Assembly (NCBI GenBank): GCA_026983715.1
Contig: JALSTM010000216.1
Coordinates: 1 to 39,256 of the forward strand
Source: Desulfobacterales bacterium
Lineage (GTDB): Bacteria; Desulfobacterota; Syntrophobacteria; B119-G9
Direction: 5' to 3'
Length of the DNA: 39,256 bases
Shown here: piece after piece, positions 1 to 39,256 of the stretch
How positions within the stretch are numbered: the first letter of the stretch is position 1
Layout: each line of letters starts with the position of its first letter
Program-made: the position numbers and the translations under genes
The notes under the pieces: generated by a model
Told to the model about the DNA's origin: nothing
Databases searched by the model: none
Seen by the model: only the letters and a program-made list of their open reading frames with translations

Positions 1-490
1 CTCTACAGAAAAAAAACCCCAGTTGGTTCTTACGGATATCAATCAGATAATGAAAGAACTCGCAAACTTGATGAAGCAACAGGCCGAGGAAAGCGGGATA
101 GAATTACGATTGGATCTTGACACGAGCTTACCTATGGTGAAAGTTGACCCTGCAGGCATTAGAAGGGCTCTCATAAATCTCGTTTCCAATGCTTTTGAGG
201 CATTTTCAGATAAGACTAGTAAGAGGAAAAGGATACGCTTTATAACCCGTTCCAAGCCCAACCGGGGGGTAATTCTTGTAAGCATTGAAGACAATGGTGA
301 TGGCATTCCACCGGATGTGGCCTCAAAAATGTTCGACCTTTTTGTTTCAACAAAGGGTAACAGAGGCACCGGACTGGGGCTCGTGGTTACGAAGAAAATC
401 GTGGAAGAACATAAGGGGAAAATAGTATACAAGACCAGGGTTGGCCACGGTACACGATTTACTATTGTTTTGCCCTATTCCGTGAAGTGA
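1..490 (+). CDS. Sensor histidine kinase, C-terminal ATPase part (5' truncated)
   Basis: This is the C-terminal end of a two-component histidine kinase. The frame is open to the left edge of the window (from base 2), so the N-terminal sensor and the phosphorylated-histidine region lie outside. What remains is the HATPase_c domain: an N-box (NLVSNAFEA), a G1 box (DNGDGIP), an F-box region (MFDLFVSTK) and a G2 box (GTGLGL), followed by the usual C-terminal strand. It would bind ATP and phosphorylate a histidine in its own dimer. The TTG at base 23 is not a believable start because it falls inside the fold. The gene converges on engB and their 3' ends overlap by 16 bp. The partner regulator cannot be seen. 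Confidence 0.9.
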   Translation, partial: STEKKPQLVLTDINQIMKELANLMKQQAEESGIELRLDLDTSLPMVKVDPAGIRRALINLVSNAFEAFSDKTSKRKRIRFITRSKPNRGVILVSIEDNGDGIPPDVASKMFDLFVSTKGNRGTGLGLVVTKKIVEEHKGKIVYKTRVGHGTRFTIVLPYSVK

Positions 491-1104
491 TCAATAGTTT
501 GAAGGCGTGTCGGAAAATCCAGAACACTGCAATAGCTAAGAAGCTTTTCCCACAACTCTTCTTTTCCCTGGCCGGTTTTGGCAGAGAAAAGGGAGATATC
601 TTCTTCATCAATTCCTAGTGTGGCTGCGATGAGCGTTTTTTGCTGTTTCTGTTTGTGGCGTTTCAGTTTGTCAGCCTTGGTGAGTACCACAAGGTAAGGT
701 ATTTTCCTCGAAACGAGCCACGAAACAAGGTTCAGGTCATCAGGTGACGGTGTACGCCTTATATCGAGAATGACAACCACCAGTTTAAGAGTTTCTCTCC
801 TGGTAAGGTAAGCTTCCACCATGGGTCCCCATTTTTTCCGTGCTTCCTTGGAAACTTTCGCGTAACCGTAACCGGGAAGATCCACAAACATTATTTCTTT
901 GTTAATCTCGAAAAAGTTAATTGTTTGAGTGCAACCGGGGGTTCGGCTCGTTCGCACCAACTTCTTTCTGTTAAGAAGCCTGTTAATCAACGAAGACTTC
1001 CCCACGTTTGAACGGCCGGCGAAGGCGACCTCAGGTAGTTTTGAATCCGGGTAATGCTCGGGTTTTACCGCAGACTTGACAAACTTTGCGCTTCTAATAT
1101 TCAT
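475..1104 (-). CDS. engB: Ribosome biogenesis GTPase EngB/YsxC/YihA
   Basis: This is a small TRAFAC-class GTPase of 209 residues, the usual length for the family, needed for late assembly of the 50S ribosomal subunit. The G-motifs are all present: P-loop GRSNVGKS at residues 30-37, a G2 threonine in RTPG near 55, DLPG at 75-78, TKAD at 142-145 and SAK near 174. It acts in the cytoplasm. It is the last gene of a long minus-strand run, 75 bp downstream of the aminotransferase gene, and its 3' end overlaps the convergent kinase gene by 16 bp. The larger gap before it suggests it may also have its own promoter. Identification is secure from the motifs and size. Confidence 0.96.
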   Translation of the reverse strand: MNIRSAKFVKSAVKPEHYPDSKLPEVAFAGRSNVGKSSLINRLLNRKKLVRTSRTPGCTQTINFFEINKEIMFVDLPGYGYAKVSKEARKKWGPMVEAYLTRRETLKLVVVILDIRRTPSPDDLNLVSWLVSRKIPYLVVLTKADKLKRHKQKQQKTLIAATLGIDEEDISLFSAKTGQGKEELWEKLLSYCSVLDFPTRLQTIDHFTE

Positions 1105-1179
1105 TTATCCCTATGTTAAGACCATAGTAAAAAAACAACATCAAGCCTCTCTGGGCTTTCGCTAAGGGGTGGGGGTTTC

Positions 1180-2334
1180 TCATGGAAACGTTTCCAGGAA
1201 AGTTCCCAATCTTTGGAGGGCTTCCTCTATGTTTTCCACAGAGTTGGCATAAGCAAAACGAATATACCCTTCGGCATTTTTACCGAAATCTATACCAGGT
1301 GTAACCCCCACACAAGTCTTCTCAAGGATGTTGAAAGCAAACTCGTATGAGTTATCCGTAAATCTTTTTGCGTTTGCAAGGACGTAAAAAGCACCGGTGG
1401 GCTCCGTTCTAATCCCGAAGCCGATATTTTTCAGACCTTGGATAAGTACTTTTCGACGCTGATCGTATGTCGATATCATTTGGCTGACATCTTTCTGAAC
1501 ATCTGGATCGGTTAGAGCCGTAATTCCAGCCCATTGAGAAATCGAATTTGCGGAAATAAAAAAATTCTGATGCATTTTCTGGATGGATCGTACCAGTTTT
1601 TTGGGGACAATCAGGTATCCCAGGCGCCATCCAGTCATGGCGTAAAGCTTGGAAAATCCGTTAAAGACTATGCAGTTATCGGTGTACTCCAGTATAGAGT
1701 GTGCCTTTTCTCCGTAGGTTAGGCCATGATAGATTTCGTCACTCAAGATAAGTATATCAAGGTCTACCAGGGATCTTAGAGTTTCCTCCGACAGAAGGGT
1801 GCCGGTGGGATTTGAGGGGGAATTTATGAGAATTCCTTTTGTGTTTTGGCTTAACCTAGCTTTTACGTTTTCTGTGTCGTACTGGAAAGCTCTTTCCTCG
1901 TATATCGGGACAGTCCTAGGAATACCTCTGAAGAACTTGATGAAGTTAGGGTAGCACGCATAGTGAGGATCAGAGATGATTATTTCGTCACCGGGTTCCA
2001 GGATTGCTGCGAAGGCCAGTAACATTGCAGGGGAAGTTCCAGAAGTTACGATCACCTGTTCGGGGTCAATGGATTTAAGCTGGTATGTCTTGCAATAGTA
2101 ATCGGCGATAGTTTCTCGAAGTTCAAGAAGTCCGAGGCTGTGGGTATAGCCTGTTTTGCCCTCCTTAATTGCCCTTATTGCTGCTTCCTTGATAGGCTCT
2201 GGAGTATCGAAGTCCGGTTCACCTACTTCAAGGTGAATAACGTGTTGCCCGCATTTTTCTATTGCCTGGGCACGTTCAAGAACTTCCATCACCATGAAGG
2301 GGTTTATCTGTGAGCAACGTTCGGGTTGCATCAT
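1180..2334 (-). CDS. PLP-dependent aminotransferase, class I/II
   Basis: This is a fold-type I aminotransferase of 384 residues. Lys229 in GFSKLYAMTGWR is the Schiff-base lysine. NPTG (175-178) and the aspartate in LSDEIYHGL (Asp199) contact the cofactor. A C-terminal YIRFAYA supplies the carboxylate-binding arginine. It should move an amino group between an amino acid and a 2-oxo acid. The exact substrate cannot be read; aspartate, aromatic or alanine-type activities are all possible. It lies 9 bp downstream of a TPR lipoprotein gene, in the same run as hisG and hisI. A HisC role is conceivable from that context, but the sequence resembles the AspC/AlaT-like group more than HisC. Family certain, substrate unknown. 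Confidence 0.92.
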   Translation of the reverse strand: MMQPERCSQINPFMVMEVLERAQAIEKCGQHVIHLEVGEPDFDTPEPIKEAAIRAIKEGKTGYTHSLGLLELRETIADYYCKTYQLKSIDPEQVIVTSGTSPAMLLAFAAILEPGDEIIISDPHYACYPNFIKFFRGIPRTVPIYEERAFQYDTENVKARLSQNTKGILINSPSNPTGTLLSEETLRSLVDLDILILSDEIYHGLTYGEKAHSILEYTDNCIVFNGFSKLYAMTGWRLGYLIVPKKLVRSIQKMHQNFFISANSISQWAGITALTDPDVQKDVSQMISTYDQRRKVLIQGLKNIGFGIRTEPTGAFYVLANAKRFTDNSYEFAFNILEKTCVGVTPGIDFGKNAEGYIRFAYANSVENIEEALQRLGTFLETFP

Positions 2335-2343
2335 AACGAGATT

Positions 2344-3159
2344 CTACCTGATAACTCGGTTGTACTGGTTGTAGTGCTTAAGCCTCCTGAGGTAAAGTTC
2401 AGCTTTATCGGAAAGCTCAGTGGCGGGGGCAAGTATCCGTACTCTTTCAAATGCCCCGACTGCTTTCTTGTACTCTCCGAGAGCGCAATAAACTCTGCCT
2501 AGATTGTAATAAACATTGGGGTTTTGCGTGTTAATGAGCAAGGCTTTTTCGTAGTAAAGTTTTGCTTCTTCAAGCTTTCCCTGCATTTCTGAGATAACTC
2601 CAAGCTTAAAAAAAGCCCTTGAAAACTTGGGGGCAATTTGGATGGCAGTCTTGTAACTCTTGATTGCCTCATCATAATTTTTCTTACCTTCATAGGCTCT
2701 GCCAAGATTAAAGTACGCGTAGTGAGGGGTTTTATAATATATATCCGTTGCCGCCTTTTCCAGCCACTTTATCGCCTTGTCATATTGTTTCATGTCAATG
2801 TAAAGGGACCCCAATGCATTATACGCTTCCGGGTAATCGGGTTTTAACCGGAGGGCTTCTTTTAGGTGACCGAGTGCCTTATCGTAGAGCCCCTTAGCCC
2901 GGTAAACGATAGAAAGATCATAATGAACCTGCGGATCAGTGGGATTTGCCTCCAAAACCTTCTGCAAATGTTTGAGGGCAGCGGGATAGTTCCTCAAGGC
3001 AAGTTGCCTTTCCGCCATTTCCCTTTCTTTTGTCACAGAAGTTGAGGTTGACTCTCCAGCGGGAGGAGCCGAGGCACACGAGGTAAGAACAACCAGGCAT
3101 GCTGCCATGCATAAGGTGGTAAAGTAATATAAAAGTACATCTGTTTCATGCGACTTCAT
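2344..3159 (-). CDS. TPR-repeat lipoprotein
   Basis: This is a 271-residue protein with a lipoprotein signal peptide: a hydrophobic stretch ends in the lipobox LTSC, with Cys28 as the predicted lipidated residue. The rest (about residues 45-265) is a chain of roughly six tetratricopeptide repeats, seen as repeating NLG/A..Y..P patterns. It would sit on the periplasmic face of a membrane and act as a protein-binding scaffold. PilF/PilW/Tgl pilotins of type IV pili have this architecture, but so do other TPR lipoproteins, so no specific role is assigned. An AGAGGT ribosome site precedes the ATG. It is packed between hisG (9 bp) and the aminotransferase gene (9 bp). Confidence 0.88.
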   Translation of the reverse strand: MKSHETDVLLYYFTTLCMAACLVVLTSCASAPPAGESTSTSVTKEREMAERQLALRNYPAALKHLQKVLEANPTDPQVHYDLSIVYRAKGLYDKALGHLKEALRLKPDYPEAYNALGSLYIDMKQYDKAIKWLEKAATDIYYKTPHYAYFNLGRAYEGKKNYDEAIKSYKTAIQIAPKFSRAFFKLGVISEMQGKLEEAKLYYEKALLINTQNPNVYYNLGRVYCALGEYKKAVGAFERVRILAPATELSDKAELYLRRLKHYNQYNRVIR

Positions 3160-3168
3160 GATTGACCT

Positions 3169-4041
3169 CTAGATGACCTTGTTTAAAGGATATTCTATGA
3201 TTCCTTCCGCTCCCCTCTTCATCAGTTTTGGTATAAGCTCCCTTACAACTTCCTTGGAAACCACGGTTTCTACGGATAACCATGAGCTCTGGTAAAGATG
3301 AGCAATAGTTGGGGAGGTAAGGCTCGGGAGAATGTCCACCACATTTTGTAACTTATCTTCGGGAACATTCATCTTGATTCCTACCAAGCTCTCAGCTTTC
3401 AGGGCGCCCTTCAAAAGGAGCGCAATTTGCTCTATTTTCTCTCTTTTCCACGGATCATTCCATGCGTCGTGGTTGGCAATAAGCTGCGTGTTAGATTGCA
3501 TTAATTCCTTGACAATTCGCAAGCCATTGGCTTCAAGAGTCCTGCCCGTTTCCGTAACTTCCACAATTGCATCAGCCAGGCCTGCGATTACCTTAGCTTC
3601 TGTAGCTCCCCAGGAAAATTCTACATCCACGTTAACACCGATTTTCTCAAAGTAGCGCCTCGTGAAATTTACCAGTTCGGTTGCTATCTTTTTGCCTTCG
3701 AGGTCTTCGGGTTTCTCAATGGCAGAATCCGCCCGTACCGCCAAAACCCACCTGGCCGGTCTCTGGCTGACCTTTGAATAGATTAAGTCGGAAACGACAT
3801 AAACGTCGGAATCATTCTCCATTGTCCAGTCTTTTCCCGTGAGACCGGCGTCAAAGGTTCCGCTTTCCACATACCTTGACATTTCCTGGGCCCTGCAGAT
3901 AGAACAACTGATCTCGCTGTCGTTTATCTCCGGGAAATAATTTCTAGAAGTAAGTGTAATTTTCCATCCGGATTTTTTAAACAAGTTAATCGTAGCTTCC
4001 TGTAGACTTCCCTTTGGAATCCCCAATTTCAGGATTTTCAC
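3169..4041 (-). CDS. hisG: ATP phosphoribosyltransferase, long form
   Basis: This is the first enzyme of histidine biosynthesis, joining ATP and PRPP to give phosphoribosyl-ATP. At 290 residues it is the long form, with two catalytic periplasmic-binding-like lobes (about 1-215) and a C-terminal ACT-like regulatory domain (about 216-290). The long form works as a hexamer inhibited by histidine and does not need HisZ. The N-terminus ([13 protein letters not shown]) and the stretch around GLTGKDW fit the family. Its ATG overlaps the hisI stop by 4 bp, so translation is probably coupled. Only hisI and hisG of the pathway are in the window. Confidence 0.96.
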
Positions 4042-4421
4042 TTTCCGTATACCTCCTTTGGATCGAATATTTTTTCAGCAACAATTTCCACTTCTTTCTC
4101 ATGAAGTCTTCTATAAAAACAGGTTTCATAGCCGGTATGACATGCAGCTCCCCCGATCTGGTCTACCTTGAGCAGTACGGTATCATCGTCACAATCTATC
4201 AATATCTCCTTTACTTTCTGTACATTACCGGATGTGCCACCTTTGTGCCACAGTTTTTTTCGACTGCGACTCCAATAGTGTGCCTCTTTTGTCTCCCATG
4301 TTTTGTCCCATGCTTCCTTGTTCATGTAAGCCAGCATGAGCACCCTACCCGTGGATGCGTCTTGCGTTATTACTGGAACCAACCCGTTACCCTTTTCGAA
4401 ATCAGGTTCCACTGGTGCCAT
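4038..4421 (-). CDS. hisI: Phosphoribosyl-AMP cyclohydrolase
   Basis: This is the third step of histidine biosynthesis, opening the adenine ring of PR-AMP. The protein is 127 residues and lacks the PR-ATP pyrophosphatase (HisE) half of fused enzymes. The metal-binding and catalytic motifs are visible: DCDDD, CHTG and CFYRR near the C-terminus, with Zn and Mg ligands from cysteines and aspartates. I chose the ATG at 4421 because AGGAGG sits 8 bases upstream. A longer reading to 4478 would add 19 unconserved residues and overlap the end of rlmN. The stop overlaps the hisG start (ATGA arrangement). Confidence 0.95.
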
Positions 4422-4474
4422 TTCAAATACCTCCTCATGATTGAACCACGAAAAATCCAAAATTGAAAAAATAC

Positions 4475-5536
4475 TCAATTTGCAACAGAAATTCTCTTAT
4501 CCTCTTTTTGAGCGAAGCAGGATGAACCCAGCTGGCCACACGCAGCGCCGACATCCTCGCCTCTACTCTCCCTTATGATTGCTGTCAAATGGTTCTCAAA
4601 AAGAATTTCCTGAAACCGCAGAATGTTTTTCTCGCTAGGTCTCCTAAATTCTGTTCCCGGATGAGGGTTAAAAGGGATCAGATTAACTTTGGCTCTTTGA
4701 CCCTTCAGTATTTCAACCAAATTTTTTGCATCGTCCGGCGAATCGTTTATCCCGTCAATCAAGATATATTCAAACGTAATCCTTTTCCTCCTCGGAAGCG
4801 GAAATTCTCTACACGCTTTGAGCAGTTCTTTCAAGGGATATTTTCTATTTACGGGCATCAAGAAGCTTCTCGTTTCATCTGTTGTGGCATTAAGTGATAT
4901 TGCAAGGTTGACCCGGAGTCCCTCATGCCCGAGTTTTCTCAGTTGAGGTACAAGGCCTGCCGTTGATAGCGTTATGCGCCTGGGCGAAAACTGGAGTCCC
5001 AGGTTTTCCGTGATAATCCGCATTGCTGCAACGATATTTTCGTAGTTGGCCAGCGGTTCGCCCATCCCCATGAAAACCAGGTTGGTGATCCTATTTTTTA
5101 CCAGTTTTGATCTTTTCGCAAGGCAGATTTGATCCACGATTTCCCCCGGCTGAAGGTTTCGTTTTAAACCCATCTTGCCGGTGGCACAAAATGCACATCC
5201 CATGGCACAACCTACCTGGCTTGAGACGCAAAGGGTATAACGGGTATCATCCGGGATCCATACGCTTTCTATTACATAACCATCATGGGTCCCGAAGAGG
5301 AACTTTACAGAACCATCCCTTGATTTTAGCTCCTTGGTAACATCCAAGGTATCTACCCTGAAGAGCTTCTCAAGAGTTACCCGGAACTTTCCGGGAATGT
5401 CTGTCATATCGGAAAAATTGGTAGTATTTTTCTGGTAGAGCCATTTATAAATCTGCCTGGCCCTGAACGCGGGTTCTCCCAATTGTTGAATTTCTTGTTC
5501 TAGGTCTTCCAGTTTAAGATTTTTTATGTATTGCAT
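4475..5536 (-). CDS. rlmN: Dual-specificity 23S rRNA A2503 / tRNA A37 C2-methyltransferase
   Basis: This is a radical SAM enzyme that methylates C2 of A2503 in 23S rRNA, and A37 of some tRNAs. The [4Fe-4S] cluster motif CxxxCxxC is at Cys110, Cys114 and Cys117 (CAMGCAFC). The methyl-carrying cysteine is Cys333 in AACGQL near the C-terminus. GMGEPLANY is the usual SAM-binding GGEP-like motif. At 353 residues it has family length. It lies 12 bp downstream of the HDAC gene and just before hisI, within the same minus-strand run. Absence of the Cfr-type sequence pattern and the conserved RlmN N-terminus make RlmN much more likely than the resistance enzyme Cfr. Confidence 0.96.
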
Positions 5537-5548
5537 TTTCAGCAGAAC

Positions 5549-6856
5549 TTACCTGGCAATGTATTTTTTAGCAGGGCGATCTTGAAGATAGACGTAATCA
5601 AATCTTCTTCGGTCCGCTTCTTCGAACCACCGGTAACCCATATCCCTGCAGATGCTACAGGCTTTCCGTGGAATCATGATTGCGCAAATTCTTTTGCGTC
5701 CAAGCGCTTGCGAGTCTATCTTCAAGGCGCCGGCGCAATCATTGCACAAAACCACTTCTTCTATCTGGTTTTCAGTTATATTATCAGTATCGTAATAGAT
5801 CTGGCGGTTCCTTGTTTTAGTTTCTCCTTTTGCTCTTACCTTGGGAACCATTTCATCTATGTTCTTTCTGAATTCGTTTATTTCTTCGCACAATTCCTTG
5901 ATGTACTCGGTATTGCTGCGGGGTTGTTTTATCTTTTCATAATCGTAATCAGGTTCCACCACTCGATCATAATTGAGCCCGGCCATGGCCAGTATAATAC
6001 CGAGGTTTACATAGGGCAATGCCCCTTCAATGGAATATCCTCCCTCTAGAACAGCAATGTCGGCACCTAGCCTACTGGTCAATTTTGCGTACCCCTGGGC
6101 TGAAAAATTCATGTTGGTAATGGGGTCAGTATAATGATTATCCTGTCCTGCCGAGTTAATAATAAGTTCGGGTTTAAAATCATCCAGGGCTGGCAAAACG
6201 ACTTCCTCGAGGGCGTAAAGGAACCCTTCTTCGGAAGTCTTTGGAGGTAGAGGAATATTTATGGTAGTTCCGAGGGCATTGGGACCTCCCATTTCGTAAT
6301 GGAAGCCGCTTCCGGGATAGAGGGTTCTCCCATCCTGGTGAATAGAGATGTATAGGGTGTCAGGATCGTGCCAATAGATGTCCTGAGTTCCGTCCCCATG
6401 GTGGCAGTCGGTATCAACTATTGCTATGCGGTCGACGCCAAATTTATCTCGTATGTATTCAATCATGATTGCTTCTATGTTGATGTTACAAAACCCCCGT
6501 GCCCCGTGTACTACCCTCATGCTGTGGTGCCCCGGGGGGCGTACAAGCGCAAAGCCTCTATTAACCTTTCTGTTGAGCACCGCCTCAGCAACGGTAATTG
6601 CTCCACCGGCACTGATCAAGTGCGACTCCGTGGTGACCGCTCTTTCATCGGGTACGCAAAAATGAACCCGCTGGATGTCTTCTATCGTAGCAAGCTCCGG
6701 TTTATACTCGACGATGCCTTCTATGTCGAAAAGGCCTTCCTCGAATATCTGGTCTTGAGTGTAAAGGAGTCTTTCTTCCCGTTCCGGATGAGTGGGTGAA
6801 ATTGCCCAATCAAATGCCGGAAAAAAAACCAAAGCCAAAGGATGTTTTGCTTTCAT
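5549..6856 (-). CDS. HDAC-superfamily deacetylase with C-terminal cysteine-rich extension
   Basis: This is a class II-like zinc deacetylase of the arginase/HDAC fold. The active site is complete: His110-His111 (PPGHH), zinc ligands Asp150 and His152 (DTDCHHGDG) and Asp239 (SAGQD), and the transition-state tyrosine Tyr274 (EGGYS). The usual SAGFD is SAGQD here, a change beside the zinc site. Bacterial relatives deacetylate acetylpolyamines, acetoin-pathway proteins (AcuC) or other N-acyl amides. The catalytic domain ends near residue 300. About 135 further residues include Cys371/Cys374 and Cys400/Cys403, a likely zinc ribbon, plus Cys391. It lies 11 bp downstream of a hydantoinase-like gene, suggesting a shared N-acyl or cyclic amide substrate. 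Fold sure, substrate unknown. Confidence 0.93.
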   Translation of the reverse strand: MKAKHPLALVFFPAFDWAISPTHPEREERLLYTQDQIFEEGLFDIEGIVEYKPELATIEDIQRVHFCVPDERAVTTESHLISAGGAITVAEAVLNRKVNRGFALVRPPGHHSMRVVHGARGFCNINIEAIMIEYIRDKFGVDRIAIVDTDCHHGDGTQDIYWHDPDTLYISIHQDGRTLYPGSGFHYEMGGPNALGTTINIPLPPKTSEEGFLYALEEVVLPALDDFKPELIINSAGQDNHYTDPITNMNFSAQGYAKLTSRLGADIAVLEGGYSIEGALPYVNLGIILAMAGLNYDRVVEPDYDYEKIKQPRSNTEYIKELCEEINEFRKNIDEMVPKVRAKGETKTRNRQIYYDTDNITENQIEEVVLCNDCAGALKIDSQALGRKRICAIMIPRKACSICRDMGYRWFEEADRRRFDYVYLQDRPAKKYIAR

Positions 6857-6867
6857 AAAAAAACCTT

Positions 6868-8520
6868 TTACGCTGTTATTATCCCGGGCTTTATCTGGGC
6901 TTTTACCCGGATATTTTTTCCCGTGGTGTAGAAACCTCTGACCATGTTGAATTCCATTTCTTCCACGAGTTCCATTTCGATTTCATTTTCGCTGCAGCCA
7001 AGGGCTAAAGCCTTTTTTCTCAGCAAGCTGTAAGCTTTACCAATGGCATCCTGCCTGGTGAAAGTCTGGGATACACGTTCCTTATAGTCCATTTCAGGAA
7101 CGAGCAAAAAACCCTGCTCCGTGTCCACAAACACGGTTACTGCACAGGTGGTTCGGGCACATGCGGCACCTATTGCATTGGTTACCTCGGGATTCTCCGC
7201 TACGAATGCATCCAGTTCAGAAAGTTCACACAACTTGGATGCAAAGTAGGGAGCCGGGCCACCAACCACAAGTAGGCTCTTTACATCCACCTGGTAGCCG
7301 GTTAAAAGTTCCTTTATCGTGTAGACCGGTTTCTTGTTTATTTCTTTCACCATGCGGTTCAACGCCGTTAATATCTCAGAGCAGGTTTTTTCAAAAACTT
7401 GTGCTGCTGCTTTCTCGGGAGAAACGCCGATTTTGTCTGCTACCAGTTTCATCCCTTCCATGGCCTTCTCCCTGTTTCCGTCGGCGCTCAACCCCAGCGT
7501 AATGATAGCATCGGTAGGGGTTGGCCTTGGCCCCCCGTAGGCCATCGCAGGACCGATTCTTTCGGGACCTATCGTGATACGATCCCCTTCAACCCTGACC
7601 ACACTATCCCCTCCAATTCCCACGGACATGGTTTTAAATGACCGTACGAGGGTATTGTATCGATCAATTTTTATTCCGAGAGGTTCAAAAAGGGGCACTT
7701 TATCCACAAGTATCGCCATGTCTGTTGTTGTGCCTCCGATATCAAGGACTGCCGTTGTCGGAGAATCCGGAGGATCGAGAAGAGCCCCAGTGATGCTTGC
7801 GGCCGGGCCTGATAGAATAGTTTGGACAGGTTGTTCAAGAGAGGCATCTAGGTTTAGAGTGCCGCCGTCCGCCTTAAGAATAAAAGGAATTTTTTCTATT
7901 CTGTGCTTTTGGAGCGAATCTCGCACTGAATTGAAAAAATTCGTGTGAATCGGTTGAACGGCAGAATTCAGATACGTGGTCGCAATTCTTCTCGGAAAGT
8001 TTAAATTGCCCGAGATCAGGTGTCCGAGGCATACGTGGTCAAACTTGTCTTTTAAGATTTCTCTAATCGTTAGTTCCTGGACAGGATTGCGCACGGAAAA
8101 TTTTCCAATTACTGCAACCTGCCTTATTCCAGCCTTTTCAAATTTCTTGGCAGCGTTCAAAACTTCCACCCGCTTTATTGGTTTTACCTCTCTTCCCCGG
8201 TGATCAACGTAACCAGTTATCGGAACGTAATGATCACCTACTGAGAATTCTTCCGGGTCGATGCCGGGACCGCTGACTACTATTACGCCTACAGGATCCA
8301 CCTTGCCTTGCACTATTGCATTTGTTCCAAGAGTGGTACTCAATACCAGGCGATGTAGTTTCTCGGGAGATTTATTTTTGAGTATTGCCGACAGAGCACT
8401 CAAGACGCTTTCTAATAAGTTGTCCGATTGGGTAGGTACTTTTACTTTTTCTTCCACTTCTCCGTGGTTAACCAGTACTACATCTACATGTGTTCCTCCA
8501 ACGTCGAGACCAACCAGCAT
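6868..8520 (-). CDS. Hydantoinase/oxoprolinase family protein (HyuA-like, short)
   Basis: This protein has the ASKHA (actin-like) ATPase fold of the hydantoinase A / 5-oxoprolinase group. Two phosphate-binding loops are clear: GLDVGGTHVDVVLV at the N-terminus and DIGGTTTDMAIL mid-protein. Relatives use ATP to open cyclic imides such as hydantoins or 5-oxoproline. At 550 residues it is shorter than classical HyuA (about 680), and no HyuB partner gene is adjacent. The ATG follows an AGGA-like site, and it is the first gene of the minus-strand run, with the HDAC gene 11 bp behind it. The pairing with a deacetylase suggests a two-step amide-hydrolysis route, but this is inference. It could also be an activator-type ATPase. 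Confidence 0.88.
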   Translation of the reverse strand: MLVGLDVGGTHVDVVLVNHGEVEEKVKVPTQSDNLLESVLSALSAILKNKSPEKLHRLVLSTTLGTNAIVQGKVDPVGVIVVSGPGIDPEEFSVGDHYVPITGYVDHRGREVKPIKRVEVLNAAKKFEKAGIRQVAVIGKFSVRNPVQELTIREILKDKFDHVCLGHLISGNLNFPRRIATTYLNSAVQPIHTNFFNSVRDSLQKHRIEKIPFILKADGGTLNLDASLEQPVQTILSGPAASITGALLDPPDSPTTAVLDIGGTTTDMAILVDKVPLFEPLGIKIDRYNTLVRSFKTMSVGIGGDSVVRVEGDRITIGPERIGPAMAYGGPRPTPTDAIITLGLSADGNREKAMEGMKLVADKIGVSPEKAAAQVFEKTCSEILTALNRMVKEINKKPVYTIKELLTGYQVDVKSLLVVGGPAPYFASKLCELSELDAFVAENPEVTNAIGAACARTTCAVTVFVDTEQGFLLVPEMDYKERVSQTFTRQDAIGKAYSLLRKKALALGCSENEIEMELVEEMEFNMVRGFYTTGKNIRVKAQIKPGIITA

Positions 8521-8731
8521 TGCCGTTTCCTTTTAATTATTATTTACTTGTTGTACTAACGCAAGGATAGCAATGCTAACCAAAATGAATCTTCATGTCA
8601 AAGAAATTTGTGCCTGTTGTCACTCATACAAAAGATCCCGATAGAGATTTACAACTAGTGGAAAAACAGGTAAGATTTTCTTCCGACAGTATCTTGAAAA
8701 TGAGATGGCGAGCATGTGGGAGCGATGATAC
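8521..8731. other. Divergent intergenic region (hydantoinase-like / rhomboid)
   Basis: This 211-bp AT-rich gap separates the divergent minus-strand run from the rhomboid-led plus-strand run, so it should hold promoters for both. I saw no site close enough to consensus to mark. A GGGAG ribosome site is visible 9 bases before the rhomboid ATG at 8732. Confidence 0.5.
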
Positions 8732-9454
8732 ATGATACCTCTTAGAGATAAAAATCCTTCTCCTGTATTTCCTTATGTGAACATTGCGATCATTGTTGTT
8801 AACGTGTTGGTTTTTTTCTACGAACTTCATCTGGGGCCATTGCTACAGCGGTTCATATTCTATTACGGAATAGTTCCGGTTAGGTACTTTGACCCGCGAA
8901 TTTCCCAGTACTTTTCCTTTGTTGATCAACTTGTCCCTTTGTTCACATCTATGTTTCTCCATGGGGGATGGCTTCATCTCATTGGAAATATGTGGACTCT
9001 ATATATCTTTGGCGATAACGTGGAAGGATATCTCGGACATTTTAGATACTTTATATTTTATATACTGTGCGGTCTCATAGCGGCTTTGATACACCTTATT
9101 ACAAATGCTCATTCCCAACTTCCTACTATTGGTGCAAGCGGAGCCATTGCAGGAGTAATGGGAGCGTACTTTTTGCTCTACCCGCACGCAAGGATTCTAA
9201 GCCTGATCCCGATTTTCTTTTTCTTCACCATAGTGGAAATACCGGCCTATGTCTTTCTTGGTTTCTGGTTTTTCATCCAATTTTTCAGTGGTACTTTTGC
9301 TATTGCAAGCGGAGCAAACCAGTTTGGCGGCATTGCCTGGTGGGCGCATGTAGGAGGTTTTGCAGGTGGGTATGTTTTGCTCAAGACGGTCTTTGGGCCT
9401 GCTACGGTTCGCGGAAAAGACAGGAGATGGTCCCGGTTTAGAAAGAGGTCTTAA
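8732..9454 (+). CDS. Rhomboid-family intramembrane serine protease
   Basis: This is a six-helix or larger membrane protease of 240 residues that cuts substrate transmembrane helices inside the bilayer. The catalytic dyad is present: Ser136 in GASGAIAG (GxSG) and His206 in AHVGG. The conserved HGGWLHLIGNM of the loop and second helix is at about residues 77-87. Transmembrane segments are evident at about 15-33, 80-94, 104-124, 135-150, 160-186 and 200-218. The stop overlaps the livF start by one base (TAATG), so translation is coupled. Bacterial rhomboids of this type are common and their substrates are rarely known. Catalytic competence is well supported, the substrate is not. Confidence 0.94.
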   Translation: MIPLRDKNPSPVFPYVNIAIIVVNVLVFFYELHLGPLLQRFIFYYGIVPVRYFDPRISQYFSFVDQLVPLFTSMFLHGGWLHLIGNMWTLYIFGDNVEGYLGHFRYFIFYILCGLIAALIHLITNAHSQLPTIGASGAIAGVMGAYFLLYPHARILSLIPIFFFFTIVEIPAYVFLGFWFFIQFFSGTFAIASGANQFGGIAWWAHVGGFAGGYVLLKTVFGPATVRGKDRRWSRFRKRS

Positions 9455-10191
9455 TGCTTAGGGTAAAAAATCTCTCCGTTGCTTACGGAAATATAAAGGT
9501 TTTAAGACAGGTTACCTTTCATGTAAAAGCCGGGGAAATAGTGACACTTGTCGGTAGCAATGGTGCCGGAAAGAGCACCCTTTTGAGTGTAATCAGCGGT
9601 CTGAAGAAAGAGATTGAAGGTGATATAATTTTTGAAGGAAACAAGATCAACGGGCTCAGGCCCGATCAAATAGTGCAAATGGGGATTGTCCAGGTTCCGG
9701 AGGCTCGCCAGCTTTTCAACTCCATGACCGTGAGTGAAAATATATCGCTTGGTGCGTACGTGCACCGAAAGACATTATCCAAGGAAGAGTTAAGGGAAAG
9801 AGAGAGAAGGATTTACGAACTTTTCCCAGTGTTATACGAGCGACGAAATCAGCAAGCCGGAACGTTAAGTGGCGGTGAACAGCAAATGCTCTCTATCGCC
9901 AGAGCGCTCATGGCAAAACCAAGGTTACTTCTTCTCGACGAGCCGTCTCTTGGATTGGCTCCGCTTGTGGTTCGAGAAATTTTTAAGATCATCGAGGATA
10001 TGAGAAACAACGGAACAACGATATTGCTTGTTGAACAGAATGCCTTGGCTGCGCTAAATGTGAGTGACAGGGGCTATGTTTTGGAGTCAGGGAAGGTAAT
10101 TTTATCCGGTGATTCGCAAGAATTATTGGAAAACGAAGAAGTGCGCAGGGCTTTTCTCGGTAAAGAATACAGGGAAAAGTGGGAACGATGA
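9454..10191 (+). CDS. livF: Branched-chain amino-acid-type ABC transporter ATPase LivF
   Basis: This is an ABC ATPase of 245 residues in the LivF subfamily, which powers uptake of branched-chain amino acids, amides or related compounds. Walker A is GSNGAGKST (34-42), the signature LSGGEQQ is at 138-144, and Walker B with the switch region reads LLLLDEPSLGLAP. It sits on the cytoplasmic face with LivHM permeases and LivG. None of those partners, nor a binding protein, is in the window; upstream is the rhomboid gene and downstream a PaaK-like gene. LivF next to a PaaK-like ligase is a familiar pairing in Desulfobacterota, usually at the end of a complete liv operon. Here the pair seems detached from the rest. 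Confidence 0.92.
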   Translation: MLRVKNLSVAYGNIKVLRQVTFHVKAGEIVTLVGSNGAGKSTLLSVISGLKKEIEGDIIFEGNKINGLRPDQIVQMGIVQVPEARQLFNSMTVSENISLGAYVHRKTLSKEELRERERRIYELFPVLYERRNQQAGTLSGGEQQMLSIARALMAKPRLLLLDEPSLGLAPLVVREIFKIIEDMRNNGTTILLVEQNALAALNVSDRGYVLESGKVILSGDSQELLENEEVRRAFLGKEYREKWER

Positions 10192-10215
10192 CCGCGTTTA
10201 AGAGGATCAAGTAAA

Positions 10216-11514
10216 ATGCAAACTTTTTCATCGTGGGAAAAAGACCTGGAAGGTCTCAACCGGGATCAGATAAGAGACCTTCAGCTTGAGAGATTGCAAC
10301 TTACGTGCAACCGGGCTTACAGTAGGGTTGATTTCTATCGGAAAAGATTTGATGAAATAGGGTTCACCCCGGATGACATAAAGTCCCTGGATGATCTTGA
10401 AAATATTCCCTTTACCACCCAATCAGACCTCGCAGATCACTATCCCTATGGTATGTTTGCCGTCCCTTTAAAAGACATCGTGAGATTGAAGTATTCAAAG
10501 AGTGTGGGGGATTCCCCTATTGTCATAGGATATACCAAGAAAGACGTTAAGATCTGGACCGAGATGATGGCAAGGTTAATGGTATCCATCGGAATTGACA
10601 AAAAGGATATCGTCCAAGTTGCTTTCAATTACAGCTTATTTACAGGGGCTTTTAACTTCAACGCTGGAACGGAAGAAATAGGAGCAACTGTGGCTCCTTC
10701 GGCTATGGTTTCTGCAACGATACAGCTCAAAATAATGCAAGATTTCAGGTCTACCGTGCTGGCTACCACCCCATCGTTTGCGCTCCATATCTTGGAAACC
10801 ATGAGAACTCAAAGTCTCGACCCCCATTTACTCAACCTCAAAATGGGTATATTCGGGCCAGATTTTATGACCAGCAGTCTCAGAGAAGAACTTGAGGAAG
10901 GCTTTGGTATAAAAGCCTATAGCATTTACGGTGTTGAAGAACTCGTAGAGCCTGGTGTGGCCGGAGAATGCGAGTACCAGGATGGACTCCACATCGCCGA
11001 AGATCATTTTTATGCCGAGGTAATTAATCCTGCCACAGGTAAACTCTTGCCCCCTGGATCTCCCGGGGAACTGGTCATAACTACTCTTACCACCGAGGCC
11101 TACCCGCTTATTCGCTATAGGACGGGAGATATCACGGCTTTGTTCGAATCACCATGTCCCTGCGGCAGAAGGACTATTCGGATGAGTCCCAGTTATCGTA
11201 GAAGCGATGATCGAATTACCGTGCGAGGTGTTAGCATTTATCCACAACAGGTTGAGAAGATTATCGCGGAAGTAGAACCCGGCATTGTTGACTTCAGGCT
11301 CCTTGTTCACACTGCTTACGGTCTCGGAGACAGGCTTGATTTGCTGATTGTGCCCCCGGATCAGGCTACGGAGATGAGGGGGACTCGCGGTCAGGTTTTG
11401 GAACGGATAAGAGCAACGTTGAGAAGGCACCTTGGCCTTGGAATACGGGTTCAGTGGTCTACCCGGGAGATGCTGCCGGCCGAGGGAATGCTTTATAAAA
11501 CAGTTATCAACTAG
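10216..11514 (+). CDS. Phenylacetate-CoA ligase (PaaK)-like protein with degenerate ATP P-loop
   Basis: This is a 432-residue ANL-superfamily protein of the PaaK type. Supporting features are GYTKKDVKIW after the P-loop site, the LFTGAFNF..GAE-like substrate region, the RYRTGD nucleotide motif, a cysteine pair (CPCGR) and the C-terminal domain. PaaK enzymes adenylate aryl acids and make CoA thioesters. The phosphate-binding P-loop, normally SSGTTGKP, is SKSVGDSP here (residues 94-101), which loses the conserved glycine, threonine and lysine. The C-terminal catalytic-lysine region (EGKA in relatives) is EGML here. The frame is intact, so this is not simple decay. It may bind acyl compounds without adenylating them, or do different chemistry. 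It starts 25 bp after livF. Confidence 0.85.
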   Translation: MQTFSSWEKDLEGLNRDQIRDLQLERLQLTCNRAYSRVDFYRKRFDEIGFTPDDIKSLDDLENIPFTTQSDLADHYPYGMFAVPLKDIVRLKYSKSVGDSPIVIGYTKKDVKIWTEMMARLMVSIGIDKKDIVQVAFNYSLFTGAFNFNAGTEEIGATVAPSAMVSATIQLKIMQDFRSTVLATTPSFALHILETMRTQSLDPHLLNLKMGIFGPDFMTSSLREELEEGFGIKAYSIYGVEELVEPGVAGECEYQDGLHIAEDHFYAEVINPATGKLLPPGSPGELVITTLTTEAYPLIRYRTGDITALFESPCPCGRRTIRMSPSYRRSDDRITVRGVSIYPQQVEKIIAEVEPGIVDFRLLVHTAYGLGDRLDLLIVPPDQATEMRGTRGQVLERIRATLRRHLGLGIRVQWSTREMLPAEGMLYKTVIN

Positions 11515-11522
11515 GAGGGGAC

Positions 11523-11888
11523 ATGGATGAAAAAATAAAATTGCCCTTAAGGGTTAAATCAAAGGTATGGGTGGAACACAAGGACGGAGGTTTGATATTT
11601 GGGGAAGGCAGGCTGGAAATCCTGGAAATAGTGGATCGCCTCGGCTCTCTCCTCAAAGCAGCCAAGGAACTCAAGATGTCTTACAGGGCTGTCTGGGGGA
11701 AGGTAAAGGCTACAGAGGAAAGACTTGGCATGAAGCTGGTTGAAAGTAAAGCTGGTGGCACGAAAGGGGGGGGATCAAAACTTACCCCGGTGGCAAGGGA
11801 ATTGCTAAAAAGGTACAGAGAACTTGAAGAAAAACAGGTACAAGTTATTGACAAACTCTTTGAAGAAGTGTTTAAAGATTTCCTCTAA
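11523..11888 (+). CDS. ModE N-terminal-type winged-helix DNA-binding protein
   Basis: This 121-residue protein matches the N-terminal DNA-binding half of ModE, the molybdate-responsive regulator. A LysR-like helix-turn-helix is seen around LLKAAKELKMSYRAVWGKV, then a wing containing GGTKGGGSKLTP and a dimerising helix. It lacks the C-terminal MOP/TOBE domains that bind molybdate, so it cannot sense molybdate the way E. coli ModE does. Small ModE-like proteins of this kind are often encoded next to molybdenum or tungsten cofactor genes, and the next gene here is MoaE-like. AGGAGG is 8 bases before the ATG. It lies 8 bp after the PaaK-like gene. Target genes cannot be told from the sequence. 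Confidence 0.87.
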   Translation: MDEKIKLPLRVKSKVWVEHKDGGLIFGEGRLEILEIVDRLGSLLKAAKELKMSYRAVWGKVKATEERLGMKLVESKAGGTKGGGSKLTPVARELLKRYRELEEKQVQVIDKLFEEVFKDFL

Positions 11889-11972
11889 CTTGTGCGATGG
11901 ATAAACGTACCTTACGATGGTATTATTTAGCTTTGAATGAGTACTAAATACAGAAGAGAAAGAGGTGTGAAT

Positions 11973-12332
11973 ATGGCTGAGGTTACGCTTGCACAACTTG
12001 TAGACAAGGTTAAAAGATCGGTAGATTTTACAAACGTCGGCATGATCGCATGCCACAACGGGGTAGTGAGAGGGACATCCAGGGACGGTAAGCCGGTAAG
12101 CATTCTGGAAATTGACGTAGATATGAATCTCGTTGAAATGGTTCTAAAGGAGATGCGAGAAAGAGAGGGTATTGCCGCAGTCGAGGCCTACGTATTCCCC
12201 GGGATAAGAAAGGTCGGAGAAGACGTTATGCTGGTTGTTGTTGCCGGCGATTTCAGGGAAAATGTTTTTAAGACTCTGGAAGAAACGGTAGAAAAACTGA
12301 AAAAAACCGTCGTACATAAAAAGGAAAGATAG
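11973..12332 (+). CDS. MoaE-like molybdopterin synthase large-subunit family protein
   Basis: This is a 119-residue protein related to MoaE, the catalytic subunit of molybdopterin synthase, which adds sulfur to precursor Z during molybdenum cofactor synthesis. GVVRGTSRDGK and a later VGEDVMLVVVAGDFRENVF match the family core. The tail KKTVVHKKER supplies lysines where MoaE has its catalytic KxxxxWKKE-like segment. It is shorter than E. coli MoaE (150 residues), ending right after this motif. I chose the ATG at 11973 because AGAGGTG precedes it by 5 bases. An earlier ATG at 11937 has no ribosome site. No MoaD gene is adjacent. The ModE-like gene just upstream supports a molybdenum or tungsten context. 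Confidence 0.8.
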   Translation: MAEVTLAQLVDKVKRSVDFTNVGMIACHNGVVRGTSRDGKPVSILEIDVDMNLVEMVLKEMREREGIAAVEAYVFPGIRKVGEDVMLVVVAGDFRENVFKTLEETVEKLKKTVVHKKER

Positions 12333-12355
12333 AAAAAATCAAGGCCATAAGTTTT

Positions 12356-13531
12356 TTAGAATCTGCTTGGCAACTTTTGAGGGATAAAACGTAACTGGCA
12401 CTGTTTTAAGAAGTACTCGTCCGTCATACCAACGATGAAATCGCGCACTATTTCTTCTGGAGTGCTTGTGTTAATATATTGTTCGGACATGCCGTCGAGA
12501 AATTGTGAGTAAATGACGGATTCGTATCTCTTTTTTTGAAGGTCTTCGAGGTAGCCTTCGAAAAGTCTTAAAAACAAGTCGTAAAATTTGCCGCTTTCTT
12601 TTTTTATTTGCGGATTAGAATAGATCCGTTCAATGTTAAATTGACGCAGTCTTTTTAGAGCATCGGCAACTTCATCGCCGAACGTTACTTCGTCCTTGTT
12701 TAAACTGTGCTGGATTAAGTCAGTAACAAGAGTATAGACTATTTCTCCGTTCGTGCTTCCAAGCACCGAGGCGCAATCCGCAGGTATGTCGTTTCGTTTT
12801 ATGAGGTTCAAACGGATTGCGTCTTCAATATCTCTCCCAATGTAACTAATCGTATCTGCAAGGCGAACCACGCACCCTTCAAGGGTCATGGGAGTTAGTT
12901 CGTACCCGGGGTCTCGGGTCTTCTTTAACATTTCGTCATCAAGATCTATAAAGGTTTTTCCCCTTTTCGGCTTCAGACTCTTTTTATGAATTTCACCGTC
13001 GTGACACAAAATACCATCTAGAACTTGCAGGGAAAGATTCCAACCCCTGCCTTTTCTCTCTATAACGTCAAGGAACCGGACGCTCTGGACATTGTGCAAG
13101 AAATGCCCCAAACCATGTATTTGACAAATTTCGGATAATATCCTCTCGCCATCGTGTCCGAAGGGGGGATGGCCAATATCGTGTCCAAGGGCAATTGCCT
13201 CTATCAAGTCCTCGTTCAGGCGAAGAAACCTACCAATGGTTCTACCTATCTTGGATAGTAGTTGCACGTGTAAAACCCTGTGGGTTATGTGGTCGTGATC
13301 AATAAGGTAAAATACCTGGGTTTTATCCACGTAGCGCGTGTAAGCGAGAGAATGTAAAATCCGGTCTGAATCAATGGAAAAGTTTTGCCGATGCCCTTTC
13401 GTTACGCGCTCATCCGGGTACCTTCTCAACGCATCCTTGCTCAACGTGGCGAAAGGAGACAGGATTTCTTCTTCTCGCTGGTCAAGGTATTCTTTAATTT
13501 GCAGTAATGATTTCGTGGTTTCGAATTTCAT
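12356..13531 (-). CDS. dgt: dGTPase-like HD-domain triphosphohydrolase
   Basis: This is a 391-residue HD-superfamily enzyme of the dGTP triphosphohydrolase group, which splits dNTPs into deoxynucleoside and triphosphate. The metal-binding HD core is clear: a histidine in HITHRVLHV (His84) and GHDIGHPPFGHDGE with His117-Asp118. The conserved start around LHSLAYTRYVDKTQVF also fits. The nucleotide preference (dGTP or a mix) cannot be read. It directly follows the MutT-type gene (stop and start separated by 2 bp) without a good ribosome site of its own, so it is probably translationally coupled. Together the two genes would clean or limit the dNTP pool. It converges on the MoaE-like gene. Confidence 0.92.
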   Translation of the reverse strand: MKFETTKSLLQIKEYLDQREEEILSPFATLSKDALRRYPDERVTKGHRQNFSIDSDRILHSLAYTRYVDKTQVFYLIDHDHITHRVLHVQLLSKIGRTIGRFLRLNEDLIEAIALGHDIGHPPFGHDGERILSEICQIHGLGHFLHNVQSVRFLDVIERKGRGWNLSLQVLDGILCHDGEIHKKSLKPKRGKTFIDLDDEMLKKTRDPGYELTPMTLEGCVVRLADTISYIGRDIEDAIRLNLIKRNDIPADCASVLGSTNGEIVYTLVTDLIQHSLNKDEVTFGDEVADALKRLRQFNIERIYSNPQIKKESGKFYDLFLRLFEGYLEDLQKKRYESVIYSQFLDGMSEQYINTSTPEEIVRDFIVGMTDEYFLKQCQLRFIPQKLPSRF

Positions 13532-13533
13532 TT

Positions 13534-13968
13534 TTATTCATCGACCAGAAGCTTATCAGGTATTCCCTTTTCGATAATTCTTTTTATCAGGATAGCATCT
13601 GCGTCTACAAAGTCAAAGAGCGATAACTCATGCGGCCTGACCCACCTGTAATCATTGTGCTCTATCAGGGTCGGTTTACCCTTTTTTATTTTACACCAGA
13701 ATGTCATCAGAGAAATGTAAAATTCAGCATACTGATGATTAACCGTGATGAAAGGCTCAACAACTTCGATCTCCAGGTTGAGTTCTTCTTTCAACTCTCT
13801 TACCAAGCAATCCTCAGGATCTTCGTTAGGTTCCACTTTACCTCCCGGGAATTCCCACTTCAGGGGAAAAAGTTTTCCAGAAGGACGTTGAGTAATTAGT
13901 ATCTCTGCGTTATTTGAACAAATAAGTGCAGCAGTTACAAGTGTTGGTTTAGTTTTTTCATTCACCAT
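13534..13968 (-). CDS. Nudix hydrolase, MutT/8-oxo-dGTP diphosphatase type
   Basis: This is a 144-residue Nudix enzyme of the MutT type, which hydrolyses oxidised nucleotides such as 8-oxo-dGTP to the monophosphate and so prevents mutation. The Nudix box runs from Gly43 to about Leu65 (GKVEPNE, then RELKEEL) with the metal-binding glutamates in place. The usual glycine near the end of the box is Asn64. The N-terminal TAALICSNNAEILITQRP and KWEFPGGK match MutT closely. It precedes the dGTPase-like gene with almost no gap. The ATG has GAAGGGG just upstream. Substrate identity is inferred from family resemblance. Confidence 0.9.
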   Translation of the reverse strand: MVNEKTKPTLVTAALICSNNAEILITQRPSGKLFPLKWEFPGGKVEPNEDPEDCLVRELKEELNLEIEVVEPFITVNHQYAEFYISLMTFWCKIKKGKPTLIEHNDYRWVRPHELSLFDFVDADAILIKRIIEKGIPDKLLVDE

Positions 13969-14354
13969 AGCCCCTTCGCTATAAGTTGAATTAAGGAACC
14001 TAAAGTTATTTCCCTTGGAGGAAGAATTTTTTTAGCCGTGCTGTCCGCCAGACTAAGTCTCTGGCATGCCTTGATCGAGTATCCATAGGTGCCAAAATAG
14101 ATTGAGGCTCTTACCTTCGCAAACAATACCCCATATCATTATTTTTGACTTTTTTGACGATAGCCGAACTTTCGGCATGTCAATTTCCTGGATCCGTGAT
14201 CTTCTTCCGGGCCGCAGATGTGGTGCAGGTGGACGAGCCGCAGGGCGGAAAAGGATTGCTTGATAAAATGAAGAATAACCCACCCTGAGTGCGTGACTAG
14301 TAACCTACATTTTAGACCTGCTACGTAAATCAGCCATAAATTTTCGCCACGGAT
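13969..14354. other. Intergenic region holding dispersed repeat copy 1
   Basis: This 386-bp gap lies between the MutT-type gene and the second Nudix gene, both on the minus strand. Its left part (up to about 14190) shows no gene that I can support. Its right part is copy 1 of a dispersed repeat (see 14191-14365). A 76-codon reading frame on the minus strand is only a translation of the repeat and its flank. Confidence 0.6.
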
Positions 14355-14365
14355 TCAGGAACCTG
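14191..14365 (+). repeat. Dispersed intergenic repeat, copy 1 (palindrome-less form)
   Basis: About 175 bp are related to a second copy at 26861-27109, in the same orientation. The shared blocks in order are ATCCGTGATC near the left end, CGCAGATG, CAGGTGGA, CCGCAGGGCG, GGATTGCTTGA/AGATTGCTTGA, GAATAA.CCA.CCTG, ATTTTAGAC, and a right end around TCGCCACGG.TTCAGG. Copy 1 lacks 60 bp present in copy 2. Its right end overlaps the last 11 bp of the minus-strand Nudix gene. Copy 2 likewise abuts the 3' end of a minus-strand gene. It is not a known element to me. Confidence 0.75.
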
Positions 14366-15116
14366 TTTTAAACTCGAGCAATCTTTCCCCAAAGTGATAG
14401 GGTAGTTCGTCCGCCCACATCCCGAGTTCAACTATGTATCCAAGGCGGGCTGCAAGCCTTCTTGCCCCAATTTCTGTTTTACTATCCTCGATGTCCCCTT
14501 TCTCGCATTTCTCGATAAGCTCTCTTATGTGCATAAACATAAAATGTCCCGCTTCTTCAAGGGGGTGGCCATCACCCTTGGGGGTTTTTTGTTTTTTCGG
14601 GTCTACTTGAACGGCTCTAAAATGAATTTTTTCTTTCCCGGAGCCGGGTGACGAAAAAACCCCTCCACCAAGATTTTCCATGTCAGATGCATTGACTTCG
14701 AATCCGGCTTCCTCAAGTACTTCCAAGGCGGCTCTACCATCGATACCGATACCTCCTGGTTTTAGGTCTTCATGTTCAATACCGCCGGCAACTATTTCGA
14801 GATATGTCAGATACTCTTTCTTATCCAGCATTTTCTTGTACGGATCAAGTTTTCTAAGGTATATGGAAGGTCGGATGCTTTCCCTGACTCCGACCCATAT
14901 CTCCCTCTTTTTGTCAACGTGATAGACGACAACAGCAACGGCATCGGCAAAATGAGGTAGGGTAACCATGTCAAAATGGTAAGGGCGTGAGGACGTACCG
15001 TCGGTATATCGGTGCCTCAAAATTAGCCGTTCTACCTTGACGAAGGGGGGAGCATCGGCTAGTTGGGGAAGTCGATTTTTCACTATTTCTATTTCCGCTA
15101 TTTTTTTCTCTGCCAT
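14355..15116 (-). CDS. Nudix-domain protein with an atypical Nudix box
   Basis: This is a 253-residue protein with a Nudix-like core. LEIVAGGIEHED starts the box at about residue 107 and LEVLEEAGFEV ends it at 131-141. The box is atypical: there is a longer insertion between the glycines and the helix, and the invariant arginine of REUxEE is Leu131. The metal-binding Glu135 and Glu136 remain. It may still cleave a nucleoside-diphosphate compound such as an ADP-sugar, or it may have changed function. I chose the ATG at 15116 because GGAG precedes it by 6 bases and a TTGACA-17-TAGATT promoter would start RNA near 15157. The TTG at 15152 would then be almost at the transcript end. Confidence 0.75.
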   Translation of the reverse strand: MAEKKIAEIEIVKNRLPQLADAPPFVKVERLILRHRYTDGTSSRPYHFDMVTLPHFADAVAVVVYHVDKKREIWVGVRESIRPSIYLRKLDPYKKMLDKKEYLTYLEIVAGGIEHEDLKPGGIGIDGRAALEVLEEAGFEVNASDMENLGGGVFSSPGSGKEKIHFRAVQVDPKKQKTPKGDGHPLEEAGHFMFMHIRELIEKCEKGDIEDSKTEIGARRLAARLGYIVELGMWADELPYHFGERLLEFKTGS

Positions 15117-15163
15117 GTTTTTCTCCGCAAGCAAGACGTCCGTTGCTTTCAATCTGTCGCAGT

Positions 15164-15192
15164 AATCTATGGCACGGGTGGTTATCTGTCAA
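15164..15192 (-). promoter_or_regulatory. Sigma-70-type promoter for the second Nudix gene
   Basis: Read on the minus strand, TTGACA (15192-15187) is followed after 17 bases by TAGATT (15169-15164), a perfect -35 and a 4/6 -10 box. RNA would start near 15157, giving a leader of about 40 bases to the ATG at 15116. Confidence 0.55.
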
Positions 15193-15532
15193 GCTGGAGA
15201 TACCTCAAAGCTCTGTTAACTTTTCTCGTAGGATTTAAGCCAGAATCCCTGATGGTTCATCTGAACCGCGGATACATATATCCCAAGACCTTTTATAGAT
15301 CCTGATTTTTGGAACTCCTATACAATAAAAATAGGCTAATGAGAACAATCCAAAATCCGTTATTCCAGCCGATGCGGAGTATTGAGTCGGAATCCGTTAG
15401 CGTTGATCAGGTAGCCGGTATGAGGTTTAAATGGTTCTGGGTTACTACAGTATTTTTAGAATATTTCCCTATAAACATGTGATGCTTTAGCGTGTCTTAA
15501 TCCTGACAGTATCGCAAAAAATTTCCTGTTTT

Positions 15533-15619
15533 GTCATTGCGATCCCGCACCCACTTCCTGCGAATTGTAGGAGCAATGGCAAATAGTCGTATTTGAAGTA
15601 GGTGCGGGATCGCAATGAC
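15533..15619. repeat. Long inverted repeat (MITE-like hairpin)
   Basis: Two 25-base arms, 15533-15557 and 15595-15619, are reverse complements with a single mismatch, around a 37-base centre. The arms begin and end with GTCATTGCGATCCCGCAC and its complement. Weaker complementarity continues outward on both sides for about 20 bases (15512-15640), so the whole unit may be about 130 bp. There is no reading frame and no U-tract, so it is not a simple terminator. GTCATTGCGA-type arms are seen in interspersed palindromic repeats of many bacteria, which fits a dispersed repeat or a non-autonomous element. Confidence 0.8.
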
Positions 15620-15927
15620 CGGTTTTAGGATATTTTACGAAACCAGCAATCTTTGTCCTGAGTTTTGGTTGCGGTTTCGCTGCCTTAGAGGTTCCTTAAA
15701 TTATTAATCATGGTCCTTTTAAGTTTTTTGAACGGTACTGGCAAGGAAAAAGTGGTAAACTGTCCATCTTTCACATGGTTTTTAGCCATGGGTTCGGTAA
15801 GTTTTGTATTGCTTAATCTTGATTACTGTGTTATCGGCTAGGCAAATATTGGGCATGTTCTTTGTGTCAAGCAATAAGCTTGGGGATTGAGGAGTTTTTG
15901 TGAAAGTTCCTTAACCGGAGGGAGAGT

Positions 15928-16623
15928 ATGAAAAGGAAAGCATTGACCTTTATCGTTGTTCTCGGGGCGATCGTTTTTATAATTTTTCCTGTAGGATCGT
16001 TTGTAGGCACTGCCCATGCGACCACGTACTATGAGCTTGAAAACCTGGTAAACAAGGCTACCAAGACATTTTACGATTTCATGGCCGATCCTGACATGAG
16101 TTGGGTGAGGAAAAATTTAAAAAAAGCCAAGGCAATTATGATTATTCCCGCGAGCTACAAGGGAGGATTTATTTTTGGTGCAGAAGGCGGAACAGGAGTG
16201 TTGCTTGCCAGAAATGAGAAAACCGGAAAGTGGAGCTACCCTGCTTTTTATACTATGGGTTCGGTTTCCTTCGGGCTTCAAATTGGTGGCAAGGTGTCAG
16301 AGATTGTTCTCCTCATTATGACAGAAAAAGGCAAGGCAGCCCTACTTAGCCCTTCTTTTAAGCTGGGTGCTGACATAAGTGTGGCAGCTGGACCGGTGGG
16401 GGCAGGAGCCGAGGCAAAAACCTTTGACGTATTGGCCTTTGCAAGATCAAAGGGTGTTTTCGGTGGGATCTCGGTTAGTGGAGCCGTCATAACGGCAAGG
16501 GATAGCATGAACGAAATTTATTATGGTAAGAAGGTACGTCCCGTGGATATCCTTTATTTGAATGCCGCTTCAAATAAGCAGGCAGACAAATTACGGGCAG
16601 CCCTTGCAAAATACGCGGGATGA
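15928..16623 (+). CDS. Secreted SYLF (Ysc84-type) lipid-binding protein
   Basis: This is a 231-residue protein with an N-terminal signal peptide (hydrophobic core at 8-25, likely cut after AHA at residue 31). The rest is the SYLF/Ysc84 domain: KKAKAIMIIP, KGGFIFGAEGGTGVLLAR and the glycine-rich later part GVFGGISVSG with LYYG-like NEIYYGKKV near the end. In eukaryotes this domain binds phosphoinositides. Bacterial members are periplasmic or lipoprotein-like, are thought to bind lipid or the envelope, and often respond to stress. No lipobox is present here. A GGAGGGAG ribosome site precedes the ATG, and a terminator follows at 16709, so it appears to be a single-gene unit. Confidence 0.9.
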   Translation: MKRKALTFIVVLGAIVFIIFPVGSFVGTAHATTYYELENLVNKATKTFYDFMADPDMSWVRKNLKKAKAIMIIPASYKGGFIFGAEGGTGVLLARNEKTGKWSYPAFYTMGSVSFGLQIGGKVSEIVLLIMTEKGKAALLSPSFKLGADISVAAGPVGAGAEAKTFDVLAFARSKGVFGGISVSGAVITARDSMNEIYYGKKVRPVDILYLNAASNKQADKLRAALAKYAG

Positions 16624-16708
16624 AGTTCATCTCTGGGTATCCATTCCAATAGTTATCCAGGCTTGAAATTGCCGACTTACCAGGTGTTTTGGTGAAAATC
16701 GATTTAGG

Positions 16709-16740
16709 AGGCATGGTGATTTATTGCCATGCCTTTCCTT
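16709..16740 (+). terminator. Rho-independent terminator after the SYLF gene
   Basis: An 8-bp perfect stem (AGGCATGG at 16709-16716 with CCATGCCT at 16727-16734) encloses a 10-base loop and is followed by a T-rich, C-interrupted tail. It lies 85 bases after the stop and before the sigma-54 site of the next unit. Confidence 0.7.
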
Positions 16741-16769
16741 ACCTCGTTTCCTTTCCTACCCCCTGAAGC

Positions 16770-16785
16770 TGGCACTTTTTTTGCT
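16770..16785 (+). promoter_or_regulatory. Consensus sigma-54 promoter for the MinD-like gene cluster
   Basis: TGGCACTTTTTTTGCT matches TGGCAC-N5-TTGCW at every defined base, with GG and GC correctly spaced at -24 and -12. RNA would start near 16796, 57 bases before the chosen start of the MinD-like gene. It lies downstream of the SYLF terminator, so it is in the right place. Such promoters need an AAA+ enhancer-binding activator, and none is encoded in this window. Confidence 0.75.
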
Positions 16786-16852
16786 CCTTTCAAAGAAAAA
16801 TGGTTTGTGGTTCTCTGTTGGCGGATCGGGTGGGTGAAAAAGTGGTAGGCGC

Positions 16853-17767
16853 TTGAACAAATTAGAACGGGAAAGGAAACCCATCACGATAAGCATGACA
16901 GGAAAGGAATTTACTGAACATAGACACGTTATTCAAAACGGTTTTTCTAATAGTTCTACTGGCTCCCATGTTCCTCGAGTTATTGCAGTAACGAGTGGAA
17001 AAGGTGGGGTTGGTAAGAGTAACATAGTCTTGAACCTTGCCATCGCGCTGGGGAAGCTTGGCAAGAAGGTTCTGATAATGGATACCAACCTCGGCCTCTC
17101 TAACATCGATATCCTCTCTGGGCTCTGCCCGAAATATTCCTTTTCTCACCTGTTTACCGGGGATAAAAGTATAGAAGATATTCTGGTTGATGGCCCTGGA
17201 AATGTACAAATTTTACCTGCCCACGCAGGGCCGGGTTCCCTACGTGAACTCACAGCGGACAGAAAACTGTTCTTGTTGGGACTTTTTGACGATTGGCGAC
17301 CAGAATTTGACATTTTTCTGATTGATACTGCTCCCGGGATTTCCGGTGAAGTTCTCTACTTCACAACGGCGGCAAGCGAAAAAATGATAGTTATTACCCC
17401 TGAACCCACATCTATAAGCGATGCCGCTACCCTTATCAAAATACTCCACACCGATTGGGCTGAGAAGCATTTCAGGATCCTTGTAAATAAAGTGGCCAAT
17501 GACAGTGAAGGGATGGATGCTTTCCTGACTCTTAGCAAGATTCTCGATCAAAGTGTGGGCTTCCTGTCGTTAGATTACTTGGGTAGTGTGCCTTTTGACC
17601 CAAAAATCCCCGATGCCGTAAGGCTCCAGAAACCCTTGATTCTAGCTTATCCAGAAACTCCGGCATCATGTAACTTCTTGGAATTATGTGAGAAGCTTCT
17701 TGAGGCTTCAATGCCACCTCAAAATGGGGGCATAAGATTTTTTTGGAAGAAATTTCTAAATATTTAA
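16853..17767 (+). CDS. MinD/FlhG-family ATPase
   Basis: This is a 304-residue deviant-Walker ATPase of the MinD/ParA family, closest in look to FlhG, the MinD-like regulator of flagellar number and placement. The Walker A motif SGKGGVGKSN is at about 48-57. The second lysine, DTNLGLSNIDIL and LIDTAPGI (Walker B) all fit. The C-terminus, RFFWKKFLNI, could form a short amphipathic helix like the MinD membrane tail. No flagellar gene is nearby, so the role could instead be polar placement of pili or signalling proteins. The start is uncertain: TTG at 16853 has a weak site, and ATG at 16895 would shorten the non-conserved N-terminus. It lies behind a sigma-54 promoter, with a two-component gene pair after it. 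Confidence 0.88.
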   Translation: MNKLERERKPITISMTGKEFTEHRHVIQNGFSNSSTGSHVPRVIAVTSGKGGVGKSNIVLNLAIALGKLGKKVLIMDTNLGLSNIDILSGLCPKYSFSHLFTGDKSIEDILVDGPGNVQILPAHAGPGSLRELTADRKLFLLGLFDDWRPEFDIFLIDTAPGISGEVLYFTTAASEKMIVITPEPTSISDAATLIKILHTDWAEKHFRILVNKVANDSEGMDAFLTLSKILDQSVGFLSLDYLGSVPFDPKIPDAVRLQKPLILAYPETPASCNFLELCEKLLEASMPPQNGGIRFFWKKFLNI

Positions 17768-17826
17768 GAATGGTTGTACGGATTAACATTAGTGAATAAG
17801 ACTTATTAATTAAAATTTTACTTTTA

Positions 17827-17842
17827 TTGCACAGTGTTTGCA
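17827..17842 (+). promoter_or_regulatory. Sigma-54-like site before the HD-GYP regulator gene
   Basis: TTGCACAGTGTTTGCA matches the sigma-54 consensus except that the first G of the -24 GG pair is T. Spacing to the -12 GC is exact. RNA would start near 17853, 55 bases before the ATG at 17908. The mismatch is at a strongly conserved base, so this is a weak candidate made plausible by its position. Confidence 0.35.
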
Positions 17843-17907
17843 TCATTGTTTGGCGGTCTTGGGGATCAAGGTCTACCGCTATTTCAACATTTGTTGTTTG
17901 AGGTGTT

Positions 17908-19560
17908 ATGAGAATAATAGTCATAGATGATGATCCACGCATCGGTCAGTATATTGTTGAATGCACGAGAAATATTAACGGATACATGGTGGAAGATTTC
18001 TCCGATCCACTGGCTGGAATTGAATATGTGCTAAACAATGAAGTTCTGTGTGTGTTTCTGGATATTCATATGCCAGGTATCGACGGCCTGGAAACGCTTA
18101 TTCAGCTCCGTGAGAAAAAACCTCACGTACCGGTTGTAATGATGACCGGGAGCCCATCGCTCGATTTGTCGATTCAGGCACTCAGAAATGGTGCTACGGA
18201 TTTCTTGACCAAACCGTTTTCCGCTGACCAGTTGTTGTTGTGCTTGGAGAGGGTTAAAAGAGAAACTGAGATGCTCAATGATAAAATAAGACTAGAGGCT
18301 AAACTTAAAGCCAAAAAGGATATTGATAGGTTAAACCGGGAACTAGCTCTCAGGGCCAAGTTGCAGGCAGCGTTGTTTAGTATATCACAAGAACTTGATG
18401 ATTTAAAAACAGAGTCAGAGATACAGGAAAAAATCGTTGAACTAGCATGCAAGTTTCTTAATGTGAGTAAAGCGGCCTTCTTGTTTTACAACTCCGATGT
18501 AGACGGAATGGTAGTAGTCGCGAGCAGAGGGGTTTATGAGGATTCTCATCGTGGCCTTGTTCTTCCGTATAGGGACAGTATTTTGAAAAAAGTTTTGAAC
18601 TCAGGATGCCCTTATATTGCCTCATCACTGAATGGTTCTCCCCGGCTTGATCCTTTCTTTTCTACCTGGGCCCTGAGAAAGCCGCCCCTGGTATGTTTTC
18701 CCGTGGCACTGGCTCAAAGAAATTGTGGTGTCTTAGCACTAGGTGAGAAAAATAACAACGAGCTTTTTACGGGGAAGGAATTGAGTCTTCTTGAATTCCT
18801 TGTGCGAAAGGGCTCGCTGTGTCTTGAGAATGTTTCGCTGTATGGAAACTTGAGCAGAAATTTCTACGGAACGCTAAAGTCTCTTGTTACGGCGCTAGAG
18901 GCGAAGGATGTTTATACCAAGTGGCATTCGCAGAGGGTAACCGAGTATGCGGCGATGATTGCAAAAAGCCTCGGATGCTCGGAGAAAGAGATCGAATCCC
19001 TTCGTACCATTACTTTTCTCCATGACATAGGAAAGCTCGGTGTCCAAGATTCTTTGCTTAATAAACCGGGGGAACTGTCTCAAACCGAGTACTACGCAAT
19101 ACAGTTGCATACTCTTATAGGGGAGAAAATAGTAGAAAACCTGAATTTAAATGGTGATGAGATTGCTATTATCAGGAATCATCACGAGTGTTGGGATGGT
19201 AGCGGTTACCCCGATGGCTTGGTCGGGGAAGAGATCCCTTTTCTGGCCAGGATTGTGGCAGTTGCGGATTCTTTTGATGCTATGACATCTAATCGTTCTT
19301 ACAGGAAGGCGTTGAATACCGAAGAAGCCATGGTGAGGCTCGTGGAACAGAGGGGACGCCAGTTTGATCCCATGGTGGTAGATGGATTTCTTGCGGCTCT
19401 AAAGGATAGCAAATTATCTTCTGCCCACATATTTGGGTACAGGAATTCCTTTGACGGATTTTGTTCTGAAATTTTGGATTGGGGATACGTTATCAAGGGA
19501 GGCTCGGAAGATGCTCGTTTACAAGTGTGCAGGTTGGCCAGCGGATCACTTGTTTCTTAG
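17908..19560 (+). CDS. Response regulator with GAF and HD-GYP (c-di-GMP phosphodiesterase) domains
   Basis: This 550-residue protein has a receiver domain (1-120; acidic pocket at 7-9, phospho-acceptor Asp52, Thr80, Lys102), a coiled linker (125-170), a GAF-like domain (about 175-320) and an HD-GYP domain (about 325-505). HD-GYP hallmarks are intact: His372-Asp373, HHE at 425-427 and the GYP at 433-435. HD-GYP enzymes hydrolyse cyclic di-GMP to pGpG or GMP. Phosphorylation by a kinase, plus a ligand in the GAF domain, would control activity. About 45 C-terminal residues have no recognisable domain. A GAGGTG site precedes the ATG. The histidine kinase 48 bp downstream is the likely partner. 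Confidence 0.93.
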   Translation: MRIIVIDDDPRIGQYIVECTRNINGYMVEDFSDPLAGIEYVLNNEVLCVFLDIHMPGIDGLETLIQLREKKPHVPVVMMTGSPSLDLSIQALRNGATDFLTKPFSADQLLLCLERVKRETEMLNDKIRLEAKLKAKKDIDRLNRELALRAKLQAALFSISQELDDLKTESEIQEKIVELACKFLNVSKAAFLFYNSDVDGMVVVASRGVYEDSHRGLVLPYRDSILKKVLNSGCPYIASSLNGSPRLDPFFSTWALRKPPLVCFPVALAQRNCGVLALGEKNNNELFTGKELSLLEFLVRKGSLCLENVSLYGNLSRNFYGTLKSLVTALEAKDVYTKWHSQRVTEYAAMIAKSLGCSEKEIESLRTITFLHDIGKLGVQDSLLNKPGELSQTEYYAIQLHTLIGEKIVENLNLNGDEIAIIRNHHECWDGSGYPDGLVGEEIPFLARIVAVADSFDAMTSNRSYRKALNTEEAMVRLVEQRGRQFDPMVVDGFLAALKDSKLSSAHIFGYRNSFDGFCSEILDWGYVIKGGSEDARLQVCRLASGSLVS

Positions 19561-19608
19561 TCTTGCTAAACCGGGAGATTCTAAGGGTATTAAAGGGAGA
19601 GAAAATAT

Positions 19609-20430
19609 ATGACAGTTAATCGTCTAAATCCTTCAGTGACCTCAGAAGTCTTGGAGGAACTGCTGGCGAGGGACCGAAAAGCCTTGCTTGGCGAGATGAT
19701 CCAGGGGGTATTGCATAACATAAACGGGCCGTTGCAAAATATTTTCATGGCCACGGAACTGTTAAAGGATCAACTCCTCCATCATAAGAAATTCCTTAGT
19801 TCAAGTGGTCTTGCCGATAACAAGCTTCTGGAAGACGTAGAAAAGCAACTGGCGCGACTGGGACATATCCAGGAAGGGGCTTACAATCTTTCCAATTTAA
19901 CTCAAAACCTGATCCAAGGAATGCAGATCCAGGGCGGAGAGGTGAAAACTGACCTCAATGTGGCCATCAGGAAGCTGGTGGAATTCTTCCAGAACAACCT
20001 CTTTTTCAAGCACAGAATAAAAGTTATCCTCGACCTAGACGAAAAATTGCCCCGGGTAAACGTCCCTATCTCAGATTTCTGGCAAAGTGCTGCTCACATT
20101 GTGAAAAATGCCATAGAAGCGATGGAGAACGTAGACTCAGATCGGATTCTCACCATAAAAACCTCTTATGACCACGGCAACGTCATTGTATCGTTTAGAG
20201 ATACCGGCATTGGTATACCGAAGGAAGTAAAGGATAAAATCTTCAACCTATATTACACAACAAAAAAATCTCATTCTACCGATAATGGTGATACTTCGGA
20301 GACTCTAGGTCTGGGCCTATATTGCGCCAAACACTTAATGTCGAAGCACGGGATTGACATAAGTGTCGAGTCTGGAAATGGATGGACAGAATTTTCTTTG
20401 ATAATTCCGTTGCATGAATACGATTCGTAG
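19609..20430 (+). CDS. Cytoplasmic sensor histidine kinase without an obvious sensor domain
   Basis: This is a 273-residue kinase. A short N-terminal helical part leads to a dimerisation/phosphotransfer region with His36 in GVLHNINGPLQNI, an H-box variant with Asn after His. The catalytic domain has an N-box (Asn167 in VKNAIEAM), a G1 box (DTGIGIP), an F-box region (FNLYYTTKK) and a G2 box (LGLGLY). There is no membrane segment or PAS/GAF domain, so it must take its signal from a partner protein, perhaps the MinD-like ATPase or the regulator encoded upstream. GGGAG precedes the ATG by 9 bases. Pairing with the HD-GYP response regulator is inferred from adjacency (48 bp). Confidence 0.9.
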   Translation: MTVNRLNPSVTSEVLEELLARDRKALLGEMIQGVLHNINGPLQNIFMATELLKDQLLHHKKFLSSSGLADNKLLEDVEKQLARLGHIQEGAYNLSNLTQNLIQGMQIQGGEVKTDLNVAIRKLVEFFQNNLFFKHRIKVILDLDEKLPRVNVPISDFWQSAAHIVKNAIEAMENVDSDRILTIKTSYDHGNVIVSFRDTGIGIPKEVKDKIFNLYYTTKKSHSTDNGDTSETLGLGLYCAKHLMSKHGIDISVESGNGWTEFSLIIPLHEYDS

Positions 20431-20580
20431 CAGCGATGAGTTGATAAAGGGAGCTTGTATCTCAAGAGTTAAGGCGCGAAATGACTACTTATTCACGAAA
20501 AAACCCTAAATCACAACCATACATTGTGAAAGCATATGCAGGAGAAACTAAGTGAAGAGAAAAAAATGGCTGCTAAGTAC

Positions 20581-20610
20581 TTGACTATACAGCATTCATA
20601 CGGTTATAAG
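20581..20610 (+). promoter_or_regulatory. Sigma-70-type promoter upstream of the small RNA
   Basis: TTGACT (20581-20586) and TATAAG (20605-20610) each match 5 of 6 bases, with an 18-base spacer. RNA would start near 20617, inside the adjoining sigma-54 site, so the two polymerase forms could compete or alternate. Confidence 0.55.
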
Positions 20611-20616
20611 AAAAAG

Positions 20617-20632
20617 TGGCACGGTGCTTGCT
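20617..20632 (+). promoter_or_regulatory. Consensus sigma-54 promoter of the small RNA
   Basis: TGGCACGGTGCTTGCT matches the extended consensus TGGCACG-N4-TTGCW at every defined position. The predicted RNA start is near 20643. A terminator lies only about 50 bases further on, so the site is not placed to drive the protein gene at 20841. Confidence 0.8.
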
Positions 20633-20642
20633 AAACCTTAAA

Positions 20643-20727
20643 TAACAGCAGGAAGTAGCGTGATACTCCCTGACCCCTCCTCCCTCCTTCCCTGGCCACG
20701 GGTAGTTTCCCGTGGCCATTTTATTTT
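20643..20727 (+). ncRNA. Candidate sigma-54-dependent small regulatory RNA with anti-Shine-Dalgarno repeats
   Basis: A transcript of about 85 bases is predicted from the sigma-54 start near 20643 to the terminator T-tract; from the sigma-70 start near 20617 it would be about 110 bases. It has no reading frame of note. Bases 20666-20692 are almost all C and T and contain CCTCCT twice (20676-20681 and 20683-20688), each the complement of the Shine-Dalgarno AGGAGG. The 3' end is a 10-bp hairpin with a U-rich tail, as in Hfq-type small RNAs. The layout (sigma-54 promoter, short RNA, terminator) recalls Vibrio Qrr and Pseudomonas CrcZ, without visible sequence similarity. Function is inferred; expression is untested. 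Confidence 0.6.
20693..20727 (+). terminator. Strong rho-independent terminator of the small RNA
   Basis: A perfect 10-bp stem (TGGCCACGGG at 20693-20702 with CCCGTGGCCA at 20709-20718) has a 6-base loop and is followed by TTTTATTTT. It separates the upstream promoters from the epimerase gene. Confidence 0.9.
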
Positions 20728-20744
20728 GAAGTTTTCAATAATCC

Positions 20745-20773
20745 TTGACAACTGATCTTAGAAGAGATTTCAT
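20745..20773 (+). promoter_or_regulatory. Sigma-70-type promoter for the epimerase gene
   Basis: A perfect -35 TTGACA (20745-20750) is followed after 17 bases by TTTCAT (20768-20773), a 4/6 -10 match. It lies after the terminator and about 60 bases before the ATG at 20841, the right place to start the epimerase transcript. Confidence 0.5.
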
Positions 20774-20840
20774 TAGGTTGCACGTAGCAGCAAGCCACAG
20801 AGGAACTTTGGTGCTTTACTTTCAGGGATAGGAGGATTCC

Positions 20841-21773
20841 ATGGGCGAAAAACAACCCTGCAGTAAAAAGATCCTTGTATGCGGGGCGACGGGGTTTATC
20901 GGAAAGAAACTCTGTTCTTTAATCATCAAATCAGGTCACGAATGTTATGTATTCAGTCGCAATCCGTCTGGTGCCGAGAAAATACTTCCTTCTGCTGTAA
21001 AAATTTTCCCCTGGCACGCAACAAAAGAACTTCCTTCTAGTCAAATCCTTGAAAAGGTCGATGCTATAGTAAATTTGATTGGCGCGCCGATCTTTACATA
21101 TTGGACCAGGAAAAAGAAGGAAGAGATTGTGGAAAGTCGCATAAAAAGTACGGAGAATCTTGTAAAGGGTATTTCGGCTTGCAATAGACCTCCGGAGGTA
21201 TACGTTGGCGCGTCGGCCGTTGGATACTATGGGGACAAGGGAGAGGAGGAATTGAGCGAGGATTCCCCACCCGGAAGTGATTTTTTGGCCCAGCTTTGCG
21301 TGGCGTGGGAGAGAGAAGCTCGGAGGGCGAGGGAGTATGGAGTGAGGGTCGTATGCATACGGACTAGCCCTGTTTTGGGGAGAAATGGGGGAATGCTTGA
21401 AATCATGTTAAGGCCGTTTCGTTTTGGCCTTGGTGGCCCCTTGAGTGACGGTAAACAGTGGATGCCCTGGATACACTTGGAAGACGAGGTGGGGATAATA
21501 TTAATGACCATAGAAAACGTTAAAATAAGTGGACCTGTAAACGCCGTAGCGCCTCACCAGGTAAGGAATATTGAATTTACTAAAACTCTTGGAAAGTTAC
21601 TGCGACGCCCCACCTTTATGAGGGTCCCACGTTTTGTTCTCAAGGTGTTGCTGAAAGAACTTGGTGAAGCAATGCTAGCGAGTCAAAAGGTGTCTTGCCG
21701 TAAGGTACTCGAGACGGGATACCGCTACAGGTTCCCCAGACTGGAAGAAGCTCTGCGCGAATGTCTTACTTAG
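20841..21773 (+). CDS. TIGR01777-family NAD(P)-dependent epimerase (SDR39U1-like)
   Basis: This is an extended short-chain dehydrogenase of 310 residues. The Rossmann motif GATGFIG is at the N-terminus. The active-site region is represented by VGASAVGYYGDKG, with tyrosines in the YYG motif, then RTSPVLGRNGGML and the typical PWIHLEDEV. The family (YfcH in E. coli) is widespread and its substrate is unknown; a nucleotide-sugar epimerase or reductase role is generally assumed. AGGAGG precedes the ATG, and the gene follows a probable sigma-70 promoter. PBP1B is encoded 85 bp downstream, so a cell-envelope link is possible but unproven. Confidence 0.92.
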   Translation: MGEKQPCSKKILVCGATGFIGKKLCSLIIKSGHECYVFSRNPSGAEKILPSAVKIFPWHATKELPSSQILEKVDAIVNLIGAPIFTYWTRKKKEEIVESRIKSTENLVKGISACNRPPEVYVGASAVGYYGDKGEEELSEDSPPGSDFLAQLCVAWEREARRAREYGVRVVCIRTSPVLGRNGGMLEIMLRPFRFGLGGPLSDGKQWMPWIHLEDEVGIILMTIENVKISGPVNAVAPHQVRNIEFTKTLGKLLRRPTFMRVPRFVLKVLLKELGEAMLASQKVSCRKVLETGYRYRFPRLEEALRECLT

Positions 21774-21858
21774 CGTATATTCGAGTTGCCGGTGATGAGA
21801 AAAAATCTGGAGAGCTTATCTTGGGCTCGATAGCTGATTAAACCAGGGGCGTAATTTT

Positions 21859-24189
21859 ATGGGCAAACGAAAAGTCAGAAAAAGCCGAACGAACATATCG
21901 TCGTTTTTGTTCAAAACCCTGATAGCTCTATCCATCGTTTTCCTGATATCATTTGCCTGTTACGTGGCTTATTTGACGGTAACCATAGAAGGGCGATTAT
22001 CGCAGAGAAAGTGGAGTATCCCTTCAAGAGTTTATTCAGACTCGGAATATATTTTCCCGGGGGAGAAGATTAGCAAGCAGGAATTCGTGGATATGTTAAG
22101 GCTCCGGGGCTACAGGCAATATTCCTATCGCCCTGATCGCCCGGGCGGATATTGGACCGGGAAAAACTGGCTTGAGGTGTATTTGAGGGACTTTACCTAT
22201 CCGCAGAGGAGGTTTGAAGGGTTTCGGTTAAAAGTGGTTTTTAGCAGGGGCAGAATTAGAAGCATGAGAAGAAACAACAGGCCATTAAACCTGGTGGAGA
22301 TTGAACCGGTGGAGCTGGCACAGCTCTTTGGGCCACAAAAGGAAAGCCGTTACCTTGTATCCTATGACCAAGTGCCCAAATACCTTATAGATGCGGTGGT
22401 AACCATTGAAGACAGGCGTTTTTTTGAACACCGCGGGATCGATTGGCGCGGGATACTGCGGGCTCTCTGGGTTGACATAAAACATAGAAGCGTTGTTCAG
22501 GGGGGAAGTACCATTACCCAGCAGCTTGTGAAAAATTACTTCCTGGAACCTAAAAGATCCTTTGTACGAAAAGCCAAAGAAGCAATAATGTCGGTAATTA
22601 TAGAAACCCTTTACTCCAAGGAAGAAATCCTAGAAATGTATCTTAATGAAATATACATGGGACAAAAAGGAGGGGTTTCGATAAATGGCATGGGTGAAGC
22701 CTCACGGTATTTCTTTGGTCACGGGGTCTCCGATTTAACCCTTGGAGAAGCTGCTACCCTTGCAGGCATTATTAGGGCACCGAATTACTATTCCCCGTTT
22801 TCAAATCCTGAACTGGCAAAAAAGCGGAGAAATCTGGTCCTGGAGATGATGCTTAAGGCAGGTAAGATTTCCAGGGAAGAATATGACAAGGCATTGGCCG
22901 AGCCAGTAGTTCCGTCAAGAACTCCCTCACCAATCAGGAAGGCTCCTTATTACGTGGACTTCTTAAAACGTCAGCTTGAAGAACTTTACCCGCAAAAGGT
23001 TCTCACGAGCATGGGCCTGAAAATATTTACCACCCTAAACCCGTACTTTCAGGTTTCTGCGAGAAAGGCGTTGAGGGAGGAACTCAGCCGGCTTGAAAAA
23101 GAGTACCCGGCTCTAGTAACAAAAAACGAGGATCAACCTCTCCAGGCAGCCATGGTGGTAGTTCAGCCCAAGACAGGTGCAATATTGGCAATGATAGGTG
23201 GGAGGGACTACAGGTACAGTTCTTTCAACAGAGCAGTAGATGCTCACAGGCAACCTGGTTCGGCTTTTAAGCCCTTCGTTTATCTTGCCGCCCTTGATAA
23301 GTTTACTCCCGTTTCGATGCTTGAAGACAAGCCGGTAGAGTACCGAGTGGGTGGTAAAACATGGATTCCGAAAAACTATGATGGGCATTACCACGGTAGA
23401 GTTACAGTGAGAACAGCGCTTGAACAGTCGCTCAATGCTGCAACCGTTAATATGGCCATGGAAGTTGGGTTAAACAGGATTATCGATACAGTGAAACAAT
23501 TGGGGGTAAAATCTGAGTTAAAGCCGTACCCTTCGTTGGCCCTGGGGGCCTTTGAGATGACACCGCTTGAACTGGCCAGGGCCTATTGTGTTTTTGCCAA
23601 CGAAGGGCAGATTCCGTACCTGTTGACTTTGAGAGACGTGGTGAATGAACACGGGGAGATCGAAGAAAAAAGAAACATTGGATTCAAAACGATATGCAGC
23701 CCTGCTAGGGCCTTTATTATTACAAAAATGCTTGAAGGCGTGGTACAATATGGTACGGCAAGAAGGTTGAAAAGCTATGGTATAACCTTTCCGTGCGCGG
23801 GCAAAACCGGTACCACAAGCGATTATCGAGACGCTTGGTTTGCAGGATACACGAGTGATGTACTTGTGATTGTATGGGTCGGTTTCGACAATAATAAAAA
23901 TACGCACCTCTCGGGATCAAGAGGGGCTTTGCCAATTTGGGCTAATTTCATGAACCGTATCAAGAAAAGGCTCAACCCTAGACCCTTTGTCATGCCGCCA
24001 GGCGTAGTCAAGATACGTGTCAGGGTCAATGTCGACTGGCCACCTCCGTGGCAGAGACCTACGTCGTACGATGAATACTTCCTAAAAGGAACGGAACCGA
24101 AGCCTGTTGACTATGGTGGTGCGGGAAGAAGCGGAATAAGAGACTGGGCCGATGGAATTTGGAAGGGAATAAAAGATGTCTTTCACTAA
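21859..24189 (+). CDS. mrcB: Penicillin-binding protein 1B (bifunctional transglycosylase/transpeptidase)
   Basis: This is a class A PBP of 776 residues that polymerises and cross-links peptidoglycan. It has a short cytoplasmic tail, one membrane anchor (about 17-36), a UB2H-like segment (about 50-140), a GT51 glycosyltransferase domain with catalytic Glu184 in EDRRFFEHRG and the GGSTITQQLVKN motif, and a transpeptidase domain. The latter has the SxxK motif SAFK at 468-471, SLN, and KTGT at 649-652. The UB2H-like region is what makes this PBP1B rather than PBP1A. In enterobacteria PBP1B needs the lipoprotein LpoB. The next gene also encodes a lipoprotein and overlaps by 14 bp, though it is TPR-type and not LpoB-like. 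Confidence 0.95.
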   Translation: MGKRKVRKSRTNISSFLFKTLIALSIVFLISFACYVAYLTVTIEGRLSQRKWSIPSRVYSDSEYIFPGEKISKQEFVDMLRLRGYRQYSYRPDRPGGYWTGKNWLEVYLRDFTYPQRRFEGFRLKVVFSRGRIRSMRRNNRPLNLVEIEPVELAQLFGPQKESRYLVSYDQVPKYLIDAVVTIEDRRFFEHRGIDWRGILRALWVDIKHRSVVQGGSTITQQLVKNYFLEPKRSFVRKAKEAIMSVIIETLYSKEEILEMYLNEIYMGQKGGVSINGMGEASRYFFGHGVSDLTLGEAATLAGIIRAPNYYSPFSNPELAKKRRNLVLEMMLKAGKISREEYDKALAEPVVPSRTPSPIRKAPYYVDFLKRQLEELYPQKVLTSMGLKIFTTLNPYFQVSARKALREELSRLEKEYPALVTKNEDQPLQAAMVVVQPKTGAILAMIGGRDYRYSSFNRAVDAHRQPGSAFKPFVYLAALDKFTPVSMLEDKPVEYRVGGKTWIPKNYDGHYHGRVTVRTALEQSLNAATVNMAMEVGLNRIIDTVKQLGVKSELKPYPSLALGAFEMTPLELARAYCVFANEGQIPYLLTLRDVVNEHGEIEEKRNIGFKTICSPARAFIITKMLEGVVQYGTARRLKSYGITFPCAGKTGTTSDYRDAWFAGYTSDVLVIVWVGFDNNKNTHLSGSRGALPIWANFMNRIKKRLNPRPFVMPPGVVKIRVRVNVDWPPPWQRPTSYDEYFLKGTEPKPVDYGGAGRSGIRDWADGIWKGIKDVFH

Positions 24190-24769
24190 GGTAAATCTAT
24201 CTATTTGGTTGCGATATTTAGGAGTGCTTGGGGTAACTGCTGTTTTTCTTATCATCGTCGGGTGTAGCACCTCACCCCTGTATACACCGCAACCGGTACC
24301 CCAACCTCGAAAGTATCCGTATCCACCCGCTTCCACGGGAAAAGGACCTACGCCTGAAAAGGGAATTGCAACCAACAGGGAAAATGTGGTTATCGTTTCT
24401 CCGGAAGAAAGTAACCAGCCTTCCCCTGTCGTTGACGACTCATCGCCTCAACACATGGCGTCCCTAGAACTGGTAGACGTGGGGAGGAGAAATATCGAGG
24501 CAGGGAACGTCGATCAGGGGATAAGCATGCTGGAGAGGGCAATTTCGCTGGATGCCTACAACAGGCGAGCGTATTATTATCTTTCCGTAGCTTGGCTAAA
24601 AAAAAACCAGCCCTCGAGGGCACTGGAATTTGCAAAGAAGGCGGAATTGCTATGCCAGGGTAGGAAGAGGGAATTAAAAAAAATCTACTTACTGGAGCGG
24701 GATATCTACCTGCGAATGGGAAATAAGGACAAGGCGGACATGTACCAGTGGAAAGCGGATAAGTTGTAA
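24176..24769 (+). CDS. TPR lipoprotein coupled to PBP1B
   Basis: This is a 197-residue lipoprotein: a hydrophobic signal ends in IIVGC with Cys30 as the lipidated residue, then a proline-rich linker (about 33-90), then two TPR-like repeats (about 95-190) with MLERAISLDAYNRRAYYYLS as the clearest. It would be anchored in a membrane with the TPR part in the periplasm. The start lies 14 bp inside mrcB, so translation is coupled. Its lipid anchor, extended proline-rich linker and overlap with mrcB are what one would expect of an outer-membrane activator of PBP1B, as LpoA/LpoB are in enterobacteria. No sequence similarity to either can be claimed beyond LpoA also having TPR-like helices. Confidence 0.85.
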   Translation: MSFTKVNLSIWLRYLGVLGVTAVFLIIVGCSTSPLYTPQPVPQPRKYPYPPASTGKGPTPEKGIATNRENVVIVSPEESNQPSPVVDDSSPQHMASLELVDVGRRNIEAGNVDQGISMLERAISLDAYNRRAYYYLSVAWLKKNQPSRALEFAKKAELLCQGRKRELKKIYLLERDIYLRMGNKDKADMYQWKADKL

Positions 24770-24808
24770 AAAGGGGGGTGTAAACGTATTCTTGTCAATG
24801 AAGTTATA

Positions 24809-26869
24809 TTGCTGGCATCGATACTGGCATCGCTTTCGTCGGCGATCTTCTTGGTTGTCAAGGCAGATAAGAAGAGACCCGTCTTCTTCCTCGCTTTTTC
24901 TTTCTTCTTGCTGGCCCTCCGTGAACTGTTCAGGTTTTACTTTCTTCAAGAACAGTCTATTGAGTTCCTGAGATATTCGCTTCTCTGTGAACCTCCAATA
25001 ATAGCTTTCATGACGGAAGGTTGTGCCTACCAATTTGTGGAACGGATGTCTAGTCCAAGGCGAGTCGCTTTCCTGGGGGCAATGTTTCTTCTGGTGAGTG
25101 TGGCCTGGTCCGTTACGGGGATATATTATCCTTCTTCACTGCTTATTCTTTCGGGTGATGTTGTTCCCGTACTTACCATCGGCCAACTAGAAAAAGCCGG
25201 CGCGTTTTTGATTCTTGTTTTATCCGTTGGCCTTCTTTGGCGACTGGAAAACATCCTGAGGGAAAGCGAAGGGGGACTAAGATGGAGAGTTAAGTATGCC
25301 GTGCTAGGTATATTTATCATCGGAGGTGAATTTATCTGGGAAATGGGGTTCCGGCTTTCATATCTAAAAGTAGTTCCCGCACAGTTTGGACTTCATTCGC
25401 TTGTCATCGTTTCGGGTGTCGGTTTTTTTATGTTTGCCGTTGTGCGGCATCGTCTGTTTGAGGTTGAAGTATACGTATCCAGGTACGTTGTGTACCGTTC
25501 CGTGGTGTTTCTTGGGGTCGGGCTATATCTTATCATACTGGGACTTATAACTACCGTTATCAGGTACACGGGGCTGACCTACTCGCAGTTTGCATGGCAG
25601 GCGTTTTTGTACTTGTCGCTTCTCGCTCTTGTGGTTGTTTGTTTATCACAAGATGTTCGAAATAAAATACGTTTTTTCATAAATACTCACTTCTTTACCA
25701 ACAAGTATGATTACAGGAAGGAGTGGGTGGAATTCAGTGAAAGATTAGTTAATGTTCAGAGTGAGGGTGAAATCTTATCGCAATTGGAAAAGATGATATA
25801 TGAAACGATGTTTATTGACTGGGTGACCATATGGTTGCATTACAAAAACAAAGTCTTTAAACGAGTGTTGCCTAGAGATGGCTCCGTGAAGAAAAAGATC
25901 GTAGATTCAAATCATCTGTTTATAAGGTTATTAAAACAATCTGCCTACCTTATCTATTCCAGCAAGTACGGCTACATGAGCGACTATGGAATCCTTGAAC
26001 TCCCTCAGTCCGTTACTTCTTTTATTGAAGAAAATAACCTGGCACTTGCCGTACCATTGGTGGCCAAGGGTGAATTTCTTGGATTTATCGGAGTTGGACC
26101 GGAGTTAACCGGGACTGACTATGGTAGAGATGACATTGATCTCCTTAAGGGCCTTGCCAGCCAAACTGCTACCGCTCTTGACATGATCAGGCTGCACGAA
26201 GAACTTGTACAAAATCAAAAACTCCACCTTTTTAACCAGTTATCCATTTTTGTCATGCATGATCTAAAAAATGCAGCGAGCTTGCTTTCTCTTATCCTCC
26301 AGAATGCCCCTTCCCTCATGAATGACCCTGATTTTCAAAAGGATCTTCTCGCCACCATTTCATCTGCTTCCAGGAGGCTGGAAAAAGTAATGACTAAACT
26401 TAGAGCATTAAAACCTCCTGAAGAGAGAGAATTACGGCCGACTGATGTGAACAAGGTGATTAGCAAGTGCCTGGAAAGCCTGGTGCGTACGAACCCTGGT
26501 ATAGAAGTTGAGTGTAGCCTCGATGGCAACCTGGTTTGCGTGGCAAATGAGGAGCTACTGGGCAATGTGCTGGAAAACCTGTTTATGAATGCAAGAGACG
26601 CACTTGACGGGAAAGGTAAAATCCGGGTAGAAACGAAAAAGATTGACAAGCGGATGATACTGAGGATTTCCGACAATGGTCCCGGTATTGACCCAGAGTT
26701 TCTAGAGGAAAGACTTTTCAAGCCTTTTCAGACAACAAAAAAAGACGGCCTCGGGGTGGGTTTGTGGCAGGTTAAGAATTTCGTGGAAGCAATGGGAGGG
26801 ACTATTTCTGTGCAGACCTCTCCCGGAGAAGGAACCACCTTTGAAATCGTATTAAACATCAATCCGTGA
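24809..26869 (+). CDS. prsK: PrsK-like membrane histidine kinase (exosortase/PEP-CTERM type)
   Basis: This is a kinase of about 686 residues. Roughly eight membrane helices fill residues 1-285, followed by a GAF domain (about 310-465), a phospho-acceptor His484 in FVMHDLKNA and an HATPase domain with NLFMNARDAL, DNGPGIDP and GLGVGL. This order matches PrsK, the kinase of the PrsK-PrsR pair that controls exopolysaccharide and PEP-CTERM genes. No PrsR gene is next to it. The start is unclear: TTG 24809 has no ribosome site, whereas an in-frame ATT at 24788 has AAGGGGGG 9 bases before it. The last codons and stop lie inside dispersed repeat copy 2. Confidence 0.82.
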   Translation: MLASILASLSSAIFLVVKADKKRPVFFLAFSFFLLALRELFRFYFLQEQSIEFLRYSLLCEPPIIAFMTEGCAYQFVERMSSPRRVAFLGAMFLLVSVAWSVTGIYYPSSLLILSGDVVPVLTIGQLEKAGAFLILVLSVGLLWRLENILRESEGGLRWRVKYAVLGIFIIGGEFIWEMGFRLSYLKVVPAQFGLHSLVIVSGVGFFMFAVVRHRLFEVEVYVSRYVVYRSVVFLGVGLYLIILGLITTVIRYTGLTYSQFAWQAFLYLSLLALVVVCLSQDVRNKIRFFINTHFFTNKYDYRKEWVEFSERLVNVQSEGEILSQLEKMIYETMFIDWVTIWLHYKNKVFKRVLPRDGSVKKKIVDSNHLFIRLLKQSAYLIYSSKYGYMSDYGILELPQSVTSFIEENNLALAVPLVAKGEFLGFIGVGPELTGTDYGRDDIDLLKGLASQTATALDMIRLHEELVQNQKLHLFNQLSIFVMHDLKNAASLLSLILQNAPSLMNDPDFQKDLLATISSASRRLEKVMTKLRALKPPEERELRPTDVNKVISKCLESLVRTNPGIEVECSLDGNLVCVANEELLGNVLENLFMNARDALDGKGKIRVETKKIDKRMILRISDNGPGIDPEFLEERLFKPFQTTKKDGLGVGLWQVKNFVEAMGGTISVQTSPGEGTTFEIVLNINP

Positions 26870-27109
26870 TCGTTTACTGGGTCGCAGATGCAAGGAAGAG
26901 CCCGGCGGGCTATAGTACGCTATGTCCGCCGGCCGATGACGCCGAAGATGCGGTCCAGGTGGATAACCCGCAGGGCGTAAAAAGATTGCTTGACAAGGTG
27001 GAGAATAATCCATCCTGGCTATGTAACCAATTATGTAACCAATAATGATTAATTTAGACATTTTAGACAAATTAGCCGTAAAATCTCGTCACGGGTTCAG
27101 GTTGAACTG
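26861..27109 (+). repeat. Dispersed intergenic repeat, copy 2 (with stable palindrome)
   Basis: About 249 bp are related to copy 1 (14191-14365) and lie between the convergent PrsK-like and U32 genes. Copy 2 carries 60 bp that copy 1 lacks. This segment is flanked by GTCGCAGATG (26881-26890) and GCCGAAGATG (26941-26950), near-identical direct repeats exactly 60 bp apart. It contains a hairpin at 26900-26934: an 11-base outer stem with one mismatch and one G-U pair, a bulged T, a 4-bp inner stem and a TACG loop. Near 27019 there is also a tandem ATGTAACCAAT duplication. The stop codon of the PrsK-like gene is inside the left end. Confidence 0.75.
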
Positions 27110-27116
27110 TGAGTAG

Positions 27117-28361
27117 CTAAGTTGTTTTTTTCCGAATAACTTGGTGCTTAAATAGTGGGAAAGGAACCGTGATTTTAAATACCTCGTTCGGTTTTGCTTC
27201 TTCGGCTTCCGTCTCGTTGATGAGAGAAAATTTATCTGCTACCCATCTGTGTGTTTTGACTCCATGCCCGAGAAATTCTAACTCCGATCCCTTTTTCAAA
27301 GGATTTCTGGCCTCTATCCATGCCGTGGATTTGTTCTGCACCGTATCTTCTTCAATTATTTCTTTCACAACGCCGGCTAGTGAGTAGGGGCGTATGTATG
27401 ACTCGGAAGTAAAGGAATCGGATCCTTTTTCGTAATTGCTAAAGGTTAAACCGGGAAAGTATTGACGGTGACTTATCTTGTGAAGCTCCTCCGTCCAGAT
27501 AGGCTCGAATTCAAATTTACCGGGGTTTTCAAGGTAGCTATCTATAGCCGACCGATATGTTCTTACCATTGTTGCCACGGCCAGGATGCCTCTCATTCTC
27601 CCTTCCAATTTTAGAGCGTCAATTCCGGCATCAAGTATCCTGTCTATAAATGGGAGCAGGCACAAGTCCTTTGAACTGAGTATGTATGAGCCTCTATCAT
27701 CGGGAAAAACGGGGAAATATTCTCCGGGTCGTTTTTCTTCCATGAGGGTGTACTTCCATCTGCAGGGCTGTGCGCAATTCCCCAGGTTCGCGCTCCTTCC
27801 TGCGAGAAAGCTACTAAGTATGCATCTCCCGGAATAGGCCATGCACATGGATCCATGAACGAATAGTTCTATTTCTGCGCTTGTTTTCTCCTTTATTTTG
27901 GTAATCTCTTCCCACGTTAGTTCCCTTGCCAGGTTTATCCTTTTTACTCCTTGCGAAGCCCAGAACTCGGCACTGAGGTAGTTGGTCGTGTTGGCTTGAG
28001 TGCTTAAGTGAAGGGGAACACGTGGGGCATGCTCTCTTGCTAGCATGAGAACTCCCGGATCAGCGATGATTAAGGCGTCGACTCCTATCTCCTGCAATCG
28101 CTGGAGGTACGTGGGTAACTCGTCAATATCAGAATATCGGGGAAAGATGTTGACGGTAACGTAGACGCGTTTGCCTTGCCCGTGGGCAATCTTGCAGGCT
28201 TCCTCAATTTCCGACAGGGTAAAATTTTTTGCCTGAGCACGAAGCCCGTATTTCTTCCCCGACAGATAAACGGCATCTGCGCCGTAGGTGAAGGCTATTC
28301 TAAGCTTTTCCATGTTTCCGGCAGGAGCAAGTAACTCCGGCCTGTATTGTCTTGTGTTCAT
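27117..28361 (-). CDS. U32-family protein (peptidase U32 / RlhA-type)
   Basis: This is a 414-residue member of the U32 family: an N-terminal TIM-barrel-like part (PELLAPAGNMEKLRIAF, GADAVYLSG) and the family cysteine region with ELFVHGSMCMAYSGRCILSS and GNCAQPCRWKY. The family was named for collagenase activity, but members such as RlhA and TrhP take part in hydroxylation of 23S rRNA or tRNA, probably with an iron-sulfur cluster bound by these cysteines. RNA modification is therefore more likely than proteolysis. At 414 residues it is the short YegQ/TrhP-like length, lacking the long extension of RlhA. It converges on the PrsK-like gene and diverges from the LysM gene. Confidence 0.88.
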   Translation of the reverse strand: MNTRQYRPELLAPAGNMEKLRIAFTYGADAVYLSGKKYGLRAQAKNFTLSEIEEACKIAHGQGKRVYVTVNIFPRYSDIDELPTYLQRLQEIGVDALIIADPGVLMLAREHAPRVPLHLSTQANTTNYLSAEFWASQGVKRINLARELTWEEITKIKEKTSAEIELFVHGSMCMAYSGRCILSSFLAGRSANLGNCAQPCRWKYTLMEEKRPGEYFPVFPDDRGSYILSSKDLCLLPFIDRILDAGIDALKLEGRMRGILAVATMVRTYRSAIDSYLENPGKFEFEPIWTEELHKISHRQYFPGLTFSNYEKGSDSFTSESYIRPYSLAGVVKEIIEEDTVQNKSTAWIEARNPLKKGSELEFLGHGVKTHRWVADKFSLINETEAEEAKPNEVFKITVPFPLFKHQVIRKKTT

Positions 28362-28401
28362 GTTTTCCCAATTTTACTTTATCAATCGTTCAAAATGATA
28401 T

Positions 28402-28430
28402 TTGACAAAAATAGTGGGCATATGTATTTT
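28402..28430 (+). promoter_or_regulatory. Sigma-70-type promoter for the LysM gene
   Basis: A perfect TTGACA (28402-28407) and TATTTT (28425-28430) are separated by 17 bases, in the divergent gap between the U32 and LysM genes. The leader would be about 80 bases. Confidence 0.6.
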
Positions 28431-28514
28431 TTTTACTTAAGGGATTTAAAAATGTAAGTTTTTACGGTTTGGTAGCTTATCATATTTCCCCTTACTGAGA
28501 AAGGGAGGTGCAGC

Positions 28515-29558
28515 GTGAGCATAAGGAAAAAAATGGGGATTGCGCCCCTAGTTATTTTCGCTCTTATTTGCTTTTTATTGATACCCCTGCGATCGTTTTC
28601 GACAGAAGAGGCCAATCAAGGTAAGACATATAAATACGAAGTAAAAAAGGGTGATACTCTCTGGGATATTTGCAAAGAAAAATACAATGACCCTCTGGTT
28701 TGGCCTAAGCTCTGGGAAATTAATCCTCAGATTGAAAATCCCCACTGGATATATCCCGGTAACCAGATATTGATCTACTACGAAAAACCAGGTACCGGAG
28801 AGGCGGAAAAGAGGCCTTTCCCAAAACTTGTTCTTAATTACCCAATTTCTTCTGAAATTAATTTTGTAAGCACGCCAGAAGACGTGGCAAGATACGGAGT
28901 TATTGTAGCCGGTAGAATTGAACAGAAAGTAATGCTGTCCGAGGGAGATCTAGTCTATGTTGAGTTCCCGGAAGGTGTAAATGCCGAAATCGGGAGCCGT
29001 TATCAATCCTTTGCAACCATCCGATCCTTCGATCATCCGGTTACCGGTGAAAAATTTGGAGACTTAAACAAGGTAACGGGGATAGTTGAAATTACTGAAA
29101 AAGCTGATACGTGTTACATAGCGAAAGTCGTCAAGTCATTTAGTGAGATAGGAGTAGGAGAGAGGCTCAGGCCGCTTCCGATTAAATTATCTAAAATTAC
29201 CCTTGTCCCTGGCCATCAAGATTTAAGGGGGTACATTGTTTATTCCGAGGGTCCTCTTATCGGTGACCACGTTATGGTTTTTATTGATGTGGGTAAAAAA
29301 CAGGGAGTGCAGGTTGGTAACTATTTTGACATTTTGAAAGAAGATGTTATACCTGAACGGGAAATAATTGGAAGGACAAGAGTTTTTCCCCCGTATAAAA
29401 TTGGAGAGCTAATTGTCCTCGACGTTCAGGAGAATAGTTCTACGGCGCTGGTTCTGAAATCAATGAAGGAGATTGAACCGGGTGAAATGGTAAAATTGTT
29501 GACAGCAGATGATTTATACCACATGTTTAGCAACGTAGTTGGAGTTGGGGGCCATTGA
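28515..29558 (+). CDS. Exported LysM-domain protein
   Basis: This is a 347-residue protein with a signal peptide (hydrophobic core at 9-27, probable cleavage near residue 30) and one LysM domain at about 40-88 (YEVKKGDTLWDICKEKY then IENPHWIYPGNQI). The extra loop after the first helix resembles the BON/LysM protein Kbp (YgaU). LysM binds the glycan strands of peptidoglycan. The C-terminal 250 residues are beta-rich, with no domain that I recognise. GTG is the chosen start because GGGAGGTG precedes it by 5 bases. A terminator follows, so it is probably a one-gene unit just before dprA. Confidence 0.88.
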   Translation: MSIRKKMGIAPLVIFALICFLLIPLRSFSTEEANQGKTYKYEVKKGDTLWDICKEKYNDPLVWPKLWEINPQIENPHWIYPGNQILIYYEKPGTGEAEKRPFPKLVLNYPISSEINFVSTPEDVARYGVIVAGRIEQKVMLSEGDLVYVEFPEGVNAEIGSRYQSFATIRSFDHPVTGEKFGDLNKVTGIVEITEKADTCYIAKVVKSFSEIGVGERLRPLPIKLSKITLVPGHQDLRGYIVYSEGPLIGDHVMVFIDVGKKQGVQVGNYFDILKEDVIPEREIIGRTRVFPPYKIGELIVLDVQENSSTALVLKSMKEIEPGEMVKLLTADDLYHMFSNVVGVGGH

Positions 29559-29584
29559 GATTCAGTAAATAATCGGTTTTTAGC

Positions 29585-29625
29585 GGGGGCTTGAAGGTAT
29601 CCTAACCTTCAGCCCCTCTTTCTTT
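29585..29625 (+). terminator. Terminator between the LysM gene and dprA
   Basis: GGGGGCTTGAAGGT pairs with AACCTTCAGCCCC (one bulged base), followed by TCTTTCTTT. The T-rich end is only 3 bases before the dprA ATG, so the hairpin occupies the whole ribosome-binding region of dprA. Confidence 0.75.
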
Positions 29626-29628
29626 GGT

Positions 29629-30756
29629 ATGAAAGAACATCTGGATGAAAAATTTTACTGGCTTGCTCTGAAACTCGTACCGGGAGTTGGTCCGAAGACC
29701 TTTATCCGACTGGTAGAGCATTTTGGGGGCCCGCGAGAGGTGCTGGGCGCGAGCAGGAGTGAACTAGCGCATGTTAAAGGAATTGGGAAAAAAGTTGTCG
29801 ACAATATAGCTTTGAGAAAATTTGAGAAAGATCCGGAAAGAGAACTCGAAGCAATAAGTAAAAGGGGGATAAAGCTTGTCTGCCTGAATGATGATGAATA
29901 TCCGAAAAATCTTTGTGAAATTCATGATCCGCCTCCGGTGCTTTTTGTGCATGGAGAATTATCTGTCAGGGACGTGGTATCGGTGGCGGTGGTAGGATCT
30001 CGATCTGCATCATACCAGGGAATGGCGTTTACGAAAAAATTGTGTGCGGATCTAGCGCGCCACGGCATGGTAGTGGTCAGTGGTTTTGCCCGGGGTATCG
30101 ATACGGCGGCGCATACGGGTTGCGTTGAAGGCGGAGGCAGAACGATTGCTGTGCTTGGGTGTGGTCTGGATGTGGATTATCCAAGGCAAAACAGGGAGCT
30201 TCGGAAAAGGATTGTAGCCACGGGAGCGCTGGTTACCGAGTTTCCCCTGGGTACTGAACCGGAGGCGAAAAATTTCCCTTCAAGGAATCGAATAATAAGC
30301 GGGATTGCTCTTGGCGTAATCGTGGTGGAAGCGGGGAAACGAAGCGGGTCTTTGATAACCGCCAGGCTTGCCCTGGAACAAAATAGGGAAGTTTTTGCAG
30401 TTCCGGGGTCGGTTCGTAATTTCAGGAGTCTTGGACCTAACTGGCTTATAAAGCAAGGAGCAAAGCTGGTTGAAAGTGCAAATGACGTCATCGAGGAACT
30501 AGCTCCGATGCTGAGACAACCAGCGAAAGAGCAACCATCGGAGGCTCTCGAATCTGCCGCCGTAACAGCGCAAAAGTCATTATCCACTACGGAAAGGGAA
30601 ATACTTGACTTGCTTGAAAGTGAACCCATGTTACTGGATGATATGGTTAGAATTCTCAATCAGGAAGTTAACGTTTTGGCTGGAATTTTATCAAGGCTCG
30701 AAATAATGGGTCTTGTGAAACAACTCCCTGGTAAACACTTTTGCCGGGTTTTTTGA
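29629..30756 (+). CDS. dprA: DNA-processing protein DprA (Smf)
   Basis: This is a 375-residue DprA, which binds incoming single-stranded DNA during natural transformation and loads RecA. It has an N-terminal helix-hairpin-helix/SAM-like part (1-65; LVPGVGPKTF, KGIGKKV), the Rossmann-like DprA core (about 110-300) with GSRSAS, SGFARGIDTAAH, LGCGLDVDYPRQN, FPSRNRIISG and EAGKRSGSLITA, and a C-terminal winged helix (about 315-375). The ATG at 29629 gives the family N-terminus but has no ribosome site, because the terminator of the previous gene ends 3 bases earlier. It is followed 7 bp later by topA, a common pairing in this group. Confidence 0.95.
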   Translation: MKEHLDEKFYWLALKLVPGVGPKTFIRLVEHFGGPREVLGASRSELAHVKGIGKKVVDNIALRKFEKDPERELEAISKRGIKLVCLNDDEYPKNLCEIHDPPPVLFVHGELSVRDVVSVAVVGSRSASYQGMAFTKKLCADLARHGMVVVSGFARGIDTAAHTGCVEGGGRTIAVLGCGLDVDYPRQNRELRKRIVATGALVTEFPLGTEPEAKNFPSRNRIISGIALGVIVVEAGKRSGSLITARLALEQNREVFAVPGSVRNFRSLGPNWLIKQGAKLVESANDVIEELAPMLRQPAKEQPSEALESAAVTAQKSLSTTEREILDLLESEPMLLDDMVRILNQEVNVLAGILSRLEIMGLVKQLPGKHFCRVF

Positions 30757-30763
30757 GGAGAAT

Positions 30764-33193
30764 ATGGGAAAGTCACTGTTAATTGTGGAATCACCAACAA
30801 AGGCTCGAACTTTGAATCGATATCTGGGACGGAAATTCGAAGTGAAAGCGTCTGTGGGACACGTGAAAGATCTGCCCGAGAAAACCCTTGGGGTCAACAT
30901 AGAAAAAGACTTTGAGCCACAATACCAGATAGTCAAGGGCAAGGGGAAGATACTTGAAGAGCTTAAAAAAGCAGCGAAGAAGGCAGAAGAGGTTTATCTC
31001 GGTCCGGACCCGGATAGGGAAGGGGAAGCCATCGCATGGCATATTGCATCGGAAATAAACGGTGGAAAGGACCGGGGGAAAATCAAGAGAGTCCTTTTTC
31101 ACGAGTTAACGAAAAGAGCCATCGATGAAGCACTTAGGAACCCTGGCGAGCTTGATAAAAACAAGTACGAAGCCCAGCAGGCCCGACGCATCCTAGACAG
31201 GCTAGTGGGCTACCTTGTGTCGCCAATTCTCTGGACCAAGGTAAAAAGAGGGCTAAGCGCGGGGCGGGTGCAATCTGTAGCTCTCAGGTTAATTTGTGAG
31301 AGAGAGCGGAAAATCCAGCAGTTTGTACCGGAAGAGTACTGGACGATAGCCGTTGAACTCAGGAAAAAAGATGCGAAAGGCGATGAAAAGCCTTTCGTTG
31401 CGGAACTCTGGCACTACAAGAATAAAAAGGTAAAAGTTAAAAACGAAAAACAGGCTAACACTTACACAGACCTGATTAAGCAGGCTTCCTTTGTAGTAGA
31501 GAGTGTCGAGAAGAAAGAAAGAAGAAGACAATCACCGCCGCCATTTAAGACAAGTACTCTTCAGCAGGAAGCGGCACGGAAGCTGCGTTTCAGTGCTCGT
31601 CACACCATGAGTGTTGCACAAAGACTCTATGAAGGTGTGCAACTGGGTAAACAAGGTGAAGTAGGGCTTATAACTTACATGAGAACCGATTCTACCAGGC
31701 TGTCACAGGAAGCCGTAAACGAGGCGAGGGAATACATAAAGGAAAAGTGGGGTAACAAGTATGTTCCGTCCAGGCCACGGGTCTTCAAAAACAGAAAAGG
31801 TGTTCAGGATGCCCATGAAGCCATCCGACCCACATCGGTAAACCGTACCCCTGAACAGGTTGCCCCGTTTCTTGATAGGGACCAGTTGGCACTTTACGAG
31901 CTAATATGGAAAAGGTTTGTAGCATGCCAGATGGCCCCGGCTGTATTTGACCAAACCACCATAAAAATTAAAGCCGGTGATTTTACCTTTAAAGTTGCTG
32001 GTTCCGTGTTGAAGTTTGATGGTTTCATGAGAGTTTACGTTGAAGGAACCGATAACGGCAAAGAAAAAAATGGCCTCAGAGAAGATGTCTGGCTACCAGA
32101 ACTCCCCGAGGGTACCGAACTTGATTTGCTCAATGTGATATCGAAACAGCATTTTACGCAACCTCCCCCTCGTTACTCTGAAGCTACCCTGGTGAAGGAA
32201 CTGGAAGAAAAAGGAATTGGGCGACCGAGCACTTACGCAACTATTCTTTCCACCATACAGGAAAAGGAATACGTGGTTCGTGAAAGCATGCGTTTTAGAC
32301 CCACGGAACTGGGTTTTTTGATAAATGATCTTCTTGTGGATAATTTCCCTAACATATTTAATGTTAAGTTCACCGCTGAGATGGAAGAGAGTCTTGATAA
32401 GGTTGAAGAGGGAAAGCTGGATTACCTGGCCGTGCTCAAAATGTTCTACGATAGTTTTGAATCCACGCTGGAAAAAGCCCAGGAGAAAATGAGGGATCTT
32501 CGTAAAGAGGGGATTCCGACAAACATTGTTTGCGACCGCTGTGGCAACAAAATGCACATAAAATGGGGAAGAAACGGCCCATTTTTGGCCTGCAGTACCT
32601 ACCCGAAGTGCCAGAATACCTGCGACTACACCAGGGATGAGAAGGGAATAATAGTTCCGTTAAAGAGCGAGGAAACGGAAGAAAAGTGTGAGGTTTGCGG
32701 AAAGCCCCTTGTGGTAAAAAGGGGTAGGTTTGGAACATTCCTTGCCTGTAGCGGATACCCCGAGTGCAGGTTTACAAGGTCTATTAACAACCAAAATGGG
32801 AAAGAAAATGATGAACCAGTAAAAACGGATGAAATCTGTGAGAAGTGCGGTGGCAATTTCCTAGTGAAAAAAAACCGGTACGGCGGCTCATTTTTGGCCT
32901 GTGAGAATTATCCAAAATGCAAGAACACGAAACCGATTTCAACGGGAATAGCATGCCCGGAGGAGGGCTGTGACGGGGAACTCGTGGAACGAGTATCGAA
33001 AAATAGGAAAAGGTTTTACGGATGTAGTCGATATCCTAAATGTAAGTACGTTATCTGGAATAAACCGGTAAAAAAGGAATGCCCGGAGTGCGGTTCTAAA
33101 TTCCTGATTGAAAAATATAGCAAGAAGGAAGGCAACTACCTTGCCTGTCCTAATCGTGAATGTGGTTTCAGGCTGAAAGAGGACGAGCATTAG
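30764..33193 (+). CDS. topA: DNA topoisomerase I
   Basis: This is a type IA topoisomerase of 809 residues that relaxes negative supercoils. The TOPRIM domain starts at IVESPTKARTL and contains GPDPDREGEAIAWH. The active-site Tyr305 is in LITYMRTDSTRLS. Five C4 zinc-ribbon modules follow from about residue 585 to the end (CDRCG, CEVCG, CEKCG, CPEEGC and CPECG types), one or two more than in many relatives. AGGAG precedes the ATG. It lies 7 bp after dprA and is followed 9 bp later by the prepilin peptidase gene, so the three are probably one transcript. Confidence 0.97.
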   Translation: MGKSLLIVESPTKARTLNRYLGRKFEVKASVGHVKDLPEKTLGVNIEKDFEPQYQIVKGKGKILEELKKAAKKAEEVYLGPDPDREGEAIAWHIASEINGGKDRGKIKRVLFHELTKRAIDEALRNPGELDKNKYEAQQARRILDRLVGYLVSPILWTKVKRGLSAGRVQSVALRLICERERKIQQFVPEEYWTIAVELRKKDAKGDEKPFVAELWHYKNKKVKVKNEKQANTYTDLIKQASFVVESVEKKERRRQSPPPFKTSTLQQEAARKLRFSARHTMSVAQRLYEGVQLGKQGEVGLITYMRTDSTRLSQEAVNEAREYIKEKWGNKYVPSRPRVFKNRKGVQDAHEAIRPTSVNRTPEQVAPFLDRDQLALYELIWKRFVACQMAPAVFDQTTIKIKAGDFTFKVAGSVLKFDGFMRVYVEGTDNGKEKNGLREDVWLPELPEGTELDLLNVISKQHFTQPPPRYSEATLVKELEEKGIGRPSTYATILSTIQEKEYVVRESMRFRPTELGFLINDLLVDNFPNIFNVKFTAEMEESLDKVEEGKLDYLAVLKMFYDSFESTLEKAQEKMRDLRKEGIPTNIVCDRCGNKMHIKWGRNGPFLACSTYPKCQNTCDYTRDEKGIIVPLKSEETEEKCEVCGKPLVVKRGRFGTFLACSGYPECRFTRSINNQNGKENDEPVKTDEICEKCGGNFLVKKNRYGGSFLACENYPKCKNTKPISTGIACPEEGCDGELVERVSKNRKRFYGCSRYPKCKYVIWNKPVKKECPECGSKFLIEKYSKKEGNYLACPNRECGFRLKEDEH

Positions 33194-33202
33194 GAATAAA
33201 TC

Positions 33203-33994
33203 TTGGAATATACACACTTTCCACCTTTTAATGTACTTGCTTTCGTACTGGGAACAATTGTCGGTAGTTTCTTGAACGTTGTAATTTACCGCCTGCCGGC
33301 CAAAAAGTCTATTATTCGCCCCCCATCTAGTTGCCCGTCCTGCGGTAACACAATAAAACCGTGGCACAACATACCGATATTGAGCTATATTCTTCTTAGA
33401 GGTAAGTGCGCGTACTGTGGTGCTACTATTTCTTGGCGTTATCCCATGGTTGAACTTATCACGGGATTGTTCTGTCTTGCTACTTTCAGGCGTTACGGTG
33501 TCCATCCCGCATTCTTCGTTGAGTTCGTGTTTATATGCCTCTTGATTGTAATTACCTTCATAGATCTTGATACCATGACTATTCCCGATGTTCTCTCCCT
33601 TCCTGGTATTCCTTTTGCCGTATTTGGTAGCATTGCTACCGGAATGCTCACCTTAAAGGCATCCTTGATAGGGCTTCTTATTGGGGGAGGTTCCTTCTGG
33701 CTGCTATCGTTTCTGTATTACATTATAAGGGGCAAAGAAGGACTGGGTGGAGGTGACGTAAAGTTAATGGCCATGATAGGTGCTTACACCGCCTGGCCCG
33801 GAGTTCTTTTCACGGTGCTGTTTGCTTCGCTTGTGGGTAGCATCGTTGGAATAGCGATGATGTATAGAAAAAAGGAGGGCCTTACCACCATGCTTCCCTT
33901 CGGGCCTTTTCTTGCCATGGGGGCTCTTTGCTACCTCTATTGGGGACCAGCCTTTTTCAGGTGGTATTTTAGCCTCGGGGCACCTAAATATTGA
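33203..33994 (+). CDS. pilD: Prepilin leader peptidase / N-methyltransferase
   Basis: This is an A24-family membrane protease of 263 residues that trims and N-methylates prepilins and type II secretion pseudopilins. The N-terminal zinc-binding cysteines are at 44, 47, 69 and 72 (CPSCG, CAYCG). The aspartate motifs of the protease are in FIDLDTMTIPD (Asp121-Asp129) and GLGGGDVKLM (Asp185). About seven to eight membrane helices are evident. The chosen start is TTG with AGGA a few bases before it. With dprA just upstream, it may serve both pili and DNA uptake. No pilin gene is in the window. Confidence 0.93.
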   Translation: MEYTHFPPFNVLAFVLGTIVGSFLNVVIYRLPAKKSIIRPPSSCPSCGNTIKPWHNIPILSYILLRGKCAYCGATISWRYPMVELITGLFCLATFRRYGVHPAFFVEFVFICLLIVITFIDLDTMTIPDVLSLPGIPFAVFGSIATGMLTLKASLIGLLIGGGSFWLLSFLYYIIRGKEGLGGGDVKLMAMIGAYTAWPGVLFTVLFASLVGSIVGIAMMYRKKEGLTTMLPFGPFLAMGALCYLYWGPAFFRWYFSLGAPKY

Positions 33995-34100
33995 AAACAG
34001 AACGTTGGATTTGATTTGTTTTGATCCACAAAAAAATCGGATTGCCTTAATCTATCAAAAATGTTAAGTGGTTAACGTCCATGAAAGGCAAGTTTAATTG

Positions 34101-34377
34101 CCCTGGCCGTGCTAGACGGGGAGCTAGCGGTGCCCTGTAACCCGAAAGCCGCTTATGCGGGGTCGAATTCCCCCCTGAGGACGTCGGGTTACCCTTGAGG
34201 GTTCGGGACCACGGAAGGATAGCTGGACACCATGCAACAGACGGATACGAACCCCGTCAGGTCCGGGAGGAAGCAGCGGTAAGTATTGCGGTCTGTGTCA
34301 TGGTTGACTCTAGCCTTACCGACCGTGGTAACGACTTCGAGGTTGTAACCGGTTCGAAGGAGGGTGCACGGCCAGGG
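34101..34377 (+). ncRNA. ffs: Signal recognition particle RNA, large bacterial form
   Basis: The 5' and 3' ends pair (CCCTGGCCGTGC with GCACGGCCAGGG), giving a molecule of about 277 bases. The 5' part, with GTGCTAGACGGGGAGCTAGCG and GGTGCCCTGTAACCCG, matches the Alu domain of the Bacillus scRNA type. Near the middle, GTCAGGTCCGGGAGGAAGCAG is the universal helix 8 Ffh-binding element. Its tetraloop is GGGA, not the usual GGAA. The large form with Alu domain is typical of Gram-positive bacteria and is found in some other lineages. A reading frame across its right half (34195-34419) is not a gene. Confidence 0.93.
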
Positions 34378-34425
34378 ATTTCTTCACGCCACCGTCAACG
34401 CGAAAACCTGGCCCGATAAAATCGT

Positions 34426-35664
34426 GTGGAACTAAGTTCATTGTATTCTAAGCTTATCCGTGAAATAGAAATTGAAGCGGCAAAATGCGCCCGCTGTGGC
34501 TCATGCCAGGGTGTATGCCCTATTTTCCAGTTGACCCGGAGAGAACAGGAAGTGGCGAGAGGTAAGATAGCTCTTGCCGATGCATTCCTGAGGGGTGATA
34601 TCGGTAAAACCCGGCACCTTAGAGAGATAATAGAAAATTGCCTCGTTTGCCTAGCCTGCAAGGATAATTGCCCAAATAACGTTGATACTGAACTGGTAAT
34701 TAGAAACCTGCGGATTCTTTTGAAAAAATCCGGGTCAGTGTTGTCGACGGGAGAAATCTTCGGTCAAGTACTTAAGTCTCCTAGCTTGCTTCGGAAAGCC
34801 TTAAAGCTTGAAAGATCTCTGTCCCCGGCTTTCCTCCAAAACATTGTACCTGAAAGCAGCGGAGTGAGGATACGATACCCTTTTTCCCTTTTGTTTGAAG
34901 TAAGGTTTCTCCCGGACAGGGCTCCCTTGCGGAATAGTATTCCAAGCCTGGTTTCAAGCCCACTACCCAAGGCTACTGCCCTTTTCTTCGTCGGTTGTTC
35001 TACCCAATACATTGAACCTCGCATCGGCATTGCTGCCGTAAAATTACTAACAAGGCTTGGCTATAATGTCTTGACTCCAAAAAGCCAGGGATGTTGCGGC
35101 TTTGCCGCACATGTGGGGGGAGACCTGGAGATGTCGGAATTTTTGCAAGGTAAAGTAGTGGAACTGATCAAAGGATCTAATGTAGACTTCGTTGTTACTG
35201 TCTGCCCAACCTGTAACAGGAGAATAAGGCAAGTACTGGAAGATGTCGAATATAACCTCTCAGTTTACGACATCAGCAAATTTATCGTTGAATATGTTGA
35301 GCAGAAGAATCTCACCCGTTGCAATCGAAGCGAAATGATTGTAACCTACCATGAATCTTGCCACTTGGCCAGAGGGCTCGGTATCAAGCGTGAGCCCAGA
35401 TATATCCTCAGGAGCATTTTCGAGGATAACTTCGTCGAAATGGAAGATGCGGGGGTCTGTTGCGGGTTGGGAGGATTGTACGGTGTTACTCATCCTGATA
35501 TTTCCAGGGGGATACTTGAAAGGAAAATCGGGAATATTGAGAAAACAGGGTGCGGATACGTATTTACCGGTTGTCCTGCATGCCTCTTGCAGCTAGAGCA
35601 CGGCATAAAGAATGCCGGAATGGATGTTAAGGTCAGGCATCTTGTGGAGTTAATTAACCTCTAA
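34426..35664 (+). CDS. Iron-sulfur/CCG-domain oxidoreductase subunit (GlcF/HdrD-like)
   Basis: This is a 412-residue protein with two [4Fe-4S] ferredoxin motifs at the N-terminus (Cys21, 24, 27, 31 and Cys72, 75, 78, 82) and two CCG domains (CCGFAAH with CPTC; CCGLGGLYG with CPAC). It resembles GlcF of glycolate oxidase, the LldE/LutA group and HdrD, which pass electrons from an FAD-linked hydroxyacid dehydrogenase to quinone or thiols. The FAD subunit (GlcD type) is not next to it here. GTG at 34426 is the chosen start, but no strong ribosome site is present and the TTG at 34441 is possible. It begins 48 bp after the SRP RNA. Confidence 0.9.
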   Translation: MELSSLYSKLIREIEIEAAKCARCGSCQGVCPIFQLTRREQEVARGKIALADAFLRGDIGKTRHLREIIENCLVCLACKDNCPNNVDTELVIRNLRILLKKSGSVLSTGEIFGQVLKSPSLLRKALKLERSLSPAFLQNIVPESSGVRIRYPFSLLFEVRFLPDRAPLRNSIPSLVSSPLPKATALFFVGCSTQYIEPRIGIAAVKLLTRLGYNVLTPKSQGCCGFAAHVGGDLEMSEFLQGKVVELIKGSNVDFVVTVCPTCNRRIRQVLEDVEYNLSVYDISKFIVEYVEQKNLTRCNRSEMIVTYHESCHLARGLGIKREPRYILRSIFEDNFVEMEDAGVCCGLGGLYGVTHPDISRGILERKIGNIEKTGCGYVFTGCPACLLQLEHGIKNAGMDVKVRHLVELINL

Positions 35665-35698
35665 TAGCAACACGATGTTTGAATGAAGCGGATACGGG

Positions 35699-37033
35699 AT
35701 GGTTTTAAATATGCGCAGGTTCGTGGGGATTAAGATTGTTATTTTCGGTATCATCACTTCCCTTGCGATATCTGGTTCCCTAGCTTTCGCATGGACAACA
35801 AAGGACAAAAATACTAACCAGAAAATTGACCTCAACTACTGCCTGAAAACTGCCCGTGACAATAACCCGAGGTTAAATGCCGCCAGGTACCGTATGCAGT
35901 CAGCCAAAGATGCCATAGCGGAAGCCAGGGCCGAGTTCTTACCTTCCGTACACGCATTTTCATCTTATGACAGGAATTATTTTGAAGGTGCAGGCGAGTA
36001 CGATTCGTATTCAAGTGGATTTAGTTTCACACAACCGATTTTCAGAGGCGGAAAGATATGGCAGAATTACCAGGAAGCTAAGAGGGAGTATGAGGCTGCC
36101 AGACAGGCGTATTTTACGGTTTTAATCGACGTTATACAGGATGTCAGCACTAGTTATTTTAGTACCCTCGAACAAAAACACCTGATCACGGTGAACGAGG
36201 AGAATCTCAAAAGTGCCAAGTACCACCTGGAGTTGACCAAAGCTCGGTTCAAAGTCGGACTCACGAACAAGGCCGACGTTCTGAAAGCACGAGTAGAGAA
36301 AGCCCAAGCAGAGGTGGACTTGATCAAGGTTAAAAACGAGTTTCTCCAGGCAATGGCAAGGCTCAATAAGTCCATGGGAGTAGCTGTGGTTAGAAAGTTT
36401 AACCTGGCAGATACATATAACAACCTCCTTGATCCCGGAAAACTGAACCTGATAAAAGCGCTTGATGAGGCTAAAGCCAGCAGGCCGGAGATGAAGCAGA
36501 TCAATGCGCAGATCAAAAAGCAACAGGCAGCTATTAAGTTGGCACAGTCTGATTTCTGGCCCCAGGTAAATGCAAGGGGAAATTATGAATGGAGCGGCAG
36601 AGAGTTCAACTCACAAAAGAGAAGCTGGGACGTGGGGGTGAACCTGGACATATCGCTTTTCAGCGGATTCGGAACTGTGGCATCCGTGTCAAAGGCAAGG
36701 AAGGTACTTCTTGAACTAGAACACCAGAGGCTTGATCTTTCCGACCAGATAGATCTCGAGGTATACTCGGCACTTCTCAATTTAAAGGCCAGCTATGCAG
36801 AAATCGATGCAACAAGGCAACTTGTTTTAAGTGCAGAAGAAAATCTCAGGGTCATAGAAGGATTGTACAAGGAAGGGCTGGCCAATTTCATTGATGTCAT
36901 TGACGCACAGTCTTCTTTGACAAGTGCCAGGACTCAACATATTCAAGCCATATACAAACATCACATAAATGAAACCAACTATCGCCGTGCCGTAGGTTCG
37001 GAGGCGGATTTTGCAGGACTGGTAGACCAGTAA
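35699..37033 (+). CDS. TolC-family outer-membrane efflux protein
   Basis: This is a 444-residue outer-membrane channel of the TolC family, with a signal peptide (cleavage after AFA near residue 31) followed by two repeated halves. Each half has long amphipathic coiled-coil helices (rich in A, K, E and L) and short beta segments such as FSFTQPIFRGG and VNLDISLFSGFG. It forms a trimeric tunnel through the outer membrane. The ATG at 35711 is a second possible start. The adaptor gene follows 9 bp downstream, then the ABC ATPase and permease genes, so together they encode a MacAB-TolC-type export machine. Confidence 0.94.
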   Translation: MVLNMRRFVGIKIVIFGIITSLAISGSLAFAWTTKDKNTNQKIDLNYCLKTARDNNPRLNAARYRMQSAKDAIAEARAEFLPSVHAFSSYDRNYFEGAGEYDSYSSGFSFTQPIFRGGKIWQNYQEAKREYEAARQAYFTVLIDVIQDVSTSYFSTLEQKHLITVNEENLKSAKYHLELTKARFKVGLTNKADVLKARVEKAQAEVDLIKVKNEFLQAMARLNKSMGVAVVRKFNLADTYNNLLDPGKLNLIKALDEAKASRPEMKQINAQIKKQQAAIKLAQSDFWPQVNARGNYEWSGREFNSQKRSWDVGVNLDISLFSGFGTVASVSKARKVLLELEHQRLDLSDQIDLEVYSALLNLKASYAEIDATRQLVLSAEENLRVIEGLYKEGLANFIDVIDAQSSLTSARTQHIQAIYKHHINETNYRRAVGSEADFAGLVDQ

Positions 37034-37042
37034 GGTGGTCTT

Positions 37043-38287
37043 ATGCACAGAAAAAAAAAGCTTTACATTCTATTACTTGTGATAGTACTAGCTTTCGGGG
37101 CAGTGGTGTACTTCTTTTTTGCAAGGGATAAGCTAAGTACGACTGAAAACTTAGATAGCTTGAAGAAAGTTAAGGTATCAAGGATGGACCTTAGGCGTAC
37201 CGTGGTTTCCAGCGGAACCGTTAGACCCCAGGTGGGCGCAAAGGTGAAAGTCGGTTCAAGGGTGTCTGGTAAAGTTGAGAAGCTCTTTGTACAGGTAGGT
37301 GACATTGTTAAGAAGGGCCAGGTGGTTGCAATTATAGAGCACGATGACCTGGATGCAAAACTCCGCCAGGCTGAGGCACGGGTTGTGGCGGCAAGAACAA
37401 GGCTGAACAACATACTCGCTACCGTTCCAAAGGAAATTTCTAAGGAGGAGGCCAATATAAGGGAAATTAAGGCAAAGCTGGCACTGGCAAAATTGGAGTA
37501 CAAAAGGCGCAAGTCGCTTCTATCCCAGGATTTTGTCGCACGGGAAGACGTTGATAAAGCCCGTAAAGAGGTAAAAGTGCTGGAGGCACAGCTTGCGTCT
37601 TCAAGGCAGCAGCTTCTCTACCTAAAAAGCAAGTTTGTGGAAGATCAAAAACTGGCGAGGGCACAGATAAGGGAAGCGGAAGCGGCTCTTGAGATTGCAA
37701 AAATCAATCGAGGTTATGCGACTATACGCGCGCCAATGGCTGGTATTGTGGCAAGTGTTTCCACGCAAGAAGGGGAAACTGTTGCCGCGAGCTTAAATGC
37801 TCCGACATTTATTACCTTGATTGACCTATCAAGGTTACAAGTGGATGATTTTGTCGATGAGACAGACATAGGCAACGTTAGAATAGGCCAGGATGCGACT
37901 TTTACGGTGGATACTTATCCGGAGAAAATCTTTCATGGAAAAGTCGATGCAATTCACCCGGCTGCAACTATCCAGGAAAATGTCGTCTATTACGATGTTG
38001 TCATTAAAATACTGGACGAATATGAAAACTTGTTGCGCCCGGAGATGACCGCAAACGTTACCATAATAATCGATGTCCTGAAGAATGTCCTCGCCGTACC
38101 TACAGAAGCGATTGCAAGACAAGGGAAGAGGGAATTTGTCGCCGTAAGTAAAAATGGAGGGTTTGAAAAGAGAGAAATTGTAACTGGAATAATTGACGGC
38201 GATTTCGTGGAAGTTAAGGAAGGACTCAAGGAAAACGAAACGGTTATCATTGGCGCACTAAAAGCGAGGATGCGAAAAAGTCGATGA
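37043..38287 (+). CDS. Periplasmic adaptor (MacA/HlyD-type membrane fusion protein)
   Basis: This is a 414-residue adaptor. One N-terminal membrane helix (8-26) is followed by a barrel-sandwich/lipoyl half (KVGSRVSGKVEKLFVQVGD), a long coiled-coil hairpin (about 105-215) and the second lipoyl half (GYATIRAPMAGIVAS). Beta-barrel and membrane-proximal domains complete it. It links the inner-membrane ABC transporter to TolC. Its order and length resemble MacA. The direct neighbours (tolC-like before, ABC ATPase and MacB-type permease after) support an export role for peptides, glycolipids, siderophores or toxic compounds. The substrate is not knowable from the sequence. Confidence 0.93.
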   Translation: MHRKKKLYILLLVIVLAFGAVVYFFFARDKLSTTENLDSLKKVKVSRMDLRRTVVSSGTVRPQVGAKVKVGSRVSGKVEKLFVQVGDIVKKGQVVAIIEHDDLDAKLRQAEARVVAARTRLNNILATVPKEISKEEANIREIKAKLALAKLEYKRRKSLLSQDFVAREDVDKARKEVKVLEAQLASSRQQLLYLKSKFVEDQKLARAQIREAEAALEIAKINRGYATIRAPMAGIVASVSTQEGETVAASLNAPTFITLIDLSRLQVDDFVDETDIGNVRIGQDATFTVDTYPEKIFHGKVDAIHPAATIQENVVYYDVVIKILDEYENLLRPEMTANVTIIIDVLKNVLAVPTEAIARQGKREFVAVSKNGGFEKREIVTGIIDGDFVEVKEGLKENETVIIGALKARMRKSR

Positions 38288-38335
38288 CATAAAAGGTGAA
38301 TAGCCTGAATCCGGGAGCAATATTGCCATGATCGG

Positions 38336-39085
38336 GTGACTATGCTTATAAGGCTGGAAAAAATAACGAAGACTTTCGTTTCTGGAAAGGTAAAAACTCC
38401 GGTTCTGTTCGGTATTGACCTCGAGGTTGAACGCGAGGAATTTTGTGCCATAACGGGACCTTCGGGAACAGGTAAAAGTACCCTGATGCATATACTGGGG
38501 TTGTTGGAACAACCTACTTCCGGCACTTATTTCCTTGACGGTGAAGATGTAACGGTTCTTACCGACAGTCAACAGAGCAGAATACGAAATAGAAAGTTTG
38601 GATTTGTATTCCAGTCTTTTAACCTCCTCGGCAGGGCAACGGCCCTAGAAAATGTCTTGCTGCCTTTGACATATTCGGATCCCTATCCCAGTGATGCGAG
38701 GGAAAGGGCAATAGACCTTCTGGAAAGAGTCGGACTGGGTGACAGGCTGAATTACTTGCCCGGTGAACTCTCGGGAGGACAGAAACAGCGAGTGGCCATC
38801 GCAAGGGCGCTTATCAACAGGCCAGATGTTATTTTTGCCGATGAACCGACGGGTAACCTGGACAGAAAAGCCGGTTTTGAGATAATGGCCATATTCCAGG
38901 AGCTTAACGCCCAGGGTAATACGATTATCCTTGTGACCCATGAAGATTTTATCGCCAGGCATGCCAGGAGGATAATTGAGCTGCATTACGGCAAAATAAA
39001 GCTGGAAACAAAGGTAACTGACAGAATGAATGCCAGGGAAGAACTCATGGTGATCGAAGCAGAACACTTAGAATCCTCTCTTTAA
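38336..39085 (+). CDS. ABC transporter ATPase (MacB/LolD type)
   Basis: This is a 249-residue ATPase of the MacB/LolD group. Walker A is GPSGTGKST (41-49), the Q-loop is FQSFNLL, the signature reads LSGGQKQRVAIARAL, Walker B/D-loop reads FADEPTGNLD, and the switch histidine is in LVTHE. It drives the mechanotransmission type of transporter, in which the permease does not itself carry the substrate through the inner membrane. In E. coli MacB the ATPase and permease are fused; here they are separate genes. GTG at 38336 and ATG at 38342 are both plausible starts. The permease begins 21 bp downstream. Confidence 0.93.
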   Translation: MTMLIRLEKITKTFVSGKVKTPVLFGIDLEVEREEFCAITGPSGTGKSTLMHILGLLEQPTSGTYFLDGEDVTVLTDSQQSRIRNRKFGFVFQSFNLLGRATALENVLLPLTYSDPYPSDARERAIDLLERVGLGDRLNYLPGELSGGQKQRVAIARALINRPDVIFADEPTGNLDRKAGFEIMAIFQELNAQGNTIILVTHEDFIARHARRIIELHYGKIKLETKVTDRMNAREELMVIEAEHLESSL

Positions 39086-39106
39086 ACTCAGTATCCACAA
39101 TTTCTC

Positions 39107-39256
39107 ATGATAGACACTAAAATCATACGGGTGCTGAAGGAAAGTATAAGGGCCCTTCTTGCTACCAAGGGGCGTGCTGTCTTGATGATGCTGGGCGTAA
39201 TCATCGGCATTTCATCCCTCACGGTCATAGTCTCTATAGGTGAAGCGACGAAGCTC
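39107..39256 (+). CDS. MacB-type ABC permease, N-terminal fragment (3' truncated)
   Basis: Fifty codons are visible before the window ends. They read a short cytoplasmic N-terminus followed by SIRALLATKGR and the first membrane helix VLMMLGVIIGISSLTVIVSIGE, the typical start of MacB_PCD permeases (MLGIIIGxxxV.......GEG). With the ATPase gene 21 bp upstream and the adaptor and TolC genes before it, this completes a MacAB-TolC-like system. The large periplasmic domain and C-terminal helices lie outside the window. Confidence 0.9.
   Translation, partial: MIDTKIIRVLKESIRALLATKGRAVLMMLGVIIGISSLTVIVSIGEATKL

Follow-up and report, generated by a model that had tools for sequence, protein, structure and literature searches.

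The 39,256-nt stretch of Desulfobacterales DNA analysed here (the window) in all likelihood encodes a real, strongly conserved, genus-restricted and sigma-54-dependent small RNA (sRNA) that has siblings elsewhere in the genome. The reading that best accounts for it, and which we consider probable, is that of a stand-alone, trans-acting sRNA of ~84 nt, one of at least three siblings, repressing translation through pairing of a pyrimidine tract with ribosome-binding sites. According to this model each sibling has a –24/–12 promoter of its own, from which a signal-activated enhancer-binding protein would switch on an RNA that opens with a 5' hairpin, exposes a pyrimidine tract similar to the anti-Shine-Dalgarno tail of 16S rRNA and closes with a strong terminator. 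Through its pairing with purine-rich ribosome-binding sites, the tract would reduce the translation of selected mRNAs, probably with no help from Hfq.

The unit stands alone between two genes (Table 1), and its principal elements are those recognised in the first-pass annotation, namely a perfect TGGCACG-N4-TTGCT sigma-54 promoter, a C/T-only stretch containing CCTCCT twice, and a terminator with a perfect 10-bp stem. The promoter is the only perfect site of its kind in the window and one of five in the 3.39-Mb genome, and when one mismatch is allowed the window holds three sites versus 0.19 expected. The C/T-only run (CCCCTCCTCCCTCCTTCCCT, 20 nt, 20674–20693) carries its two CCTCCT copies at positions 20676–20681 and 20683–20688, and includes the sole occurrence of CCTCCTCCC in the window, while the terminator stem-loop (20693–20718) is followed directly by TTTTATTTTG. 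The predicted fold of residues 20644–20726 (–30.9 kcal/mol, z –4.7), for which minimum free energy (MFE) and centroid structures agree, proceeds from the 5' hairpin through an open C/U tract to the terminator, with an ensemble unpaired probability of ~0.85 over residues 20670–20692. A TTGACT-18-TATAAG promoter, also proposed in the first-pass annotation, is indeed present in the sequence, but it is weak, was not called by a promoter scan and is poorly kept (CTGAAT/GGCATA in one of the related species, G002), and is probably not the main promoter. A further claim, that the downstream gene has its own promoter beyond the terminator, agrees with a conserved promoter-like block found at that location. 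A sigma-54-like site (TGGCACTTTTTTTGCT, 16770–16785) also lies 83 nt 5' of an operon encoding a MinD/ParA-like ATPase, an HD-GYP response regulator and the histidine kinase-like protein whose gene neighbours the sRNA.

Table 1. Features of the sRNA unit, its flanking genes and its siblings. Positions refer to the window unless a contig (C) or locus (L) is named.
Feature	Position	Strand	Basis or remark
Upstream gene, soluble histidine kinase-like protein (HATPase_c)	19609–20430	+	sRNA neighbour in 3/3 species
Block A (GyGyGAAATGrCkACnnnnnnACGAAAAAACCC), candidate activator site	20473–20506	+	23/34 columns invariant
Block B (TAAGTACyTGAmTAyACAG), candidate IHF-type site	20576–20594		14/19 columns invariant
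Sigma-70-like promoter: TTGACT (20581–20586), 18-nt spacer, TATAAG (20605–20610)	20581–20610	+	Direct reading, comparison
Sigma-54 promoter TGGCACGGTGCTTGCT (–24/–12)	20617–20632	+	Direct reading, genome site scan, comparison
Small RNA, ~84 nt, predicted start 20643–20645	20644–20727	+	Invariance from 20646
5' hairpin: two 4-bp helices, 1-nt internal mismatch, loop GCGUGA	20649–20672	+	MFE/centroid fold
Single-stranded pyrimidine tract ACCCCUCCUCCCUCCUUCCC, CCUCCU twice	20673–20692	+	Predicted fold; 16S-tail-like anti-Shine-Dalgarno motif
Intrinsic terminator: perfect 10-bp stem, 6-nt loop, T tail	20693–20728	+	Terminator finding, fold, comparison
Promoter-like block (TTGACA...) of downstream gene, 3' of terminator	20743–20778	+	26/36 columns invariant
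Downstream gene, TIGR01777 family oxidoreductase	20841–21773	+	Profile match; sRNA neighbour in 3/3 species
sRNA2	C227 (L145), about 1412–1516 of L145; sigma-54 site C227:22885–22900	-	Tract GGCACCCUCCCAUCCCCUAUCCA, strong terminator
sRNA3	C247 (L165), about 1226–1347 of L165; sigma-54 site C247:4573–4588	-	Tract ACCUUCCCCUCCCCCUACUCCU, long terminator

The unit was compared across the three genomes examined in the order, all belonging to one genus (the window genome G000, together with G001 and G002). The whole unit occurs in all three, invariably between the histidine kinase-like and TIGR01777 oxidoreductase genes. Within it, positions 20646–20702 are invariant (57 of 57 columns). In the terminator, the stem's 3' arm is likewise unchanged (10/10) and the loop is variable. 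Around the sigma-54 element 16 of 21 positions are invariant, the site reading TGGCATAGCGATTGCT in G001 and TGGCACAGGAGTTGCT in G002. Invariant columns amount to 2/13 in the gap between promoter and start, 11/72 in the spacer separating blocks A and B, and 8/62 in the 5' leader of the downstream gene, whose fourfold-degenerate sites are 23–34% identical between species and thus saturated. Joint conservation had been put forward in the first-pass annotation as a check on its proposal, and the result favours it: the –24/–12 element, the sRNA and the terminator are kept together in the three species, amid flanking spacer that has for the most part diverged. The best evidence here for the sigma-54 promoter being the working one is that the invariant block opens at its predicted start, and not at that of the sigma-70-like promoter. 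Since its first 57 positions are unchanged across three species, the sRNA is very likely a real regulator, as judged by sequence comparison. The 5' hairpin, being itself invariant, offers no covariation signal.

Beyond the genus no relative was detected. The Rfam 15 covariance models, applied at gathering score, yielded no family matching the sRNA or its siblings, BLAST in 56 genomes of the class found no homologue outside the genus, and a search of the remainder of the class and of 395 phylum genomes with a model of the sRNA returned no homologue beyond generic terminators. The weak matches of this model (≤33 bits) were paired or single GC-rich terminators lacking a sigma-54 promoter, and were discarded. 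Viral contigs gave no match to the sRNA either. The window also encodes the large bacterial signal recognition particle RNA (34107–34371; RF01854, 151 bits).

Inspection of all 36 sigma-54 sites in the genome with at most one mismatch for sRNA-like units revealed two others with this layout, sRNA2 and sRNA3, neither crossed by a long reading frame. Together with the three-species comparison they lend good support to the original proposal of a stand-alone, sigma-54-dependent sRNA, and the call now appears to extend, on sequence grounds, to a small set of at least three members. The first of these, sRNA2, is located upstream of a ribonucleotide reductase gene and divergent from it. The second, sRNA3, lies 127 nt 3' of a gene whose product, an activator, combines PAS, Sigma54_activat and HTH_8 domains, and an HdrA-like gene comes after it. 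A comparison drawing on 0.74 Mb of G001 and G002 contigs located sRNA3 at the same place in G001 (L302:6500–6621), beside HdrA and the activator (93.6% identical), with a perfect sigma-54 site and 97.9% identity over 95 nt from the predicted transcription start; fourfold sites of the adjacent activator are 28% identical between G000 and G001. A tandem GTTAA-N-TTAACA element upstream of sRNA3 is kept in both species, and the location of sRNA3 beside the activator gene suggests that it probably answers to that activator. The siblings have the open C/U tract in common and not the sequence elsewhere, and a search for an activator site common to the three returned only short chance words. A promoter-blind scan of terminators in the G001 and G002 contigs found a C/T tract before one of 158, and this one has a sigma-54 promoter. 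The corresponding scan of part of the window's own genome found such a tract before 4 of 207 terminators, three of the four with a sigma-54 promoter, a figure biased by the choice of loci L118–L147 for their sigma-54 sites, so that only the G001/G002 figure is bias-free. A fourth C/T tract (CCTCCTCCTTTCATCTCCC) preceding a terminator, on the minus strand of L148 near position 1273 (reverse orientation), lies between an HtrA-like gene and prsR and has no recognisable sigma-54 promoter.

Upstream of the window sRNA, two further conserved blocks may mark the sites from which its promoter is controlled. Block A is centred at about –150 from the sigma-54 start, the position expected of an activator site, and is unique, as no second copy with up to three mismatches was found genome-wide. 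Block B, ~57 nt upstream of the start, contains the –35-like TTGACT. In each of the three species it fits the IHF consensus on the minus strand (as WATCARNNNNTTR) at all but one position, an agreement that arises equally well in 22% of shuffled stretches. An arrangement of activator site, IHF and sigma-54 promoter is therefore a plausible one, which we infer from these positions. The genome has about 25–30 sigma-54 activators. A candidate for the activator itself is encoded by the PrsK/PrsR system, and membership of the sRNA in this PEP-CTERM/exopolysaccharide regulon was considered. The PrsK histidine kinase (TIGR02916, 383.6 bits versus a cut-off of 300) is encoded at 24809–26869, ~4 kb downstream of the sRNA, a genome search placed PrsR on contig C92 (577.5 bits versus a cut-off of 502.6), and the sRNA promoter is 92% identical over 25 nt to that of a PEP-CTERM gene on contig C166. 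The PEP-CTERM control element has been described as a 17-nt motif ending in TTTACA and situated 32–92 nt on the 5' side of a sigma-54 site (PMC1569441). A candidate PrsR enhancer of this type (17 nt ending in TTTAC; YGTCGAWAWWTTTTACW) was identified 64–66 nt upstream of perfect sigma-54 sites at C92 and C166 (loci L118 and L121), which precede a secreted-protein gene adjoining prsR and the PEP-CTERM gene, respectively. The consensus was derived from these two sites and fits them perfectly by construction, so that the informative result is its absence upstream of the sRNA, where at least 6 of the 17 positions are mismatched in all three species. Despite the near-identical promoter core, the missing enhancer makes PrsR an unlikely activator of the sRNA, and its membership in the regulon is improbable. 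Here prsK closes an apparent operon (TIGR01777, PBP1b-like, TPR-like protein, prsK), and prsR is found apart from it, though the pair is usually adjacent.

How the sRNA would act is suggested mainly by its tract. The first-pass annotation envisaged a block on many AGGAGG-led mRNAs, to which a slight preference of the tract for start regions lends weak support, although no individual target stands out. With start sites chosen blind to the Shine-Dalgarno sequence, the window tract pairs with start regions at –10.7 kcal/mol versus –9.5 kcal/mol for gene interiors (p = 0.001), and for each of the three tracts the pairing is slightly stronger at starts than in interiors (p = 0.001, 0.03 and 0.001). 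An earlier, stronger enrichment was inflated by starts having been picked for Shine-Dalgarno strength, and among plain window genes the preference is negligible. Its weight is limited in any case, because any anti-Shine-Dalgarno sequence would show it. Ranking of duplexes identified no exceptional target for the tract. The Shine-Dalgarno region of the TIGR01777 gene, tried as a special target, was rejected as one, ranking well in two species (26/568 in the window genome and 13/568 in G002) and as ordinary in the third (78/568 in G001), and hdrA beside sRNA3 is likewise ordinary (261/568). A search for Hfq (TIGR02383) in the genome, which is 94% complete, produced no match, and five control genomes were positive. 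Because Hfq was not found, the very GC-rich tract may, if the sRNA does pair, need no helper. The sRNA would most likely act by anti-Shine-Dalgarno pairing. The invariance of the sRNA, which includes its terminator stem, is more than pairing with ribosome-binding sites needs, and it may bind a protein or another RNA as well.

This excess of conservation speaks for a different function of a genuine sigma-54-dependent sRNA, in which it would bind a protein, as a decoy of the CrcZ or CsrB type, or another RNA, and not ribosome-binding sites. Invariance of the entire molecule, beyond a mere seed, would be expected of such a function, which is also consistent with the lack of an outstanding mRNA target and with the sigma-54 dependence of CrcZ. 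Nevertheless, the sRNA contains no repeated protein motifs. Its single GGA, being in a stem and not in a loop, would suit CsrA poorly, and the sRNA lacks A-rich (AAN) repeats such as those of CrcZ. The genome search gave no Hfq, and the siblings have an open C/U tract in common but differ in sequence elsewhere. We regard this function as unlikely, while giving it more credence than the remaining alternatives. One of these is a cis-acting role, the unit being a leader or attenuator of the TIGR01777 gene with a regulated terminator. Both lie on the same strand and are neighbours in three species, in two of which the tract forms a good duplex with the downstream ribosome-binding site. However, beyond the terminator lies a conserved promoter-like block belonging to the TIGR01777 gene, a single structure dominates the fold with no evident competing antiterminator, and the neighbours of sRNA2 and sRNA3 differ, with hdrA no notable target, so that such a role appears quite improbable.

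Two other readings have very little to commend them. Contrary to the initial statement that no reading frame fits, a GTG-initiated frame of 31 codons (20660–20755) does exist, preceded at 6 nt by AGGA and open in two of the three species, and the unit might thus encode a small protein. The frame is rejected as coding, since the wobble bases of the first 14 codons are all invariant whereas fourfold sites are saturated, and in G002 the terminator loop has lost 1 nt, which shifts the frame and would carry it through the terminator; a protein product is accordingly highly improbable. The conserved feature could also be the DNA itself, in the form of a template-strand G-quadruplex (G4) opened by the promoter. 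In Neisseria, the pilE G4 reportedly has an associated sRNA whose promoter serves to open it. The window has a single G-quadruplex motif (GGGAAGGAGGGAGGAGGGGTCAGGG, 20668–20692, minus strand), which is the complement of the tract and does not vary among the three species. A G4 would nonetheless have no need of the 5' hairpin and terminator to which the invariance extends, neither donor repeats nor a recombination target came to light, and the tracts of sRNA2 and sRNA3 do not obviously keep the motif, leaving scarcely any room for this idea. The preferred reading remains that of a trans-acting sRNA whose tract would pair with ribosome-binding sites.

Several known systems share parts of this design. 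The Qrr sRNAs of Vibrio form a group of siblings, each with its own sigma-54 promoter, that depend on Hfq and on one activator, LuxO. The siblings described here are similarly several, each with its own sigma-54 promoter, and sRNA3 adjoins a sigma-54 activator gene, but here the search for Hfq gave no match and the siblings have dissimilar upstream elements; we know of no sequence relation between the window sRNA and Qrr. CrcZ and CrcY of Pseudomonas are also sigma-54-dependent, and crcZ follows the activator gene cbrB much as sRNA3 follows its activator gene, yet the window sRNA is short and has a C/U tract, unlike CrcZ, whose A-rich repeats form part of a long decoy. In the sulfate reducer Desulfovibrio vulgaris, Dv_sRNA2 is located downstream of the response regulator gene DVU0679 and is under the control of that regulator (PMC3333781), a regulator–sRNA neighbourhood resembling, by its description, that of sRNA3. 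The cuckoo or alpha-r14 sRNAs, including NfeR1 of Sinorhizobium and the related CcsR RNAs of Rhodobacter, have three hairpins each exposing CCUCCUCCC (PMC10746234), an anti-Shine-Dalgarno motif that is identical in the window sRNA and unpaired in its predicted fold. In contrast to these sigma-70-dependent alphaproteobacterial RNAs with three motif-bearing hairpins, the window sRNA has a single tract between two hairpins, has a sigma-54 promoter, belongs to another phylum and has no Rfam match. Also comparable with the window sRNA is CJnc230/FlmE of Campylobacter, which has a single-stranded anti-Shine-Dalgarno stretch flanked by two stem-loops and RpoN-linked expression, but which is processed from the flgE mRNA with no sigma-54 start of its own and contains a CCUU motif only (PMC11187230).

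The 57 unchanged positions amid saturated neutral sites make the window sRNA directly testable as a regulator, and the succession of a sigma-54 site, a C/T tract and a terminator within ~110 nt provides a genomic search rule for more such units. As a sigma-54 promoter stays off unless an activator acts on it, an sRNA placed behind one is a clean switch. More tentatively, and with doubt outweighing confidence, the siblings, at least three in number, might each respond to their own sigma-54 activator and signal and all deliver a mimic of the 16S tail, thereby constituting a multi-input, Hfq-free translational brake, a design for which no description in Desulfobacterota was found in the literature searched. 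If this is true, the brake would act on mRNAs with G-rich ribosome-binding sites, and environmental anaerobes in which Hfq is not detected could run base-pairing regulation without the usual chaperone.
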